DNA of 64,000 nucleotides from Nakamurella panacisegetis (GTDB lineage Bacteria > Actinomycetota > Actinomycetes > Mycobacteriales > Nakamurellaceae), in NCBI RefSeq assembly GCF_900104535.1, contig NZ_LT629710.1, forward strand, positions 1,488,001-1,552,000, in the 5' to 3' direction. How positions within the stretch are numbered: the stretch's first letter is position 1; every line of letters starts with the position of its first letter. Positions 1-64,000 of this stretch are shown here, one piece after another. The position numbers were made by a program, and so were the translations under genes. The notes under the pieces were generated by a model. It saw only the letters and a program-made list of their open reading frames with translations. It was not told the origin of the DNA and made no database searches.

Positions 1-300
1 GTCGCCGACGGCAGTGGCCACGTCGGTCGGGAGGGCGCCCGAGCCGAGCACCGTCTTGAACTTCGGCAGGGCACACAGCACCCAGGTGACCGACTCGACA
101 TCGTCATCGGGCAAGCGAATCTCGACCTTTCGGCCATGCCGCAGGCCGTGCAGTCGGCGAACCGTGCCCCACTCGTCACGGTCGGCCGCCAGGCCGAGCC
201 CGAGGTGGGATACGTGGCGGCCCGCACTCTCGCCGGCCCAGCGGTGTGCGGGCCGGTGACGGTCGGCGAAGCGGTTTCGGGTGATGGTCAGAACGGTCAT
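1..300 (-). CDS. Hypothetical protein, N-terminal part (runs off left edge)
   Basis: The reverse strand carries an uninterrupted frame of 100 codons from an ATG at 300 to the window edge, with GGAG seven bases upstream of the start. The protein begins MTVLTITRNRFADRHRPAH and continues with a basic segment and an acidic LPDDDVES motif. I do not recognise a family, and the C-terminus is outside the window. It lies on the same strand as, and 140 bp downstream of, the large ATPase gene ending at 441, so the two could be co-transcribed. Confidence 0.55.
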   Translation of the reverse strand, partial: MTVLTITRNRFADRHRPAHRWAGESAGRHVSHLGLGLAADRDEWGTVRRLHGLRHGRKVEIRLPDDDVESVTWVLCALPKFKTVLGSGALPTDVATAVGD

Positions 301-440
301 GCTGGGCTCCGGTGATCGGGGTGGACGTGCTCGGTTGACAGCACTGAGTCTTCCGATCCGGGCCGCGTCCGCGCAGGGTGCCGCCTGCCCGGTTCAGGGT
401 GGTGCCAGCACCACGGTCACGCCCCACCCGCGTCATCAGG

Positions 441-3068
441 TCAGGCCGGCAAGGTGCTCAGCAAGTCCCGCGCCCGCTGCTCCAGCGGCCCCGCGCCACA
501 GGCTCGAGACAGCGACAGCGCTTGTTCCACATCGTCTTTCATCCCCCGGACGGCCCCGCGGGCGACCAGGCACCGAGCCAACTCGAGGCGCGCGATCGAC
601 GGCCGCAGGATGTCGACCGCCTCGTCCAGGAGTTCAGGACGCTCACCCACCTCGGCGAGTACCCGGAGCGCACGGCCGAGCGTCCGCGGCGCCCCCCACT
701 GCCGGGCCAGATGCAACTCCGCCTCGGCGTGCCGGACGGCGGATCGGTCTCCCAGCCGATGGGCCGCCAGTGCCGCCTCGGACTGCCATGGGACCTGCGC
801 CGGGTTGACCCCGCCACCCGCCGTGAAGCGTTCTCCCGCCTCCAGCGCCAGCCGCAGAGCATCGGCGAACTCCCCGCGGATCCGGTGCAATCGAGCGGCC
901 ACGACGACCGCGAAGAACGTGAACGGGCGCCCGACCGGAGCGTCCAGTACCTCCGACCAGGCCAGGGTGTCGGCCGCCTGGTCGAGACGGCCGGTGTCGA
1001 TGCAGATGTTCGCCATGACCGAGGCGATGAACGACTTGTTCCGGAGCCCGAGGATCGCGGTGGACCACCGGGCGGTGCGCGCATCGTCGTAGGCCCCGGG
1101 CAGGTCGCCCTGCAGCAAGCGCGCCTGCGCCCGATAGGCGTAGGCGCCCGACGACGCCAGCAGGGACCCTTCGTCGCGCGAGCGTTCCACCGCTCGGTCC
1201 AGGTGGGCCAACCCTTCCGGACGGTCGGCCAGCAGCAGGACGTTGACGGCGATCGGAACCGGCCCCCGCCCCGGCTCGCCGGTCATCCTGACCCCGCCGA
1301 CGATGGCCCGTAGCGCCCGGTCGACGGCCTCGGGTTCGGCGCGGGAGGTTTGGTAGAGCGCCAGCACCCCGTCCAGCGATCGACCCCCGAATCCCTCGAC
1401 CGGTGGCCGGCGCAGCAGGTCGTGCAACTTCGCGGTCAGCCCGGGCAACGCCGGGTTGTTGACCGCGACCATCGCGATCCAGCTGTCCAGCGAGGTGCGG
1501 GAATCGGCGTAGGGGTCGTCCCCGCCCGGTCGGGGGTCCGGCAACGCGGCCTGCTCGCGACGGATCGCGGCCAGGGTCTCGTCGATGCGGCCGGTGAGCA
1601 GCAACGCCGCCACCAGGGTGCCGGTGAGCTCGATCCGGGGGATCGGCTCGGACATCGTCCGCAACGTCTGGGTCAGGTAGTCGACGGCGCTCGGCAGGTC
1701 GACCTGGAACGCCACCTGGGCCGCGGCCAGCAGCATCTCCTGGCGGCGGTCTTCCGGCACGTCAAGGGCCAGGCCGCGACGGAGGTAGCGCAACGCGCTC
1801 TCCGGCGACCCGCGGCGGACGGCCTCGGCGGCGGCCCGCGTCAGGACACCGGCCGGTGACGCCTCGAATGCGGCCGCGGGCACCGTTGACCCGGGCTGTG
1901 CTCCCGGCGCCGGCTCGGCGGGCGATTCGGACGCCGGAGCGGGCCCTGGCCCGGCCACGTAGTGTGCGGCAACGGTTTCCACTCCCGCATCGGCTCTGAC
2001 CAGCAGGCCAGCCGCCCGTTGGTGCAGGTCGGCCCGAAGGTCGACATCGATGTTCTCGTAGACCCCGGATCGCAGCAGCGGGTGGGCGAATTCGACCCCC
2101 GTCGCGAGAGATCCGAGCACCAGGCCGGTGCCGAGCAGAACGGTGAGGATCTGATCCAGATCCGGGATCTCGGTCAGTTCGGCCAGTTGGGCCCCGCGAA
2201 CCCCGTCACCCAGCACAGCCACCGCGTCAAGCACCCGGCGTTCGGACGGTCTCAGGGTGGCCAGTTGTTGCAGCACACGATGTTTGACCGCATTCCCCCC
2301 GATACGGGCGACCCGGACGGCGTTCGCCGCGACCGGTTCCATACCGGCGGCGAGCACCGCGGCCGCCAGTTCCCCGAGGAACAGGGGGTTCCCCACGGTC
2401 TCCCGGAAGCAGACCGCCGTGAACGCGGCGTCCGGGCGACGACCCAGCAGCATGGTCAACATGCGCTCCGATGCCGCGCGGCTCAGCGTCGGCGGCCGGA
2501 GCAACGCGACGTTCGGGCCGCTGAGGATCTCGTCCACCACCGGTTGGCGCAGCGGGCCGGCATCCGGTCTCGTGGCCAGCACGAGCAGGACCGGAAGCTC
2601 GGCGATCTTGGCGGCCAGATAGGCCAGGTACCGCAGACTGGGGACGTCCAGCCAGTGGCAGTCGTCGACCACGAGCACCAGTGGCCGCCCGCCGGCGATC
2701 CGGACGGTGACGTCGAACAACTCCTTCAACAACGCGAAGTCGCCGGTCCGGGCATCGTCCGGGCGGAGCGGATCGAGGATGGCCGGTCGGCCCGGCTGTC
2801 CGGCGAAGATCTGCCCGACGGCACCGAAGGACCGATCCATCGCCAGCTCCGTACCGCGAGCCTCCAGGAGCGGGGTACCACTGGTGGCGGCCAGATGTCG
2901 CAGGGCGGACACGACCGCGGTCTTCCCGATTCCCGGTGATCCCTGCACCACCGCGACCCGGCCCGCGCCCTGGTCGACGACCGCCAGCAGATCGGACAGC
3001 ACGGCGACTTCGGTCGCCCGCTCGATCAGGGCCGGTCCCGGATCGCCGGTCGACCGCGAATCGATCAT
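441..3068 (-). CDS. STAND/AAA-type ATPase, LuxR (MalT-like) family architecture without C-terminal HTH
   Basis: This 875-residue protein has a P-loop ATPase domain at the N-terminus: Walker A GSPGIGKT at about 43-50 and Walker B VLVVDD at about 131-136. A long helical region follows that resembles the TPR-like arm of large LuxR/MalT regulators. Family members usually end in a LuxR helix-turn-helix of about 60 residues. Here the protein stops at DLLSTLPA, and the roughly 140 bases downstream show no HTH in any frame. It may act as a signalling ATPase without direct DNA binding, or be a truncated regulator. The ATG start lies just beyond a frame rich in ordinary coding bias; no strong SD is obvious. 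Confidence 0.85.
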   Translation of the reverse strand: MIDSRSTGDPGPALIERATEVAVLSDLLAVVDQGAGRVAVVQGSPGIGKTAVVSALRHLAATSGTPLLEARGTELAMDRSFGAVGQIFAGQPGRPAILDPLRPDDARTGDFALLKELFDVTVRIAGGRPLVLVVDDCHWLDVPSLRYLAYLAAKIAELPVLLVLATRPDAGPLRQPVVDEILSGPNVALLRPPTLSRAASERMLTMLLGRRPDAAFTAVCFRETVGNPLFLGELAAAVLAAGMEPVAANAVRVARIGGNAVKHRVLQQLATLRPSERRVLDAVAVLGDGVRGAQLAELTEIPDLDQILTVLLGTGLVLGSLATGVEFAHPLLRSGVYENIDVDLRADLHQRAAGLLVRADAGVETVAAHYVAGPGPAPASESPAEPAPGAQPGSTVPAAAFEASPAGVLTRAAAEAVRRGSPESALRYLRRGLALDVPEDRRQEMLLAAAQVAFQVDLPSAVDYLTQTLRTMSEPIPRIELTGTLVAALLLTGRIDETLAAIRREQAALPDPRPGGDDPYADSRTSLDSWIAMVAVNNPALPGLTAKLHDLLRRPPVEGFGGRSLDGVLALYQTSRAEPEAVDRALRAIVGGVRMTGEPGRGPVPIAVNVLLLADRPEGLAHLDRAVERSRDEGSLLASSGAYAYRAQARLLQGDLPGAYDDARTARWSTAILGLRNKSFIASVMANICIDTGRLDQAADTLAWSEVLDAPVGRPFTFFAVVVAARLHRIRGEFADALRLALEAGERFTAGGGVNPAQVPWQSEAALAAHRLGDRSAVRHAEAELHLARQWGAPRTLGRALRVLAEVGERPELLDEAVDILRPSIARLELARCLVARGAVRGMKDDVEQALSLSRACGAGPLEQRARDLLSTLPA

Positions 3069-3192
3069 TCCGGGAGCTTACGCAAGGGTCGTCGGCCGGG
3101 ACCTCGCGCGCCGGCTCCGGTTTGCGGTCCGGCTGCATGCGGACGTCATGGTGGTGCCCCGACGGGCCGGGGCGGTGGGTGGCGGCCGCCTG

Positions 3193-3666
3193 CTACCCAC
3201 GGAACCGGCGCAGGAGCCGGCGAATGACCGGGCCGGCGGCCAGTCCGGTCCCGACGGCCGAGATGGTGCTGATCCCGAGGTCGATCGAAACGCGCCCCTC
3301 CTCGGCCCAGTACACGTCCTCCAGACCCAGCAGCAGGGCGAACTCGTCGACGATCAGGGCCAGCCCGGCGCCGTAGGCGAGCGGGATGGTCGCGTGCGGC
3401 CGGCGGAGGTTGCCACGCACCGCCGTCGCCCCGACGCCGGCCAGAAGGCTGATCCCCCAGAGGTAGTGATGGATATGAGTGCCCCCGATGGACACGTTGC
3501 GGAAGGGACCGCGCCCGTTCTTGATGCTGTACGTGATGCCTCGCACCGCGGCGAACGTCGCCGTGAAGCTGGACCACCCGAGCAGCACACCCCGTCGCGC
3601 CGGGTTGAGCTCCTCCCGGAAGGCGGCCTGCACCTCTTCCGCGGCTTCGGTGATCTTCGCTGTCAT
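3193..3666 (-). CDS. Integral membrane protein of unknown function
   Basis: The frame gives about 157 residues from the ATG at 3666, preceded by GAGG. An upstream in-frame ATG at 3753 would add 29 residues read through a tandem repeat, so I prefer the shorter form. The protein has a short amphipathic N-terminus (MTAKITEAAEEVQAA), then several hydrophobic segments around GVLLGWSSFTATFAAV, LWGISLLAGVGATAV, ATIPLAYGAGLALIV and STISAVGTGLAAG. A conserved-looking GGTHIHHYLWG motif sits between the first two. It resembles actinobacterial membrane proteins without assigned function. It follows the large ATPase gene on the same strand. Confidence 0.75.
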   Translation of the reverse strand: MTAKITEAAEEVQAAFREELNPARRGVLLGWSSFTATFAAVRGITYSIKNGRGPFRNVSIGGTHIHHYLWGISLLAGVGATAVRGNLRRPHATIPLAYGAGLALIVDEFALLLGLEDVYWAEEGRVSIDLGISTISAVGTGLAAGPVIRRLLRRFRG

Positions 3667-3724
3667 GTCCTCACAGTAGATCCGACGGGTCGCGGGTCGC
3701 CCGAGCGGCAATCTGGTCGAGTGC

Positions 3725-3772
3725 GCCGCGTCGCCATCAGGCCGCGTCGCCATCAGGCCGCGTCGCCATCAG
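3725..3772. repeat. Three perfect 16-bp tandem repeats
   Basis: The unit GCCGCGTCGCCATCAG occurs three times head to tail without mismatch (3725-3740, 3741-3756, 3757-3772). The array lies between the membrane-protein gene on the minus strand and the PucR-like gene on the plus strand, so it sits in a divergent promoter region. It could be slippage DNA or a set of binding sites. Confidence 0.9.
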
Positions 3773-3897
3773 AAGGGAGCGAGTCTGATTCGATGGGTCC
3801 GTCGCCCCGACGCCCGCCCTGACCACGTTCCCCGACCGTGCCCGTCAAGACCCCGCTGTTCCTCGAGCTCGCCCTGCCCCCCCCGGAGCCGCCGTTC

Positions 3898-5094
3898 ATG
3901 TCCAGTCCCGACATCCCGCTCGACGCCATCGCCGCCGATGCCGCGCGCGAGGCCGGGGGCGTCGACGCCGGATTGCTCGGCGACTTCCTCCCGGTGCTGG
4001 TCAGAGCGGTGGGTACGGGAACCCGGTTGCGTCGGTCCGAGCTGGCCGGCTATCGGGACGCCGGACGCCAGGCCGCCGGCCAGGGCGTCGCCCTTCGGGC
4101 CCTGGTCGATCTGTACCTCTCGGCCGCATGGCGGCTCTGGCGACATCTGCCGCAGGTGGTGGACGCGGTCGCCGACCCCGCGGCCGTGGTCCTGGCCGGC
4201 GAGGTCATGTTGCGCGCGGCCGACGACGCGGTCGCCGTGGTGACCGAGGGATACCAATTGGCCCGACGGGATCTGGTGCGGGCCCAGGCGGCGGCGCGGC
4301 GCGAGTTCGTCGACGACCTGCTCCTGGGCGGCGCGCAGGCCCTGGCCGGACTGATGGACCGAGCCGCCCTGTTCGGGCTGGGTCTGGCTGCCCCCCACGC
4401 CGTGGTCGTGGTGCAGGCGGAGAAGCCGTTCACCGATTCGTCGCCGCTGACCAGGATCCTCGAGCGCTCCATTCAGGGCGCCCAGGCGGATGCCGACGCG
4501 TTGGTGACGACCAAGGACGGCGCCCTGGTGGTGATCTTCGCGGCGCCCGACCGGGCCGCCATCGACGAGGTCATCGCCGGGTTGACCGGCGCCCTCCCGG
4601 CGGTGTCGGCGAGCGGCGGGGTGAAGTTGCGGCGCACGGCCGCGGTCGGAGCCTGGCGGATCGGGGTGGGGCAGGCCCACCAAGGTCCGAGCGGGGTGCG
4701 TTTCTCGTTCGAACAGGCCCAGGAGGCACTCGAGTTGGGGCGGCGGCTCGGCGGACCGGACCGGGTGCACAACTCGGCCGACCTGCTGGTGCCGCGGGTC
4801 CTGGTGCGTGACGAGGCGGCGATGCGCGAGTTGGTGGCGGCCGCGCTCGGTCCGCTGTTGACGGCTCGGGGCGGCCCCGAACCGCTGCTGCAGACGCTCG
4901 AGGCGTACTTCGCCGCCGGCGGTAACGCCTCGCTCAGCGCCCGGTCGATGCACCTTTCGGTACGGGCACTGACCTACCGCCTGGAGAAGATCGCCGACCT
5001 CACCGGACGGGATCCGGCCGACCCGGTCGAGCGGTTCGAACTGCAGACCGCCGTGGTCGGGGCCAGATTGCTGGGTTGGCCGGAGAAGCGGTAG
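3898..5094 (+). CDS. PucR/CdaR-family transcriptional regulator
   Basis: The protein of about 398 residues has an N-terminal helical region, a central GGDEF-like/CdaR-type domain, and a C-terminal PucR-type HTH. The last is recognisable in TLEAYFAAGGNASLSARSM followed by HLSVRALTYRLEKIADLTG. Such regulators control catabolic or stress operons, and the C-terminal helix-turn-helix binds DNA. I chose the ATG at 3898 because GGAG lies nine bases upstream; a GTG at 3838 would add a proline-rich tail unlikely to fold. It is divergent from the membrane protein gene and precedes terC; the ligand is unknown. Confidence 0.85.
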   Translation: MSSPDIPLDAIAADAAREAGGVDAGLLGDFLPVLVRAVGTGTRLRRSELAGYRDAGRQAAGQGVALRALVDLYLSAAWRLWRHLPQVVDAVADPAAVVLAGEVMLRAADDAVAVVTEGYQLARRDLVRAQAAARREFVDDLLLGGAQALAGLMDRAALFGLGLAAPHAVVVVQAEKPFTDSSPLTRILERSIQGAQADADALVTTKDGALVVIFAAPDRAAIDEVIAGLTGALPAVSASGGVKLRRTAAVGAWRIGVGQAHQGPSGVRFSFEQAQEALELGRRLGGPDRVHNSADLLVPRVLVRDEAAMRELVAAALGPLLTARGGPEPLLQTLEAYFAAGGNASLSARSMHLSVRALTYRLEKIADLTGRDPADPVERFELQTAVVGARLLGWPEKR

Positions 5095-5302
5095 ACGCGC
5101 CTGCGGTCGGTGCCGGGGGACTGGGCCGGGAACGGCGGCGCCTGCATTCGCAATATTGCCGACACTCGGCAGTTTCAAGTGGCTTCATTGGCCTATTCTT
5201 GCCGTAGATGGGAACCTCGGATTGCCGCAAGCTGGGGTCATCGCAGCGGACATCACCGGTTCGCCGCAATCGACCTCATCCGCACCGACTCGAGGAGCAC
5301 TC

Positions 5303-6421
5303 GTGACCGTTCCCCTCTGGGCCTGGGCCGCATTCGGCGCCGTGGTCCTCATCATGCTGGCGGTGGACCTGCTCGTCCACCGCGGCGCCCATGTCATCAA
5401 ATTCAAGGAAGCCGCAATCTGGAGTGCGGTCTGGGTGGGCTTGTCGCTGGCCTTCGCCGGCGTCATCTGGGCCACGCTCGGCAGTGACCCGGCCGTCGAC
5501 TTCACCACCGCATGGCTGCTCGAGAAGTCCCTGAGCGTGGACAACCTGTTCGTCTTCGCGCTGATCTTCGGGTACTTCAAGGTCCCCCGCGAGTATCAGC
5601 ACCGGGTGTTGTTCTTCGGTGTCATCGGCGCCCTGGTCTTCCGCGGCATCTTCCTGGCCGCCGGAGTGGCCATCGTTTCCACCTTCACCGCCGTGCTGTT
5701 CGTCTTCGGCGCCATCCTGATCTACAGCGCCATCAAGTTGCTCAAGGACGACGACGAGTCGATGGACCCCGGCAAGAGCCTGGCGGTGCGATTGCTCCGC
5801 AAGGTGGTCCCGGTTCGCGACGAGTACGCCGGAACCAAGTTCTTCGTGAAGGAAGCCGGCAAGCGCATCGCCACCCCGCTGCTCGCCGTGGTGGTGGCGA
5901 TCGAGGCGGCCGACCTGATCTTCGCCGTCGACAGCGTTCCGGCCGTCCTGGCGGTCAGCGACAACACCTTCATCATCTACTCCAGCAACGCATTTGCCAT
6001 CCTGGGCCTGCGGGCCCTGTACTTCCTGCTGGCCGGCATGCTGAAGAAGTTCCACCATCTCGGGAAGGGCCTGGCCTTCATTCTCGCCTTCATCGGGGTG
6101 AAGTTGTTCCTGCAGGCCGGACACAAGGTCATCTCGCAGTCCATCCCCGAGATCCCGTCGCTGGTCTCGCTGGGCGTCATCGTGGTCGCCCTGGCCGTCT
6201 CGATCTTCGCGTCGCTGAAGTTCCCGGCCGCCGAGGAGGACGAGGACGGCACCGAGTCGGTCCCGGCCGAGATCGATGACCCGACCGAGGCTCCGTCGAG
6301 CCGGTGCACTCACGAGCGGGTCGCCGCCGGGATCACCGCGGGCGGCGAGTCGATGGCCGATCACCCGCACTCCGATCGCGGCCCCGACCTCCGGAAGGAC
6401 CCGGAGAGCAGCGCCGTCTGA
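5303..6421 (+). CDS. TerC/Alx-family integral membrane protein
   Basis: The 372-residue membrane protein matches the TerC family implicated in tellurite resistance and manganese/metal export at the cytoplasmic membrane. Seen in sequence: repeated transmembrane helices, the family signature WLLEKSLSVDNLFVFALIF with its buried acidic and asparagine residues, and a second half with IEAADLIFAVDSVPAVLAV, the paired acidic motif expected for metal passage. The C-terminal 60 residues form an acidic cytoplasmic tail. The GTG start at 5303 has GAGGAG five bases upstream. I looked for a yybP-ykoY manganese riboswitch in the 208-base leader and saw none. A strong hairpin terminator follows. Confidence 0.9.
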   Translation: MTVPLWAWAAFGAVVLIMLAVDLLVHRGAHVIKFKEAAIWSAVWVGLSLAFAGVIWATLGSDPAVDFTTAWLLEKSLSVDNLFVFALIFGYFKVPREYQHRVLFFGVIGALVFRGIFLAAGVAIVSTFTAVLFVFGAILIYSAIKLLKDDDESMDPGKSLAVRLLRKVVPVRDEYAGTKFFVKEAGKRIATPLLAVVVAIEAADLIFAVDSVPAVLAVSDNTFIIYSSNAFAILGLRALYFLLAGMLKKFHHLGKGLAFILAFIGVKLFLQAGHKVISQSIPEIPSLVSLGVIVVALAVSIFASLKFPAAEEDEDGTESVPAEIDDPTEAPSSRCTHERVAAGITAGGESMADHPHSDRGPDLRKDPESSAV

Positions 6422-6450
6422 CCCGACGGCCGGCCTTCGAATCCCCTCGA

Positions 6451-6485
6451 CCCCCCACGCGAGAACTTCGCGTGGGGGGCGGTTT
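6451..6485 (+). terminator. Hairpin terminator after terC
   Basis: A perfect 12-bp stem (6451-6462 with 6468-6479, arm CCCCCCACGCGA) with a five-base loop lies 30 bases after the terC stop. Only a short mixed T-containing stretch follows, so it may act as a less canonical actinobacterial terminator. Confidence 0.75.
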
Positions 6486-6504
6486 CGGTTGGGCCCAATA
6501 GAGT

Positions 6505-7101
6505 ATGGGCATGGCGTGGGACACGGAACAGACCAGAAGCCGGTTGCGTGACGCCGCCGTGGTGGACTTCGCGGCCCATGGCTTCGCCGGGGCGACGACG
6601 GATCGGATAGCCAAGACCGCAGGAGTCAACAAGGAGAGGTTGTACGCCTACTTCGGCGACAAGGAGCGCTTGTGGTCGACGGTCATCACTGCGGAACTGG
6701 AGAGTCTGGCCGCGGCCGTACCCCTCACCGAGGAGTCATTGCGCGACATCGGGACGTTTGCCGGAGCGTTGTACGACTACCACGCGAGCCATCCGCATCT
6801 GGCCCGGCTGTTGCAGTGGGAGGAGCTGCGCGGGCAGCGCACCGCGCTTGACCCGCCGACGACGGCCCACTATCGCCGGAAGGTGGAGGTATTCGCCCGG
6901 GCGCAGCGAAGCGGCACGATCAATCCAGACGTGGACCCCGGGATGCTGATGTTCTCGCTGATCGCCTTGGCCGCCTGGTGGCAGACCGCTCCGCGGCTGG
7001 CCGAGATGATCACCGGGGCAACACCTTCCGCCCGGGAACACCAGCGACGTCGGGCGTTCGTGGCCGAAGCGGCCCGTCGATTGGGAGAGCCCAGCCACTG
7101 A
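6505..7101 (+). CDS. TetR-family transcriptional regulator
   Basis: The 198-residue protein has a TetR-type N-terminal HTH (FAAHGFAGATTDRIAKTAGV, then NKERLYAYFGDKERLW) and a C-terminal ligand-binding helical domain of usual length. The ATG at 6511 is an alternative start; TAGAGT at 6499-6504 could then be a -10 box for a leaderless message. The SDR gene starts 78 bp downstream on the same strand, and a perfect palindrome lies between them, so it probably represses the SDR gene and possibly itself. The ligand is unknown. Confidence 0.9.
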   Translation: MGMAWDTEQTRSRLRDAAVVDFAAHGFAGATTDRIAKTAGVNKERLYAYFGDKERLWSTVITAELESLAAAVPLTEESLRDIGTFAGALYDYHASHPHLARLLQWEELRGQRTALDPPTTAHYRRKVEVFARAQRSGTINPDVDPGMLMFSLIALAAWWQTAPRLAEMITGATPSAREHQRRRAFVAEAARRLGEPSH

Positions 7102-7134
7102 CCGAGGATCGGCACGGCGGCGCCGGCGCGCTAC

Positions 7135-7156
7135 ACTCCAACTATTCAGTTGGAGT
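7135..7156. promoter_or_regulatory. Palindromic operator, probable TetR binding site
   Basis: Two perfect 9-bp arms, ACTCCAACT (7135-7143) and AGTTGGAGT (7148-7156), are separated by ATTC. The site overlaps a possible -10 box TACACT (7132-7137) and lies 23 bases before the SDR start, where a bound repressor would block transcription. Assignment to the adjacent TetR protein is inferred from position. Confidence 0.7.
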
Positions 7157-7178
7157 TGAGCATGGATGGAGCAAGAGG

Positions 7179-7940
7179 ATGACGAGCCTGCCCGCTGAAC
7201 TGCCCGACGTCGATCACGCCTTCGGCCAGGAAGCTGTCGCCCTGGTGACGGGCGCGACGAGCGGAATCGGACTGGAAGTCGCCCGCCAGTTGATCGATCG
7301 CGGCCTCACGGTTCACATCGGTGCGCGCGATGTGCGAAAAGGTCGGTCGATCGCCAAGGAGTTGGGCGGGGCTGCCCATGCGCTCCAGCTGGACGTCACT
7401 GACGCCGAATCGATCGCCGCCGCCGCCCGGGAGCTGCCCACGCTGGACATCCTGGTCAACAATGCCGGCGTCAATCCCGGGAACGACGACATCACCGCGG
7501 CCGGCATCGAGCAGTTCCGGACGGCCTACGAGACCAATGTCTTCGGACTCGTCGCAGTCACCCAAGCAATGCTGCCGTTGCTGAATCGGTCAGCGCATCC
7601 CCGCATCGTCAACATTTCCAGCGGCACCGGCTCACTCACGTGGACCTCCGGCCCCAACCCGCAGTTCGACTGGGAATCCGTGAAAGGTGGAGGGCTGGCC
7701 TACCGCTCGTCCAAGACGGCCGTCAACGCTCTCACTCTGATGACGTCGCAGGCGCTGGGTGGGCGCTTCAAGGTCAACGCCCTGGCCCCGGGTCGTCGCC
7801 GAACAAACCTGGTTCCCGGGATCACGGGCGGCGGCGACCCGGCCGAGGCGGCCGCGGCCGCCGTCCGACTCGCCCTGCTACCGGAGGACGGGCCGACCGG
7901 AGGAATGTGGTCTTGGGACGGTTCGCTCGTCCCGTGGTGA
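7179..7940 (+). CDS. Short-chain dehydrogenase/reductase
   Basis: The 253-residue classical SDR has the NAD(P)-binding glycine motif TGATSGIG near residue 20, the NNAG motif (LVNNAGVNPG), and the catalytic serine and YxxxK pair (ISSGTGSLTW; YRSSK). It would oxidise or reduce a small alcohol or carbonyl in the cytoplasm; the substrate cannot be read from sequence. The ATG at 7179 has GGAG seven bases upstream. It sits behind the TetR gene and its presumed operator, the usual arrangement for a substrate-induced detoxifying enzyme. Confidence 0.9.
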   Translation: MTSLPAELPDVDHAFGQEAVALVTGATSGIGLEVARQLIDRGLTVHIGARDVRKGRSIAKELGGAAHALQLDVTDAESIAAAARELPTLDILVNNAGVNPGNDDITAAGIEQFRTAYETNVFGLVAVTQAMLPLLNRSAHPRIVNISSGTGSLTWTSGPNPQFDWESVKGGGLAYRSSKTAVNALTLMTSQALGGRFKVNALAPGRRRTNLVPGITGGGDPAEAAAAAVRLALLPEDGPTGGMWSWDGSLVPW

Positions 7941-8003
7941 AACGTCCTCACGTTCAACGACCACTTCGGCGTGCAGGGACCCAAACTCGGTCCCGGGCTG
8001 AGG

Positions 8004-8032
8004 TTCACGAGCCTGAGTTCATGGTCTAGACT
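8004..8032 (+). promoter_or_regulatory. Sigma-70-type promoter for the HxlR gene
   Basis: TTCACG (8004-8009), a 17-base spacer and TAGACT (8027-8032) match the housekeeping consensus at four of six positions in each box. The -10 box ends seven bases before the GTG at 8040, which predicts a leaderless transcript. Confidence 0.6.
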
Positions 8033-8039
8033 CTGGACC

Positions 8040-8465
8040 GTGAACGAGACGCTGTCGCAGGTGCTGTCCGTCGTCGGCGATCGCTGGGCTCTGCTGGCCG
8101 TCCGGGAGATCTCTTTGGGTCTCCGCCGTTTCGACGAGATCCAGGCCGCAACGGGCGCGCCCCGGCAGGTGCTCACGGACCGCCTGCAGCGCCTGGGCGG
8201 CGCCGGGATCCTCGAGACGAGGGCCTACCGGATTCCGGGTCAGCGGGCCCGGAACGAGTACATGCTGACCGAGGCCGGCGTCGACCTCATCCCCGTCCTG
8301 TCCGCTCTGTCCGATTGGGGAGAGAGACATCTCGGGTCGGATGTGAGCCCGGAGATCGTCTACCGACACAGCGGCTGCGGGGGCCGGGTCACCGCGACCC
8401 TGCAGTGCGAGTGCGGCGAACGAGCCGACCACCACCGCCGCCTGGTCGCGGAGGTCAATCGCTGA
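8040..8465 (+). CDS. HxlR-family winged-helix regulator
   Basis: The 141-residue protein is a typical HxlR winged helix: SVVGDRWALLAVREISLG, then RRFDEIQAATGAPRQVLTDR and LQRLGGAGILETRAY. The C-terminal part has two Cys clusters (HSGCGG; LQCECGE), which could bind metal or respond to redox change. The GTG at 8040 is preceded by a promoter-like pair and no Shine-Dalgarno sequence, so translation is probably leaderless. It lies between the SDR and a thioredoxin gene, which fits redox or aldehyde stress control. Confidence 0.85.
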   Translation: MNETLSQVLSVVGDRWALLAVREISLGLRRFDEIQAATGAPRQVLTDRLQRLGGAGILETRAYRIPGQRARNEYMLTEAGVDLIPVLSALSDWGERHLGSDVSPEIVYRHSGCGGRVTATLQCECGERADHHRRLVAEVNR

Positions 8466-8522
8466 CGGTGGCTTCGCCCCAAAGCCGCAACCCCTTGTCC
8501 CCACTCGATTCGAGGAGAACCC

Positions 8523-8861
8523 GTGTCCCTGCCGCACATCACCGACGACCGCTTCGACGACGCCGTGCTGAACAGCGCGCTCCCGGTCCTGGTCGAATTC
8601 ACCGCCGACTGGTGCCCGCCGTGCAAGATGATCGCCCCGGTTCTGGGCCAGATCGCCCTCGAGAACCGGGACCGGCTCGCCGTGGTGGCCATGGACGTCG
8701 ACGCGGAGCCGAGAACGGCTCTGGGGTACCAGGTTCTGGGCATGCCCACCCTGGCACTATTTGTGAACGGCGAGCTGGTGGCCCAGGCGGTCGGCGCCAA
8801 ACCGAAGTCGGCGATCCTGCGCTGGCTGGAACCGCACCTGGCGACCGTCGCCGCCCGGTAA
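8523..8861 (+). CDS. Thioredoxin-family protein
   Basis: The 112-residue protein is a single thioredoxin fold with the active site WCPPC near residue 33 instead of the classical WCGPC, followed by KMIAPVLGQIA and the cis-proline motif MPTLALF. It has no signal peptide, so it acts in the cytoplasm as a disulfide reductase or exchange protein. The GTG start has GAGGAG five bases upstream. It follows the HxlR gene on the same strand by 57 bp and may be part of its regulon. Confidence 0.9.
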   Translation: MSLPHITDDRFDDAVLNSALPVLVEFTADWCPPCKMIAPVLGQIALENRDRLAVVAMDVDAEPRTALGYQVLGMPTLALFVNGELVAQAVGAKPKSAILRWLEPHLATVAAR

Positions 8862-8895
8862 CGCGGCCGCCATCGCGGGACCACCAGCGGTCACC

Positions 8896-10842
8896 TCACC
8901 AGATCCGCACCCGTTCCGCGGGGTCCAGCCACATCTTGTCCGCCGGACCGACGCCGAAGGCCTCGTAGAACTCGTCCAGGTTGCGGGCCACCTGGTTGCA
9001 GCGGAACTCCGGCGGGGAATGCGGATCAACGGCCAGGCGGCGCGCCACCTCCTCCGGTCGGGTCTTCGCCCGCCAGGCGCGCGCCCAGTTGAGGAAGAGC
9101 CGCTGCGCGCCGGTCTGGCCCTCGATCGGCTCGGGAACCTCGCCGTCCAGGGACAGCAGCCACGCCTGGTAGGCGATCCCGAGGCCGCCCAGGTCGCCGA
9201 TGTTCTCCCCGATCGTCATGGCGCCGTTCACGAATCGTCCCTGGGCCCCCTCCGGCGACAATGACGAGTACTGGTCGATCAACCGGCCGGTCAGAGCCTC
9301 GAACGCCGTGCGGTCCTGCGTCGTCCACCAGTCCTTGAGCGCCCCGGTGCCGTCGTACTTGGAACCCTGGTCGTCGAACCCGTGCCCGATCTCGTGGCCG
9401 ATGACGGCCCCGATGGCGCCGAAATTGGTGGCATCGTCGGCGGTCGCGTCGAAGAACGGCGGATGCAGAATGGCGGCCGGGAAGACGATCTCGTTCATCC
9501 CCGGGTTGTAGTAGGCATTCACGGTCTGCGGCGTCATGAACCATTCGTCGCGGTCGACCGGTGCGCCGATCTTGGCCAGCTCCCGGTCCAGTTCGACGGC
9601 TTCGGATCGGCGGGAATTCCCGATCAGGTCGTCCCGGACGATCCGCAGTCCGGCGTAGTCGCGGAACTTCGGCGGATAGCCGACCTTGGGGGTGAACGCC
9701 GAGAGCTTCTCCAGGGCCTTGACCTTGGTGTCGGCGCCCATCCAGGGCAACGCCGTGATCCGCTCCCGGTAGGCCTGCAGCAGGTACTCGACCAGCCGGT
9801 CCATCCGGGCCTTGGACTCCGGCGGGAACGTCCGCGCCACGTAGAGGGCACCGAGGGCCTCGCCGACGGCTGATTCGACCAGGCCGATGCCGCGCTTCCA
9901 GCGAGGCCGCAGTTCGGGGGTTCCGGACAGGGTCCGGCCGTAGAACGCGAAGTTCTCGTCGACGAAGGCCTCCGGCAACAAGGTCGCCGCCGCCCGGACG
10001 GCCCGCCAGGTCAGCCAGTTCTTCCATTGCTCGAGTCGCTCCTCCGTCAGGAGCTGCCCGACGAGAGTCAGGAAGGGCGGTTGCATGACCACGACATGAT
10101 CCACCACCGAGCCTGGGGCCTCCAGCCCGTCCAGCCAGGCCTCCAGCAACTCCGGCGAGAGCAGCTGAGCCAGGGCGGCCGCATCCATCGGGTTGTGCGT
10201 GAGCGAACGATCCCGGCTGCGTACCCGATCCCAGTGCCCTCCAGCCAGTTCCGTCTCCAGTTGGATCACCGATTCCGTCCGTCCGCCCGGGTCGTCCACC
10301 CCGGCCAAGCCGAGCATGGTCTCCACGTGGGCGCGGTAGGCGATCCGGATGTCGGCGTACTGCTCGTCGCGGTAGTACGACTCGTCGGGCAGGCCGAGGC
10401 CGCCCTGGAAGAACACCAGGGTGTACCGGTCCGGCTGATCGGGGTCGGTGTCCACGCCGAAGCCGAACACGCCCGGCACTCCGTCCCGTCGCAGGCGCCC
10501 GAGCAGCCGGACGAACTCGACCCGGTCCCCGACGGCGGCGATCTGCCGCAGGTGAGCCGTCAACGGCTCGACGCCCGCCCGCTCGACCGCCTCCACGTCC
10601 ATGAAGCTCGCGTACAGGTCCCCGATCAGCTGCCCGGGTGAGCCGGTGTCGAGCCCGGGTACGGCCGCCGCCTCCTCGACGATCTCGCGACACACCGCTT
10701 CGGACTGATCGCGCATCTCGTGGAACGCGCCGTAGATCGACTGGTCGGCCGGGATCGACTCCCGGTCCAACCAGGACCCGTTGACGTGGCGGAACAGGTC
10801 GTCCTGCACTCTTGGAGGGGCGTCTTCGGCGCTGCTCGTCAT
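8896..10842 (-). CDS. M13-family zinc metallopeptidase (PepO/neprilysin-like)
   Basis: The 648-residue enzyme has the M13 signatures: NAYYNPGMNEIVFPAAIL, the zinc motif HEIGH at about 483-487 and the third ligand in GENIGDLGG at about 545. It has no signal peptide or N-terminal membrane anchor, so it is probably a cytoplasmic oligopeptidase. The ATG at 10842 is chosen because the reading frame upstream is antisense to the epimerase gene and lacks coding character. The gene is divergent from the NAD-dependent epimerase with only 37 bp between starts, so their promoters overlap. Confidence 0.9.
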   Translation of the reverse strand: MTSSAEDAPPRVQDDLFRHVNGSWLDRESIPADQSIYGAFHEMRDQSEAVCREIVEEAAAVPGLDTGSPGQLIGDLYASFMDVEAVERAGVEPLTAHLRQIAAVGDRVEFVRLLGRLRRDGVPGVFGFGVDTDPDQPDRYTLVFFQGGLGLPDESYYRDEQYADIRIAYRAHVETMLGLAGVDDPGGRTESVIQLETELAGGHWDRVRSRDRSLTHNPMDAAALAQLLSPELLEAWLDGLEAPGSVVDHVVVMQPPFLTLVGQLLTEERLEQWKNWLTWRAVRAAATLLPEAFVDENFAFYGRTLSGTPELRPRWKRGIGLVESAVGEALGALYVARTFPPESKARMDRLVEYLLQAYRERITALPWMGADTKVKALEKLSAFTPKVGYPPKFRDYAGLRIVRDDLIGNSRRSEAVELDRELAKIGAPVDRDEWFMTPQTVNAYYNPGMNEIVFPAAILHPPFFDATADDATNFGAIGAVIGHEIGHGFDDQGSKYDGTGALKDWWTTQDRTAFEALTGRLIDQYSSLSPEGAQGRFVNGAMTIGENIGDLGGLGIAYQAWLLSLDGEVPEPIEGQTGAQRLFLNWARAWRAKTRPEEVARRLAVDPHSPPEFRCNQVARNLDEFYEAFGVGPADKMWLDPAERVRIW

Positions 10843-10879
10843 AGAACGAACCGTACCCAAAGCAACGACAGGAGTACCG

Positions 10880-11740
10880 ATGAAGCACATCGCCGTGACC
10901 GGGGGCAGTGGAAAACTGGGCCGCGTGGTGGTGGCCCACCTCGCTGACCAGGGATATTCCGTGGTCAACCTGGATCGCACGCCCGGGCCCGACCCGAGGG
11001 TGCAGTACGTGAAGGTGGACTTCACCGACCACGGGCAGACCCTCGAGGCCCTGCACGCCACCAACGACCGGTACGACCACATCGACGCCGTCGTGCACCT
11101 GGCGGCCATCCCGGCGCCCGGGCTGACCACGAACACGGCGACCTTCGACAACAACATCCTGAGCACCCACCACGTGTTCGCCGCGGCCCGGACGGCCGGC
11201 ATCAAACGGATCGTCTGGGCGTCCAGCGAGACGGTGCTCGGCCTGCCGATGGGCCCGGACACCCCGCCGCCCTACCTCCCGGTCGACGAGGAGTACCACC
11301 CGCGGCCGGAATCGTCGTACTCGCTGTCCAAGACCCTCGAGGAGGAGATGGCGCTGCAGTTCTGCCGGTGGGATCCGGAGTTGACGATGATCGGGCTGCG
11401 CTTCTCCAACGTGATGGCGCCGGCCGACTACGCGGCGTTCCCGTCCTTCGACGCCGACCCGAGCCTGCGCCAGTGGAACGCCTGGGGCTACATCGACGCC
11501 CGCGACGGGGCACAGGCGGTGCGGCTCGCGCTCGAGTCCGACCTGACCGGCCGGGAGATCTTCGTCATCGCCAATGCCGACACCGTCATGTCGCGGTCGA
11601 GTGCCTCGTTGGCGGCCGAGGTGTTTCCGGGCGTGCCGGTGCGCAAGCAGCTGACCGAGCACGAAACGCTGCTGTCGATCGACAAGGCGCGTCGCCTGCT
11701 CGGGTTCGACCCGCAGTTCAGCTGGCGTCGGGAGGTATGA
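10880..11740 (+). CDS. NAD(P)-dependent epimerase/dehydratase-family protein
   Basis: The 286-residue extended SDR starts MKHIAVTGGSGKLGRVVV, with the NAD(P)-binding glycine motif. It has VVHLAAIPAP and a catalytic YxxxK (SYSLSKTLEEE). Family members act on nucleotide sugars or uronates; the similarity to uronate dehydrogenase-like proteins is only an impression. GGAG lies five bases before the ATG. It is divergent from the M13 peptidase and followed by a GST gene on the same strand. Confidence 0.85.
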   Translation: MKHIAVTGGSGKLGRVVVAHLADQGYSVVNLDRTPGPDPRVQYVKVDFTDHGQTLEALHATNDRYDHIDAVVHLAAIPAPGLTTNTATFDNNILSTHHVFAAARTAGIKRIVWASSETVLGLPMGPDTPPPYLPVDEEYHPRPESSYSLSKTLEEEMALQFCRWDPELTMIGLRFSNVMAPADYAAFPSFDADPSLRQWNAWGYIDARDGAQAVRLALESDLTGREIFVIANADTVMSRSSASLAAEVFPGVPVRKQLTEHETLLSIDKARRLLGFDPQFSWRREV

Positions 11741-11783
11741 GGCCGGCGTCGTCGGTCTAGATGCAGGCGCATAGAATCTGCCC

Positions 11784-12845
11784 ATGGCAGAACAGGGCGG
11801 GCCCGCGGATCTGAGCACCAAGGGTGCATACGTGTCCGGGGGCAAGGAGTTCCAGCGCGACACGAACTACATCACCACCCGCATCACGGCCGACGGCCGT
11901 GACGGGTACCCGGTGGAGCCGGGCCGCTACCGACTGGTGGTGGCCCGGGCCTGCCCCTGGGCCAACCGGGCGATCATCGTGCGCCGTCTCCTTGGCCTGG
12001 AGGACGTCTTGTCGATGGGCATCTGTGGTCCGACGCACGACCGCCGGAGCTGGACCTTCGATCTGGACCCGGGCGGAGTCGACCCGGTGCTCGGTATCGA
12101 GCGCATCCAGGACGCGTACTTCGCCCGGTTCCCCGGGTACGAGCGCGGAATCACCGTGCCGGCCATCGTCGACGTCCCGACCGGTCAGGTCGTGACCAAC
12201 GACTACCCGCAGATCACGCTCGACCTGTCGACGCAGTGGAAGCAGTTTCACCGCCCGGGAGCGCCCGACCTGTACCCGGAACATCTGCGGGCGGAGATCG
12301 ACGAGGTCGCCCACCGGGTCTTCACCGAGGTGAACAACGGCGTCTACCGCTGCGGGTTCGCCGGCAGCCAGCGGGCCTACGAGCTGGCCTACCAGCGGCT
12401 GTTCACCGCGCTCGACTGGCTGACCGAGCGACTGACGAACCAGCGATATCTGGTGGGCGACACCATCACCGAGGCCGACGTCCGGTTGTTCACCACGCTG
12501 GCCCGGTTCGACCCCGTCTACCACGGGCATTTCAAGTGCAACCGCGAGAAGCTGACCGAGATGCCGGTGCTCTGGGCCTATGCCCGGGATCTGTTCCAAA
12601 CGCCCGGGTTCGGTGACACCATCGATTTCGACCACATCAAGAAGCACTACTACGTCGTGCACACGGACATCAATCCGACCCAGATCGTCCCCTCCGGCCC
12701 GGATCTGGCGAACTGGCTGGATCCGCACGGACGAGAGTCACTCGGCGGCCGGCCGTTCGGTGACGGCACGCCGCCCGGGCCACCGATTCCGTCCGAAGTG
12801 GTGCCGGCGGCCCACGGTCCGTTGGGAGACGCTTCTCGGCGGTGA
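11784..12845 (+). CDS. Xi-class glutathione S-transferase-like protein (glutathionyl-hydroquinone reductase family)
   Basis: The 353-residue protein has the thioredoxin-like N-domain with the catalytic cysteine in ARACPWANR and the C-terminal all-helical GST domain (NNGVYRCGFA, RYLVGDTITEADVRLFTTLARFD). This arrangement defines the S-glutathionyl-hydroquinone reductases, which remove thiols from thiolated quinols. Actinobacteria generally use mycothiol, so that thiol may be the real partner; this is inference. The family is normally about 320-350 residues, so the gene is complete. Confidence 0.85.
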   Translation: MAEQGGPADLSTKGAYVSGGKEFQRDTNYITTRITADGRDGYPVEPGRYRLVVARACPWANRAIIVRRLLGLEDVLSMGICGPTHDRRSWTFDLDPGGVDPVLGIERIQDAYFARFPGYERGITVPAIVDVPTGQVVTNDYPQITLDLSTQWKQFHRPGAPDLYPEHLRAEIDEVAHRVFTEVNNGVYRCGFAGSQRAYELAYQRLFTALDWLTERLTNQRYLVGDTITEADVRLFTTLARFDPVYHGHFKCNREKLTEMPVLWAYARDLFQTPGFGDTIDFDHIKKHYYVVHTDINPTQIVPSGPDLANWLDPHGRESLGGRPFGDGTPPGPPIPSEVVPAAHGPLGDASRR

Positions 12846-13062
12846 GCCCGCCGGATTCCGGCGCTAATGTCCCTCCGTGACTGTCACGGGGGTTTGGCTC
12901 GCACGCGCCTGCGCGGTGGGTGGATCCGAAGTTGGGTGGTCGGGACGCCCGTCTTCGTCCGTCAACCGGTGTTCAGTGGGTTCACCCGCATCACCGGCGG
13001 CAACGGAGACGCCCGCCCGGCGGCCGACACCCTCGGCTATTCCGCGACCCACGGCCCGTATC

Positions 13063-13165
13063 CGGCGTGGATCAACTTCTCAGGCAAGGTCGAACTTGAT
13101 CACTTTCGTCACATGAGTCCCAGATGGACGAAGTTGATCCACGCCTGAGAAGTTGATCCACGCCG
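13063..13165. repeat. Nested inverted repeat in a convergent intergenic region
   Basis: Two 23-bp arms (13063-13085 and 13143-13165) are exact reverse complements built on GTGGATCAACTTCTCAGG. Inside them, 13098-13110 pairs almost perfectly with 13127-13139, and the block GAAGTTGATCCACGCC occurs twice directly in the right half. The element lies between convergent genes ending at 12845 and 13175, so it may work as a bidirectional terminator. Its size and layered symmetry also resemble a small dispersed palindromic element. No convincing gene lies in 12846-13174. Confidence 0.85.
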
Positions 13166-13174
13166 AACGACGGC

Positions 13175-14674
13175 TCAGGACGACGGCGGGTTGAAGTAGG
13201 TCTCGAGGAGACGCAGCCAGATCTCGCTGACGGTCGGATACGAGGGCACGGCGTGCCAGAGTTGTTCCAGCGTCACCTTTCCCACGATGGCCACGGTCGC
13301 GGCGTGCAGCAGGTCGGAGACGTCAGGGCCGACGAAGGTGGCGCCGAGAAGGGCGTGGGTGTCCTCGTCCACGACGATCTTGGCTCGCCCGACGTAGTTG
13401 TCCCGCTGCAGGGACGTACCGGCCAGCCACGACAGGTCGTATTCCACGCCGCGGACGGTCAGTCCGGCGGCGCGGGCGGCGGCCTCGGTCAGACCCACCG
13501 ACGCCACCTCCGGGTCGGTGAACGTCACCTGCGGCACGACGTCGTCACCGCTGTCGGTGGTCCACGGCGTCTGGACGTCACGTCCTTCCGCCCTGGCCGC
13601 GATCACGGCGCCGCAGATCCGCGCCTGGTACTTCCCCATGTGCGTGAGCAGGGCCTTGCCGTTGAGGTCGCCGATCGCGTACAGCCAGTCGCCGTCCACA
13701 CCTTCGACGCCGAAGTGCTTGTCCACCGTGACGAACCCGCGATGGGCGGCGGCCGCTTCGGCCACCGAGCCGATCGTCTCCAGGCCGATGTCGCGACTGG
13801 CCGGGGTCCGTCCGGCCGCCACCAGCACCTCGTCGACCGTCACCGACGAGTCCCCGAAGGTCACTGTCACCTCGCCGCCGTGGATCAGACCCTCGCCGGC
13901 GTCATTGACCTGCGGCCGGGACACGGCATCGACCCTGGCGTTCAGATGGACCGTCATACCCTTCGCCCGGAAGTTGTCGGCGACCAGGTCGCCGGCGAAC
14001 TCCTCGTTGCGGGCCAGCAGCTTCGGTGCCGATCCGATGATCGTCACCTGCACCCCCATCCCGGCCAACCAGGTCGCCGCCTCGCAGGCCACCACGCCGC
14101 CCCCGATGATCGCGATCCGTCGTGGGATCTCGTGCATGTTGGTCGCGTCGCGCGAGATCCACGGTCGCGCCTCGCGGAGTCCGGGGATGGGCGGAACCGT
14201 TGCCGTGGTACCGGTGTCGAGCACCACGGCCAGCCGGGCGTGGATGGTCCGCACCGAGCCGTCGGCCGCGGTCACCTCGACAGTGCGCTCGCCGGCCAGC
14301 CGGGCGTGCCCGCGGACCACGTCGATCCCCACCCCGGTCGCCCAGTCCACCTGGGACGTGTCGTCGTGATGATGCACGATCTCGTCCCGTCGCCGCAGTA
14401 CAGCCGCGTTGTCCAACGAGTGGTCGCCGACCAGACTCTGCACCCCGGGCAGGTTGCGCGCGTTGTCCAGCACCGAGATCGGCCGCAACAGGGCCTTGCT
14501 CGGCATGCAGGCCCAGAACGAACACTCGCCACCGACGAGTTCCTTCTCGATGATGACGGCCGTGCGGTCGCTGCCCTGGGTGGCGTACTGGGCCACGTTC
14601 TCGCCGGGCGGGGCGCCGCCGATGACGACGACGTCCCAGGTATCGGTCGGAGTGGAGTTCGAGTTGTCCGGCAT
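13175..14674 (-). CDS. Pyridine nucleotide-disulfide oxidoreductase (mercuric/dihydrolipoamide reductase-like)
   Basis: The protein of about 499 residues has the FAD-binding start VVVIGGAPPGENVAQYA (departing from the usual GxGxxG), and the redox pair in GGECSFWACMPSKALL, keeping the CxxxxC spacing of lipoamide and mercuric reductases. It has a second NAD-binding motif IIGGGVVACEAATWLAGMG and the FAD-contacting AIGDLNG. The dimerisation domain ends with HAVPSYPTVSE, where His and Glu serve as the proton relay. The substrate disulfide is unknown; no mer or dehydrogenase-complex genes are adjacent. I prefer ATG 14674 over an upstream frame to 14734. Confidence 0.9.
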   Translation of the reverse strand: MPDNSNSTPTDTWDVVVIGGAPPGENVAQYATQGSDRTAVIIEKELVGGECSFWACMPSKALLRPISVLDNARNLPGVQSLVGDHSLDNAAVLRRRDEIVHHHDDTSQVDWATGVGIDVVRGHARLAGERTVEVTAADGSVRTIHARLAVVLDTGTTATVPPIPGLREARPWISRDATNMHEIPRRIAIIGGGVVACEAATWLAGMGVQVTIIGSAPKLLARNEEFAGDLVADNFRAKGMTVHLNARVDAVSRPQVNDAGEGLIHGGEVTVTFGDSSVTVDEVLVAAGRTPASRDIGLETIGSVAEAAAAHRGFVTVDKHFGVEGVDGDWLYAIGDLNGKALLTHMGKYQARICGAVIAARAEGRDVQTPWTTDSGDDVVPQVTFTDPEVASVGLTEAAARAAGLTVRGVEYDLSWLAGTSLQRDNYVGRAKIVVDEDTHALLGATFVGPDVSDLLHAATVAIVGKVTLEQLWHAVPSYPTVSEIWLRLLETYFNPPSS

Positions 14675-14778
14675 GTGCAGAACGGTATCCCCGGGCCGAC
14701 CCGGCCAGACGCTCGGGATCGGCCCGGGGCTCACCCGGATCGGACCGTCGGATGGACCTCCCCCCGACGGCCGCCGGC

Positions 14779-15798
14779 TCAGACCGGACGGACCTGGGGA
14801 GCGGTCACGGTGGTCATGCCCGGGTCACGCACGACGACGTCACCCAGCGCCTCGTCGATCCGGCCCAGCACGTCGGGCGACAGCGTCACGCCGGAGGCCT
14901 TGACGTTCTCGCCGACCTGCTCCGGCCGCGACGCACCGACCAGTGCGGCGGCCACGTTGTCGTTGCTCAGCACCCAGGCGACCGCGAGCTGAGCCATGGT
15001 CAGGTCCAGGTCGGCCGCGATCGGGGCCAGCGCCTGCACGCGGGTGAGCACGTCGTCGGTCATGAAGCGCTTGATCATGTCCGCCCCGCCCTTGGCGTCG
15101 GTGGCGCGCGATCCGGCGGGCAACGGCTGACCCGGCTTGTACTTGCCGGTCAGCACCCCCTGGGCGATCGGGGACCAGACGATCTGCGACACGCCGAGCT
15201 CGCGTGAGGCCGGTACCACCTCGTCCTCGATCACCCGCCACAGCATGGAGTACTGAGGCTGGCTGGAGATGAGCTGGATCCCGAGCTCCGCGGCCAGGGC
15301 ATGCCCGGCGCGGAGCTGGTCGGCGGTCCACTCGCTGACCCCGATGTAGAGCGCCTTTCCCTGCCGCACCACCTGCGCGAAGGCCTGCATGGTCTCCTCC
15401 AGCGGCGTCTCGGTGTCGAACCGGTGCGCCTGGTAGAGGTCGACGTAGTCGGTCTGCAGCCGGGTCAGTGAGCCGTTGATCGACTCGGCGATGTGCTTGC
15501 GGGACAGTCCCACGTCGTTGTGGCCCTTGGGTCCGGTCGGCCAGTAGACCTTGGTGAAGATCTCCAGCGATTCGCGGCGTTCACCCTTGAGCGCCGCGCC
15601 GAGTACGGACTCGGCCGCGCCGTTGGCGTACACGTCGGCCGTGTCGAAGCTGGTGATGCCGGAATCGAGGGCAGCGCGCACGCACTGGTTGGCGATGTCG
15701 TTCTCGACCTGCGATCCGTGGGTCAGCCAGTTCCCGTAGGTGATGGCCGAGATCTTGAGTCCTGAGTTTCCGAGGTATCTGAATTCCATGTCCTTCAC
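14779..15798 (-). CDS. Aldo/keto reductase
   Basis: The 339-residue TIM-barrel oxidoreductase starts MEFRYLGNSGLKISAITYGNW and carries the catalytic tetrad elements: FDTADVYANGAAE (Asp and Tyr), KVYWP (Lys) and LYQAHRFD (His). It has the NADPH-site loop SPIAQGVLTGKYKPG and VLSNDNVAAALVGAS. It is closest in look to the Kv-beta/YghZ-like AKRs that reduce aldehydes and methylglyoxal. Starts at 15798 or 15789 are both possible. It lies on the same strand as the disulfide oxidoreductase, 104 bp upstream. Confidence 0.9.
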   Translation of the reverse strand: MKDMEFRYLGNSGLKISAITYGNWLTHGSQVENDIANQCVRAALDSGITSFDTADVYANGAAESVLGAALKGERRESLEIFTKVYWPTGPKGHNDVGLSRKHIAESINGSLTRLQTDYVDLYQAHRFDTETPLEETMQAFAQVVRQGKALYIGVSEWTADQLRAGHALAAELGIQLISSQPQYSMLWRVIEDEVVPASRELGVSQIVWSPIAQGVLTGKYKPGQPLPAGSRATDAKGGADMIKRFMTDDVLTRVQALAPIAADLDLTMAQLAVAWVLSNDNVAAALVGASRPEQVGENVKASGVTLSPDVLGRIDEALGDVVVRDPGMTTVTAPQVRPV

Positions 15799-16017
15799 GT
15801 TAGCCGGGGCCGCCGCGAGCCCTCCGCCCGACCGTCATCCCCCGGCCCTCCGGAACCGGGGCCGAATCGGCCGACCGGGGCCCGGCCCGGCGGGTCCGCT
15901 CCTGGGTCGGGAGGAAGCTTCCGCCGGCCGGATTGTGTCTTTCCGCTGGTCCGGGTGCGTATCGTCGAACAGGCATCAGTCTGCGCCCCAGCGGCCTGAC
16001 CATCGAGCGCAGGAGGC

Positions 16018-16587
16018 GTGATCATCGTGGGACCCAAGACCTCTTCCAACACTCTGTCCGTACCGAAGGTCCGTGCCCGGCGCACCATGGCCACGTTCAT
16101 GGACGGCGAATCGTTCGGCACCCTGAGCGAGCGGTTCGCCCGGTACATGGGTACGTCGAAGTTCATCGTGCAGATGTCGGTGTTCATCCTCGTCTGGTTC
16201 GCGTGGAACACCCTGACTCCCAAAGGATTCCGCTTCGACCCCTACACGTTCACCTTCCTGACGCTGCTGCTGAGCCTGCAGGCGTCCTACGCCGCGCCGC
16301 TGATCCTGCTGGCCCAGAACCGGCAGGACGACCGGGATCGGTCCGAGGCGAAGATCGACCGGGCCCGAGCGGAGATGGACACCGAGGTGAACTCACACAT
16401 CGCCCGGGAGCTGTCGGACGTCCGGAACCGGTTGAACGACCTGACCCTGGACATCAGCCAGCAGCGGTCCGGCAAGGGCTCACCGAAGGACGTCAGCAAG
16501 CGGTTGGACCGGATCGAGACGGCGATCGCCGCTCTGGTGGCCCAGAGCGCGCCGCCGACGGCCAAGATTGCGGTCAAGGCGAGGTGA
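16018..16587 (+). CDS. DUF1003-family membrane protein
   Basis: The 189-residue protein has two close transmembrane segments, FIVQMSVFILVWFAWNTL and FTFLTLLLSLQASYAAPLILL, followed by NRQDDRDR and a long charged coiled-coil tail with heptad-like spacing to about residue 175. This is the layout of the DUF1003 family, whose role is unknown. AGGAGG at 16011-16016 favours a GTG at 16027 over the GTG at 16018, which would leave only one base of spacing. Confidence 0.85.
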   Translation: MIIVGPKTSSNTLSVPKVRARRTMATFMDGESFGTLSERFARYMGTSKFIVQMSVFILVWFAWNTLTPKGFRFDPYTFTFLTLLLSLQASYAAPLILLAQNRQDDRDRSEAKIDRARAEMDTEVNSHIARELSDVRNRLNDLTLDISQQRSGKGSPKDVSKRLDRIETAIAALVAQSAPPTAKIAVKAR

Positions 16588-16610
16588 CTCACCACCGCCG
16601 ACGGCGCGTG

Positions 16611-17513
16611 TCAACGTCCGGCCGGCACGATCCTCGCGGCGGCGGCGGCCAATTCCGGCAGCAGCTCGAAGGATGCCGGGTCATCCGGCTTGGCGAGACT
16701 GAGAATGGCGTGATCGACCCCTATCTCGGCCAGCCGGCCGAACCGATCCAGCGCCTGCTCGACCGACTGTGATCCGCGCGCGCCGGAGTTGCTGAACGAA
16801 CCGAGACCGAGGGTGGTCTTCTCGATCTCCGCGTAGTCGCGGCCCAGGCTGTCGCAATGTTCTTGCAGGATGTCGAGTTTGGCCTTGATGGCCGGAACCG
16901 GCATCTCGAAGATGTTGCAGGCGTCCGCGTACTGGGCGACGAGCCGCAAGGTCTTGCGTTCACCCATGCCGCCGATCAGGATCTTCGGATGGGGGCGGCT
17001 GACCGGCTGCGGGTGATTGAGCGGTCGTTCCAGCGCAAAGTGCCGGCCACTGAACGCCGATTGGTCGTCCTGCCACATCTGGTGGGCGAGCCGCAGGGTG
17101 TCCTCGAGCCGCTCAAACCGTTCCTTGAGCGGAGGGTAGGGCACGCCAAGGCCTTTGTGCTCCTGCTCGTTCCAGGCCGCGCCGATCCCCAGGTAGGCCC
17201 GTCCGCCGGACAGCACGTCCAGCGTGGTCGCCGTCTTGATCAGCACTCCCGGATGCCGGTAGGTGACTCCGGTGACCAGCGTGCCCAGCTCGATCCGCTC
17301 GGTGGCGCCGGCGGCGAAGGCCAGCGCGGACCATCCTTCGAGCATGTCGTCCTCGGGCTCCCCGGCGATCGGGATCTGGAAGAAGTGGTCCATCACCCAC
17401 AGGCTGGCGAGCCCGGATTGCTCGGCATCGACCGCGATCCGCCGGAACGTTCGGCCGGTGCTCTGCGGCGCCCCCGGCCAGGTGAAGTTGCTGACTTGAA
17501 TGCCCAGTCGCAT
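16611..17513 (-). CDS. LLM-class (F420-dependent type) oxidoreductase
   Basis: The 300-residue protein is a luciferase-like monooxygenase barrel: MRLGIQVSNFTWPG, LWVMDHFFQIP, ERIELGTLVTGVTYRHP, and the cofactor-contacting GGRAYLGIGAAWNEQEH and PKILIGGMGERKTLRLVAQYAD. Actinobacterial members of this group commonly use coenzyme F420. It is the last of three genes on this strand (SDR, acyl-CoA ligase, LLM), suggesting one catabolic transcript for an acid or alcohol; the substrate is unknown. Confidence 0.9.
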   Translation of the reverse strand: MRLGIQVSNFTWPGAPQSTGRTFRRIAVDAEQSGLASLWVMDHFFQIPIAGEPEDDMLEGWSALAFAAGATERIELGTLVTGVTYRHPGVLIKTATTLDVLSGGRAYLGIGAAWNEQEHKGLGVPYPPLKERFERLEDTLRLAHQMWQDDQSAFSGRHFALERPLNHPQPVSRPHPKILIGGMGERKTLRLVAQYADACNIFEMPVPAIKAKLDILQEHCDSLGRDYAEIEKTTLGLGSFSNSGARGSQSVEQALDRFGRLAEIGVDHAILSLAKPDDPASFELLPELAAAAARIVPAGR

Positions 17514-17599
17514 GCGGCTCCCTCGGTCGGCGCCTTCTCCGGGCGCGCCATGTCCCTGACAGCATCCAAGGTAGACCTGCGGCGACGACGGGCCCGACG

Positions 17600-19144
17600 T
17601 CAGTCGCTCGGCGGAGACTCCACGATCTGCGCCTTGATGTCCTTCTTCAGTACCTTTCCGACCTTTGACCGGGGCAGGTCGGACCAGAACTCGACCTGCT
17701 TGGGCGCCTTCACACTGCCGACCCGGCTCTTGACGAACATCTTGATCTCCTCGGCGCTGACCTGCTGACCCGGCTGCAGTTGCACCACGGCGGTGACCCG
17801 TTCACCCCACTTGTCGTCCGGAAGTCCGATCACCGCACAGTCGGCCACCGCCGGGTGCTGCATCAGGGCCTGTTCCACCTCGGCCGAGTACACGTTGAAC
17901 CCGCCGGTGATGATCATGTCCTTGGCCCGGTCGACGACGTAGAGGAAGTTGTCGGCGTCGAGGTAGCCGATGTCGCCGGTGTGATGCCACCCGAATCGCC
18001 CAACCTCCGCCGTGGCGTCGGGATCCTTGTAGTACCCGGCCATCACCAGCGAGCTGCGGATCACGATCTCGCCGCGCTCCCCCGGCGGCAGCAGCGCCCC
18101 GCCCTCGTCCATGATGGCCACGATGACCAACGGAGCCGGCCGGCCGGCCGACGACAGACGGTGCGACGCAACCGTTCCGTCGGGATCGAAATGGTCGGCC
18201 GGAGCCATGGTGGAGATCATCATCGGCGCCTCGGTCTGGCCGAACAACTGCGCCATCACCGGTCCGATGCGGGCGATGGCCTCTTCCAGCCGCGTCACCG
18301 ACATGGGCGCCGCCCCGTACCAGAAGCATTGCAGGGAGGACAGATCCGTGGTCGGCAGGTCGTGATGAGCCAGCAGCATGTAGATCAGGGTCGGCGGCAG
18401 GAAGGTGTGGGTGACGTGCTTGCGTTCGATGGCGGTCAGGAAATCGGTCAGATCCGGGGTCGGGAGGATGACGATCTCGCCGCCCATCGCCATCACCGGG
18501 AAGCAGAGCACGCCCGCCGCGTGGGTCAACGGCGCCAGCGCCAGGTAGGTCGGCCGCGGTGCGAACGGATAGGCCATCAAGGTGACGGCCGACATGATCT
18601 CCAGGTTGCGGCCGGTGAGCATCACCCCCTTCGGTCGACCGGTGGTGCCGCCGGTTCCGACGATCATGGCCACGTCGTCGATCGGTTCGACGGCAATCGG
18701 ATCGCCGGAGATTCCGGCCAACCACTCGTCGATCCCGACCCCGACCGACGACGGGCCGTCGAGGCAGACCAACGTGGCGAGTTGCGGCAGCCCGGGGGCG
18801 ATCTTCTCGACCAGTGGGGAGAACTTCGCCTGGTAGATCAGGCAGGTGCAGTCGAAGAATTCGAGCAGATCCCGGTTTTCGGCCGCCTCGTTGCGGGGGT
18901 TGATCGGACACCAGACGGCCCCGGCCCGGGAAATGCCGAATACGCAGGAAAATGCCGCCGGATCATTGGCCGACAGGATCGCGACCTTGTCGCCCGGGCG
19001 CACCCCCGACCTGTGGAGCGCCCGGGCGACCTTGAAGGAATGTACCTGGACATCACAGTAGGACAGGGAACTCTCACCGACGGTGAGGCACGGGGCGTCA
19101 CCACCGAGCGAGACCCCTTTGTCCAGGTACTCGATCAAGCCCAC
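17600..19144 (-). CDS. AMP-dependent acyl-CoA synthetase/ligase
   Basis: The 514-residue adenylate-forming enzyme has the P-loop GTGGTTGRPKGVMLT, the A5 region FGQTEAPM, the A7 motif WHHTGDIGYLD, A8 RAKDMIITGGFNVYSAEVE and the catalytic lysine near the C-terminus in RSKVGKVLKKDI. It activates a carboxylic acid to its CoA thioester. The length is normal for the family. It sits between an SDR upstream (41 bp) and an LLM oxidoreductase downstream (86 bp), all on the same strand. Confidence 0.92.
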   Translation of the reverse strand: MGLIEYLDKGVSLGGDAPCLTVGESSLSYCDVQVHSFKVARALHRSGVRPGDKVAILSANDPAAFSCVFGISRAGAVWCPINPRNEAAENRDLLEFFDCTCLIYQAKFSPLVEKIAPGLPQLATLVCLDGPSSVGVGIDEWLAGISGDPIAVEPIDDVAMIVGTGGTTGRPKGVMLTGRNLEIMSAVTLMAYPFAPRPTYLALAPLTHAAGVLCFPVMAMGGEIVILPTPDLTDFLTAIERKHVTHTFLPPTLIYMLLAHHDLPTTDLSSLQCFWYGAAPMSVTRLEEAIARIGPVMAQLFGQTEAPMMISTMAPADHFDPDGTVASHRLSSAGRPAPLVIVAIMDEGGALLPPGERGEIVIRSSLVMAGYYKDPDATAEVGRFGWHHTGDIGYLDADNFLYVVDRAKDMIITGGFNVYSAEVEQALMQHPAVADCAVIGLPDDKWGERVTAVVQLQPGQQVSAEEIKMFVKSRVGSVKAPKQVEFWSDLPRSKVGKVLKKDIKAQIVESPPSD

Positions 19145-19185
19145 TTCTCCGACCTCCCGGGTTCGGAATGGATCGCCGCCGCGAT

Positions 19186-19989
19186 CTACATTCCCATCCC
19201 ACCGTCGACGGCCAGCCCGGTTCCGGTGATGAACTTGGCGCCGTCGGAGGCAAGGAAGACGACCGCGTCGGCCATGTCGTCGACCTGGCCGAGTCGGCCG
19301 AGCGGGGTGGCGGCGATGACGTCGCCGGCCGCGGCTTCCGGTGTGGCCGACAGGCCCATGGCGGCGTGACTGACGGCCAGCGCCTGCCCCATCTCGGTCG
19401 GGACCAGGCCCGGGTAGATGCAGTTGACCCGAACGCCGTACCCGAGGGCGCCGGATTCGCGAGCCGCGACCCGGGTGAGGCGATCGACGCCCGACTTGGT
19501 CGCCGAGTACGCCGAGATGCCGGGGAACGCGATGGTCGCGGCGACCGACGCGATGTTGATGATCGCGCCGCCCTGGCCGGCCACCCCGTCCGGCTTCATG
19601 GCCCGGAAGCCGTGCTTGACGCCGAGCAGGGTGCCCAGGAGATTGACCTCGAGCATCTTCCGGATATCGGCCGGCTCCAGATCGACCAGCAGGCTGGAGA
19701 TCTCGAGGCCGGCGTTGTTGACCAGGATGTCCAGGCCGCCGAGCCGGCTCACGGTGGCGGCGATGGCCGCCTCCCAGCTCGCGTCGTCGGTCACGTCCAG
19801 GTGGACGAACCCGGCGGTGGCTCCGCTGGAGGCGATCGAGTCGGCGGTCGCCTGCCCGGCTTCCTTCTGGAGGTCACCGATCACCACAGAGGCACCGGCC
19901 GCGGACAACGCCTGCGCCATCCCGGCCCCCAGCCCCTGCGCGCCCCCGGTCACCAGGGCCTTGCGGCCGGTCAGGTCGTACACGTTCAT
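19186..19989 (-). CDS. Short-chain dehydrogenase/reductase
   Basis: The 267-residue SDR has TGGAQGLGAGMA, DLQKEAG for cofactor choice (Asp favours NAD), NNAG, the catalytic serine in NIASVAATIAF, and YSATK. It ends with the family's common tail FITGTGLAVDGGMGM. It is the first gene of the cluster running to the acyl-CoA ligase and LLM oxidoreductase and faces the divergent TetR gene, with operator-like palindromes between them. Confidence 0.92.
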   Translation of the reverse strand: MNVYDLTGRKALVTGGAQGLGAGMAQALSAAGASVVIGDLQKEAGQATADSIASSGATAGFVHLDVTDDASWEAAIAATVSRLGGLDILVNNAGLEISSLLVDLEPADIRKMLEVNLLGTLLGVKHGFRAMKPDGVAGQGGAIINIASVAATIAFPGISAYSATKSGVDRLTRVAARESGALGYGVRVNCIYPGLVPTEMGQALAVSHAAMGLSATPEAAAGDVIAATPLGRLGQVDDMADAVVFLASDGAKFITGTGLAVDGGMGM

Positions 19990-20095
19990 CGACTCTCCTT
20001 CGGTTCGTCGTCATTGACGCCATGGACTCGCGTCGGCGGGCGGATGTTGTGGCCGAGCGTCGTCGCACGAGTGATGTAGGCATCCTGCAGCCCGG

Positions 20096-20135
20096 CTTGA
20101 CGACCGTCAAGCATTTCCTTGACACCTGTCCAGGT
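20096..20135. promoter_or_regulatory. Two palindromes in the SDR-operon / TetR divergent promoter
   Basis: CTTGACG-AC-CGTCAAG (20096-20111) and ACCTG-TC-CAGGT (20124-20135) are both perfect. They lie between the SDR start at 19989 and the TetR start at 20214, where a TetR dimer could control both directions. A TTGACA at 20119-20124 sits between them. Which palindrome is the operator cannot be decided by reading. Confidence 0.6.
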
Positions 20136-20213
20136 TTCCGTTTCCTTGCCGGTCAGAGCCTGTCTAGACTGAATCGACAGAAGCAGATGAGGCAAGCATC
20201 GGGAGGTGTGAGC

Positions 20214-20855
20214 GTGACGCAGGTACTACAGGCCGACCGGGAGCCGCTCGCTCGCCGCCACCGGGTGGACAAGTTCGCCCAGCGACGCGACCAGCTGGCC
20301 CAGTCTGCGTTGCTCACCCTGTCCGAGCTCGGCTACGCGCGGACCAGCCTGCGCGAGATCGCCCAGAACTCGACGTTCTCCCACGGCGTGCTGCACTACT
20401 ACTTCACCGACAAGGTCGAGCTGATCCTGCACTGTGTCCGGCGGTACAAGACGGAGTGCGTCACGCAGTACGACCAGATCGTGGCCACCTCCACCACGCC
20501 GGACGAACTGGCCACGGGCTTCGGCGCGGCCATGGCGGCCACGTTGCGGAGTGACGCACACCTGCATCGCCTCTGGTACGACATGCGGTCCCAGAGCCTG
20601 TTCGAGGAGTCCTTTCGGACCGACGTCCTGGAACTGGACCGCGGCCTGGAACAGATGATCTGGCGGATCGTCACGCGGTATGCCGACCTGGCCGGACGCC
20701 CGCTCGCCGTGACCCCGGCCGTGGCCTACGCGCTGTTCGACGGCCTGTTCCAGCAGGCCCTGCTGCACCACCTCGGCGGCGACGCCCAGGCTGCGGCCGA
20801 GCTGCAGACCACCGTGCAGAACGTGCTCGTCGGCCTGGTGCTGGCGCCCCGATAG
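20214..20855 (+). CDS. TetR-family transcriptional regulator
   Basis: The 213-residue regulator has an N-terminal HTH (LSELGYARTSLREIAQ, FSHGVLHYYFTDKVELILHCV) and a TetR C-terminal helical domain with DAHLHRLWYDMRSQSLFEESF. GGGAGG at 20201-20206 gives good spacing to GTG 20214; a GTG at 20208 is too close and upstream codons read through the palindromic region. It is divergent from the SDR/ligase/LLM cluster, so it is the likely repressor of that pathway and may respond to its acyl substrate. Confidence 0.88.
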   Translation: MTQVLQADREPLARRHRVDKFAQRRDQLAQSALLTLSELGYARTSLREIAQNSTFSHGVLHYYFTDKVELILHCVRRYKTECVTQYDQIVATSTTPDELATGFGAAMAATLRSDAHLHRLWYDMRSQSLFEESFRTDVLELDRGLEQMIWRIVTRYADLAGRPLAVTPAVAYALFDGLFQQALLHHLGGDAQAAAELQTTVQNVLVGLVLAPR

Positions 20856-20909
20856 CCTTGACCCGGTGACGGCCGGACCCGGCCGTCCCGGCCGAAGGGG
20901 TGACCAGGC

Positions 20910-22337
20910 ATGTCCGACACGTCCGCGCCGACATCGACGAGGGCCGACGAGTTGAACACGACCCGACCCCAGAAAGCCGTGCCCACCGGGCCCGGTCTCG
21001 ATCGGCAATTGCAGCGCTGGCTGCCCTGGGGGGTCGCCGCCCTCCTGGCCGTCTTCTACGCGGCCGTGTCCATCCGACGGCACGTCGAGCTGCTGACCAG
21101 CGCCTACGACCTGGGTATTTACGACCAGGCGGTGCGCTCGTACTCGCACTTCTCGCTGCCCTACAACTCCGTGCAGAGCGCCCACTTCGACGTGCTCGGT
21201 GATCACTTCTCGCCGGTCCTGGCCCTGTTGGCACCGCTCTACTGGATCCACGACTCACCCACCACCCTCCTGGCCGCCCAGGCCGTGCTGATCGCGGTCG
21301 CGGTCGTCCCGCTGATGCGCTGGGCCCACCGTTCCATCGGGCTCGGCGCCGCACTGGTGGTCGGTCTCGGCTACGGGTTGAGTTTCGGTGTCGCCAACGC
21401 GGTCACCTTCGACTTCCACGAGGTGGCCTTCGCCGCCCCGCTGATCGCCTTCGCCGCGGTGGCTCTCGGCGAGGGTCGCCTGACCGCGGCCGTGGCCTGG
21501 GCGGCTCCGCTGGTCCTCGTCAAGGAGGACCTCGGTCTCACCGTGGCCGTGGTGGGCCTGCTGGTCGCGTGGCGTGGCCGGCGGATGCTCGGCCTTCTCA
21601 CCGCCGCGGGTGGTGCGCTGGGAGCGGCCCTGGCCGTGCTGGTGATCATTCCCGGGATGAATCCGCTGGGCCACAACAATCACGCCTCGAAGTTCGGGAC
21701 GTCCATCCTGCACCAGTTCACGATTCTGCTGAGCCCGGACATCAAGATCCTCACCCTGGTCTTCCTGCTGGCGCCGACCGTGTTCCTGGCCATTCGATCG
21801 CCGATCATCGCCTTGGCCGTCCCGACCGTCCTGTGGCGATTCCTGGCCACCGACCCCAACTATTGGGGCAACCAGTTCCACTACAGCCTGATCCTGATGC
21901 CCGTCATCTTCGCCGCGTTCATCGACGTACTGCGCCGCCGGAACCCGGCCCCCCGCCGGATCTTCCTGCTGGCCAGTGCGCTGGTCACGGTGTACCTGGT
22001 CCCCCAGAACGGTTTCGCGCAGGCCTTCACCTCCGGCCTGTGGCACACCAGCGAGGCGACCTCACAGGTCCGGGCGCTCCTGGCCCGGATTCCTTCCGGC
22101 ACAACGGTTGCCGCCTCGAACCAGTTACTGCCCCAGCTGAGCCAACGCGACCACGTCACGTTGATCGGCCGTACACCGCTGGACGTCTCGCAGCCGGCCT
22201 ACATCATCTCGGAGACCCAGAACGTCGGCTTTCCGTTGGGGACGGACGGGCAGAACGCCTGGCTGGCCGACGCACGCAGCCACGGTTACCGCGACATCGG
22301 TACGGCCGGCTCGGTCGTCCTCCTGGCCCGGAACTGA
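20910..22337 (+). CDS. DUF2079-family polytopic membrane protein
   Basis: The 475-residue protein has about ten hydrophobic segments and the DUF2079 hallmarks AYDLGIYDQAV near residue 70, HFDVLGDHFSPVL, and FDFHEVAF in the middle. The C-terminal 100 residues form a soluble domain (VRALLARIPSGTTVAASNQLLPQL, HVTLIG). The family resembles GT-C glycosyltransferase-type membrane enzymes, but no reaction is established. The short N-terminus before residue 35 is Thr/Ser-rich and cytoplasmic. It is convergent with the marR gene, 22 bp apart. Confidence 0.85.
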   Translation: MSDTSAPTSTRADELNTTRPQKAVPTGPGLDRQLQRWLPWGVAALLAVFYAAVSIRRHVELLTSAYDLGIYDQAVRSYSHFSLPYNSVQSAHFDVLGDHFSPVLALLAPLYWIHDSPTTLLAAQAVLIAVAVVPLMRWAHRSIGLGAALVVGLGYGLSFGVANAVTFDFHEVAFAAPLIAFAAVALGEGRLTAAVAWAAPLVLVKEDLGLTVAVVGLLVAWRGRRMLGLLTAAGGALGAALAVLVIIPGMNPLGHNNHASKFGTSILHQFTILLSPDIKILTLVFLLAPTVFLAIRSPIIALAVPTVLWRFLATDPNYWGNQFHYSLILMPVIFAAFIDVLRRRNPAPRRIFLLASALVTVYLVPQNGFAQAFTSGLWHTSEATSQVRALLARIPSGTTVAASNQLLPQLSQRDHVTLIGRTPLDVSQPAYIISETQNVGFPLGTDGQNAWLADARSHGYRDIGTAGSVVLLARN

Positions 22338-22359
22338 GGTCGACCGGTCCGCACGATGG

Positions 22360-22857
22360 TCAGGAGTGGCGACTGGGCGTCCGTGGCCGAACGACGGCGG
22401 AGGCCGTCTGCACCTTCGTCAACAGCCGACGGAGTTCCCGACGCTCGGTCTCGTCCAGCGCCGCCAGCACGGTCGCCTCCACCCGATGACGGGCCGCCGC
22501 CAACTTCGCGCGTTTGCGTTTGACCGCCGGAGTCGGTGACACGAAGCTCTGCCGCCCGTCGGCCGGATCGGCCACCCGGACGATCAGGTTGTCGCGTTCC
22601 ATCCGGCGAAGCGTGGCCGCCATGGTCGGCTGCTCGACGCCGACCGATCGGGCGATCTCGGCCTGGGTCGCCGAAGAGCGGCCACTGAGCAGGAAGTCAA
22701 CGACCGCGAACTGCGCCGGGGTCAGACCGAGCGGGGCCAGTTGGGCCGCAGACTCGAATGCCGTCCGCCGGGCCAGCTGCATGATCAGCTCGGTCGTCAG
22801 CTCATCGGCTTCGGCGCCCGACTCGGGCGTCGACCGAGAGCGCGTCTCCATCGCCAT
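22360..22857 (-). CDS. MarR-family transcriptional regulator
   Basis: The 165-residue winged helix is typical of MarR: LGLTPAQFAVVDFLLSG, ATQAEIARSVGVEQPTMAATLRRM, then the wing RVADPADGRQSFVSPT. The dimerising helices flank it, and it ends in a basic tail. Its target is unknown. Palindromes just upstream at 22881-22895 and 22904-22915 are candidate autoregulatory operators. Confidence 0.9.
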   Translation of the reverse strand: MAMETRSRSTPESGAEADELTTELIMQLARRTAFESAAQLAPLGLTPAQFAVVDFLLSGRSSATQAEIARSVGVEQPTMAATLRRMERDNLIVRVADPADGRQSFVSPTPAVKRKRAKLAAARHRVEATVLAALDETERRELRRLLTKVQTASAVVRPRTPSRHS

Positions 22858-22880
22858 CAGTGGTTCCTTTCGAACGCAGA

Positions 22881-23012
22881 CGCCCCACGGGGGCGTGAGT
22901 TACACCTCCGGAGGTAGGTGCAGCTGGAAATCGACGCCACGAACTGGCGGCGCCGAGGGCAGGCGGTCGATACGGTACCCATCCATCGACAAAATATTAC
23001 TGGTTTGGCCAA
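22881..23012. promoter_or_regulatory. Palindromes upstream of the MarR gene
   Basis: In the 359-base divergent gap before the XRE gene I see CGCCCC-ACG-GGGGCG (22881-22895), the perfect 12-bp palindrome ACCTCCGGAGGT (22904-22915), and TTGGCCAA (23005-23012) inside an AT-rich stretch around AAAATATTAC. These are plausible MarR operators or promoter parts. No gene is evident in the gap. Confidence 0.5.
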
Positions 23013-23216
23013 CTATTCCGATGTCGGATCGGGCGCCGTCCACAGAGTCAACTACCGCTAGCATCGGCCGATCCCCGAGAGCCCGAGGAGACTATGCAAA
23101 ACTCATCGGGATGACCTCTGAAGACGGCTTCCGACCACCCTCGATAGGTTCCTATGAAAACGGTATGCTGCCCGCTATGAACTCACTCGCCGATCCGCGG
23201 GCACGGAAGTGACGAG

Positions 23217-23834
23217 GTGACCGCGGCGACCGACGCCACGGCGGCGCGCCCACCCGAACCGGTGGCGACCGGCCCCGACCGCCCAAGCCCAGCACCGGTG
23301 CGCCGGGGCCGCCCTCGGACGGATCCGCCCGGGCCGCGGGATCGAGCGGTCGGAGACATGCTGTCTCGACTGCGCAAAGAGCAGCGGGTGAGCGTGCGCG
23401 CTCTCCTGGAGCGGATGGCACAACCGATCTCCGCTCCCACCTACGCGCGGTACGAGTCGGGCCAACGTGCCTTGGCCCCGGAACTCCTGGCCGACATCTG
23501 CCAGGCCCTCGGGGTCAGTGTCGACGAGGTGCTCCGACTCGTGGACACCGCCGAGGGGTCGTCCGCCAGGGGGACGGACGGCGCCGGGTTCGTCCTTGAC
23601 CCTCACGGGCCTCAGGTCCCGGCCATCAGGGTTCGGGTCGCGTTGCTCATGGACCCGGCCGAGGCCTGGCTCGCCCCGGTCCGCGGGATGCTGCGACTTC
23701 ACGCCGACACCGGCACCGACGAATACGGCGACCTATTGCTGGACGAGCCGCTGACTCGGGTGATCGCCCAGATTCTCGGACTGCCTCTACTCGAGTGCTG
23801 GTCGCGCCTGACCAAATTCATCGATCGCGATTGA
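23217..23834 (+). CDS. XRE-type helix-turn-helix protein
   Basis: The 205-residue protein opens with a disordered Ala/Pro-rich segment of about 45 residues, then an XRE HTH (MLSRLRKEQRVSVRALLERM, ISAPTYARYESGQRAL, LADICQALGVSVDEVLRLV). The remaining 90 residues are an unrecognised domain ending in CWSRLTKFIDRD. The GTG start at 23217 has only a weak upstream purine run. It is probably a DNA-binding regulator of unknown target. Confidence 0.75.
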   Translation: MTAATDATAARPPEPVATGPDRPSPAPVRRGRPRTDPPGPRDRAVGDMLSRLRKEQRVSVRALLERMAQPISAPTYARYESGQRALAPELLADICQALGVSVDEVLRLVDTAEGSSARGTDGAGFVLDPHGPQVPAIRVRVALLMDPAEAWLAPVRGMLRLHADTGTDEYGDLLLDEPLTRVIAQILGLPLLECWSRLTKFIDRD

Positions 23835-24051
23835 TTTCCAACCCGAATGGCCGAGTCCATACGTGACGACGGCCCGAGTTCATCACCGATCAATACCAGC
23901 GCAGCCCCATTAGAGACGCAATTCATCACGATCGAGGAATGGCCGCGCCGGACAACGATCAGCGTGGCGTCCTGGGTCGGCTCTCGACAGCGGCATCGGC
24001 GCGGGTTCGAAGCGGGTGATCCACCCCGCCGGTTGTGGCAACCTGGTCGGC

Positions 24052-24675
24052 ATGGAACACGGCCTCACCCTGACCTTCGGAACCGATGGATCGTGCCTGC
24101 GCAATCCGGACGGACCCACCGGCTGGGCGTACATCTGCGACAACGGCAACTATGCCTACGGCGGGCGGGCCTCGGGCACGAACCAGATCGGCGAGTTGAT
24201 GGCCATCCTGACGGTTCTGCGAGATCACCCGCACCAGCCGCTGGAGATCCAGTCGGACTCGGCCTACGCCATCGGCTGCTCATCCACCTGGAAGCCCGGC
24301 TGGCAGCGCGCCGGTTACGTCCGCAAGACCGGGCCGATCGCCAACCTGGACATCATCCGCGAGATCCACCAGCTGCTCGACGGACGGGGCGCCCCGGTCC
24401 GGTTCGTCAAGGTCAAGGCGCACCTGCGGGACGAGTCGGTGCACCCGTTGAACGTGCGAGCGGACGAACTCGCGGGCCGGGGGGCCCGGGGCGCCCAGGC
24501 CGCGCGGGGTGACGTGCTGGAAGCGGGCCACTGGCCGCTCGCCGGTTCGCCAACCGCTCACCCCCCGACGCCCACGACGGTCCTGAGGCCTCCGGTCGAG
24601 CCCGGCCCACCGTCGAGGGCCGTGCTGCGGCCGGGCGCCGAGCCGGCGCGGCCGGAGGCTCAGTTCCTGTTCTGA
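24052..24675 (+). CDS. RNase H-family protein with proline-rich C-terminal tail
   Basis: The N-terminal 130 residues match the RNase HI fold: TFGTDGSCLRNPDGPTGWAYI (first Asp), NQIGELMAILTVL (Glu), EIQSDSAYAIGC (second Asp), and a final acidic residue in HPLNVRADELAG after VRFVKVKAH. These would cut RNA in RNA-DNA hybrids. The last 70 residues are a Pro/Ala/Arg-rich tail with no recognisable domain. ATG 24052 is preferred over an upstream GTG at 24016. The 217 bases before it hold no convincing gene. Confidence 0.8.
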   Translation: MEHGLTLTFGTDGSCLRNPDGPTGWAYICDNGNYAYGGRASGTNQIGELMAILTVLRDHPHQPLEIQSDSAYAIGCSSTWKPGWQRAGYVRKTGPIANLDIIREIHQLLDGRGAPVRFVKVKAHLRDESVHPLNVRADELAGRGARGAQAARGDVLEAGHWPLAGSPTAHPPTPTTVLRPPVEPGPPSRAVLRPGAEPARPEAQFLF

Positions 24676-24744
24676 TCCGGCTCCGGAGCAGCCCGGCGTA
24701 CCCGAGGGCGCGTTGGGGCGCCCGCTCAACGGCTGATCAGGTGG

Positions 24745-26163
24745 TCACGAAGGAGGCGCGGCCGGCAGCACCAGACGGGCCAACAGGCCGGTCCGCGGTC
24801 CGTCCGCCGGGTCGGGAAGCCCGTCGTCCGGCTCCCGGTCCAGCAGCACCACCGTCCCACCCGCTCGGCGCACGATGTCGGCCACGATGGACAGGCCGAG
24901 TCCGCTGCCGCCGGCGTCCCGGTCCCGGGCGTCGTCCAGCCGGGTGAACCGGTCGAAGACACGGGTCCGATCGGCCGGTGGGATACCCGACCCGTCATCG
25001 ATCACGTCGACCTGGACGTTGCTCCCCACCCGACGCACGCGGACCGACACCGCCGACCGGGCGTGGCGGACCGCGTTCGCCACGAGGTTGCCGACGGCGC
25101 GGCGGATCTCCTCCGGATCGGCCTTGATCGAGCATCCCTGATCGGTATCCGCCCGCACCGACACGCGCGCGTGCCCACCGGCGGAATCGGCGACCTGGGC
25201 CGCCAACGCTCCGACGTCGAAGGTCCGCATGGCGGCCGGGCGGCGGCTGTCGGCGTCGGCTCTGGCCAGCAGCAGCAGGTCCTCGATCAGCACCGACAAC
25301 CGGTCGACGTCGACCCTCAGGTCCTCCAGCACCTGACCACCGTCGCCCAGACGCTGAGCCACCTCCAGCTGCAGGGTGATGCTGGCCAACGGACTGCGAA
25401 GCTCGTGGGCGGCATCGGCCACGAAGGCTCGCTGGCGATCCCGGGCCAGGGCCAGCCGGTCCAGCATCTGGTTGAGGGTGACGGCGAGAGCGGCGATCTC
25501 GTCCGTCGAGTGCGGCACCGGCAGCCGTTCGGTCCGTCCGCTTCCGCTGATCCGCTCGGCACCGCGGCGGAGGGCCTCCACCGGCCGGAGGGTCCGGCCG
25601 ATGACCATCCAGGCGATCAGCGCCAACAGACCCAGCAGCAGTGGAGCGCTGATCAACAGCGCGGTCCGCAGGACCGAGGCGGTGTGCCGGAGGTCGCCGA
25701 TCGGTTGCGCCGCCAGGACGGTCACCGGCGCCGACGCCGGCCCGGCCGTGCGGGCGACCACGCGCAACGGCCCGGACAGCGCGATCCGGCTGCCCGGGAT
25801 CTGGATGGCGTGGCCGGCCAGTGCGCTCCGCAGTTCGTCCGGATGCAGCAGCGGCGTCAGCCGGTCCGCCGTCGCCGACCCGTCGACCACCCGGCCCTGC
25901 TGGTCGACGATCTGGACCACCTGGGCGCCGGCCACCGGCAACGGGTCCGGCGGCGACCCGCGGTCGACCAGGACGGCCACCTCGTCGGCGGCCGACCGGG
26001 CCTCGCTGTCCAGCGTCTGATTCACCGAAACACTCAGCACCACATAGAGGGTGATGCTCCCGGCGGTCAGGGCGACGGCGAGGCCACTGACCCCGATGAT
26101 CATCAGCCGCACCCGCAGACCCAGGCGCCCGAACCATGGGCGGCGCACGGCGGCGGGGATCAC
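24745..26163 (-). CDS. Sensor histidine kinase
   Basis: The 472-residue kinase has an N-terminal transmembrane helix (VRLMIIGVSGLAVALTAG), an extracytoplasmic sensor of about 140 residues and a second helix (LISAPLLLGLLALIAWMVIG). HAMP, the H-box FVADAAHELRSPLASITLQ, an N-box (NLVANAVRHA) and the G-boxes DDGSGIPP and GGSGLGLSIV follow. The GTG start at 26163 overlaps the stop of the response-regulator gene by GTGA, so the two are translated together. The signal sensed is unknown. Confidence 0.93.
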   Translation of the reverse strand: MIPAAVRRPWFGRLGLRVRLMIIGVSGLAVALTAGSITLYVVLSVSVNQTLDSEARSAADEVAVLVDRGSPPDPLPVAGAQVVQIVDQQGRVVDGSATADRLTPLLHPDELRSALAGHAIQIPGSRIALSGPLRVVARTAGPASAPVTVLAAQPIGDLRHTASVLRTALLISAPLLLGLLALIAWMVIGRTLRPVEALRRGAERISGSGRTERLPVPHSTDEIAALAVTLNQMLDRLALARDRQRAFVADAAHELRSPLASITLQLEVAQRLGDGGQVLEDLRVDVDRLSVLIEDLLLLARADADSRRPAAMRTFDVGALAAQVADSAGGHARVSVRADTDQGCSIKADPEEIRRAVGNLVANAVRHARSAVSVRVRRVGSNVQVDVIDDGSGIPPADRTRVFDRFTRLDDARDRDAGGSGLGLSIVADIVRRAGGTVVLLDREPDDGLPDPADGPRTGLLARLVLPAAPPS

Positions 26164-26816
26164 GGCACCAGCTTGTAGCCGGCGCCGCGCACGGTGACGA
26201 CCCGGGAGGCTCCCAGCTTCCGGCGCAGATAGCCGACATACACCTCGACCGCGTTCGGCCCGGTGTCCTCGCCGGCATCCCATACGTGATCGAGCAGTTC
26301 GGTCTTCCCGACGACCTGTCCGGCCCGCCGCATGAGGTATTCGAGGACGGTGAATTCGCGGTTGGTCAGGGTGACCTCGACGCCGTCCAGGTGGACCTCC
26401 CGCGCGGCCGGGTCGAGCGTCAACCCGCCGGCCGCCAGGACCGTCGGGCGGGCCACGGCGCCGCGGCGCAGCAGCGCCCGCAACCGGGCCAGCAGCACGA
26501 CGAACGAGAACGGCTTCGTCAGGTAGTCGTCGGCCCCGCAGTCGAGCCCGTCGGCCTGGTCGTACTCACCGTCCTTGGCCGACAACATCAGCACCGGCAG
26601 CCAGTTCCGTTCCGAGCGGAGCTCGCGGACCACCTGATAGCCGGACATCCGGGGCAGCATGACGTCGAGGATCATGGCGTCGTAGGCCCCGTGCCGGGCG
26701 GACTCAAGACCGGCCGCCCCATCGGTCACGACGTCCACCGCGAACCCTTCGGCGCCGAGCCCGCGCTGCAGCGCACCGGCCAGCCGGGTCTCGTCCTCCA
26801 CCACCAGCAGCCGCAT
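26160..26816 (-). CDS. OmpR-family response regulator
   Basis: The 218-residue regulator has a receiver domain (MRLLVVEDETRLAGAL; phospho-acceptor Asp in AMILDVMLPRMSG; KPF near residue 102) and a winged helix with LTNREFTVLEYLMRR and VEVYVGYLRRKLG. It is translationally coupled to the histidine kinase that follows. It starts 103 bp from, and divergent to, the gene for a secreted LolA/RseB-like protein plus ABC exporter, the likely target operon. Confidence 0.94.
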   Translation of the reverse strand: MRLLVVEDETRLAGALQRGLGAEGFAVDVVTDGAAGLESARHGAYDAMILDVMLPRMSGYQVVRELRSERNWLPVLMLSAKDGEYDQADGLDCGADDYLTKPFSFVVLLARLRALLRRGAVARPTVLAAGGLTLDPAAREVHLDGVEVTLTNREFTVLEYLMRRAGQVVGKTELLDHVWDAGEDTGPNAVEVYVGYLRRKLGASRVVTVRGAGYKLVP

Positions 26817-26919
26817 GGGCTCAGCGTGGCACGCCGCGGCTGAGCGCGCCGTCATGACTCTCAGCTTCGCCACAGCCGAGCCGTCGCACAGTGATGCCAG
26901 AGGAAACCGAGGAGATGTC

Positions 26920-28029
26920 ATGAACCGAAGCGCACTGTTCCGCTGGGCCGCGCCGGTCGCCGTCGCGGCCGTACTGGTGGGCGGCACCTTGACCGTGCAC
27001 GCCGTCGCCCAGTCGGCCGGCAGCGGCTCCCTGCCGCCGCGCACCGCGGCGCAACTGCTGGTGGACCTGGAACAGGCGAAGCTCACCGCACTGTCCGGGA
27101 CGGTGGTGCAGAGTTCCGATCTGGGCCTGCCCAACCTGCCTGACCTCAGCGGCGGGACCAGCGCCGATTTGACCTCGCTGATCACCGGTACGCACACCCT
27201 GCGCGTCTGGTACGACGGACCGCAGAAGGCGCGGCTCGCGCTGCTGGGCCGGCTCGGCGAGTCCGACGTCATCCGCAACGGCGCCGACCTGTGGATCTGG
27301 TCCAGTCAGTCCAACACCGCCACCCATCGGGCGCTGTCCTCGGCGTCGTCGTCCGGCACGAGGAGCGACGGAACCGGACTGTTCGGCCTGGCCACCGGAT
27401 CGGCCGTTCCGACCGACCCGCAGCAGGCGGCCGACGCGGCCCTGGCCGCCATCACCCCGACGACCGTCGTGACCCCCGACGCCACGGCGAGCGTCGCCGG
27501 ACACGCCGCCTACCAGCTGACCCTGGCCCCGCGGGTCGCCGGCTCGCTGATCAGCAGCATCCGGCTGGCCATCGACGGCACCACACACATCCCGCTGCGA
27601 GTGCAGGTCTTCGCCGCGGGACAGTCGACTCCGGCCTTCGAGGTCGCCTACACATCGGTGACCTTCTCGGCACCGGACGCGGCCGAGTTCACCTTCGATC
27701 CGCCACCCGGGGCCAAGGTCACGCAGGATACTGGCGCCTCCCCGGGCGTCATCCGGCGGTCGACCGGCGGCTCGACGCCGACCCCTCGGGTGGCGCCGAG
27801 GGTGGTCGGGAGCGGCTGGACCAGCGTCCTGGTCACGTCGACCGACTCGATGCCGTCCGGCGGCACCTTGGGCCGGATGCTCGCCGCCCTCCCGAAGGTT
27901 TCCGGCTCGTGGGGCAGCGGACATCTGTTGGCCGGTACCGCGTTCTCCCTCCTGATCGCCGATGACGGACGGGTCGCGGTGGGCGCCGTCGATCCGGCGG
28001 TCCTCTACCGCGCGCTGGCCACCAGATGA
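26920..28029 (+). CDS. Secreted LolA/RseB-like (DUF2092-type) protein
   Basis: The 369-residue protein starts with a signal or anchor segment (RWAAPVAVAAVLVGGTLTV). A mature domain typical of LolA/RseB-like beta-barrel halves follows, with TLRVWYDGPQKARLALLG, DVIRNGADLWIWSSQSNTATH and FTFDPPPGAKV, plus a Ser/Pro-rich region and a short terminal domain. These proteins bind lipids or sense envelope stress in other bacteria; the actinobacterial role is not established. GGAG lies five bases before the ATG. It forms an operon with the ABC transporter by a four-base overlap. Confidence 0.8.
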   Translation: MNRSALFRWAAPVAVAAVLVGGTLTVHAVAQSAGSGSLPPRTAAQLLVDLEQAKLTALSGTVVQSSDLGLPNLPDLSGGTSADLTSLITGTHTLRVWYDGPQKARLALLGRLGESDVIRNGADLWIWSSQSNTATHRALSSASSSGTRSDGTGLFGLATGSAVPTDPQQAADAALAAITPTTVVTPDATASVAGHAAYQLTLAPRVAGSLISSIRLAIDGTTHIPLRVQVFAAGQSTPAFEVAYTSVTFSAPDAAEFTFDPPPGAKVTQDTGASPGVIRRSTGGSTPTPRVAPRVVGSGWTSVLVTSTDSMPSGGTLGRMLAALPKVSGSWGSGHLLAGTAFSLLIADDGRVAVGAVDPAVLYRALATR

Positions 28030-28958
28030 CCGAGAACGCCGTGGCCACCTTCGGTCTGACGAAGAAGTTCGGTCGCCAGGTCGCGGTCGACGGGATCGAT
28101 CTGCTCGTCCCGTCCGGTTCGGTCTACGGATTCCTGGGCCCCAACGGATCCGGCAAGACGACCACCATCCGGATGCTGCTCGGCCTGGTGACCCCGACCG
28201 CGGGTCGCAGCGAACTGCTGGGACAGCCGATGCCGCAACGGCTTCGCCACACCCTGCCCCGGGTCGGCGCCCTGGTCGAGGGGCCGGCGTTCCATCCGTA
28301 TCTGAGCGGGCAGGCCAATCTGGCCCGGCTCGACGCCGCCGACCGGGACGCCGACGCCCGTACTGCCGGGCGTCGGATCGACGCGGCCCTGGACCGGGTC
28401 GGTCTGCTGGCGGCCGCTCGAAAGCACTACCGGGCCTACTCTCTTGGGATGCGCCAGCGGTTGGCCATCGCGGCCGCGCTGCTGTCGCCGCGGGACCTGC
28501 TCGTCCTCGACGAGCCGACCAACGGGCTCGACCCGCAGGGCACCCGCGAGGTCCGTCATCTGGTCACCTCCCTGGCCGCCGACGGGGCGACCGTGCTGGT
28601 GTCCAGCCACCTGCTGTCCGAGGTCGAGCAGATGTGCACCCATCTCGGCGTGATGCACGTGGGCCGGATGGTCGCGCAGGGCACGGTCGAGGAGGTTCGG
28701 TCCGGCAACGCCCGGGTCGCTCGCGTGGACACCGACCGCCCGCAGGACGCCGCGCGGGTGCTGAGCGGCCTCGGGTTGACCGAGGTCACGGTGGCCGGGC
28801 ATCTGGCCCAGGGCGTGGTCGGGTCGGTACCGATCGAGAAGATCGTCCCCGCTCTGGTCGCGGACGCGGTGCCGGTGCTGGGCTTCACCGTCCAGGCCCC
28901 CAGCCTGGAAGACCTGTTCGTATCTCTGACCGGGGAGGGCTTCGATGTCAGTGGGTGA
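28026..28958 (+). CDS. ABC transporter ATP-binding protein
   Basis: The 310-residue ATPase has Walker A GPNGSGKTTTI near residue 40, the ABC signature YSLGMRQRLAIA, Walker B LLVLDEPTNGLD and the switch histidine in LVSSHLL. The last 80 residues form the DrrA-type C-terminal domain. The ATG overlaps the stop of the preceding gene (ATGA), and its own stop lies 14 bases inside the permease gene. With the permease it forms a drug- or lipid-export type transporter. Confidence 0.93.
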   Translation: MTENAVATFGLTKKFGRQVAVDGIDLLVPSGSVYGFLGPNGSGKTTTIRMLLGLVTPTAGRSELLGQPMPQRLRHTLPRVGALVEGPAFHPYLSGQANLARLDAADRDADARTAGRRIDAALDRVGLLAAARKHYRAYSLGMRQRLAIAAALLSPRDLLVLDEPTNGLDPQGTREVRHLVTSLAADGATVLVSSHLLSEVEQMCTHLGVMHVGRMVAQGTVEEVRSGNARVARVDTDRPQDAARVLSGLGLTEVTVAGHLAQGVVGSVPIEKIVPALVADAVPVLGFTVQAPSLEDLFVSLTGEGFDVSG

Positions 28959-29826
28959 GACGAGCCAGCTGCGAATGCCCGAACCGGGCGGGGCCGCCCG
29001 GCCGCGGGTCCGGATGACGACCCGCTTCCTGCGGTCGGAACTGCGAATCATCTTCGGCCGGCGACGCAACCAGGCCGGCCTCGGGGTGCTGGCCGTGGTC
29101 CCGATCGTCATCGCGGTGGCGGTCAAGGCCTCCTCCGGACCGGCCCGGGGCGGCGGCCCCGACTTCTTCGCCTCGATCGTCGGCAACGGCCTGTTCGTGG
29201 CGCTGGCCGCGCTGACGATCGAGCTGACGCTGTTCCTGCCGCTGGCCGTGGCCGCGATCTCCGGCGATGCCGTGGCCGGAGAGGCCAACCTGGGGACCCT
29301 GCGGTACCTGCTGACGGTGCCGGTCGGGCGGACCCGCCTGCTCGTCGTCAAGTTCGCGGCCATCACCATCTTCGCCTTCGCCGCCACCCTCCTGGTCGCC
29401 GTGGTCGGGGCGGTGGCCGGGCTGATCCTGTTCGGGGGCGGCAACATGACGCTGCTGTCCGGCTCCCAGATCTCGATGGGTTCCGCGCTGCTGCGGGTGC
29501 TGTTGACGGTGGCCTACCTCGCGGCCGGGCTCGCCGCCCTGGGAGCGATCGGCCTGTTCGTCTCTACGCTGACCGAGCAACCGATCGCCGCCATGATCGC
29601 CGTCGTCATCCTCGACGTCGCCATGTTCATCATCGACTCGTTGCCCCAGTTGGCCTGGCTGCACCCATGGCTGCTCACCCACTGGTGGACTTCGTTCGGC
29701 GACTTCTTCCGAGCGCCGATGGCGTGGTCGGACCCGACCCGCGGGCTGCTCACCGCCGCCGGGTACGCGCTGGTGTTCTTCCTGGCCGCCCGCGCTCGTC
29801 TCGGCGGCAAGGACATCACCAGCTGA
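28945..29826 (+). CDS. ABC-2-type transporter permease
   Basis: The 293-residue protein has six hydrophobic helices and the ABC-2 layout: a cytoplasmic N-terminus with SELRIIFGRRRNQAGLGVLAV, the conserved ISGDAVAGEANLGTLRYLL before the second helix, and a final helix GYALVFFLAARARLG. It overlaps the ATPase gene by 14 bp. Together they form the exporter of the operon that also holds the LolA/RseB-like protein. Confidence 0.9.
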   Translation: MSVGETSQLRMPEPGGAARPRVRMTTRFLRSELRIIFGRRRNQAGLGVLAVVPIVIAVAVKASSGPARGGGPDFFASIVGNGLFVALAALTIELTLFLPLAVAAISGDAVAGEANLGTLRYLLTVPVGRTRLLVVKFAAITIFAFAATLLVAVVGAVAGLILFGGGNMTLLSGSQISMGSALLRVLLTVAYLAAGLAALGAIGLFVSTLTEQPIAAMIAVVILDVAMFIIDSLPQLAWLHPWLLTHWWTSFGDFFRAPMAWSDPTRGLLTAAGYALVFFLAARARLGGKDITS

Positions 29827-29915
29827 GACTCACGGGCTGCCGAGCCGGGCGCGAGGCGTCCGGCTCGTCCGGAACGGGCCGCCCAGGACGCTCACAAGTG
29901 CTCTGACCTGCGGAT

Positions 29916-29944
29916 TTCAAGCCGACCGGGCGTGCATGTTAATC
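29916..29944 (+). promoter_or_regulatory. Possible tRNA-Leu promoter
   Basis: TTCAAG (29916-29921), 17 bases and TTAATC (29939-29944) lie 15 bases before the tRNA 5' end. The match to consensus is modest. Confidence 0.35.
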
Positions 29945-29958
29945 TCGTCAGGTTGCTC

Positions 29959-30044
29959 GGGCGAGTGGCGAAATGGCAGACGCGCACGGTTCAGGTCCGT
30001 GTCCTGGAAACGGGGTGGGGGTTCAACTCCCCCCTCGCCCACCA
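29959..30044 (+). tRNA. tRNA-Leu (anticodon CAG), CCA encoded
   Basis: The acceptor stem pairs GGGCGAG (29959-29965) with CTCGCCC (30034-30040), followed by discriminator A and encoded CCA. The anticodon stem CACGG/CCGTG (29985-29989 with 29997-30001) holds the loop TTCAGGT, giving anticodon CAG at 29992-29994. A long variable arm (class II) and the T-loop GTTCAACTC are present. In mycobacteria and relatives a tRNA-Leu lies directly upstream of fhaA; here 32 kb of DNA separates them. Confidence 0.95.
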
Positions 30045-30080
30045 AGGGTAGTTCAGGTAGCTACTCCGCAGTATGTTCGG

Positions 30081-30118
30081 AAAACCCTGTCACGGCTTCG
30101 GTCGGCAGGGTTTTCTGC
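30081..30118 (+). terminator. Rho-independent-type terminator after tRNA-Leu
   Basis: AAAACCCTG (30081-30089) pairs perfectly with CAGGGTTTT (30106-30114), giving a 9-bp stem ending in a T run, 37 bases after the tRNA. Confidence 0.8.
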
Positions 30119-30249
30119 TGTTCGAGGGTGTGCACGGCGGGCGTCGGGCGGGTCGAGAGCTCAACTCGGAGGTGGCGGATAGCAAAATGCCCGCCAAGGC
30201 CGCCGACGACCTGGTCGGCTACACCCGGCCGGAGAGGCCACGCCAAGAC

Positions 30250-30621
30250 GCAGTGGATCAACGGCAACGGCAGAACCGTCCTCACCACCGACAACGTTGG
30301 CTGGATGGTCTGGTCGCCGAACAATCAGTGGGGTCGCCGCCCGGTAACGAGGCGCAGGTTCTAACGAAGAGGACGTTCCACTTCCCTGCCACCAGCGGAA
30401 GAGCTGCGGCGAAGTTCATTGCCATCGACAACGACGGCAACGCTCTCACCCTTGGCGCGGACGGTGCGAGCGTCGTCCAAATCAACACGCCGACCGGGAC
30501 GACGAAGCCACTGACCACCCAGTCTGATGTCACGGCGATCGACACCATCGGAAGCTGGACCCGATACACGGTGAACAACACCTACGGACTTGGCTACGTG
30601 ATGGTCCAGCCCACCAGATAG
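30250..30621 (+). pseudogene. Broken gene fragment of unknown function
   Basis: Protein-like sequence appears in two frames: TQWINGNGRTVLTTDNVGWM up to about 30340, then in another frame TKRTFHFPATSGRAAAKFIAI and TRYTVNNTYGLGYVMVQPTR to the stop at 30621. There is no plausible start. It looks like the 3' remnant of a larger, perhaps secreted, protein gene with at least one frameshift, placed just inside the island edge. No family is recognised. Confidence 0.45.
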
Positions 30622-30692
30622 CAGCCAACATCCGAACAAGCTCCCCCGGCTGTGGTACAGCGGCATCGCGCTTGACGGGCATTGTGGGCGAC

Positions 30693-31153
30693 GTGACCAA
30701 CACAGAGCAGTTCGTCCCATACTCACCCCTCGTCAGTCTGGGTTACGAGGGTCGCAGCGTGGACGAGATGATCCACGAGCTCGTTGAGGCCGGAGTCTCT
30801 GTGCTTGTAGATGTTCGGCTCACGCCCTCTCTCGTAAGCCGGGCCTGTCGAAGCGCCGCCTTGCCAGCGCGTTGGCGGACAGCGGCATCGGCTACGTTCA
30901 CCTGCGGGAACTTGGAAATCCAAAGGACAACCGCGACCACTGCCGCGCGGGGGACCCTGCGAGCCGAAACCGGTTCCTGCAGCTGCTCGAGACATCCGAG
31001 GTGGAGGTCGCGTTGCGTCACATCGCCGAGTTGATGGAGGGCGGGGTGGTCGCACTGCTGTGCTTCGAAAACGACCACCAGACCAGCCACAGGCAGCTTG
31101 TCGGTGCCGCACTTGTCCGAGACATGCCGGATTTGGAGCTTGTCCACTTCTGA
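30693..31153 (+). pseudogene. DUF488-family gene broken by a one-base frameshift
   Basis: From GTG 30693 the frame gives LVSLGYEGRSVDEMIHELVE and VLVDVRLTPS, the DUF488 start. The rest (KPGLSKRRLASALADSGIGY, VHLRELGNPKDNRDHCRAG) continues in another frame from about 30826 to the stop at 31153. One base is missing in a CTCTCTC run near 30825. DUF488 proteins are small and of unknown function. The gene ends five bases from a convergent decayed gene. A sequencing slip cannot be excluded. Confidence 0.75.
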
Positions 31154-31158
31154 CCCGG

Positions 31159-32021
31159 TCAGAACAGCGACCGCTCCGGCGGCGTTCGTCTCTGCGGGTA
31201 GTAGATGCCGAGCACGGTGAACGATTGCCTGCGGGTGATCGCCGCCTGGTTGCCCACAAAGATGAGGGGTCCCGGTCCGGGCTGAACATCTGCTCCATGA
31301 ACTTGGTCTGAATCGACGCGCGTAATGCCGTGTCTTCCAGTCTCCGGGCGCGCCGTTGGAGGGCTGTGAGCTCCCAGTCGATGATGCGTTGGGTGTGACT
31401 TTTGCAGGCCGGGGTCAGACACCAGTATCGAAGGCGGACCTTGAGTCGGGGCGGCTCCAGCATCGCGGCGGCCGGCGGACCGAATAGTGACTCTTGGGTG
31501 GCTTCGGCGGTGAGTATGTTCAGTTGGTCGGGGGTCCACGGTCCGGTGGGTTCGAACTTCAGAAGCGGGTCTACCTTCGCCGGACGAATTGCCCCCAACG
31601 ATGTGGCGTCTGCGTCCGCTTTGACACCTGCGTTGAGCTCGCACATAGTCAGTCCCACAAGAGGCTCCACCCAGTCGGCGCGCCGCTTCCATGGCGGCAG
31701 AACGTCACCGACGATCAGCGAGGTGGCGACTATCTTCGCGCTCTCCGGACGCCTGTCTTTGGTCGACTCGTGAACTTGCACCTTGATCACCGCACACTTT
31801 TTGAACTGCTACGCGCCCTGCAGGTAGCGAAACGGCACCGGGTAGGGCCGGATCCAGCGGGGCCGGTCAACCATCATGACACCCGCGACGCACACGGTGT
31901 CCCCGTACCCAGCCGACGGTTGGGGACTTGCCTTGACCGTGACGAGGACGCTAACGGTTGCCTTCGCCTGAGCCAGCTGGAGAACAGTTAGCTTGTCCGA
32001 CGGCGTGTTCGCGGTGGTCAC
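31159..32021 (-). pseudogene. Conserved hypothetical gene with in-frame amber stop and frameshift
   Basis: From GTG 32021 the frame reads VTTANTPSDKLTVLQLAQAK and VCVAGVMMVDRPRWIRPYPV. It is cut by TAG at 31809-31811, then continues in the same frame (QFKKCAVIKVQVHESTKDRR). A second break near 31268, one C missing in a C run, separates FMEQMFSPDRDP from LIFVGNQAAITRRQSFTVLG. The intact protein would be about 286 residues. I do not know its function; I recall similar proteins encoded beside DUF488, which is the neighbour here. Confidence 0.7.
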
Positions 32022-32114
32022 AGGCCCGACCGTAGCGAACACACGCGGCCAGCTGCCCTCCCCGGCGTGTGTCGCAGGCACCGGGTTTCGCGCCCCACCG
32101 TGCATTGCGACGTA

Positions 32115-32240
32115 AAATACTTCGCTTCATGCACCAGTCCAGGAAAGCCCGCTCGACCAGAATTCCAAGGAATCCCAGCGGGGCAGAGAAATAGATGTCA
32201 TCCGTCATTGCGACAGGCGCCGCGAACCCATGACGCGACG
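32115..32240 (-). pseudogene. 3' remnant of an SRPBCC (cyclase/dehydrase-like) gene
   Basis: The minus strand encodes MTDDIYFSAPLGFLGILVER followed by AFLDWCMKRSILRRN, which matches the usual last segment of actinobacterial SRPBCC proteins (an acidic strand, the APLG turn, then a helix ending RRLLxRR). The rest of the gene is missing. The call rests on a short stretch. Confidence 0.45.
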
Positions 32241-32323
32241 TGCCAATGTTTCATCATGGAACGCAGGTGCTGCCGGCGAGAGCGAGCCGATCGAGGACAG
32301 AGGCTGGGTATTGCGGCCGAGTT

Positions 32324-33058
32324 CTACTCGGCCACCGGCGGCAGAGACGCGAGCAGCCCTTCGGCGTCTGATCTCACTTCGGCGGGGCTGTCCATCATTG
32401 CCTGCTTGAGCAGTGAGGAGGCCAGTGGCACACGGCCTTCAGCGAGGGCCTGACGGGCTTGGTAGACCTGGGCCATGGCCACTGCCGGCCGATCCCCGGA
32501 AGCGATGGCCGCGGCCCACAGCTCATTCGCGCTCGCGAGTTGACCGGCCGCTGCCCGTACGTGCCCGAGGCTGGCAGCGGCGACCGCTCGGGGCCCTGAC
32601 AGTGCGTCCCCTTTCTTGAACTCGCCCACTGCTGCTTCGAGCAAGGGGCGGGCGGCGTCGACGTCGTTGGTCAATCGAATCAGCTGCTCTCCGATGTTGC
32701 CCCGGGCCATGTCCCGGAGCGGTGACTGTGTGGACGCAGCCACTCGGTGCCACAACGCGAATCCCTGTGCGGTTTCGCCGACATACATCATCATGGCTCC
32801 CAACCAGATGAGTTCGGGATCGGTGAGGTCCGACAAAGTCGACGACGCGATGGCCAAACAGTCGGCAGCTGCACCGGCTCGATCTCCGGCCGCGAGGCGG
32901 ATCTGGGCCCTGAGCGCGAGTGCAGGGCCGCCGGCGCGCGGCGGGACCGAGGAACTGGCGAAGATGTCAGTCAAGATGGCACCGGCCCGGTCGGGAAGCC
33001 CGGCCGCGTTCGCCGCGCGGTTCAACTCGACCAGGACCAGCGGCGACTGGTCGGCTAG
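32324..33058 (-). pseudogene. TPR-like protein, 5' end removed by IS481
   Basis: An open frame runs from the IS481 edge to a stop at 32324 and encodes about 244 residues of alpha-solenoid repeats (AGPALALRAQIRLAAGDRAG, ARPLLEAAVGEFKKGDALSG, AVAMAQVYQARQALAEGRVP), similar in style to the helical arms of large ATPase regulators. No ATG or credible GTG start lies inside it, and the coding frame continues to the insertion point, so the N-terminus is lost. Sequence beyond the other IS end does not continue it, so DNA was probably deleted as well. Confidence 0.65.
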
Positions 33059-34053
33059 CTGTTGAACCCCGACAGGTTGGTGATGACCTGAGTCCGGTGG
33101 ATCGGCGGGAGGCCTCGTAGTGCGGTGTGCGGTCGATGGTAGTTATAGCGATGCAGGAACCCCGGTATCGCCGCGATCCGCTCCTGGTCGTTGTTCCAGG
33201 CGCGGGCGTAGGAGGCATTCCTGGGCCAGGGTGCGGTTGAACCGCTCGACCTTGCCGTTGTTTGCGGCCGGTAGGGCCGGGTGTACTTGTGGGTGATCGC
33301 ATCGTCGGCCAGGGCGGCGTTGAAGATGCGGGAGCGGTAGCAGGGGCCGTTGTCGCTCAGCACCCGGCGGATCGTCTCGATGCCGTGGGCGGCGAAGAAC
33401 GCCTTTGCCCGCAGCCAGAAACCGACTGCGGTGACGGCCTTCTCGTCGTCGAGTGCCTCGGTGTAGGCCAGCCGGGAGTGGTCGTCGATCGCGGTGTGCA
33501 GGTAGCAGTACCCGATCCGCGGACGGCGCTGGGACTTCTTGTGTCCGACGCTGCCGCGGCCGTGCGCCCACCAGCCGCCGTCGGGGATCCGGCCGACCTT
33601 CTTCACGTCCAGGTGCACCAGGTCACCGGCCAACGGATGCTCGTACCGGTTTTTGGGCTGCTGCCGCAGGTCGGCTCCGGTGACGTCCAGGTCCGCCAGC
33701 CGGGACACGCCCCGCCGCACCAAGATCCGGTGCACCGTCCAGGCGTGCATCGTGATGCCGAACTCGGCGAGCTCCGCGGTCAGCATCACCGGCCCGAGCT
33801 TCATGCTACGCCGCAGGTACTCGACCAAGTCTTCGATCTGCGGGTCGGTCTGTCCCGGACACGACGCAGGGCGGGAGGACCGGTCGTGCAGACCGTCGAG
33901 GCCGCATTCCCGCCACCGGGCATGCCACTTCGCCAGGGTTTGCCGGGCGATGCCGGCTTCGGCGGCGACGTGGCAGATCGGCCGGCCAGAATCGACGCGC
34001 TCGCACAGGCGTCGGCGGCCTTCCGCGGTCAGCGGGGCGTTACGGTGGGACAC
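33055..34053 (-). pseudogene. IS481-family transposase, catalytic Glu region frameshifted
   Basis: From GTG 34053 (VSHRNAPLTAEGRRRLCERV) the protein has the HTH and the DDE core: DLVHLDVKKVG and LSDNGPCYRS give the two Asp residues. The third motif NGKVERFNRTLAQE is readable only in another frame between about 33225 and 33285, because one base is missing and one is later gained. The continuous frame there reads TARSSGSTAPWPRNAS. The enzyme is therefore probably inactive. The stop codon uses the CTAG flanking target. Confidence 0.8.
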
Positions 34054-34173
34054 GAGGGTCTCCTGCGTGGTTCTGGTGTATTGCTTGGTCGCTTCACACC
34101 ACACCAGGGGACCCTCACCCATCCCCGGAACCCCGTCACCTCGGCGTGTCACCAACCTCCGGGGGTACAACAT
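33059..34173 (-). mobile_element. IS481-family insertion sequence
   Basis: The ends are imperfect inverted repeats, TGTTGAACCCCGACAGGTTGG at the left and TGTTGTACCCCCGGAGGTTGG reading inward from the right. CTAG lies on both sides (33055-33058 and 34174-34177), consistent with the CTAG target preference known for IS481. The flanking bases differ (gCTAGc against tCTAGg), so a full six-base duplication is not preserved. The transposase within is damaged. Confidence 0.85.
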
Positions 34174-34245
34174 CTAGGTCGTCGCACGTCGTCTCGTTAC
34201 AATGCCTGATCCGGACGAGGATGCGAAGGCTTGAGAGGACAAGAC

Positions 34246-35505
34246 ATGCCACGACCGAGGCGTTTCCTGAAAGTTTGGCGCCCCATCGTCTTCGGCGGGC
34301 TCTTTGTGGCTTCCACAACCTTCGGGCTTGCTTGGCACTTCACAGCTAAGTCTCAAATACCAACCCTGAGCGCTGCCGAGCCACTCCGCATCGAAGCTTG
34401 GGCTTCAGACCCGACGGTTCCTATTAGGATTCAAGTCGAGGTTGTTCCCCACTTGTATGCTACCGGGATCTCTGAATCTTCCGAAGACTCAGCACTCGAA
34501 ACCTTAAGTGTCCAAGCGGAAAGGCCAGTCGATGTGCTCATCATTACTAACCGTCAGGATCGCCCGCAATATTCCGGTCCTCAGGTGCAGACTAAGCCAA
34601 AATTTCAACGGTCGGCTGACTGGAATCACATCGACGCCGCTCGCGATATCGAGGATCAGTGGGCTTACGTGGCTCACATTGCTGGCGGGTTCAAGCAATT
34701 TGACGAGTCGAGCATAGTCGGCGATTTCGATGGTGAACCCGGAGCTGTGTACTCAACGACAGATGCATTCAATGCTCGGATGCCCGAAATCGCCGACAAT
34801 GAGTTTGGAAATCCTTACCGGCCCGCTTATGCGTTTGGCCCCGAATCGAAGACTGACGACGTGAGTCAGCTAACCGGGCCAGAGCCAGGCGGCGATCATA
34901 TCGTTCCTAACGATTTTGCGCTTTCGCACTGGCCGATCTCTGGCCCTCCCTACCCGACAATCAATCCACGCGTACTATTCTGGGAGCCTCAGGCGCTTAC
35001 TAGCTCCGAACTTCTAGTCGGCGCCAGTGACGCGCTAGTCCGTAAGTCTATTCGAGATAGTGGACAGCCCTCGGGCGTGTTGCAAGGCGGTGAGTTTACT
35101 TGGCAAGGAACGTACTCGTTAAGGCCATCGTTAGAGGCAGTTTCCCCGGAGGCCGACGATAGACATTCGAGGCTGGACTTCCTATCAGGTGTCGCGCTGG
35201 CGACCGCTGCCGCTGCATTCATCGCCTTAGTTCAAGAGCGGTGGGAGACGAAGGAGGGCCGGGCTTCCGGTTCTAGGGCGACTGATAGGGATAAGTCAAC
35301 GCGAAAGATGCGACTTTCCCCCGCGTCCACCGAGATCCTCGGAGAAGTCTCCGCTGTTTCCAGTTCAAGAGCCTCGCCAAGGCCAACAGCGCTGACTCGC
35401 TCAAAATTCAGAAGCTTTCCCAAGGCAGCTGCGCGACCTGCGTCCAAGTTGGCAAGCCCATCCGAGTCCAGCTCAGGCGCCGTGGAACCGGCACCACCAT
35501 GTTGA
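34246..35505 (+). CDS. Membrane-anchored protein of unknown function
   Basis: The 419-residue protein has an N-terminal membrane helix (WRPIVFGGLFVASTTFGLAW), a soluble region of about 270 residues that would lie outside the cytoplasm, a second helix (FLSGVALATAAAAFIALV), and a Ser/Ala/Pro-rich tail of about 80 residues. GAGAGG lies seven bases before the ATG at 34246. Its base composition is lower in GC than the core genes, so it was probably acquired. I recognise no domain. The low-complexity tail overlaps a short opposite-strand frame and may not be native. Confidence 0.6.
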   Translation: MPRPRRFLKVWRPIVFGGLFVASTTFGLAWHFTAKSQIPTLSAAEPLRIEAWASDPTVPIRIQVEVVPHLYATGISESSEDSALETLSVQAERPVDVLIITNRQDRPQYSGPQVQTKPKFQRSADWNHIDAARDIEDQWAYVAHIAGGFKQFDESSIVGDFDGEPGAVYSTTDAFNARMPEIADNEFGNPYRPAYAFGPESKTDDVSQLTGPEPGGDHIVPNDFALSHWPISGPPYPTINPRVLFWEPQALTSSELLVGASDALVRKSIRDSGQPSGVLQGGEFTWQGTYSLRPSLEAVSPEADDRHSRLDFLSGVALATAAAAFIALVQERWETKEGRASGSRATDRDKSTRKMRLSPASTEILGEVSAVSSSRASPRPTALTRSKFRSFPKAAARPASKLASPSESSSGAVEPAPPC

Positions 35506-35587
35506 TGACGACGTCGTCATCGATAGCGTCGAGGATCTCGGTCATGCAGACCTCTTGATCTGCCGGCCACGGACGATGTGACCCGTG

Positions 35588-35808
35588 TTAAATGGGGGAC
35601 TCGTCAATGCGGCAGGTGCAGAAGGTGCCGCCCGGATCGTCCGGGGCTTGAGGGAGGGGGAAGGTGACATCGCCGCCTGATGACACTTTCGTGGTGTCGA
35701 TGGGCAGGACGTCCCAGGTTCGCGGCAGGTCGTCGTGATAGATAGTCAGATTCCGAAACTGCGCGGATAGGCGGAGGTCGCGGTCACGCGGAACCAGGTG
35801 GTTTCCCT
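35588..35808 (-). pseudogene. Gene remnant of unknown function
   Basis: The minus strand shows protein-like sequence ending at TAA 35588-35590: RDLRLSAQFRNLTIYHDDLP, RTWDVLPIDTTKVSSGGDV and a Cys-containing end FCTCRIDESPI. No start is visible, and an in-frame TAG lies just upstream. A short frame from ATG 35545 (MTEILDAIDDDVVIN) with AAGAGG before it follows on the same strand. Both look like pieces of lost genes. Confidence 0.35.
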
Positions 35809-36422
35809 ATCTAGGTCGTGCGCTTAGCCGTAGCCGTCGCCCAGCTCGTGGCCCGGTTCAGTACAGCGGTGTCTCGCTGGACAGCCAGGCCTCCTCGCCA
35901 AGGACATCCGCGGCGGTCAGGCGTGCGGCGGCGGTTCGGTGAATAGCTCGGTTAACAACGCCGCGGCGCGGCGGGAGGCCTCCGCGATGTACTGGGTCTT
36001 CAGATCTACTCGCGTGTCATCGCCCTTATCCTTCGGCCGAGCAAAGCGGTAGGGGTACCTTACCGATCATGGACCGCCTGTACACCGCGTTCGAGGATCA
36101 GTTCGAGTTGCAGTTCGGCGATGGCTGGATGTGGCAGCATCACCGGGATGGACGTGGACGCGATGGGTTTGACGGTGTTCCGCGGACGGGTCGGTGATCA
36201 CGAGAGCTGTGCGTACCGCTATGGACACACACCCGTTCGACGCCTGGCGCCACCACGTTGATGCCTGGGTTCGGCAGGCGGCGTGCCCGCGCCATGGGCT
36301 TGCCGGTGCGGGGGAGTGGGGGTGATGGTCAAAGACCGCCAGTTCCACCTCACGCGCTCAGGACGTGGAGTCTTAGAGCCCCATCGGTGAACTCCTCCGC
36401 CCCTCATATTGACAGGAACGAC
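35809..36422. other. Gap without an intact gene
   Basis: This stretch holds only short fragments: a 42-codon frame from ATG 36069 (MDRLYTAFEDQFELQFGDGW) and a 34-codon frame from ATG 36221 (MDTHPFDAWRHHVDAWVRQA). Neither has a good ribosome site or a family I recognise. The HNH gene starts at its end. Confidence 0.5.
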
Positions 36423-37256
36423 ATGGCGAATCGCAACTACACCTTGCCCACCATCAAGACCCTGTTCGGCCAGGCCAGTAAGTGCGCCTGGCCCGGCTGC
36501 GGTGAATCCCTGATCCTCACCGACCGCGGGGCTGAGACAGTAATCGCCGAGATAGCCCATATTCGATCGGAGAAGCCAGGCGGTCCCCGCTATGACCCGA
36601 CCTTCAAGGACGCTATCGACGGAGCAGCCAACCTGATGCTGCTGTGCGGCCGACACCACAAGCCGATTGACCGGCACGACAACCTCTACAGCATCGCTGA
36701 GCTACTCCAGTGGAAGGCTGACCAAGTGGCTGGCGCCGGCAGCGGCACCCACATTTCCGACGCAGAGGCACGGCTCTTCGGAGGTCTGACGCCCGAGGAA
36801 CGAGCAGCAATCACCGAGATTGCGAAGCTCACGAGTCGTGTCGAGTCGGCCTGCTCCCGCGTCCGTGATGACCTGAATCGTCTCGAAAGCGAGCATGCGG
36901 AAGCAGTGCGAGAGATGCAGAGAACGGTCGGGCCGTCTTACGAAATTCATGACGATGGCACCGAGAAGGTCATCTATCCCACCGATCTGCCACGAGTTGA
37001 GGACTACCGATGGATGGAAGCCCGAAGCGACATCCTTCGAGCTGCAGCGCCTCTCATCAATCAAGCGCTTGACGCGCTGGCCGAGCAGGTCGCAGTCCTT
37101 CGGATGATGAACCCGTTTCTGGGCGGCCCTGCCAACACTGTCCTACTCACTGCTCAAGGGGCGGGCCAGCACGTCGTTGGTGAAGACGCTCTCAACGTCT
37201 CCTTGGCAGCAATGCACGGAGCCCTGGAAGAACTTTGGGAAACAACGCAACCATAG
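36423..37256 (+). CDS. HNH endonuclease-domain protein
   Basis: The 277-residue protein starts MANRNYTLPTIKTLFGQASK and has an HNH fold: zinc-type Cys21 and Cys26 (CAWPGC), the first His in IAEIAHIRSEKPGGPRYDP (His46), Asn70 and the closing LMLLCGRHHKPID. The same N-terminal nuclease type occurs in phage-defence proteins such as HNH-SAVED effectors. Here the remaining 190 residues contain a coiled-coil (VESACSRVRDDLNRLESEHA) and no SAVED domain I can see. AGGA lies seven bases before the ATG. It could be a restriction-type or suicide nuclease; the trigger is unknown. Confidence 0.8.
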   Translation: MANRNYTLPTIKTLFGQASKCAWPGCGESLILTDRGAETVIAEIAHIRSEKPGGPRYDPTFKDAIDGAANLMLLCGRHHKPIDRHDNLYSIAELLQWKADQVAGAGSGTHISDAEARLFGGLTPEERAAITEIAKLTSRVESACSRVRDDLNRLESEHAEAVREMQRTVGPSYEIHDDGTEKVIYPTDLPRVEDYRWMEARSDILRAAAPLINQALDALAEQVAVLRMMNPFLGGPANTVLLTAQGAGQHVVGEDALNVSLAAMHGALEELWETTQP

Positions 37257-37400
37257 ATATGCCTCAGGTAACTGAGGTATCTATGGACATCTATGATATG
37301 ACCGGAACCGAGCGCCCTCATCCTTTGAGCATTCGCCAGGGCGGCCAGTCGACGCCGGCAGCGTTACAGGCATCTGGAATCTTGATTTACGCTTGCCAGG

Positions 37401-38763
37401 GTGATGGGACCACCGCGTTGCCACTTGGGTTCCAGTGATCGTTGCACCACCGGAGGACTGTGGGAGCGGGATCGTGAACGAGAACTCGACACGGCAGAGG
37501 CAATCTGGTGTGGAGCTGCTGCTGGCGGAGCGGGAGCTTTACCGTCTGATGATGGCGCAGGGAATAGGTAGCTCACGGATCTGCCGGGAGCTGGGGATCA
37601 GCCGTCGGACGGGCACCAGATGGCGGTACGGACGCCGGGAGGACCGGCCTGGTCGGCAGCCACTGTTCTACCCGCCGGTGGCCACAGCTCCGCCTCCGGT
37701 CATCTCAGCGCGGTTCCTGTCGGTGCAGGAACGGCTGACGATCGCTGACCTGCACCGGGCGGGCAGGTCCGGTCGGTTCATCGCCGCGGAGTTGCACCGC
37801 TCGCCGTCGACGATCAGTCGGGAAATCGCCCGCAACGCCGACGAAGGCACCGGCGAGTACCGGCCGCACGCCGCACAGAGCAAGGCCGCTGCCCGGCGGC
37901 CGCGGAGCAGCGCCGGGAAGCTGGCCGGCGATCCTGAGTTGCGGGATTTCGTGCAGAGTTGCTTGGAGAAGCGTTGGAGCCCTGAGCAAATCAGCAAGGT
38001 GCTGCCGACCGAGTTCCCCGATCAACCCGGCCGGCATGTGGTGCACGAGACGATCTATCAAGCTTTGTACGTCAGCGGCCGGGGTTTGACCCGGGAGCTC
38101 ACCAAGTCGTTGCGCACCCAGCGGGTACGACGAAAGCCGCACCGGAAGGGTGAGAACCGCCGCGCACGTTCGTTTGTCGATCCAATGGTGATGATCACCG
38201 ACCGCCCCGTCGAGGTGCTGGACAGGGCGGTGGCCGGCCACTGGGAGGGGGACCTCATCACCGGCGCGCGCAACGTGTCAGCCATCGGCACCATGGTCGA
38301 GCGCACCACCAGGTTCGTGGTCCTGCTGCACCTGCCGGATGATCATTCCGCCGCTACAGTGCGCGATGCGCTGATCGCTGCGATGGACACCTTCCCTCAG
38401 GAGCTGCGCCGGTCGTTGACCTGGGATCAGGGTGGTGAGATGGCCTACCACCGCGGCGTCACCATCGCGACCGGCATGCCGGTGTTCTTCTGCGAGCCCC
38501 GCAGCCCATGGCAGCGCGGATCGAACGAGAACACCAATGGGCTGCTGCGCCAGTACTTCCGCAAGAGCAGCGACCTGAGTGTCTACACCCGGGAACACCT
38601 CGACGTCGTCGCAGCCGAGTTGAACGGCCGACCGCGAAAGGTCCTCGGCTGGCAGACCCCACCCGCCCAACTCGCTAAGCTTCTGGCATCGGAAAACTGA
38701 CGACCTGGTGCAACGATCGCTAGAAACCAAGTGGCAGAAACCAGGCCGAGGTGGTCCCATCAC
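37401..38763 (+). mobile_element. IS30-family insertion sequence
   Basis: Perfect 14-bp terminal repeats GTGATGGGACCACC (37401-37414) and its complement (38750-38763) bound the element; similarity extends inward through TGCCACTTGG and GATCGTTGCACCA at both ends. It carries one intact transposase gene and appears complete. Confidence 0.88.
37474..38700 (+). CDS. IS30-family transposase
   Basis: The protein of about 408 residues has an N-terminal HTH (GIGSSRICRELGISRRTGTR), a second HTH (LTIADLHRAGRSGRFIAAEL, RSPSTISREI) and the IS30 DDE core: GHWEGDLITG, TWDQGGEMAYH and SPWQRGSNENTNGLLRQYF. It ends with GWQTPPAQLAKLL, as usual for the family. The GTG at 37474 has GGGAG upstream. The frame is uninterrupted, so this copy may still be active. 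Confidence 0.92.
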   Translation: MNENSTRQRQSGVELLLAERELYRLMMAQGIGSSRICRELGISRRTGTRWRYGRREDRPGRQPLFYPPVATAPPPVISARFLSVQERLTIADLHRAGRSGRFIAAELHRSPSTISREIARNADEGTGEYRPHAAQSKAAARRPRSSAGKLAGDPELRDFVQSCLEKRWSPEQISKVLPTEFPDQPGRHVVHETIYQALYVSGRGLTRELTKSLRTQRVRRKPHRKGENRRARSFVDPMVMITDRPVEVLDRAVAGHWEGDLITGARNVSAIGTMVERTTRFVVLLHLPDDHSAATVRDALIAAMDTFPQELRRSLTWDQGGEMAYHRGVTIATGMPVFFCEPRSPWQRGSNENTNGLLRQYFRKSSDLSVYTREHLDVVAAELNGRPRKVLGWQTPPAQLAKLLASEN

Positions 38764-38915
38764 GATGGCAAGCGACACTTGATCGAAGCCTTGCGCAGGG
38801 GAGCCGGCTCTTCGTGCGTCACCACTGTGTGGCCCAACCAGTCCGCCTGATTCGGCATGCCGTTATGGACGATGGCACCAGCCGCTGGCGTGTCCCCGGT
38901 GGATGAGGCCGAGTT
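38764..38915. other. Short spacer between IS30 and IS3
   Basis: These 152 bases between the two elements contain no gene or repeat I can support. Confidence 0.5.
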
Positions 38916-38956
38916 GATTTAGAGTCCTGTTGCCCCAGGTGAGGGGCAGGAAGGAC

Positions 38957-39247
38957 ATGATCGGGATGGCTGGTAGGAAGCGTCATTCGGCGGAGGACAT
39001 TGTTCGCAAGCTGCGCCGGGCGGATGAGTTGACCGCTGCGGGGAGGACGATGGAAGAGGTCGCCGCGGAGCTGGAGGTGTCGGCGCCGACGTTGTACAAC
39101 TGGCGCCGGCAGTACGGCGGGTTGGACGGCGACTCCGCGAAAGAGCTCAAGGACCTTCGAGAGCAGAACAGCCGACTGAAGCGGCTGCTGGCCGAGGCGG
39201 AGCTGGAGAAGGACGCCTTGCGGGAGGTGGCGAAGGGAAAATTCTGA
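38957..39247 (+). CDS. IS3-family transposase OrfA
   Basis: The 96-residue protein is the DNA-binding half: RKRHSAEDIVRKLRRADELT, an HTH around MEEVAAELEVSAPTLYNWRR, and a leucine-zipper helix ending EKDALREVAKGKF. The start may be ATG 38957 or a nearby ATG at 38966. It ends in the frame ahead of OrfB, with a run of four A at the junction that can support a -1 shift. Confidence 0.9.
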   Translation: MIGMAGRKRHSAEDIVRKLRRADELTAAGRTMEEVAAELEVSAPTLYNWRRQYGGLDGDSAKELKDLREQNSRLKRLLAEAELEKDALREVAKGKF

Positions 39248-40128
39248 GCCCGGCAGCGGCACGCCGCGCGGTGGACATGCTCATCGACACAATGAAACTG
39301 TCGCAGCGGTTGGCGTGCAGAGCTGTTGGGCTCAATCGGTCCACCTACCAGCGCCGCCCGATCGCTCAGACACCGGCGGATCCGGACGCTGACCTGCGGG
39401 CCTGGCTGCGCCGCTACGCCACCCAGCACCCGCTGCACGGGTTCCGGCGAGCCTGGGCTGCGTTGCGGCACGACGAGGGCCGGCAGGTGAACAAGAAAAA
39501 GGTCCACCGCCTCTGGATGGACGAAGGACTGCAGGTCAGGATCTACCACCCCCGCAAACGCGTCGGCATCAACAGCGTCCCGCAGATCGCGGCGGACGCG
39601 CCGAAGGTGGTGTGGGCCATCGACTTCCAATACGACTCGACCGTCGACGGGAAGGCCATCAAGATCGCGTCGATGATCGACGAACACACCCGGCAGTCGA
39701 TGCTGCACATCGTCGAGCGGTCGATCACCGCCGACCGCCTGGTCACACACCTGCAGCAGGCGTTCGACGAGTGCGGCGGCCCACCCCAGGTGCTGCGCAT
39801 GGACAACGGCCCCGAGTTCATCTCCGATGCACTGCAGGACTTTTGCCGCAACAAGGTCGGCCTGATCTACATCCCGCCCGGCACGCCCTGGAACAACGGG
39901 CACATCGAATCATTCAACAACCGACTCCGAAGGGAATGCCTGAACCGCAACCACTGGACGAACCTCCGAGAAGCCCGAGTGGTCATCGGCGACTTCAAGG
40001 AAGACCACAACCATCGGCACCGCCACTCGGCGCTGGGCTACCTCACACCCGCCGAGTACGGTGCCCAGTGCACCCACACCCACCAACCGGTGGGCTGTGA
40101 GATCGAACCATCAACCCCAAGGCTCTAG
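39238..40128 (+). CDS. IS3-family transposase OrfB (made by -1 frameshift)
   Basis: The catalytic half has the HTH_21 region (HGFRRAWAALRHDEGRQVNK) and an rve/DDE core: VVWAIDFQYDS, LRMDNGPEF and GHIESFNNRLRRE. OrfB is in the -1 frame relative to OrfA. The AAAA at 39238-39241 lies just before the OrfA stop and allows a slip that fuses the two as OrfAB, as is usual in IS3 elements. A GTG at 39271 could give OrfB alone. Confidence 0.9.
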   Translation, partial: KILSPAAARRAVDMLIDTMKLSQRLACRAVGLNRSTYQRRPIAQTPADPDADLRAWLRRYATQHPLHGFRRAWAALRHDEGRQVNKKKVHRLWMDEGLQVRIYHPRKRVGINSVPQIAADAPKVVWAIDFQYDSTVDGKAIKIASMIDEHTRQSMLHIVERSITADRLVTHLQQAFDECGGPPQVLRMDNGPEFISDALQDFCRNKVGLIYIPPGTPWNNGHIESFNNRLRRECLNRNHWTNLREARVVIGDFKEDHNHRHRHSALGYLTPAEYGAQCTHTHQPVGCEIEPSTPRL

Positions 40129-40424
40129 CACTGCCCGGCCTACAAAACGGGGACCTGCCACCGCCACTCGATGCGTCACCGGAGCTGCAAACGGTCGTAT
40201 GTGATAGACCCGCAAGCATGGCCGTCGTTGCCGACACCCTGAGCGTCATCGGGTCCAACGAATGCCAGATCGAAATCCTCCCCGCGTAACCCAGCTCTCT
40301 CGATGAGTTGCGAAGCGTCGGATCGTTCTGCACTACGTTGTCACCTGGCCGCTCGTGACCCCATCCTTAACGACAGGCCTATCTGGGTGGACAATCACGG
40401 ACGTTCTGCCAGCTCCGCGGGTAG

Positions 40425-40588
40425 CGTCCAGCCAGGTACGAGATCGCGGGCTTCGGCGTTCGCGTCGTCGGACGTATGGCCACCGGCGTTGAGGTTGAGG
40501 TCACCTACAGCGGAACGACCGGGGAAGGGCGCACAAGGCGCACGCTGTCAGCGGACCATCCGCTGAGTTTCGCGATGGGAGACAGATG
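40425..40588 (+). pseudogene. 3' remnant of an unknown gene within the 40.1-40.6 kb gap
   Basis: A protein-like tail, RYEIAGFGVRVVGRMATGVE then VEVTYSGTTGEGRTRRTLSA, ends at TGA near 40588 and has an in-frame stop just upstream, so the 5' part is missing. I recognise no family. Nothing else supportable lies in 40131-40625. Confidence 0.35.
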
Positions 40589-40625
40589 AGGCTCGTGTCG
40601 ACGAGTTAGTCTCGAGAAACAGAAA

Positions 40626-41564
40626 CTATGTATCCAAATCAAGGGTAATCAGAGCCTGCCCACGCAGCTTCTCAAGCAACTGCTCGTACGCGACGCGTTC
40701 CTCGACGTCAAGGTCATCGCGCTGTATGGCATCTTCTACAAAAGCAACCAGAAAGCTGAAGATCGCCGAGCGCCGGTTCAGGTTAACGTACTCCAACCCT
40801 AGAGGCTGCCGCCAGGGAGTCTCGCTTCTCCAATCGGCTGGGTTTGGCCAAACGGACGAGTCCCCGAGCTCAGTCATGAGTTCCGGCTTTCCCTTGGCCA
40901 AGCTGCTCTCGGTGAACAGCCAAGCTGAATTTGGCTTCTCAGGATTCAGGCGCTGGAATGATTTTTGGGAAATAGCCCGCTCGATTTGAAATTCCCATTC
41001 ACGCCATTCTGCGTCCCGAGCAAAGTACAGTACGAACATTTGATCCATCACTTCCGGTCGCGAATCCGCCTTCGCTGCCGCTAGACTGACCGCAAACTCG
41101 TTCCATATCTGGGCAGGTTCGTACGCAATGGCGACGGCTCGCGGCCATTGCGTGTAGGGCCTGAGCACCGAGTTATACCTGCTCAACCAGAACGACGACT
41201 CTCCGATTTCCCAAGATGGTCTAAGTGCTCCGGCCGGGTGGACGAGACTAGACTGAAAGAAGGAGTTCTCAATTATCATTTCTGGTGCTCCGCGCACTAC
41301 CGGCCGCCAAAGCGCATACTGCTGAGCTGCAACGGAGGCGTGGTTGTATGCGTCCCGATCAAGCTCAAAGTAGCCAACCCTAAGTCCAGCATCCAGCCAT
41401 CCGAGATTCTCTCGAAGGAGAACAATTTGTAGAGAGAGAGAGGCGTTGGCTGCCTTGGGCGCAGACGCTACCTGGAGTCGTTCGACGATCGGGTCAATAA
41501 AATCCTCGATGAATGCCTTCGCCTGTAAAACCGAGTCGATGTCGACCATCTTACGACCCACCAT
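40626..41564 (-). CDS. Hypothetical protein, partner of a serine hydrolase
   Basis: The 312-residue soluble protein has no membrane segment and no recognised domain. It is rich in Trp and acidic residues, with segments such as VQVASAPKAANASLSLQIVL-like helices at the N-terminus and DDLDVEERVAYEQLLEKLRG at the end. The start at 41564 overlaps the hydrolase stop; a second ATG at 41549 follows that stop directly, so the pair is translationally coupled. GC is lower than in the core genome. It may be an effector, inhibitor or substrate-binding partner of the hydrolase. Confidence 0.75.
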   Translation of the reverse strand: MVGRKMVDIDSVLQAKAFIEDFIDPIVERLQVASAPKAANASLSLQIVLLRENLGWLDAGLRVGYFELDRDAYNHASVAAQQYALWRPVVRGAPEMIIENSFFQSSLVHPAGALRPSWEIGESSFWLSRYNSVLRPYTQWPRAVAIAYEPAQIWNEFAVSLAAAKADSRPEVMDQMFVLYFARDAEWREWEFQIERAISQKSFQRLNPEKPNSAWLFTESSLAKGKPELMTELGDSSVWPNPADWRSETPWRQPLGLEYVNLNRRSAIFSFLVAFVEDAIQRDDLDVEERVAYEQLLEKLRGQALITLDLDT

Positions 41565-42426
41565 TCTCGATCAGTTCCCATGGTGTGCTATAGGCTTCGC
41601 TCGGTTTGCAGATCGATACATGAGATTGCCCCGGGACAGAGTTAGAATTGCGATCTGTCTTGTAATCTTCAACCTGCACGACTGTATCGGGATTTGCCCA
41701 AAGTACGTCAGGATGAAGTGCCGGCACGCTGCGATTATACAGCTTTGCAAGCTCTTCCGTGAGATCTCTCGTATTCGCCAGCAGCTGCGAGCGCTTAGGA
41801 TCTAGCTCACTGTATGTCGGCGACTTCCGGAGGAGGAAACTAGCAATCCTTCCGAGGCCCATTAGCTCGCCGAGAGTTAGCCAACCTGTCGGAAAGAAGC
41901 CTTGGGTTGCCGGGCTGAAGAGGACGAGTCGCGCCTTCAATAGTGGGGGTTTCATTGCGAGTGTCACCTTCATGAATCCTTCGGCGGTGTTCCCAACCCT
42001 GACACGACTAGCGGCTTCGTGCCACTCTTTTGTAAGGGCGACCACCAGTCGTCGCAGGATGACGCCGCCCAGCGAATGGCCAACAAGTATGAGTTCATCG
42101 TACGGGTCGCTCCCGTCGCGGATGGGCATACCAAGTACGAATCGAAACTTCTCAGGCACAAGGGGAAAGAAGTCAGGGAAGACATGTAAGAGTCTGTGCA
42201 CCACCCCCAGTGTGTTCTCGTGCAAGGAGTCGTAGCCTACGAAGAGCATGTCCGCTTCTGCCCACCAGTCGCGATCCCCTGGCATGTCGAATTGCTGCCA
42301 CGTCGAGATCGCATGACCACCGAAGCCATGCACGAAGACAACCAGACGCGTTGCACGCTGTCTCGCCATATAGATCGTGCTTCCGTGACCCAAAGCTTCG
42401 ACGTCACGCGGCACATGCGTCTTCAT
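41551..42426 (-). CDS. Alpha/beta hydrolase, SERAC1/PGAP1-like serine esterase
   Basis: From ATG 42426 the 291-residue protein has RLVVFVHGFGG (oxyanion strand), the nucleophile elbow LVGHSLGG with Ser at about 118, a likely acid after it, and a C-terminal His in SHVSICKPSEAYSTPW. That last motif resembles the HxxIVKP seen in SERAC1-type lipases. Substrates of this group are lipids or acyl esters. There is no signal peptide, so it acts inside the cell. It overlaps the next gene and lies between IS256 and IS3 in the island. No good ribosome site is visible. Confidence 0.8.
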   Translation of the reverse strand: MKTHVPRDVEALGHGSTIYMARQRATRLVVFVHGFGGHAISTWQQFDMPGDRDWWAEADMLFVGYDSLHENTLGVVHRLLHVFPDFFPLVPEKFRFVLGMPIRDGSDPYDELILVGHSLGGVILRRLVVALTKEWHEAASRVRVGNTAEGFMKVTLAMKPPLLKARLVLFSPATQGFFPTGWLTLGELMGLGRIASFLLRKSPTYSELDPKRSQLLANTRDLTEELAKLYNRSVPALHPDVLWANPDTVVQVEDYKTDRNSNSVPGQSHVSICKPSEAYSTPWELIENGGS

Positions 42427-42440
42427 TCGTACATGATATG

Positions 42441-42599
42441 TCAAGCTGTCCGCACCCGAAACGTCACCTTCTCCCTTCTCAACGCCACATACAGCCCCAT
42501 CACCACCGAGTCCAGCAGGTCAGGGCTGAAGCCGAGCCGCTCCTTGATCTTCTCCTTCTTCTCGACACGCAGGACCTTGTCGGTGGTGTCGAAGTGGTG
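42441..42599 (-). pseudogene. C-terminal remnant, possibly phage terminase large subunit
   Basis: The minus strand encodes HHFDTTDKVLRVEKKEKIKE then RLGFSPDLLDSVVMGLYVAL to a stop at 42441. The pattern of acidic/basic residues ending in RLGxSPDxxDAxxLA is typical of the last part of phage large terminases and related ATPases. The 5' part is cut off exactly where the IS256 element begins. Confidence 0.45.
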
Positions 42600-43210
42600 G
42601 GGACTGTCCCGCAAACGGTGTTTCCGGCCCGACACGCTGAGCCCGAGTGGCCGGCGGGGAAGGTGCCGTGATGACTACGACACTTGATGCTGTGAACGCG
42701 AGGAAGAGACCCGACCCCACGGCTGAAGCCGCTGCGGCGGCGGAGTTGGTCCGGATGGCGAAGGAGAAGGGCTGGTCGTTCACCGGCCCGGATGGGCTGC
42801 TCAAACAGCTCACCAAGACGGTCTTGGAGACCGCGCTGAACGAGGAGATGACCGAACACCTCGGATACGAAAAGCATGACCCTGCGGGTCGGGAGTCCGG
42901 GAACATCCGCAACGGCACCCGCGCCAAGACGGTGCTCACGGAGTCCACCGGGCATGTGGACATCGACGTGCCCAGGGACCGGGCGGGCACGTTTGAGCCG
43001 CACATCGTGAAGAAGCGGCAACGCCGGCTGACCGGGGTCGATGAGATTGTGTTGTCGTTGTATGCGAAGGGTCTGACCAGCGGGGAGATCTCGGCGCACT
43101 TCGCCGAGATCTATGGCGCGTCGGTGTCGAAGGAGACGATCTCACGGATCACCGACAAGGTGATCGAGGAGATGCAGACCTGGCAGGCCCGCCCGCTGGA
43201 CTCGGGGCGG

Positions 43211-44441
43211 TTTCTAGCGAACGTTGCGAATCATTGAGTTGCCAGTCGGCGGTCCCATCGTCGCATGAGCTGTGCTGGTGTGCGATCCGCCAGGCACAGG
43301 CGTGGTCGCGAGTTCATTTCCGCTGTTACCTGAGCGAGGTGGGCGGCGGTGATGAGCGAGAGGTCGGTGCCCTTCGGAAAGTACTATCTCAAGAGGCCGT
43401 TGGTGTTTTCGTTGCTGCCTCGCTGCCAGGGTGAGTGTGGATCCGCGAAGTAGATTTTGATCTTGGTGGCCCGTTCGATCCGGTCGTGGTGAAACATCTC
43501 GTTGCCCTGGTCCCAGGTCAGTGTGCGACGCAGCGCTGGTGGCATGCCGGCGAACACAGCGATCAGTGCGTCACCGACGGATTGGGCCGAATGTCCGTCG
43601 GGCAGTGGGACCAGGACGGTGTGTCTGGTCTTGCGTTCGACCAGTGTTGCGATCGCAGACCGTTGTCCCGCACCGATGATGAGGTCACCTTCCCAGTGAC
43701 CGACCTGACCGCGACGCTCGACCACGGCCGGCCGGCTTGAGATCGACTTCATCTTGGTCAACTGCTTCATCGCGCCTTCACGGGTTCGGCCCCTACCTCT
43801 GCGGTGGCGGTAGATACGGGCCGTACGCAGGTTGCTAGGGGTCGCGGCGCAGATCAGCCCGCGGTAGACGCCCGCGTAGATGGTCTCGGCGCAGACGTGC
43901 CAATCGGGTCGATTGCGGTAGCGGCGCCGCAGCCATCGACTGATCTGTCCCGGCGACCATCGGGTCTTGAGCTTGCCGGCGACCACTGCGCGAAGTTGGT
44001 CGTCCGCGGCGAATCGGTGCGGCTTGGGTCGCCGACGTCGCTCGTGGGCTTGGTTGTGGGCGAACCACGGCTGATATCTGCCGTCGGCCTTGCTGTTCCT
44101 GGCGATCTCCCGATAAACGGTCTGGAAGCTGCGACCGATGCGGGCAGCGATCGACTTCACCGGCTCTCCCCGGGCCAGCCCGTCGGCGATCTCGATCCGG
44201 TCGTCCTGATTGAGGTAGCGGTTGCTGATCGGCGTATCGACATAGCTCACGCTGCCAGCGTCGATGAACCACAGCGATCCGCAGCTCAAGGACACGCCGA
44301 CCATCTCCGACGCCGCAGCCCCGGACAGGCCAGTTCGGATCAGCTCAAAATATCGTCGTTTGACCGCAGCCGGCATCTTGTTGGCAGCGAATCTAGGCAT
44401 GTCGTACTCCGCTCGTCAGGATTCACGACGTTCGCTAGAAA
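43211..44441 (-). mobile_element. IS30-family element nested in IS256
   Basis: Terminal repeats TTTCTAGCGAACGT (starting 43211) and its complement (ending 44441) bound a 1.23 kb element on the minus strand. It interrupts the IS256 transposase after PLDS, so it arrived later. Confidence 0.85.
43231..44400 (-). pseudogene. IS30-family transposase with premature amber stop
   Basis: From ATG 44400 (MPRFAANKMPAAVKRRYFEL) the protein has the HTH and the IS30 core (GHWEGDLIIG, TWDQGNEMFHH, PWQRGSNENTNGLLR). TAG at about 43381-43383 stops it there. The same frame continues with YFPKGTDLSLITAAHLAQV and ends at 43231 in RRWDRRLATQ. In relatives the stopped position is Gln (LLRQYF), so CAG to TAG is the likely change. 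The core DDE residues precede the stop. Confidence 0.8.
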
Positions 44442-45252
44442 CCGCCAGGTGTATGCGGCGGTGTTCATCGACGCGATCGTGGTCAAGATCAGGGACGGGC
44501 AGGTCGCTAACCGGCCGATCTATGCCGCGATCGGGGTCACCTTGGACGGGGAGAAAGACATCCTGGGGTTGTGGGCAGGCACCGGCGGTGAAGGCGCCCA
44601 GTTCTCCGATGGGCGTGCTCACCGACGTCCGCAACCGCGGCGTGAAGGACGTGTTCTTCCTCGTCTGCGACGGGCTGACGGGCCTGCCGGAGGTCGCCGG
44701 CAACGTCTGGCCGCTGTCAACGGTGCAGACCTGCATCATTCACCTCATCCGCAACACGTTCCGGCTGGCGTCCCGGAAGGACTGGGATGCGTTGAAGCGG
44801 GATGTGAAACCGATCTACACCGCGGCGAACGCCGCCGCGGCGCGGGCGGCGTTCGACGACCTAGCTGACAAGTGGGGTAAACGGTATCCAGCTCTGATCA
44901 GGTTGTGGGACAACGCTTGGGAGGAGTTCATCGGAGTTCCTGGACTACGACGTGGAGATCCGTACCGTCATCTGCTCGACCAACGCGATCGAGTCGCTCA
45001 ACTCCCGGTACCGGCGGGCGATCAAGGCCCGAGGCCATTTCCCCACCGAGCTGGCCGCGTTAAAGTGCCTGTACCTGGTCACCAGGTCCCTGGACCCGAC
45101 CGGCACCGGCCGCACCCGATGGAGGATGCGGTGGAAACCCGCCTTGAACGCTTTCGCCGTTACCTTCGCCGACCGGTTCCCGGCCGCGGAGAGCTCCTGA
45201 TGATCAACGCCGGAAACACCGTTTATGGGATAGACCCTCACAGACCACTAGG

Positions 45253-45798
45253 TCAGCTTGTCAGATGCCACCAAGTGCTGATGGCTTTGAGATCTGCGGC
45301 CATGATTCTCACCAGTTCCGTCCGGGTGGAATCGGAGTCGGTGCGTGAGTATCTGGTACCGAGAGGTATAGCGGCGGCCGTCGAGGCGGTCGGAGCTGCC
45401 CAGGCGGTTGTCATTTGTGGTCCGGCCTCTCGGATCGCCGCTGCGGCGAAGTTCGTGAAGGCGGCCACTACCTCCACCGGAGCGTGCATCTCCAGCAGCG
45501 CTTGGTGGTGGGAGATTGAGGTTTTGATGTCCGATAGGGCGCTGGACAGCATCAACCAGTTGTTGGGATCGTCTGTCTTGCGTCGGATTCGGTAGGGACC
45601 TTCGAGGTAGGCCTCGACGGTGCCGATGGCGTTGCCGTAGAGGGTGGCTCGTTCGTTTCTGCGTGCGATCTTGCGTTGGATGGTGTAGCCGATGACCGCG
45701 ACGGTCGCAGCGACGAGCCCAGCGATGATTGTCGAGGCCTGTGACCAGCCGAATCCGTCGAAGAACGGCTTATCGGCCGCTGCGGTCGGCGTGATCAT
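45253..45798 (-). CDS. Single-pass membrane protein, putative effector of a CD-NTase operon
   Basis: The 181-residue protein has one transmembrane helix at about 21-40 (ASTIIAGLVAATVAVIGYTI), a basic stop-transfer segment (QRKIARRNER) and a mainly helical soluble part with YLEGPYRIRRKTD, ALSDIKTSISHHQALLEMHA and FAAAAIREAGPQMTTAWA. I recall similar sequences in actinobacteria but know no function. It is the last of three overlapping genes after an E2-like protein and a CD-NTase, the place where CBASS operons encode a membrane effector. It resembles no named effector (2TM, SLATT, patatin, nuclease) that I can recognise. Confidence 0.7.
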   Translation of the reverse strand: MITPTAAADKPFFDGFGWSQASTIIAGLVAATVAVIGYTIQRKIARRNERATLYGNAIGTVEAYLEGPYRIRRKTDDPNNWLMLSSALSDIKTSISHHQALLEMHAPVEVVAAFTNFAAAAIREAGPQMTTAWAAPTASTAAAIPLGTRYSRTDSDSTRTELVRIMAADLKAISTWWHLTS

Positions 45799-46427
45799 GC
45801 TGCCTTCTGATTCAACCCGTGGGGGGCTTCGTCGCCGAGCCAGTGCCCGCCGCCGGCCCTCCAGAGCGCCTCGAAGGCGAGGTGATCACCGACGATGTAA
45901 AGCAGGTCGAGTAGTCCCTTGTCGGGGGTCCAGCGGCGCTCTGGTGGGTCGCCGGGGTAGTAGAGGCATAGTGAGTCGTCGGGCATGCGGTGGGGGGATA
46001 GCATCCCGGTTTCGGCCCAGACCCGTGGGTAGTCCTGGGGGCTGAGTCCGAAGGTCTCGTATGCCGGGGCGGCGTAGAAATTGATCGCTACCTCGGTTAG
46101 GTCGTTTGGGCCACGGATGTCCAGTGCCACCTGGTACTTCAGCGTTCCGGGTCCTTCGACGGTGCGGAGTCGGTCCCCGTATTCGCGCCGGGCCGTCGCC
46201 CCGGTGGCCGTCCGCCACGCCGGCGACGTGCCGTACCAGTGGATCGGAGGCCAGTCGGTTGGCGTCGTCGGGGCTGGGACGATCCATGGCGATCCTAGAC
46301 ACGGCCGGCGGGGAGCTTCCGGCGCCGTGTCAGGCGTTGGGGTCTGGCCGGCCGGCTTGCCGTGCCGCCGGATCACCTGGGGGCGATCGGCGGCACGGCG
46401 ATTTTGCCGGGCAGTTCGCCCGTTCAC
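45795..46427 (-). CDS. Prokaryotic E2-like (ubiquitin-conjugating-fold) protein
   Basis: The 210-residue protein has a disordered N-terminus of about 60 residues, then an E2-like core: LKYQVALDIRGP (strands), VAINFYAAPAYE, His at 146 in SPHRMPDDSLCLYYPGD and the probable catalytic Cys154. The end has WTPDKGLLDLLYIVGDHLAF and WLGDEAPHG. This H...SLCLYYP pattern is that of E2 proteins in short type II CBASS loci, where the E2 modifies the cyclase. No E1 or JAB gene is present here. GTG 46427 overlaps the nucleotidyltransferase stop (GTGA), and its stop overlaps the next start (ATGA). Confidence 0.75.
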   Translation of the reverse strand: MNGRTARQNRRAADRPQVIRRHGKPAGQTPTPDTAPEAPRRPCLGSPWIVPAPTTPTDWPPIHWYGTSPAWRTATGATARREYGDRLRTVEGPGTLKYQVALDIRGPNDLTEVAINFYAAPAYETFGLSPQDYPRVWAETGMLSPHRMPDDSLCLYYPGDPPERRWTPDKGLLDLLYIVGDHLAFEALWRAGGGHWLGDEAPHGLNQKAA

Positions 46428-47455
46428 GGGGCCCAGGAGCGGACGGGCGTGTGACTGCGTACTGGCGCCGTCACGGCCGGGCTCCGGGTCGCTCGCTGAC
46501 CAACAGCGCGCTCCAGGCGCTGCGTTTGGACAGCAAGATCGGACGGACGCGGCAGCATCTGCGGGTCGTTGAAGAACACGGCCAACGCATCCACCGCAAG
46601 AACGTCGTATCCGTCGTTGGCATAGTTGATCGCCTCGACCAACTTGGCCCGGGCAGTGGTCAACCTTCCGACGACCTCGGCGCGATCACCCGGAATACTG
46701 ATCGGCCCGGCAACCCCGGCGGGATCGGGCGTTTCTCGCCGGGACAGATCGGCGATGGCGTAGTCGAACCACGCGACCATGCCGTCGAGCTGGTTCAGCT
46801 CGCCGGTGATGCAGGACAAGCCAAGGGCCTTGATGTTCCAGCTGCACAGCAGCTTGGAGTGCCGGCGAACCCAGTGCTTGAGCAGCCGAACTGTGCGGGT
46901 GTAGTTCACGTTGCTCAACTTGATCGCGTCCCGGACGAGTCGGGTGTGCGCCTCGGGATCGGATCGGTCCCAGGTTTCGTAATTGGGAATCCACAGGCCG
47001 TTGCCCCATGGGTAGTCGATCGCGACGATGACGTCAGCGCTGAAGTCGCTTTCGTTCGGGTCGACGGGTGCGCCGAACGCCACGTAGACGGAGCGCTTGC
47101 GCCCTCCGGTGATAACTCGCAACAACGGGAATTCGCCCTTCAAGGCGTCCCGGATGGCGTTGGCGGCTCGGTCCTGCAGCTTGGCCGGGCCGTTGGCGTA
47201 CGGCCCGAACTCACCATCGGGGTTCGGCACCACGACACCCAGATCGATGTCGGTGAGCGGGGTCAGCGCATCACCGTGCGCGACCGAGCCGTTGAGGTAG
47301 ACCCGACAGTCCGGCCCGAATTCTTCTTTCAGCGCTGTCTGGATCCGGCCGCGGCGTCGCCGGGCTTCGGTGAGCTCGGCGTCGTCCACTTGGATTCGTT
47401 CACGCGCCGCAGACAGCACTTTCAGCAGTGCGGCGATGCCGCTCAATGCGGTCAT
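46424..47455 (-). CDS. CD-NTase-like nucleotidyltransferase (CBASS-type)
   Basis: The 343-residue protein has a nucleotidyltransferase core: NGSVAHGDAL with Gly-Ser at 56-57, LTDIDLGVVV with catalytic Asp69 and Asp71, and a third acidic residue in SADVIVAIDYP at about 141. A helical C-terminal domain (IKLSNVNYTRTVRLLKHWVR, LLCSWNIKALGLSCITGELN) follows, as in cGAS/DncV-like enzymes that make cyclic oligonucleotides. The last 40 residues are Arg/Pro/Ser-rich. It is the first main gene of the three-gene operon. Its product nucleotide cannot be predicted. Confidence 0.8.
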   Translation of the reverse strand: MTALSGIAALLKVLSAARERIQVDDAELTEARRRRGRIQTALKEEFGPDCRVYLNGSVAHGDALTPLTDIDLGVVVPNPDGEFGPYANGPAKLQDRAANAIRDALKGEFPLLRVITGGRKRSVYVAFGAPVDPNESDFSADVIVAIDYPWGNGLWIPNYETWDRSDPEAHTRLVRDAIKLSNVNYTRTVRLLKHWVRRHSKLLCSWNIKALGLSCITGELNQLDGMVAWFDYAIADLSRRETPDPAGVAGPISIPGDRAEVVGRLTTARAKLVEAINYANDGYDVLAVDALAVFFNDPQMLPRPSDLAVQTQRLERAVGQRATRSPAVTAPVRSHTPVRSWAP

Positions 47456-47529
47456 CGCTGGGCCTCCAGCGCGGTGGACGCGGCGCAGCTGGTCGACCAG
47501 CTGGACCAGCAGTCGGTGACGGTTGTCAT
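47452..47529 (-). CDS. 25-codon upstream ORF coupled to the CD-NTase gene
   Basis: ATG 47529 with GAGAGG about nine bases upstream opens a 25-codon frame (MTTVTDCWSSWSTSCAASTA) whose TGA overlaps the CD-NTase ATG (ATGA). It may act as a leader that sets translation of the enzyme. The peptide itself shows no family feature, so it could also be chance. Confidence 0.4.
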   Translation of the reverse strand: MTTVTDCWSSWSTSCAASTALEAQR

Positions 47530-47572
47530 CGGTTGAAACCTCTCTCTAGCCCCCGCGTGCGGAGTGCCTGGC

Positions 47573-47725
47573 GAGACCCCCATGCGGGGTGTCTCGTGCG
47601 GGAGCACCGACCCGATCGGCAGGGTTGCCGAGAGTTGGGTAGGGTTAGAGCCGTCGCGCCTGCAAGCAGACAGCTCTAATCCCATTCGATGCTCCGGTCC
47701 CACCCGGTGCTCGGGTGGGATTTTT
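47573..47725 (+). ncRNA. Candidate structured RNA ending in an intrinsic terminator
   Basis: The plus strand shows a series of pairings: hairpin 47573-47595 (GAGAC/GTCTC with CCCC/GGGG), outer stem GGAGCACCG (47601-47609) with CGATGCTCC (47687-47695) with one mismatch, and inner stem GGGTTAGAGC (47642-47651) with GCTCTAATCCC (47673-47683) with one bulge. It ends in a perfect 9-bp terminator followed by five T. It looks partly like a class II tRNA but no cloverleaf with CCA end can be drawn. It lies on the strand opposite to, and upstream of, the CD-NTase operon. No clear promoter was seen. Confidence 0.45.
47698..47725 (+). terminator. Intrinsic terminator with T run
   Basis: TCCCACCCG (47698-47706) pairs with CGGGTGGGA (47712-47720), loop GTGCT, followed by TTTTT (47721-47725). 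It is the best rho-independent terminator in the window. No coding gene ends just before it on this strand, which supports a non-coding transcript. Confidence 0.85.
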
Positions 47726-47795
47726 GCTTTGCCGGGGGCTACCCCGTTCGTGAAACCCTTCCCGCGTTCGGACAGTCCGCTTGTTACGTACCGTG

Positions 47796-47808
47796 TTGTC
47801 GATGACAA
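47796..47808. promoter_or_regulatory. Small palindrome upstream of CD-NTase region
   Basis: TTGTC-GAT-GACAA is perfect with five-base arms. It lies in a gene-free stretch that could hold a minus-strand promoter for the CD-NTase operon or a plus-strand one. Confidence 0.3.
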
Positions 47809-47971
47809 TACACCCCACCGTCGGTGGACGGTAGCTTCCCGGTGCCTATCGCGCTCACTGGCGCACGAGCGAGTCATGCCTAGGGTCATCCGCCTAGGGC
47901 GGATCACCAAGCCTTCAATGCCGCGTTTCGCGGTTACGGAGACAGTATCGAACTTACGTTCGCTTACACCG

Positions 47972-47995
47972 AACCTCGCAGTAAACCTCGCAGTA
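47972..47995. repeat. Tandem 12-bp direct repeat
   Basis: AACCTCGCAGTA occurs twice head to tail, 70 bp upstream of the promoter of the SSB-like gene. It could be an operator or slippage. Confidence 0.7.
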
Positions 47996-48064
47996 TAGAT
48001 CGACCCACCGACAGTGGAACAACGGTCATTCGGCCACCCCAGGGCGCCGGTCGTAGCCCGGCGG

Positions 48065-48093
48065 TTGACCGGTGTTGACTCGTCGGATAGGAT
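48065..48093 (+). promoter_or_regulatory. Promoter for the SSB-like gene
   Basis: TTGACC (48065-48070), a 17-base spacer and TAGGAT (48088-48093) match consensus at five and four positions. A second TTGACT lies at 48075-48080. It is 84 bases before the GTG at 48177. Confidence 0.65.
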
Positions 48094-48176
48094 CGCTCAA
48101 TCAGGTGGTTTAAAATCATTCTTCTACTATCTCTATGCGTTCTTCGCAGATGAGCCATTCGGAGTCGTGAACGCGA

Positions 48177-48557
48177 GTGACATACGTAGTGGCAGAGGGG
48201 ATCGTTACCACGGAGCCAACTTTGAGGACGGTTCGAGATAGTGGCAGTGGCCGGCCGGATTACCCAGTCGCCAACTTCATCCTGAGCGTCAGGGACAGAC
48301 GACGTCGTGGGACCGAATGGGTGGATCTACCCGAAGAGAGCTACGACGTCGCGGTCTATGGAGATGCTGGCAGGCGGGCCGCATCCGTTGTTCGTGTTGG
48401 TGACCGGGTAGTTGTTGCCGGTCCAGTCCATAAGGAGGAGCGGTCGGGCGACCGTGAGTGGCTCGACCCGTTCAACCGGCACCTCAGCGCTGAGCATCTC
48501 GGCCTTTCAACAAGATTCATGTCTACCGAACAGCGTCCGATATCGGCTGACCATTGA
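48177..48557 (+). CDS. Single-stranded DNA-binding protein-like (OB fold)
   Basis: The 126-residue protein fits the SSB/OB fold: VAEGIVTTEPTLRTVRDSGS, YPVANFILSVRDRRR, WVDLPEESYDVAVYGDAGRR and AASVVRVGDRVVVAGPVHKE. It lacks the long acidic C-terminal tail of replicative SSB, ending MSTEQRPISADH. Such short SSB-like genes are common on plasmids and integrative elements, which fits the island. The start is GTG with a weak ribosome site. Confidence 0.75.
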   Translation: MTYVVAEGIVTTEPTLRTVRDSGSGRPDYPVANFILSVRDRRRRGTEWVDLPEESYDVAVYGDAGRRAASVVRVGDRVVVAGPVHKEERSGDREWLDPFNRHLSAEHLGLSTRFMSTEQRPISADH

Positions 48558-48709
48558 CCTGCCCGACGACGTGAAAGGTTCTTCGCCGTCATGATCAGTC
48601 GCGTTATCGATAACAGCTCCATCACCTTTCACAAGCTCGCGGGGGAAACCCGGGAAAAACCACGCTCGCTTACAGCTGCGCGGCGTTCTGACGAAGAACG
48701 CGCACTCTA

Positions 48710-49300
48710 GTGATGGCGAGCCCAATTCGGCTGGAGAGCGAGACATTAGGCCTGGTGCTCCGCGACGTGGCCGAGGGAGACCTTGCGGACATCAGTGCGT
48801 TACTCGCGGATCCTCGCGTCCACGACTCCTTAGGAGCTGGTTCCGTCCCAAGTACTCACCAGCAGGCAGCCGAGTACGTAGAGCGTCACGCCGACGCAAG
48901 GTGGGAGCCAAACCGTACGGACTTTGTCTTTGCGGTCACGACCGCCCCCCAGTCAGCAGTCGAACCAACACCTGGCGGCATAAGACGCAACGTCGTCGGG
49001 TTAGTCGAACTCGCGCCCGGGAGTGACGGGGGCGATGCGGAGATTGGCTTCCTGATTCATGTGGATTACTGGCGACAAGGGATCTCCCGCGCCGCAGGTG
49101 CGGCTGTCCTAAAGTTCGCGTTCGAAACACTTGCGTTACCTACAGTTGTCGCGAAGTGCGTGCTTACGAACACAGGATCGATCGCCCTCCTCCTGAAGCT
49201 CGGCATGCAGAGGATGGACGATCGCGAAGAACCCGGGGACGATGATCGACCACGGCCATACGCACGGTTCCAGATTTGGCCGCTCGACCCGTCCGAGTAG
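48710..49300 (+). CDS. GNAT-family N-acetyltransferase
   Basis: The 196-residue protein is a RimJ/RimL-type GNAT: LGLVLRDVAEGDLADISALL, a middle with VVGLVELAPGSDGGDAEIGF, then the acetyl-CoA site DYWRQGISRAAGAAVLKFAF and VVAKCVLTNTGSIALLLKLG. The usual Q/RxxGxG/A motif is present as RQGISRAAG. It may acetylate a protein or a toxic compound. GTG 48710 or ATG 48713 could be the start. Confidence 0.85.
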   Translation: MMASPIRLESETLGLVLRDVAEGDLADISALLADPRVHDSLGAGSVPSTHQQAAEYVERHADARWEPNRTDFVFAVTTAPQSAVEPTPGGIRRNVVGLVELAPGSDGGDAEIGFLIHVDYWRQGISRAAGAAVLKFAFETLALPTVVAKCVLTNTGSIALLLKLGMQRMDDREEPGDDDRPRPYARFQIWPLDPSE

Positions 49301-49407
49301 CTGCGTTGGCGAGCTGTAGGGACTGGCATCGAGGATCTCACCAAGCACATAGTCTTGAGAGCGTTTGCCCCCCAACGCGTTTCGCCGACAATCTAGATTA
49401 TTGTCAG

Positions 49408-49665
49408 GTGATCGTCACCATATTGCATCGGATTCAAACCCTGCCCCGAACAACGCTACGCGGCTATCGGTCCGATTGGGCCGAGTTGACCAGAAGGTGC
49501 ACCGGCGCCGGCGCCGATCCCCTGCCGGCTACCGCGGTGTCCATCACCGGGTACCTGACCATGCTCACCGGGGCCTTCCCGGCCGGAACCGCGCCGGTCA
49601 ACCTGGCGGTCACGGTCGCCAGGCACGCCGATCAGCGGCCCGGGCCAGTCTGGGCCGATCGGTAG
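49408..49665 (+). pseudogene. N-terminal fragment of a tyrosine recombinase
   Basis: The frame reads VIVTILHRIQTLPRTTLRGY RSDWAELTRRC in two parts and then PLPATAVSITGYLTMLTGAF, which matches the SAM-like core-binding domain of phage/ICE integrases (an N-terminal TLRxYRSDW helix, DPLPAxxxxVxxYL). The catalytic domain with Arg-His-Arg-Tyr is absent; the sequence after 49665 switches to another gene. It is probably a relic of the enzyme that moved the island or one of its parts. Confidence 0.55.
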
Positions 49666-49767
49666 CCCACACGATTTGCACCTCACCGATTTGCGCCAGC
49701 CCGACCGTCGGTGCCCTCTGCCACACTCGACACCACTTGCTGCACGGCCAGCGGAAGGACCCACACC

Positions 49768-50306
49768 ATGAGCGAGAACACCAGCACCGTCGAGGTCCAG
49801 GACGACCTGCGCGCCTGGGCCAAAGGCATGCACACCTTCGAAGCGGCCACCGAGCTGCTCATCCGCGGCATGGGCGGTCGATTCGCCCTTCCGACAATCC
49901 TTGGATCAAACACGAAACTGGCGTCCGCGGTTCCCTAACCCCGCGCTACTGGGCCGACCTGCAGGCGATCGGCGAGCACATCGGGGCAATGTCCAGCGGT
50001 GAACGAACATTCCTGATGATCGTCGCCTCCCTGGGGAGCGATGCCGTGGACGTGAACCTGTCCGACACGATCATCCGGCTCGACCGCCCCACCCTCGAAC
50101 TGGTCCTGGCCGGTATCGCCCACGCTGCCGGCAGTCACCAGCACTCCGGTCTGGTCCACGACGACGCCGGCGCGGCCACCGGGTTCGAGCAGCTCAGCAG
50201 CCTCTACCCGTGGCCGGCCCGACCCACCACCCCCGGCGCCGGCCGGTCGTGTTCGACCGGACGGTCCCGGCTGCCCTGCTCACCGGAGTCGTCCTGCTGG
50301 TGCTGA
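49768..50306 (+). pseudogene. Frameshifted conserved hypothetical gene
   Basis: ATG 49768 opens MSENTSTVEVQDDLRAWAKG and EAATELLIRGMGGRFA, then the frame breaks near 49885. The sequence continues in the next frame as SDNPWIKHETGVRGSLTPRY, IGAMSSGERTFLMIVASLGS and DRPTLELVLAGIAHAAGSHQ. I recall similar proteins from actinobacterial mobile elements but know no function. The 3' boundary is uncertain; a short hydrophobic tail frame near 50250-50332 may be part of another remnant. Confidence 0.6.
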
Positions 50307-50406
50307 CCGTGATTCATCCGGCGGCCTGGTGAACGCTGCTGTTCTGGGTCATCATCGCCGGCACCGCCACTGGCGATGCCCGAGAACGCCGCCGAGCGGC
50401 CGCCGG

Positions 50407-50571
50407 TCAGACCAGGCCAGGGCGGTAGGGCAGCCACCGAGGGTCGGCCTCGGCGATCGCCGACCACCCGGGCTTGTTCGCCACGAAGGCCTGCGCCGCG
50501 TTCGGCTCGTAGGCCATCCGGATCCGCGGATCCGCGTCCTTGCTGACGACCCACCGGCGCGTGCCGGCGCG
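50407..50571 (-). pseudogene. 3' remnant of a conserved hypothetical gene
   Basis: The minus strand encodes RRWVVSKDADPRIRMAYEPN then AAQAFVANKPGWSAIAEADP and RWLPYRPGLV before a stop at 50407. The upstream part changes frame and has no start. The region 50572-50841 holds no gene that I can support. Confidence 0.4.
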
Positions 50572-50841
50572 CCAGCACCGCCGGCGCGGTCGAGGATCAC
50601 CGCCGGTCGACCGGCGAACTCACTGAAGGTTGCGGCCCGGCGGGACGCGCGCGGCGGCGGCCGCCGGCGCCGTCATCGAGTGCGGTGCGAGGACGTTGGA
50701 TTCAGCGTGATCTGTAGGTCGTATCTTTCGTTGGTCGCGTGATCATCGGCAAGGCTGTCTGTTGTTGCCGAAGGCAACACCGTGCTGTTCTGGAGTTCTG
50801 ACCGTCGCGTGCGGCGTAGGCCTCGCCGTTAAGATCCGCGG

Positions 50842-51877
50842 ATGGACGGCTGCGCTACCGATGGGTGCGATCGCGTTCCCGCATGGCCAAGTGTCCGGCG
50901 GTCGAAGGTCTGGTGTCAGCCTTGCTTGACGGCCATCGCGAACGAGCGGGGTTACGAGCCGGCTGAGCCGTTGGCCGGCCCGAAGGATCGGTGGCTGCTC
51001 ACTCACATCGCCTGCGGGCATGCCCGGCACACGAACCTGTCGTCTGTCCGCAAGGCAGTCCCGGTCTGCTGGCACTGCCGCGAGGACCGATTGGTGAACG
51101 GCCGGCCGTGGGTCAGCCCTCACCTGCCCGCGCCACTTCCTGAGGCGGATGAGCGGTGGGTTCGAGAGCAGTTCACCGCAATGGACGCGATCCTGATGGA
51201 GGTTCCGACGACCGCCAACCGGGCGCTCCCCCTGGACTAGGCGTGCGCGAAATGCGGCTACATCTCGGCGTGCACGGCGGACACGATGCGCGAGACCGCC
51301 CGGCAGTCCTGGTTTCCCTGCCACCAGTGCGACCGAGAGCGGCTCAAGGGCCCGCAACCCGTCATTTCGGTACTTCACCACCCGCGGACTCGACTTGATC
51401 AGCACCCCGGCCAAAACCTTCGAGGAACCCTATCTGGCACGTTGTCGGCGGTGCGGAGCCAGTCGAAGGGTCTCGGCCAGCACGCTGTCAGGGGGTGGCC
51501 CACCCTGCCTGGCCTGCGACGGTCTGCACTTCGATGCCAGCGACCCGCATCGCGTCTACCTGTTCCATTTCGCTGAGTTCGGCGTCTTCAAGACCGGGAT
51601 CACCAACGCTGGCGGCGACTCCCGACTTCGGGCTCACGCCGCCCGCGGCGGCCGGCTACTGGAAATCATCACTGTGCGGGACCGCGCTGCTGCCCATCAG
51701 ATCGAACAGACGGTGCTCAAACAGTTCAGGGCCTGGCCAGGCGGCATGACCGAGGAGCAGTTCCCCCAGATCGGCTGGACCGAATGCTGGGACGAGCGAG
51801 GCGGCCGGGCCCGCCTGGCTGCGACAGCCGTGGCGCACTACTTCGCTCGTGTCGATCGTGCCGGACTTCCCGCCTGA
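50842..51877 (+). pseudogene. Multi-zinc-ribbon protein with GIY-YIG-like C-terminal domain, interrupted
   Basis: ATG 50842 opens a Cys-rich protein (CATDGC, VWCQPC, CGHARH, VCWHC). TAG at 51238-51240 interrupts it, but the same frame goes on with CAKCGYISAC and FPCHQCDRERLKG. After a frame change near 51370 comes YLARCRRCGASRRVS, then VYLFHFAEFGVFKTGITNAG and IEQTVLKQFRAWPGGMTEEQ, which has the look of a GIY-YIG/MUG113-type nuclease domain. The set of ribbon repeats resembles treble-clef actinobacterial proteins. One stop and one frameshift make it a pseudogene unless the reading is wrong. Confidence 0.6.
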
Positions 51878-52089
51878 CGGATTCTCTCCGTTCGGCGGCC
51901 CGGATAGCCGATGACATGCGTGGGGGCAGAGCCTGGCGCAGGCGAGTTCGTGCGGGCCGCTGGCGGCGTGGGGCGCAAACCTGGCCACCACGGCGTGCAG
52001 GGCTGCATCGTGGCCCGGTGCTGGGTGGCCGCGCTCACGATGCCTGCGGTTGACGGAGGCCACCCGGCGGCCTTCGACGTCCGGTGTGA
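51878..52089. other. Gap without a supported gene
   Basis: Short frames exist on both strands, but none has coding character, start context or a recognised motif. Confidence 0.4.
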
Positions 52090-52270
52090 ATTGCGTTTCT
52101 TGACCAGCCCGGCCATCTTCGCGTCCCGTTCGGCCCCGCCACTCCCGGACCTGCGACTGGTAGAGCCCTTCCCGGCGCAGGACGGCGGCCTTCTCCCCGT
52201 GCGGCGCCGCCTCGTACTCAGCGACCACCCGCGCTCGGTACTGGGCGATGAACGAGCGCCGTACACTGCC
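52090..52270 (-). pseudogene. Fragment of an IS3-type transposase OrfA
   Basis: The minus strand encodes FIAQYRARVVAEYEAAPHGE then KAAVLRREGLYQSQVREWRG, the N-terminal HTH of IS3-family OrfA proteins. Beyond this the frame decays and no OrfB is present. Confidence 0.6.
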
Positions 52271-52311
52271 GCCATCGACCGAGCTGCGGCCGGCTGGGGG
52301 AAGGGGAAATC

Positions 52312-52506
52312 ATGGTCTGGGCAACGATCATTTTCGCGCTGGTGCTGATCTTGGTTCTGATCGCCTGGATCCGCTGGGCGAAACGCACTCCGTCGGCCGG
52401 TTCGAGTAACCCGGGCCGCGCCACATTCGACGCCGACGTCGTCGGACCCCCGGGCCGTGACCGCTACACCGGTCGCGACCGCGGCGCGGGTGGGCTCGGG
52501 CTATAG
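52312..52506 (+). CDS. Small single-pass membrane protein
   Basis: The 64-residue protein has one membrane helix right at the start (VWATIIFALVLILVLIAWIR), then a positively charged boundary (RWAKRT) and a Gly/Arg/Asp-rich tail ending GLGL. AAGGGG lies about six bases before ATG 52312, which supports translation. No family is recognised. It may be a native island gene or a remnant. Confidence 0.5.
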   Translation: MVWATIIFALVLILVLIAWIRWAKRTPSAGSSNPGRATFDADVVGPPGRDRYTGRDRGAGGLGL

Positions 52507-52823
52507 GGCTCGGGCCTGCTGCTGCCCCAAGCCGGATAGGGACACGCAGGTGGAAGAGTCAGGAGCGAGGTTGTCGATCGACCAGTCCTCGCTCAACCTG
52601 GCTTGAAGCTGGGGCGTCGATGGCTGGCCGGAACGACGAGACGTCGAGCCCGGCCGCCACATACCGAGTGACGAACACAAAGTAGAGGCGACGCGCGACT
52701 GCTCTAGACGGTATGGGTGTCAGCCCTTGAGCGGTTGACGGGCCGGGGCCTCGCTGCGCATGTTCGTGGATTGCCGTCGGGGAGTTGGCCCCTTCGGCAC
52801 CACAGTCGCAGTTGGAGGCCCCG
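52507..52823. other. Gap with a possible minus-strand remnant
   Basis: The only protein-like stretch is on the minus strand, ARRLYFVFVTRYVAAGLDVS then SFRPAIDAPASSQVERGLVD, from about 52690 to a stop near 52550. It has no start. The rest shows nothing I can support. Confidence 0.35.
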
Positions 52824-53588
52824 GTGTTTTCAGAGCGTACGAGTGTTGGTCTTGATGTGCACGCCCGGTCGGTGGTGGCCAGCGCATTGGACGTCGAGTC
52901 CGGTCAGTTGCGGCGTCAGCGGCTGACCCCGAACGTCGATGACCTGCGACGTTGGTTGGCGGCGTTGCCGGCTCCGGCGGCGGTGACCTACGAGGCCGGC
53001 CCGACCGGGTTCGGGTTGGCCAGGACCTTGACCACCGCGGGATCAGGTGTGTGGTGGCGGCGCCGTCGAAATTGCAAACGTCCGGCCGGTGACAGGGTGA
53101 AGACCGACGCCCGAGATGCCGAGCACCTAGCGCGGCTGCCGCGGATGGATCAGATCGTGCCGGTGCGGGTGCCCTCGGCCGACGAGGAGGCGGCGCGGGA
53201 TCTGGTGCGGGCCCGGGAGGACGTTCGCGGTGATTTGATGCGGACACGGCATCGGTTGTCGAAATTGTTGCTGCGTCAGGGCATTGTGTGGTCCGGAGGC
53301 GCGGCGTGGACGGGTCGGCACGAGCTGTGGCTGCGCGAGCAACACTTCGACCGGGCCGGGTTGCAGCTGGCCTTCGACATCGACTTCGAGGCGCTGCTGC
53401 TGGCCTCGGCGCGGCGGGACCGCTTGGACAAGGCCATCGAGGCGATGGCCACCGACAGCCAGTTCACCCCGGTGGTGCGCCGACTGTGCTGCCTGCGCGG
53501 GGTGTCCACCCTGACCGGGTTCGCGCTGGCGGTGGAGGTCGGCGACTGGGGCCGGTTCACCGGCTCCAGCACGACCTTTCCTTGTTGA
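52824..53588 (+). pseudogene. IS110-family transposase, truncated
   Basis: From GTG 52824 the protein opens FSERTSVGLDVHARSVVASA with the first catalytic Asp of the RuvC-like DEDD domain and has VTYEAGPTGFGLAR and RVKTDARDAEHLARL. Between them, GSGVWWRRRRNCK replaces the expected IRCVVAAPSKLQ, which is readable in a neighbouring frame, so two shifts are present. The Transposase_20 part begins (RLCCLRGVSTLTGFALAVEV) but stops at 53588 within GRFTGSS. About one third of the protein is missing. Confidence 0.75.
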
Positions 53589-53894
53589 CTAATAAGAGTG
53601 ACCGAACGAACCGTAGCGCCAACGTCACGCTCCGTCAATGGTCGTCACGGAGAATGTTCATCTCCGACCCCCGGGCCGGCTGGCGATGGGCCGGCACGAC
53701 AGCCGAACGATCGGCGACCCAGCCCGGAGAAGGCATCGCCGGACGTACGGCGTCAGTCCGGCGACGCCCATCGGGTCGCGCACGATGCTTGCGCCACAAC
53801 GTGTTCCGTACCTGTTCGAGCCGCCGCGAGCACGGCCCGCACCCAAGTGGTCACGATCACATAACGGGCTTGCGTCCCGACCGGACAGGGGTTA
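53589..53894. other. Gap between IS110 remnant and sugar locus
   Basis: About 300 bases without a supportable gene. The island ends somewhere here; no copy of the tRNA-Leu 3' end was found by eye. Confidence 0.5.
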
Positions 53895-53925
53895 CCTTTC
53901 GACTTAACAAAGGCCCAAACAAAGG
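53895..53925. promoter_or_regulatory. Possible ROK operator before the sugar operon
   Basis: CCTTT (53895-53899) and AAAGG (53909-53913) are inverted around CGACTTAAC, and AACAAAGG is repeated directly at 53906-53913 and 53918-53925. The second copy overlaps the ribosome site, where a repressor would act. Binding by the ROK protein is inferred. Confidence 0.4.
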
Positions 53926-53934
53926 AGTGACGCC

Positions 53935-55152
53935 TTGGCGTACGACATGGCGATCACCCGCGGAGGCCTCGTGCCGTCGGCGATCCTGGCCATCATCGGA
54001 TCACGGGGCCCCACATCCCGCGCCGACCTGGCCCGGCTGTTGGACGTCAGTTCGGCCACGATGACGCAACTGACCAAGACGTTGCTCGCCCGGGGCCTGA
54101 TCGTCGAACTGGAGACGAGCCCGTCGCAGGGCGGTCGGCCGGCCCGACTGCTGGGACTGGCCCGATCGGCCGGCAGCGCGGTCGGTGTCAAGATCACGGC
54201 CGACCACGTCGCCGTGGTTCAGGTCGAACTCGACGGATCAGTCGGCACACCACAGCTTTTCGACTTCGATCCCACCCGTCCGGACTGCCTGGATCACCTG
54301 GCCCACGTCCTGGAGGGCGCCATCGCCGAGATGGACGGGCCTCTGCTGGGCGTCGGTGTCGGCGTCCCGGGGTCGGTCGACGCGCAGGATTCCGGGATCG
54401 TCCAGGCCCCGACCCTGGGTTGGCCGGACGCCCAGGTCGGGCCGATGCTCCGGGCTCGACTCGGTCTCCCGGTGCTCGTCGAGAACGACGTGAACACCCT
54501 GGCCGTGGCCGATCGCCTGTACGGGGCCGGCCAGCGACATTCGACCTACATCGTGGTCACCATCGGCCGGGGCATCGGCTGCGGAGTGGTGGTGGACGGC
54601 TCGGTCTACCGCGGCGCCTACGGCGGCGCCGGGGAGATCGGCCACATCCCGATCGTGTACGACGACGGCGATCTGTGCGGGTGCGGCTCTCGCGGCTGCC
54701 TGGAGGCCTACGTCGGCGAGGACGCCATGCTCCGGTCGGCCCGACGGGACGGGATCCTGTCGTCGTCGGGTACGACCACGGACCTGCTCACCGCCGCCGA
54801 CGCCGGACACGAAGGCGCGCAGGCGATCTACCGCCGGGCCGGTCGCACTCTCGGTGCGGCGCTGTCCGGCGTCGTACACACCGTCGACCCCGAGGTGGTT
54901 GTCCTGTCCGGCGAGGGCATCACCGCGTGGCCCCATTGGGAGCCCGGGTTTCAAGAGGTGTTCCGGCGTCACCTGCTGCCCCGCTGGCGCAGCATCCCGT
55001 TCCTGGTGCACACCTGGGATGAGTCGAAATGGATGCTCGGCGCGGCCAGTCTCGTGCTGGCCACCCCCTTCGACACCGTCGGCGTCGGCGGATCGCAGGG
55101 ACGACTGGTCCGAGATCGACTGCAGGACAACACACCGAAGGTGTCGGTATGA
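53935..55152 (+). CDS. ROK-family transcriptional regulator (NagC/XylR type)
   Basis: The 405-residue protein has an N-terminal winged HTH (GPTSRADLARLLDVSSATMT, QLTKTLLARGLIVELETSPS) and a ROK sugar-kinase-like domain with GVGVGVPGSVD, VENDVNTLAVAD and IGRGIGCGVVVDG. The zinc motif GHIPIVYDDGDLCGCGSRGC is followed by LEAY. A likely TTG start at 53935 has GGAG seven bases before it; ATG 53947 is an alternative. It is the first gene of the sugar operon (ATGA overlap with the permease) and so probably controls it, sensing a glucose-type sugar. Confidence 0.9.
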   Translation: MAYDMAITRGGLVPSAILAIIGSRGPTSRADLARLLDVSSATMTQLTKTLLARGLIVELETSPSQGGRPARLLGLARSAGSAVGVKITADHVAVVQVELDGSVGTPQLFDFDPTRPDCLDHLAHVLEGAIAEMDGPLLGVGVGVPGSVDAQDSGIVQAPTLGWPDAQVGPMLRARLGLPVLVENDVNTLAVADRLYGAGQRHSTYIVVTIGRGIGCGVVVDGSVYRGAYGGAGEIGHIPIVYDDGDLCGCGSRGCLEAYVGEDAMLRSARRDGILSSSGTTTDLLTAADAGHEGAQAIYRRAGRTLGAALSGVVHTVDPEVVVLSGEGITAWPHWEPGFQEVFRRHLLPRWRSIPFLVHTWDESKWMLGAASLVLATPFDTVGVGGSQGRLVRDRLQDNTPKVSV

Positions 55153-56105
55153 CGACCATCGAGAAGGCCCAATCCCCGGGCGGAACCACCGCCAGGCCGC
55201 CGCGGCCCACCACCGTCAACCGCCGGCCGCGCGGCCGCGGCTGGCGGAACACCGCCTGGGTGCTGTTCTTCCTGCTGCCCAGCGCCATCCCGCTGACCAT
55301 CTTCACCTTCGTCCCGATGGTGGCCTCGTTCTGGGTCAGCCTGCACAAGTGGAACCTGATCTCCCCGGCCAAATGGGTCGGGTTCGCCAACTACCGCAAG
55401 CTCATCGCCGACCCGCAGACCGTGAAGATCTTCCTGCACACCCTGGCCTACATCGCCGGCTACCTACCGCTGGTGTACATCGGTGGCCTGACCCTGGCCA
55501 TCGCCTTGAACAAGAAGATGGCCGGACGGTCGTTCTTCCGCGCGGCGATCTTTCTGCCGGTCGTGACCAGCTGGGTCGTCGTGGCCCTGGTCTGGCAGTG
55601 GCTGCTCAACCCGTCCAACGGGCTGGTCGATGAGGTGCTCGGCTTCCTGCACCTGCCGCAGCCGGGCTGGTGGACCGACCCGAGCTGGGCGATTCCGTCG
55701 GTCATCCTGGCGTCGGCCTGGAAGGACCTCGGATTCGTCATGGTGATCCTGCTGGCCGGCCTGCAATCCATCCCCACCGATCTGTACGAGGCCGCCGAGG
55801 TCGACGGCGCCACCGGCTGGCAACGGTTCCGCCGCATCACCTTTCCGCTGCTCTCACCGTCCACGTTCTTCGTCGTGGTCATTTCCCTGATCAACGGATT
55901 CCAGGTCTTCGACCAGGTCTTCGTGATGACCGGCGGCGGGCCGGAGGGCTCCAGCCAGGTCGTCGTCGGCCAGATCTACAACCTGACCTTCCGCTACGGC
56001 CGGGCCGGTGACGCTTCGGCACTGTCCTGGATGCTGTTCATCGTCATCCTGCTGATCACCGCCATCCAGCTCCGTGGTCAGAAGAGGTGGGTGACCCATG
56101 TCTGA
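55149..56105 (+). CDS. Carbohydrate ABC transporter permease (MalF type)
   Basis: The 318-residue protein has six transmembrane helices after a Pro/Arg-rich cytoplasmic N-terminus. It has the permease EAA loop as LYEAAEVDGATGWQRFRRIT, which contacts the ATPase, and FVPMVASFWVSLHKWNL early in the protein, as in MalF/UgpA-type CUT1 permeases. It overlaps the ROK gene by ATGA and the second permease by eight bases. The operon holds no ATPase gene, so a shared MsiK-type ATPase encoded elsewhere is likely. Confidence 0.93.
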   Translation: MTTIEKAQSPGGTTARPPRPTTVNRRPRGRGWRNTAWVLFFLLPSAIPLTIFTFVPMVASFWVSLHKWNLISPAKWVGFANYRKLIADPQTVKIFLHTLAYIAGYLPLVYIGGLTLAIALNKKMAGRSFFRAAIFLPVVTSWVVVALVWQWLLNPSNGLVDEVLGFLHLPQPGWWTDPSWAIPSVILASAWKDLGFVMVILLAGLQSIPTDLYEAAEVDGATGWQRFRRITFPLLSPSTFFVVVISLINGFQVFDQVFVMTGGGPEGSSQVVVGQIYNLTFRYGRAGDASALSWMLFIVILLITAIQLRGQKRWVTHV

Positions 56106-56922
56106 CCTCCGTCGCCTCCGCTCCCGCACCGGGCTGTACCTGCTGATCGGGATCAGCGCCGCGGTGATGCTGTTCCCGTTCCTGTGGACCGTCATCACCT
56201 CGATCACCACCGACGGAAATCTGAGCAACGGTCCGAGCCTGTGGGTGAAGGATCCGACGCTGGAGTCCTATCGCACCCTGTTCAAGGCGCTGCCGATGCT
56301 GCGCATCATCCTGAACTCGTTGGTCGTCGCCGTGCTGTCGACGGTGCTGCAGCTCATCACCGGTTCCATGGCGGCCTACGGGTTCGCGCGGCTGGAGTTC
56401 CGCGGCAAGGGTGCGGTGTTCGCGCTCTATCTGGCCACCCTGATGGTCCCCCTGCAGGTGCTGGTGGTTCCGTTGTTCATCGAGATGAAGACGTTCTCCC
56501 TGCAGGACACCTACTTCGCGCTGATCGCCCCGTCGATTGCCTCGGCCTTCGGCATCTTCCTGGTCAAGCAGGCGATCGACGCCGTCCCCCGTGAGCTGGA
56601 CGAGGCCGCGACCATCGACGGCAGCGGTCACCTGCGGATCTTCGCCACCATCGTGCTACCCCTGGTGAAGCCCGCTCTGGCCACCCTGGCCATCTTCGCG
56701 TTCATGGGCAGCTGGAATTCGTTCCTGTGGCCCCTGGTGGTGACGCGATCCGCGTCGCACATGACTCTTCCCCTCGGCCTTTCCACCCTTCAGGGCCAAT
56801 ACACCACGCAATGGAATGTGGTGATGGCCGGCAGCGTCGTGTCCATCATTCCGATCGCCGTCATCTACGTGATCGCCCAGCGCCACATCATCACCGGAAT
56901 GGCCCACACCGGCATCAAATAG
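56098..56922 (+). CDS. Carbohydrate ABC transporter permease (MalG type)
   Basis: The 274-residue CUT1 permease has the EAA motif PRELDEAATIDGSGHLRIFA, the usual FPFLWTVITSI start and the ending IYVIAQRHIITGMAHTGIK. It overlaps the MalF-type gene by eight bases and forms the membrane channel with it. The binding-protein gene follows after 120 bases. Confidence 0.93.
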   Translation: MSDLRRLRSRTGLYLLIGISAAVMLFPFLWTVITSITTDGNLSNGPSLWVKDPTLESYRTLFKALPMLRIILNSLVVAVLSTVLQLITGSMAAYGFARLEFRGKGAVFALYLATLMVPLQVLVVPLFIEMKTFSLQDTYFALIAPSIASAFGIFLVKQAIDAVPRELDEAATIDGSGHLRIFATIVLPLVKPALATLAIFAFMGSWNSFLWPLVVTRSASHMTLPLGLSTLQGQYTTQWNVVMAGSVVSIIPIAVIYVIAQRHIITGMAHTGIK

Positions 56923-57042
56923 TCACCCGGGCACCTTCCGCCTCGGTTGGCTGCGATAGCTCTGCCAATTCTCTCCGCTCTTCCCTCGTCCGAAGTGACA
57001 TCCCGGCCTGGCAACGATGCCGGCCCGAAGAAAGGATTTACC

Positions 57043-58413
57043 GTGAACCGTTCGTCCCGCCTTACCGCCATGGTGGGGATTCTGGCGGTGGCCTCCCTGG
57101 TCACTGCCTGCTCCTCCGCCAGCAACAGCTCGTCCTCCAGTTCCAGCGCGGCGCCCAGTGCGGCAGCCGTGGGCAGCAGTAGTGCGGCGTCGGCTCCGAG
57201 CTCGGCCTCGGCGGCCGGCTCTTCTTCCACCGCCGCAACGTCGGCGGCGGCCGCCCCGACCGGCAACACCACCATCAGCTACATGGATTTCTCGGCCAGC
57301 GGCGGCCACGAGAAGGACCTTGCGTCCATCGTCGCGGCCTTCGAGAAGGCGAACCCGACCATCACCGTCAACGTCCAGAATGTTGCCTACACCGACTACT
57401 TCACCAAGCTGCAGACGGCGGTGGCCGGCGGAACCGCGGCCGACGCCTACGAGCTGGACTACCAGAACTTCGTCAGCTACCAGAGCAACGGCGCCCTGGC
57501 CGAACTCAAGGGTGTCGACGGATCGGTCTACCGCAAGTCCCTGGTCGACGCGTTCACCGCCGACGGGAAGCAGTACGGCCTGCCCGAGTCGTTCTCCGAT
57601 GTCGTCCTGTTCTACAACAAGACGATGTTCGCCAAGGCCGGCATCGCCACGCCGACGTCCAAGTGGACCTGGGCCGACGAGAAGGCCGCGGCCACGAAGC
57701 TGACCGACAAGTCGACCAAGACCTGGGGCGACTTCCAGCCGATCACCTACAACGAGTTCTACAAGGCTCTGGCCCAGTCCGGCGGTCAGTTCTTCAACGC
57801 CGACAAGACCGCCGCCACCTTCAGTTCCGCGCAGGGCGTGACCGCAGCCAACTGGCTGGTCGGCAAGGCCGGAACCGTCATGCCGACCGTCGCCGACGGC
57901 TCGAACACCCCCGACTTCGACGTCAACCTGTTCAAGTCGGGAAAGCTGGCCATGTGGCACACCGGCATCTGGGAATTCGGTGCGCTGGACAAGGTCCCGT
58001 TCGACTGGGACGTCGTGGTCGAACCGGGTAACACCACCAAGGCCTCGGCCATGTTCACCAACGCCGCCGTCGTATCCGCGAGCAGCAAGAACCAGGCCGC
58101 CGCGCAGAAGTGGGTCCAGTTCCTCACTGCCTCCGACGCCGCTGTCACCACCCGCCTGTCCGCCTCGTGGGAGCTGCCGCCGATCGCCGACAACGCCAAG
58201 CTGTCCAGCTACCTCAAGGCCGGAAAGCCCGCGAACCGTCAGGCCGTCTTCGACGCCCTGAACCAGACGGTTCTGGCTCCGGTGATCAGCAACCAGCAGG
58301 AGATGCAGGACGACTTGAACAACGCCCTCACCGCCGCAGCCGCCGGTCGCACCCCGGTCGACAAGGCGTTGGCCGACGCGCAGTCCAAGGTCACCGCTCT
58401 ACTCGGCCAGTAA
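57043..58413 (+). CDS. Sugar ABC transporter substrate-binding lipoprotein
   Basis: The 456-residue protein has a lipoprotein signal peptide (VGILAVASLVTACSS, with Cys about 24 as the lipidated residue), a Ser/Ala-rich linker of about 45 residues and then a CUT1-type binding domain (ISYMDFSASGGHEKDLASIV, YGLPESFSDVVLFYNKTMF, LWMHTGIWEF-like segment). It would sit outside the membrane and deliver oligosaccharides to the two permeases. GTG 57043 has AAAGGA upstream. It lies after both permeases, an unusual but known order. Confidence 0.92.
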   Translation: MNRSSRLTAMVGILAVASLVTACSSASNSSSSSSSAAPSAAAVGSSSAASAPSSASAAGSSSTAATSAAAAPTGNTTISYMDFSASGGHEKDLASIVAAFEKANPTITVNVQNVAYTDYFTKLQTAVAGGTAADAYELDYQNFVSYQSNGALAELKGVDGSVYRKSLVDAFTADGKQYGLPESFSDVVLFYNKTMFAKAGIATPTSKWTWADEKAAATKLTDKSTKTWGDFQPITYNEFYKALAQSGGQFFNADKTAATFSSAQGVTAANWLVGKAGTVMPTVADGSNTPDFDVNLFKSGKLAMWHTGIWEFGALDKVPFDWDVVVEPGNTTKASAMFTNAAVVSASSKNQAAAQKWVQFLTASDAAVTTRLSASWELPPIADNAKLSSYLKAGKPANRQAVFDALNQTVLAPVISNQQEMQDDLNNALTAAAAGRTPVDKALADAQSKVTALLGQ

Positions 58414-58464
58414 CCACCCCGCCCCAACCGTGAGCACCTGCGCCCCAGCCGAGGAATGAAAGCC

Positions 58465-59640
58465 ATGTCAGTCGATATCAGCGCCGCACGACCCGACGAG
58501 TTCGCCCCTGACCCCGACGAACTGGGATCCCTGCAGCGTCTGGCCGCCCGGAGCATCGAGCTCATCGACACCCATCAGGACCGATCCGGCGCGTACCCGG
58601 CCGCGCCGACCTTCTCGGCGTATCAGGGCTATGCCTGGCTGCGTGACGGATCGTTCACGGCCGAGGCCATGTCCCGCTGGGACCGGATGGCCTCGACCAA
58701 CCGCTTTCACGACTGGGTCGCCCAGGTACTCACCGCCCGCACCGATCACGTGACCGGGTTGGTCGCCGCCGTTGCACGCGGCGACCGGCCCGGTCCCGAA
58801 CAGATGCTGCCCACCCGATTCACCCTGGCCGGCCACGACGGCACCGACGACTGGTGGGACTTCCAGACGGACGGCTACGGCATGTGGCTGTGGGCGGTCA
58901 CCACGCACGCCGGACGACACCACCTCGCCTTCGACCGGTGGCTCCCGGCAATCGAGGTCGCCGTGGACTACCTGATCGCCTTCGGTGACTACCCCTGCTA
59001 TGACTGGTGGGAGGAACACGTCGAGCACCAACACATCTCGACCCTGGCCGCGGTCCGCGCCGGTCTGGTGGCCGCGGCCGAGGTGGGCATCCTCGACCAG
59101 GTGCGCCGCGCCGCGGCCCGGGTCAAGGCAGCCGAGCTGAAGGAGCTGATCCTGGCCCGCGGCCTGACCCGGCACCGCCCCCGGCCGGCCCTCGCGAAAT
59201 GGATCGGCGCCGAGACGGTCGACGGTTCGCTCCCGGCCTGCATCGTCCCGTTCGGGCTGCTGGCGCTCGACGATCCGATCGCCACCGCCACCCTGGATGC
59301 CGTCGCCGCGGATCTCGACACCCGCGGTGGCGTCCACCGTTTCACCGCTGACGTGTTCTACGGCGGCGGCCAGTGGTTGATCCTGAGCTGCCTGCTCGGC
59401 TGGAACCGGGTCGCCGCCGGCGACACCGACGCCGGCTGGCACTACCTGCGCTGGACGGCCGCCCACGCCGACGACGACGAGTTCCCCGAGCAGGTTCCCG
59501 ACCATCTCCTGCACCCGGACAGCCGACCCGAATGGGTCCAGCGGTGGGGGCCGGTCGCTCGTCCACTGCTCTGGTCGCACGCCATGTACCTGATCCTCGC
59601 CGACGAGCTCGGCCTGAAAACCCTTGGACAGCAACGATGA
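58465..59640 (+). CDS. GH15-family-like glycoside hydrolase (glucoamylase type)
   Basis: The protein of about 391 residues is an (alpha/alpha)6-barrel enzyme: GYAWLRDGSFTAEAM near the start, DWWDFQTDGYGMWLWAV, YDWWEEHVEHQHISTLAAVR with the likely catalytic Glu, and a second acidic site region near WIGAETVDGSLPACIVP. It has no signal peptide, so it cleaves imported oligosaccharides in the cytoplasm. ATG 58465 with GAGGA nine bases before it is preferred to 58456. It overlaps the GH31 gene by ATGA. Confidence 0.85.
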   Translation: MSVDISAARPDEFAPDPDELGSLQRLAARSIELIDTHQDRSGAYPAAPTFSAYQGYAWLRDGSFTAEAMSRWDRMASTNRFHDWVAQVLTARTDHVTGLVAAVARGDRPGPEQMLPTRFTLAGHDGTDDWWDFQTDGYGMWLWAVTTHAGRHHLAFDRWLPAIEVAVDYLIAFGDYPCYDWWEEHVEHQHISTLAAVRAGLVAAAEVGILDQVRRAAARVKAAELKELILARGLTRHRPRPALAKWIGAETVDGSLPACIVPFGLLALDDPIATATLDAVAADLDTRGGVHRFTADVFYGGGQWLILSCLLGWNRVAAGDTDAGWHYLRWTAAHADDDEFPEQVPDHLLHPDSRPEWVQRWGPVARPLLWSHAMYLILADELGLKTLGQQR

Positions 59641-61889
59641 TCCGCCACCGGCCCTTTGGGTCCGAGCACCCGTACGCCACCACCGACGACCAGCGGGTCC
59701 CCGCGCTTCCCCTGTCCGAGGAATCGGTGACCCTGCGCGTCGCGGCCGCCGACTCGGTCGAGTCGATCCGATGCGAGTGGACGGCGGACGACGGTCACAG
59801 CGTGGAGACCGTCACCCTTGACCTGGCCCCGGTCGACACCGCGGAGATCAATCTGGCCGAGGCCGGAGGCGAAGGTCACCTCGCCGTCGCCCAGGCCAAG
59901 GCAGCTCGCGGCAGCAGCCGCAGCTGGCGGGTCGAGACGCCGGAACTGCGTCCGCACACCCGCTACCGTTACCGTTTCACCGCCCGGAACACCGCTGGGG
60001 GGCAACGCCGGAGCCGCATCTACACCGTGACGCCCAGCGACTGGTCCACCGACCCGGCCGGCAGCACGTTGACCGTCGACACCGACCGGCTCGTCCCGGG
60101 CAGTATCCGGTGGCGGCGTGACGCGGACGGCGTCAATCGCGTGCGTTTCGATCTGCGCCTGGAACCCGATGAACACGTCGTCGGGTTCGGCGAGCGCTTC
60201 GATCACCTCGACCAGCGCGGACGCGTCCTCGACGCGGTGGTGTTCGAGCAGTACAAGTCCCAGGGCGAACACGGCCGTACCTACCTGCCCATGCCGTTCG
60301 CCCATGTCACCTCGCCGCGCGGCGGTTGGGGCTTCCACATCCGCACCAGCCGCCGCAGCTACTACGACATCACCGGCGACCGCATCAGCATCGATGTCGA
60401 CCTCGGCGGCGGAGCCACCGACGAGTTGGAGGTCGGCGTCTACCGCGGAACACCGACCGAGGTCCTCGACCAGTTCCTCACGGAGGTGGGCCGGGCCGAA
60501 GAACTCCCCGACTGGGTGTTCCACCTCTGGGCCTCCGGCAACGAGTGGAACACCCAGCAGCTGGTGATGGAGCGGATGGACCGCCACCGCACGCTGGACA
60601 TCCCCGTCGGGGCCGTCGTCATCGAGGCCTGGAGCGACGAAGAGGGCATCACCATCTTCCGCGACGCCACCTACCGCATCAACGCCGACGGAACCGCCCA
60701 CGCCGGCGGCGATTTCACCTACCCCGCGAACGGGGCCTGGCCCGACCCCAAGGCCATGATCGCCGAGTTGCACGCCCGCGGGATCAAGGTCGTCCTGTGG
60801 CAGATCCCGCTGCAGAAGATGCGACCCCACCCCAAGGGCCAGGCCCGGGCCGACGCGGAGGCGATGATCCGCGAGCACCACGCCGTGCTGGAAGCCGACG
60901 GTCGTCCCTACCGCAACCGAGGCTGGTGGTTCCCCCAGGCCCTGATGCCCGACCTGTCCGTCCAGCGGACCCGCGACTGGTGGACCGACAAGCGCCGCTA
61001 CCTCGTCTCCGACCTGGATGTGGACGGTTTCAAGACCGACGGCGGCGAACACGCGTGGGGCCACGACCTCCGCTACGCCGATGGCCGACGCGGCGACGAG
61101 GGCAACAACCTGTTCCCGGTTCACTACGCCCGCGCCTTCGGCGATCTCCTTCGCTCGCAGGGCAAGGCGCCGGTCACCTTCTCCCGGGCCGGATTCACCG
61201 GGACCCAGGCGCACGGCATCGTCTGGGCCGGGGACGAGAACTCCACCTGGCCGGCGTTCCGGTCCTCCATCACCGCCGGGCTCACCGCCTCCGCCTGCGG
61301 AATCGTCTACTGGTCCTGGGATCTCGCCGGGTTCTCCGGACCCATCCCCGATCCCGAGCTCTACCTCAGGGCCACCGCGGCGGCCGTGTTCATGCCCGTC
61401 ATGCAGTACCACTCCGAGTTCAACCATCACCGGCCACCCCTGCGCGACCGCACCCCCTGGAACGTCCAGGAGCTCACCGGCGCGACGGACGTGGTCGATG
61501 TCTTCCGCCACTGGACGAAGCTCCGCGAATCTCTGGTGCCCTACCTCGCCGGCCAGGCCCGCAACTCGATCGACACCGGCGCACCGCTGATGCGGGCCCT
61601 GTTCTTCGACCACCCGGACGACCCCGAGACCTGGAACCACCCCCGCCAGTACCTGCTCGGCGACGACCTGCTGGTCAACCCGGTCACCGACCCCGAGGCG
61701 ACGACCTGGAGCACCTATCTGCCCGCCGGCCGGTGGGTCGACGCCTGGACCGGAACCACATCGGTCGGCCCGCAGTCCGTCACCCGGGAGGTGCCCATCA
61801 CCGAGCTGCCGGTCTATGTGCGCGCATCCGCCTGGGCCGAACTGGCGGAGATCTTCGAACCAAGGGCCTATGATGGGCAACGGCGGTAG
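59637..61889 (+). CDS. GH31-family alpha-glucosidase-type glycoside hydrolase
   Basis: The 750-residue enzyme has an N-terminal beta domain, then the GH31 barrel: VVIEAWSDEEGITIF, the nucleophile Asp in DGFKTDGGEHAW, the region of the acid/base Asp in WAGDENSTWPAF, and MPVMQYHSEFNHH. It has no signal peptide, so it works in the cytoplasm. With the GH15 enzyme and transporter it would release glucose or a similar sugar from imported alpha-linked oligosaccharides. Which linkage cannot be read from sequence. Its length is normal for the family. Confidence 0.9.
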   Translation: MIRHRPFGSEHPYATTDDQRVPALPLSEESVTLRVAAADSVESIRCEWTADDGHSVETVTLDLAPVDTAEINLAEAGGEGHLAVAQAKAARGSSRSWRVETPELRPHTRYRYRFTARNTAGGQRRSRIYTVTPSDWSTDPAGSTLTVDTDRLVPGSIRWRRDADGVNRVRFDLRLEPDEHVVGFGERFDHLDQRGRVLDAVVFEQYKSQGEHGRTYLPMPFAHVTSPRGGWGFHIRTSRRSYYDITGDRISIDVDLGGGATDELEVGVYRGTPTEVLDQFLTEVGRAEELPDWVFHLWASGNEWNTQQLVMERMDRHRTLDIPVGAVVIEAWSDEEGITIFRDATYRINADGTAHAGGDFTYPANGAWPDPKAMIAELHARGIKVVLWQIPLQKMRPHPKGQARADAEAMIREHHAVLEADGRPYRNRGWWFPQALMPDLSVQRTRDWWTDKRRYLVSDLDVDGFKTDGGEHAWGHDLRYADGRRGDEGNNLFPVHYARAFGDLLRSQGKAPVTFSRAGFTGTQAHGIVWAGDENSTWPAFRSSITAGLTASACGIVYWSWDLAGFSGPIPDPELYLRATAAAVFMPVMQYHSEFNHHRPPLRDRTPWNVQELTGATDVVDVFRHWTKLRESLVPYLAGQARNSIDTGAPLMRALFFDHPDDPETWNHPRQYLLGDDLLVNPVTDPEATTWSTYLPAGRWVDAWTGTTSVGPQSVTREVPITELPVYVRASAWAELAEIFEPRAYDGQRR

Positions 61890-61947
61890 CAGCGATGCTC
61901 GGCGGATGACTCCGCACACGCCCAGTTCTGGTTGAGACAGACGGATC

Positions 61948-61989
61948 CGGCCCCCGGCTCGCGAGCAATCGCAGGTAGGGGGCCGTTTT
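61948..61989 (+). terminator. Hairpin terminator after the GH31 gene
   Basis: CGGCCCCC (61948-61955) pairs with GGGGGCCG (61978-61985), followed by TTTT (61986-61989). An inner palindrome GCTCGCGAGC lies in the loop. Confidence 0.75.
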
Positions 61990-62229
61990 CGTGGCCGGCC
62001 CGCGGCGAGGCCGACGACGTGGGATCGTCACCGCAACCGCCCCGGACCACAACCTCGGGGAGCAACGAACGTCTTGTGGATGCGCGACGGCTCGCGGATC
62101 AACAGACACGTCCCGTTCCCACCATTACGATCACTGGCACAGGCAATCCCTTTACGTCGGCATCGCCGGTCAGGGTTCAGGGTGGTCAGGGCCATGGCTA
62201 CACGCGGAGAATGAACAGGAGGTGCATCG
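61990..62229. other. Leader region before fhaA
   Basis: No gene is apparent. The region must hold the promoter of the fhaA-fhaB-pstP operon, but no strong -35/-10 pair stands out; AGGAGG at 62216-62221 is the fhaA ribosome site. Confidence 0.4.
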
Positions 62230-63468
62230 ATGGGCGTCATCCAGAGTTTCGAACGGAAGCTGCAGGGCGCGGTCGCCGGCACCTTCGCCCGCCTGTTCGG
62301 CGGGTCGGTGCACCCGACCGAGGTGGCCGACGCGCTGCAGACCGAGGCAGCCAACCATCTCCAGCACCAGGCCGGCCGCACGATCGCCCCCAATCGGTAC
62401 ACGGTCCGCCTCGGACCGTCCGATCACGACGGCGTCGGGCACGACGAACAACGGGTCGCCTCAGCGTTGTCCACCATGATCAGGGAGTATCTGGACGAGC
62501 AGGGTTGGCAGACCTTCGGTGACGTAGCGGTCACACTGGAGGAATCCGATGTACTGCACACCGGACAGTTCCGCATCAGCTCGCTCGTCGACCCGGACGT
62601 CGGCCGGCGCAGCGCCCATCGAAGCGCAGGAGTGCGATCCATGACGCAGCAGCCCGAGGACGCCGGCCGGCCGCCGGCCAACCAGCCACCGAGCGGATCC
62701 CAGGCGGCGTACCCGCAGGACCCGAACCGACCCGCTGACCAGCCCGGATGGGGCCAGCCGGCCTACGGACAGCCGCCCGTCGCCCAGCCCTACCCGCCGT
62801 CGGGACAGCAGCCCGCCTACGACCCGGCCTACGGTCAGCCCCAGTACGGACAACCGGGCGGATACCCGGCCCAGCCGTACCCTCCGGCCGGCCAGCAGCC
62901 CGGATACGACCCGGCCCAGGGTCAGCCCGGCTACGGCGCGCCGCAGCCCGGTTACGGACCGCCGCAGCCCGGTTACGGACCGCCCGACCCCGGATACGCC
63001 CAGCCCGGTTACGGCGCCCCGGCCTCCAACCCCTACGGCCAGCCGGCGCAACCCGGATACGACCCGGCCTACGGCCAGCCGCAGTACGGCCAGCCCCAGT
63101 ACCGGCAGCCGCCGTACGGCCAGCCCGGATACGACCAGCAGTACGGCCAGCCGCAGTACGCGCCGCCGGCTCCGGTCGACGTCCAGGCCATGCTCAGCGT
63201 CGACGACGGCTCGCACCGCACCTACCAGCTGCAGCGCGGCTCGAACATCGTGGGCCGGGGCCAGGATGCGTCCTTCCGGCTGCCGGACACGTCTGTCTCC
63301 CGCCGGCACGTCGACATCTATTTCGACGGGCAGGTCGCCGTCATGCACGATCTGGGCTCGACCAACGGCACCTCGGTCAACGGCTCCACCGTGCAGACCT
63401 GGCAGCTCGCCGACGGTGACGTCATCCGGGTCGGCCACTCCACCGTCGTCTTCAACATCCACCGGTAG
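62230..63468 (+). CDS. fhaA: FhaA, FHA-domain protein with DUF3662 N-terminus
   Basis: The 412-residue protein has the DUF3662 domain at about 1-130 ([40 protein letters not shown]). A linker of about 180 residues built from repeated PYG/QPGYG units follows, then a C-terminal FHA domain with [28 protein letters not shown] and [12 protein letters not shown]. The FHA domain binds phosphothreonine; in mycobacteria FhaA links PknB signalling to MviN and peptidoglycan synthesis. It begins the operon and is followed by fhaB after 12 bases. AGGAGG lies eight bases before the ATG. Confidence 0.95.
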
Positions 63469-63480
63469 ACAAACACAGTC

Positions 63481-63960
63481 ATGCCTGCGCTGATCCTCCA
63501 GCTGACCAGAGTGGGATTCCTGATCCTCCTCTGGCTCTTCGTGCTGGCTGCGGTCAGAGTGGTGCGGTCCGACCTGAAGATGGCGTCCGACCCGCGGACG
63601 GACTCCCGCCCGGCCCGAACCACCCGCAAGGAAGCTCACCGCCCGGCGCCGCTGGCGGCCGGATCGATGGTCCCGGCCATCCTGGTCGTGACGGCCGGCT
63701 CGCTGGCCGGCACCCGGCTGCGGCTCGGGTCGGGCACCATCCTCATCGGCCGGGCCGAGGACTCCACCCTGGTCCTGGACGATGACTACGCCTCCACCCG
63801 GCACGCCCGGATCGTGCAGCAGGGCAACGGCTACGCGGTGGAGGATCTGGGCTCCACCAACGGCACCTACCTGGACCGCACCCGGATCACCGCCCCGACC
63901 CCGGTTCCGGTCGGCGTCCCGATCCGCATCGGCCGCACCGTGATCGAGCTGCGCCCGTGA
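63481..63960 (+). CDS. fhaB: FhaB (FipA), FHA-domain protein
   Basis: The 159-residue protein has an N-terminal transmembrane helix (VGFLILLWLFVLAAVRVV), a basic linker and a C-terminal FHA domain: TILIGRAEDSTLVLDDDYAS, TRHARIVQQ and LGSTNGTYLDRTRI, carrying the Gly-Arg, Ser-x-x-His and Asn residues needed to bind phosphothreonine. It matches actinobacterial FhaB/FipA, which binds phosphorylated partners during division. Its stop overlaps the pstP start (GTGA). Confidence 0.95.
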   Translation: MPALILQLTRVGFLILLWLFVLAAVRVVRSDLKMASDPRTDSRPARTTRKEAHRPAPLAAGSMVPAILVVTAGSLAGTRLRLGSGTILIGRAEDSTLVLDDDYASTRHARIVQQGNGYAVEDLGSTNGTYLDRTRITAPTPVPVGVPIRIGRTVIELRP

Positions 63961-64000
63961 GCCACGTGATCCGGTACGCGGCACGTACCGACCGCGGACT
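63957..64000 (+). CDS. pstP: PstP serine/threonine phosphatase, start only (runs off right edge)
   Basis: GTG 63957 overlaps the fhaB stop and opens V-S-H-V-I-R-Y-A-A-R-T-D-R-G, which matches the first residues of PP2C-type PstP (xLRYAARSDRG). In related genomes pstP follows fhaB and precedes rodA, pbpA and pknA/pknB. Only 44 bases are visible. Confidence 0.8.
   Translation, partial: MSHVIRYAARTDRG

Follow-up and report, generated by a model that had tools for sequence, protein, structure and literature searches.

The window that we analysed, a 64,000-nucleotide stretch of the Nakamurella panacisegetis genome, contains upstream of a three-gene CBASS operon a candidate small RNA gene on the opposite strand, which we consider, at a probability of roughly 60%, to be a cis-encoded antisense RNA gene of the CBASS cassette that would act as a brake on a DNA-damage-inducible operon. 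The anatomy of the RNA, its conservation, its linkage to the operon, the geometry of its overlap with the operon in relatives and its alternation with protein regulators were established computationally. We propose an antisense brake because tisB/IstR-1, zor/orz and dinQ/AgrB have a closely similar geometry.

The genes for the CD-NTase, the E2-like protein and the effector (Table 1) form one CBASS operon, whose probable co-transcription we read from gene overlap and order; the solved structures nearest to the CD-NTase of the window are 6p82, 6p8u and 6p8j. The 25-aa open frame before the CD-NTase gene is a possible translationally coupled leader peptide. In the leader of the related Variovorax locus, an ORF of greater length opens similarly (MTPVTVC, in common MTxVTxC) and, by eye, reaches the CD-NTase start. 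Downstream of CBASS, positions 39271-45595 hold several transposase-like frames (by eye IS3-, IS256- and IS30-like), some of which interrupt one another, and an SSB-like gene (48177-48557, plus strand; PF00436, E 1.6e-8) lies beyond the CBASS promoter region.

Table 1 Features of the CBASS operon and the candidate small RNA gene in the window
Feature	Position	Strand	Remarks
One-TM CBASS effector	45253..45798	-	PADLOC Effector 1TM PDLC00666, E 1.2e-70
E2-like CBASS protein	45795..46427	-	PADLOC E2 PDLC00869, E 1.9e-62
CD-NTase, CBASS cyclase	46424..47455	-	PADLOC Cyclase PDLC00779, E 1.5e-162
25-aa open frame (MTTVTDCWSS...)	47452..47529	-	stop overlaps CD-NTase start (ATGA)
Conserved block upstream of -10, promoter/leader DNA	47600..47639	+	74% identical with Variovorax
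Candidate sigma-A -10 box of small RNA	47640..47645	+	TAGGGT; TAGGAT in Variovorax
Candidate antisense small RNA	47646..47727	+	5' end inferred from -10 box, 3' end at U run
RNA hairpin 1	47646..47678	+	MFE fold; outer stem TAGAGC/GCTCTA, inner stem GUCGC/GC-A-GAC, loop GCCUGCAA
Intrinsic terminator	47696..47725	+	stem-loop 47696-47722, U run 47721-47725
Candidate CBASS promoter	47753..47774	-	TGTCCG-N10-GGGTTT; degenerate, 3 mismatches to damage box; weak
Alternative candidate CBASS promoter	47785..47807	-	TGTCAT-N11-TACGTA; 2 mismatches; weak

The preliminary description had taken positions 47573-47725 of the plus strand to be one structured RNA capped by a terminator. This stretch folds at -85.9 kcal/mol with a z-score of -6.06, unequalled in 200 shuffles, and both the strong fold and the terminator end stand; the 5' boundary does not, because the -10 box TAGGGT and the layout of the relatives indicate an RNA that spans about 47646-47727. 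The refined 82-nt RNA folds with a z-score of -5.05, and among 80-nt windows over 420 nt outward of the CD-NTase start the best fold (offset 190, z -8.1) is the 3' part of the element. The first hairpin (~47573-47595) lies outside the inferred RNA and would be part of the CBASS leader; Variovorax retains the core of this hairpin, apart from one double change. The -35 element of the small RNA is weak in the window (TCGGCA, 18-nt spacing, 4/6 match). The terminator stem-loop comprises 12 pairs, seven of them G-C, the most among eight terminator-like sites in a scan of 44-51 kb, where shuffles contain 4.1 such sites on average. Between 47679 and 47722 of the plus strand, two alternative 5' arms, AUCCCAUUCG (an upstream repeat) and GUCCCACCCG, can pair with a single terminator 3' arm; this doubling is also present in folds of the Variovorax copy and could form a terminator switch. 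An RNA on the plus strand, opposite to the operon, was likewise part of the initial account and agrees with our results, whereas it does not simply lead away from the operon but most likely runs antisense inside the operon's 5' leader.

A degenerate tRNA or tRNA-like attachment site, which had been offered as one reading of the element, was dismissed: the sole tRNA that ARAGORN detects in the window is tRNA-Leu at 29959, Rfam finds none, and the element itself gives neither a cloverleaf nor a tRNA match. The Rfam search recommended earlier returned no family above the gathering cut-off for the window, L027 or L057; at E<=5 the window yields five matches, all far below cut-offs. We also rejected a coding gene at the element, since indels of 1-3 nt lie within the conserved stretch and shift the frame (1 nt between the close relatives L026 and L071 of group A9; 1-3 nt relative to Variovorax). 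Judged by sequence signals, the RNA genes as a class possess their own promoter and terminator and no coding capacity.

A blastn search with positions 47500-47800 against 72,556 plasmids gave one match, 82% identical over 130 bases, on a Variovorax plasmid; it has no annotated feature under it and corresponds to about 47602-47731 of the window. The Variovorax copy adjoins genes for a CD-NTase, an E2 protein and an effector that are 67, 55 and 62% identical to those of the window, respectively. Identity amounts to 84% from the -10 box to the terminator and 74% in the preceding 40 nt, compared with 41-48% in flanking blocks and 56% in a block extending deeper into the coding side. Over 47599-47728, nine of the 46 pairs of the window are broken in Variovorax and one is changed on both sides, and the Variovorax sequence folded alone prefers a different fold; by itself, this comparison gives no support for the big fold spanning the interval. 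Near the CBASS operon, the plasmid (L013, 7223-7558) carries a gene annotated as Lsr2 family. Since this family is typical of actinobacteria, it is as if the segment derived from an actinobacterium.

We searched one genome per species (84,980 species) with a profile of five CD-NTases and a pattern scan, which gave at least 45 loci and at least 80 candidate stretches; further genome searches at a cut-off of E 1e-60 gave matches in 4 of 398, 5 of 250 and 7 of 397 genomes, sets that partly overlap. A putative RNA gene of 66-86 nt occupies the same place and orientation in 24 of 54 CD-NTase loci (~14 groups), where the RNAs were recognised by eye with boundaries set by hand, and where the loci are related rather than independent and include some near-copies. 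Their common layout comprises a TANNNT box, the 66-86-nt RNA, usually a 5' hairpin, and a GC-rich terminator, and their -10 box precedes the cyclase start codon by 51-212 nt (20 RNA loci). The groups include those of the window, Variovorax, Rhodococcus, several Microbacteriaceae or Micrococcales, Arthrobacter, Blastococcus and Micromonospora, together with a Streptosporangiales MAG and an unplaced actinobacterial MAG; they have layout in common more than sequence, and kinship of sequence between groups is weak. The tree contains the 54 CD-NTases, with the distant relatives L004-L012, L016 and L017 outside it (the upstream regions of L016 and L017 were read). The neighbour-gene count covers 18 of the 24 RNA loci, the promoter-spacing count 20 and the leader-complementarity test 21, while the hairpin, -35 and ribosome-binding-site tests used 14 group representatives; the fold scan and promoter comparison used 29 of the 30 loci without RNA, with L059 left out.

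The fold z-scores of the 24 RNAs range from -5.05 to +0.5 and lie below -2.9 in 16 of them; for L031 (z +0.5) and L074 (z -0.1), shuffles are equally stable. In a window scan, 17 of 24 loci have their best-folding 80 nt positioned on the RNA with an overlap of 50 nt or more, and the median best z-score is -4.3 in RNA loci versus -3.4 in the 29 loci without RNA (p 0.012). As loci without RNA also hold strong folds, folding alone proves little. These folds and the weak z-scores in a few loci are compatible with GC-rich intergenic stems of no function, a reading to which we give next to no weight in view of (i) the conservation between an actinobacterium and a proteobacterial plasmid, (ii) covariance-model matches that are correctly placed in loci outside model building and (iii) the coincidence of promoter, terminator and damage box.

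Stronger evidence than folding alone points to a genuine RNA gene. Five of 14 groups have a TTGANN -35 element 16-19 nt before the -10 box (0.22 expected, P 6e-7). Nine of 14 bear a 5' hairpin whose loop contains CCA (1.0 expected, P 3e-8), a motif that was selected after looking and whose strict test the window itself fails; regardless of the motif, a 5' hairpin is present in 11 of 14 groups versus 6.2 expected (P 0.007). Compensatory changes were found within two groups: in the A10 terminator stem, 4 of 12 pairs are changed on both sides with 95.8% of cells paired (5 of 500 shuffles as high), and in that of A9, 2 of 17 pairs are changed on both sides (23 of 500 shuffles as high). Across 11 locus pairs, similarity in the RNA exceeds that of the 190 nt beyond it in every pair and that of the leader side in nine. 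The covariation and homologue check named in the preliminary description has thus returned homologues with the same anatomy, and its suggestion of a small RNA gains support from same-anatomy RNA genes, with promoter and terminator signals, at the same type of operon.

The structure might instead belong to the minus-strand CBASS message, as a leader, attenuator or riboswitch of which the plus-strand terminator is the mirror image. The CBASS start predicted beyond the element does place the element in the leader, and in 8 of 24 loci, the window included, the reverse strand gives the more stable fold. We nevertheless regard this as very unlikely, as the U runs and the -10 and -35 boxes sit on the RNA strand. 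Moreover, 13 cells of the A10 stem are G-U on the RNA strand (A-C on the message) versus three in the opposite sense, which favours a plus-strand RNA, though the count leans that way as the tested structure was drawn on the RNA strand.

Two covariance models allowed us to follow the RNA beyond the loci on which they were built. Model R1, made from the window and Variovorax only and run unfiltered on eight relatives, gave outward-strand matches directly upstream of the CD-NTase gene in three (L022 at rank 1, L015 at rank 3 and L023, weak, at rank 10 of 61); in 397 genomes of the window's own order it found its own genome only, with seven CD-NTase carriers in a like-drawn set. Model R2, made from five Microbacterium-type RNAs, matched 23 of 398 Microbacteriaceae genomes at E<=0.01, and only three of these matches are strong (98-105 bits, the next best reaching 35 bits). 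Each of the three adjoins one of the four CD-NTases found in these genomes; the fourth locus (G124, L031 type) was missed. Run unfiltered on eight other RNA loci, R2 fell on the RNA of L018, L019 and L031 among seven matches at E<=1, and not on that of L013, L015, L023, L032 or L037. In the genomes searched, the RNA thus appears to be linked to the related CBASS operon and to move with it between species. Viral contigs contained no relative of the cyclase; one RNA pattern had no match there and a second had five, chance-like in appearance. Searches of phage and E. coli genomes gave no match.

The loci without RNA commonly hold a protein regulator in the same place. Genes for HTH proteins or M78 peptidases lie upstream in none of 18 RNA loci versus 21 of 30 others (48 loci; Fisher 7e-7, kinship ignored). 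On the tree of 54 CD-NTases, RNA and protein regulator switch seven times, and starred branches require at least five changes of the RNA label. Pfam identifies M78 in the tested proteins of L014, L029 and L038 and HTH in L038 and L039, below the cut-off in L014; the tested frame of L036, whose label M78same was set by eye, gave no match. From the repeated exchange of RNA and protein regulators at one place we argue that both have the same role, control of the operon; this alternation and the linkage to CBASS support the earlier suggestion of an operon regulator. An M78-type peptidase gene (HExGH) stands upstream of the CD-NTase gene and in the same direction in L014 (2081-3872), L020, L021, L024, L029, L035, L049 and L082, and several M78 loci encode a protein of ~250-355 aa before the peptidase gene (weak HTH match in L014); the two would form a CapH/CapP-like pair of different build. 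The Streptomyces loci L044, L047, L051, L060 and L061 carry neither the RNA nor a motif-found HTH/M78 gene and have GGCATATGAC in common upstream of the cyclase.

We examined the CD-NTase strand for the operon promoter. Between the RNA's box and the start codon, TANNNT occurs in only 1 of 20 loci, whereas within 120 nt past the RNA 3' end it occurs in 18 of 20, in many after TGTCGG or TGTCAG. Thirteen of 24 loci, from 8 of 14 groups, have the strict form TGTCRG-N9..11-TANNNT on the CBASS strand immediately beyond the RNA, where shuffles give an expectation of 0.02 loci; the RNA 3' ends had been fixed before the damage box was noticed. With the CBASS start taken to be 7 nt downstream of the box, 10 of the 13 loci place it no more than 2 nt from the RNA 3' end; in the remainder it lies at -6 and -12 (two loci) and -57 (one locus). 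Of the 29 loci without RNA, two contain the strict box in the up to 3 kb covered; in one of them it is on the opposite strand, and in the other it stands 670 nt away from the cyclase.

In its letters, this box corresponds to the RecA-NDp promoter consensus. The genome of the window supplies a control: TGTCGGTG-N8-TACCGT stands ~100 nt ahead of both the RecA domain and the probable recA start codon (start codon read by eye; the open frame itself extends past the box), so that a promoter of the same form stands near the host's own recA. A longer box, TTGTCRGTG-N8-TANNNT, was discarded, as it has only two matches in that genome and misses recA by one base. The host probably encodes PafBC, since its genome (G000) has a pafA-like gene, named by eye from the translation, followed by two WYL genes side by side. 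As outlined in excerpts of the literature (PMC6789036, PMC11804915, PMC5087735, PMC10693628), the RecA-NDp promoter is activated by PafBC and has its box at about -26 of a sigma-A start. In the window, Variovorax, L022 and L031, the match to the damage box is poor (2-3 mismatches). Because the box of the window is degenerate, the overlap of RNA and CBASS leader, which is predicted well in relatives, is only likely in the window.

The close fit of the RNA terminator to the predicted CBASS start, within 2 nt in the 10 of 13 strict-box loci, is also what transcriptional interference would draw on, in which the opposing promoter or an insulating terminator matters at the CBASS promoter and the RNA is a by-product. 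We consider this quite unlikely, as the compensatory changes and the hairpin loop motif speak for a function of the RNA itself.

For the antisense brake, the parts can be assembled as follows. A housekeeping promoter inside the CBASS 5' leader would make a 66-86-nt RNA directed back at the operon promoter; the RNA would stop at its intrinsic terminator at or near the operon transcription start, so that its whole length would be complementary to the opening ~75-85 nt of the CBASS message, at a distance from the start codon. As long as cells are healthy, this constitutively made RNA would pair with the rare leader, with contact made via hairpin loops, and pairing would keep cyclase output low through duplex cleavage, early termination or a block of translation. 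Phage infection or damage would raise single-stranded DNA, the damage promoter would outrun the brake, and CBASS would be made. Transcription of the RNA, the repressive direction, the pairing mechanism and the same working of the window's degenerate promoter are what we infer. Pairing elsewhere was rejected, as cognate pairs rank like non-cognate ones: an RNA is no more complementary to the remainder of its leader (mean rank 10.8 of 21) or to the ribosome-binding site of its own cyclase (mean rank 7.9 of 14) than to those of other loci. A fuller scenario, whose odds we put slightly short of even, is that PafBC, as the host sensor of single-stranded DNA, turns the operon on, that the antisense RNA ending at the operon start sets the threshold, that RNA and HTH/M78 modules replaced each other several times, and that the RNA may also touch the cyclase.

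The last point touches on a different reading, in which the small RNA acts as a guard: in the manner of a type III RNA antitoxin, it would bind and restrain the CD-NTase or a different Cap protein, and the cyclase would be released once the short-lived RNA is lost to phage shut-off of transcription or to a phage nuclease. Two observations would suit such a guard: within the searched genomes, the RNA is linked to this family of cyclases, and a hairpin loop motif is kept while stems change. Precedents are cabRNA/CdnE03, AvcI/AvcD and RCd22/AbiF (PMC10686824, PMC10511110 and PMC12373285, respectively). It is unlikely in our assessment: it needs neither the overlap with the operon start nor the link to the damage promoter, and the regulator genes in most loci without RNA fit expression control. 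A charge test, which is indirect, gave no hint of an RNA-binding basic surface, since basicity is not higher in RNA-linked cyclases than in those with protein regulators (p 0.39), and the RNA-linked cyclases of Micromonospora are negative.

To our knowledge, no earlier RNA controller of CBASS has been described. If true, the antisense brake would be the first and would link CBASS with the actinobacterial damage response. How self-destructive immune operons are silenced is an open question, and the RNA gene provides an annotation marker for this CBASS group that protein searches miss. Within titles and abstract openings of the open-licence PMC literature, we found neither an RNA gene controlling CBASS nor a CBASS operon under PafBC, and the adjacent CBASS controllers described in the excerpted text of PMC13373217 are all proteins.

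In that text, CapH+CapP, CapW and CapK+CapS are adjacent damage-responsive controllers of CBASS or other immune operons (PMC13373217). They act, like the RNA would, at the operon promoter, and the HTH and M78 genes of the relatives resemble CapH+CapP; they are proteins, whereas here an RNA gene together with a host damage-type promoter would fill the place. Structured RNAs that act on defence proteins are also known in outline. The phage-made cabRNA binds CdnE03 and activates the cyclase (PMC10686824, in part); it resembles our candidate as a structured RNA acting on CBASS and differs in that the RNA here is encoded with the operon. AvcI RNA inhibits AvcD and decays upon transcription shut-off (PMC10511110, in part), and RCd22 RNA binds AbiF (PMC12373285, in part). 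In both pairs, as proposed here, a non-coding RNA encoded beside a toxic defence gene keeps that gene quiet; AvcI and RCd22 inhibit the protein, of which we see no sign for this RNA.

The closest parallels are type I toxin-antitoxin systems. In tisB/IstR-1, dinQ/AgrB and zor/orz, as summarised in portions of PMC4147584, the antitoxin RNA is divergent from the toxin gene and complementary to its long 5' leader, leaving the start codon uncovered, and the toxin promoter is induced by DNA damage for tisB and dinQ. As in tisB/IstR-1 and dinQ/AgrB, the RNA would be antisense to a damage-induced leader, here a prediction from sequence. Unlike in all three systems, the target would be a three-gene CBASS operon and not a small toxin; unlike in tisB/IstR-1 and dinQ/AgrB, the damage box is of the actinobacterial type and not LexA; and whereas IstR-1 pairs over 21 nt, here the whole RNA would pair, at the very 5' end of the message.
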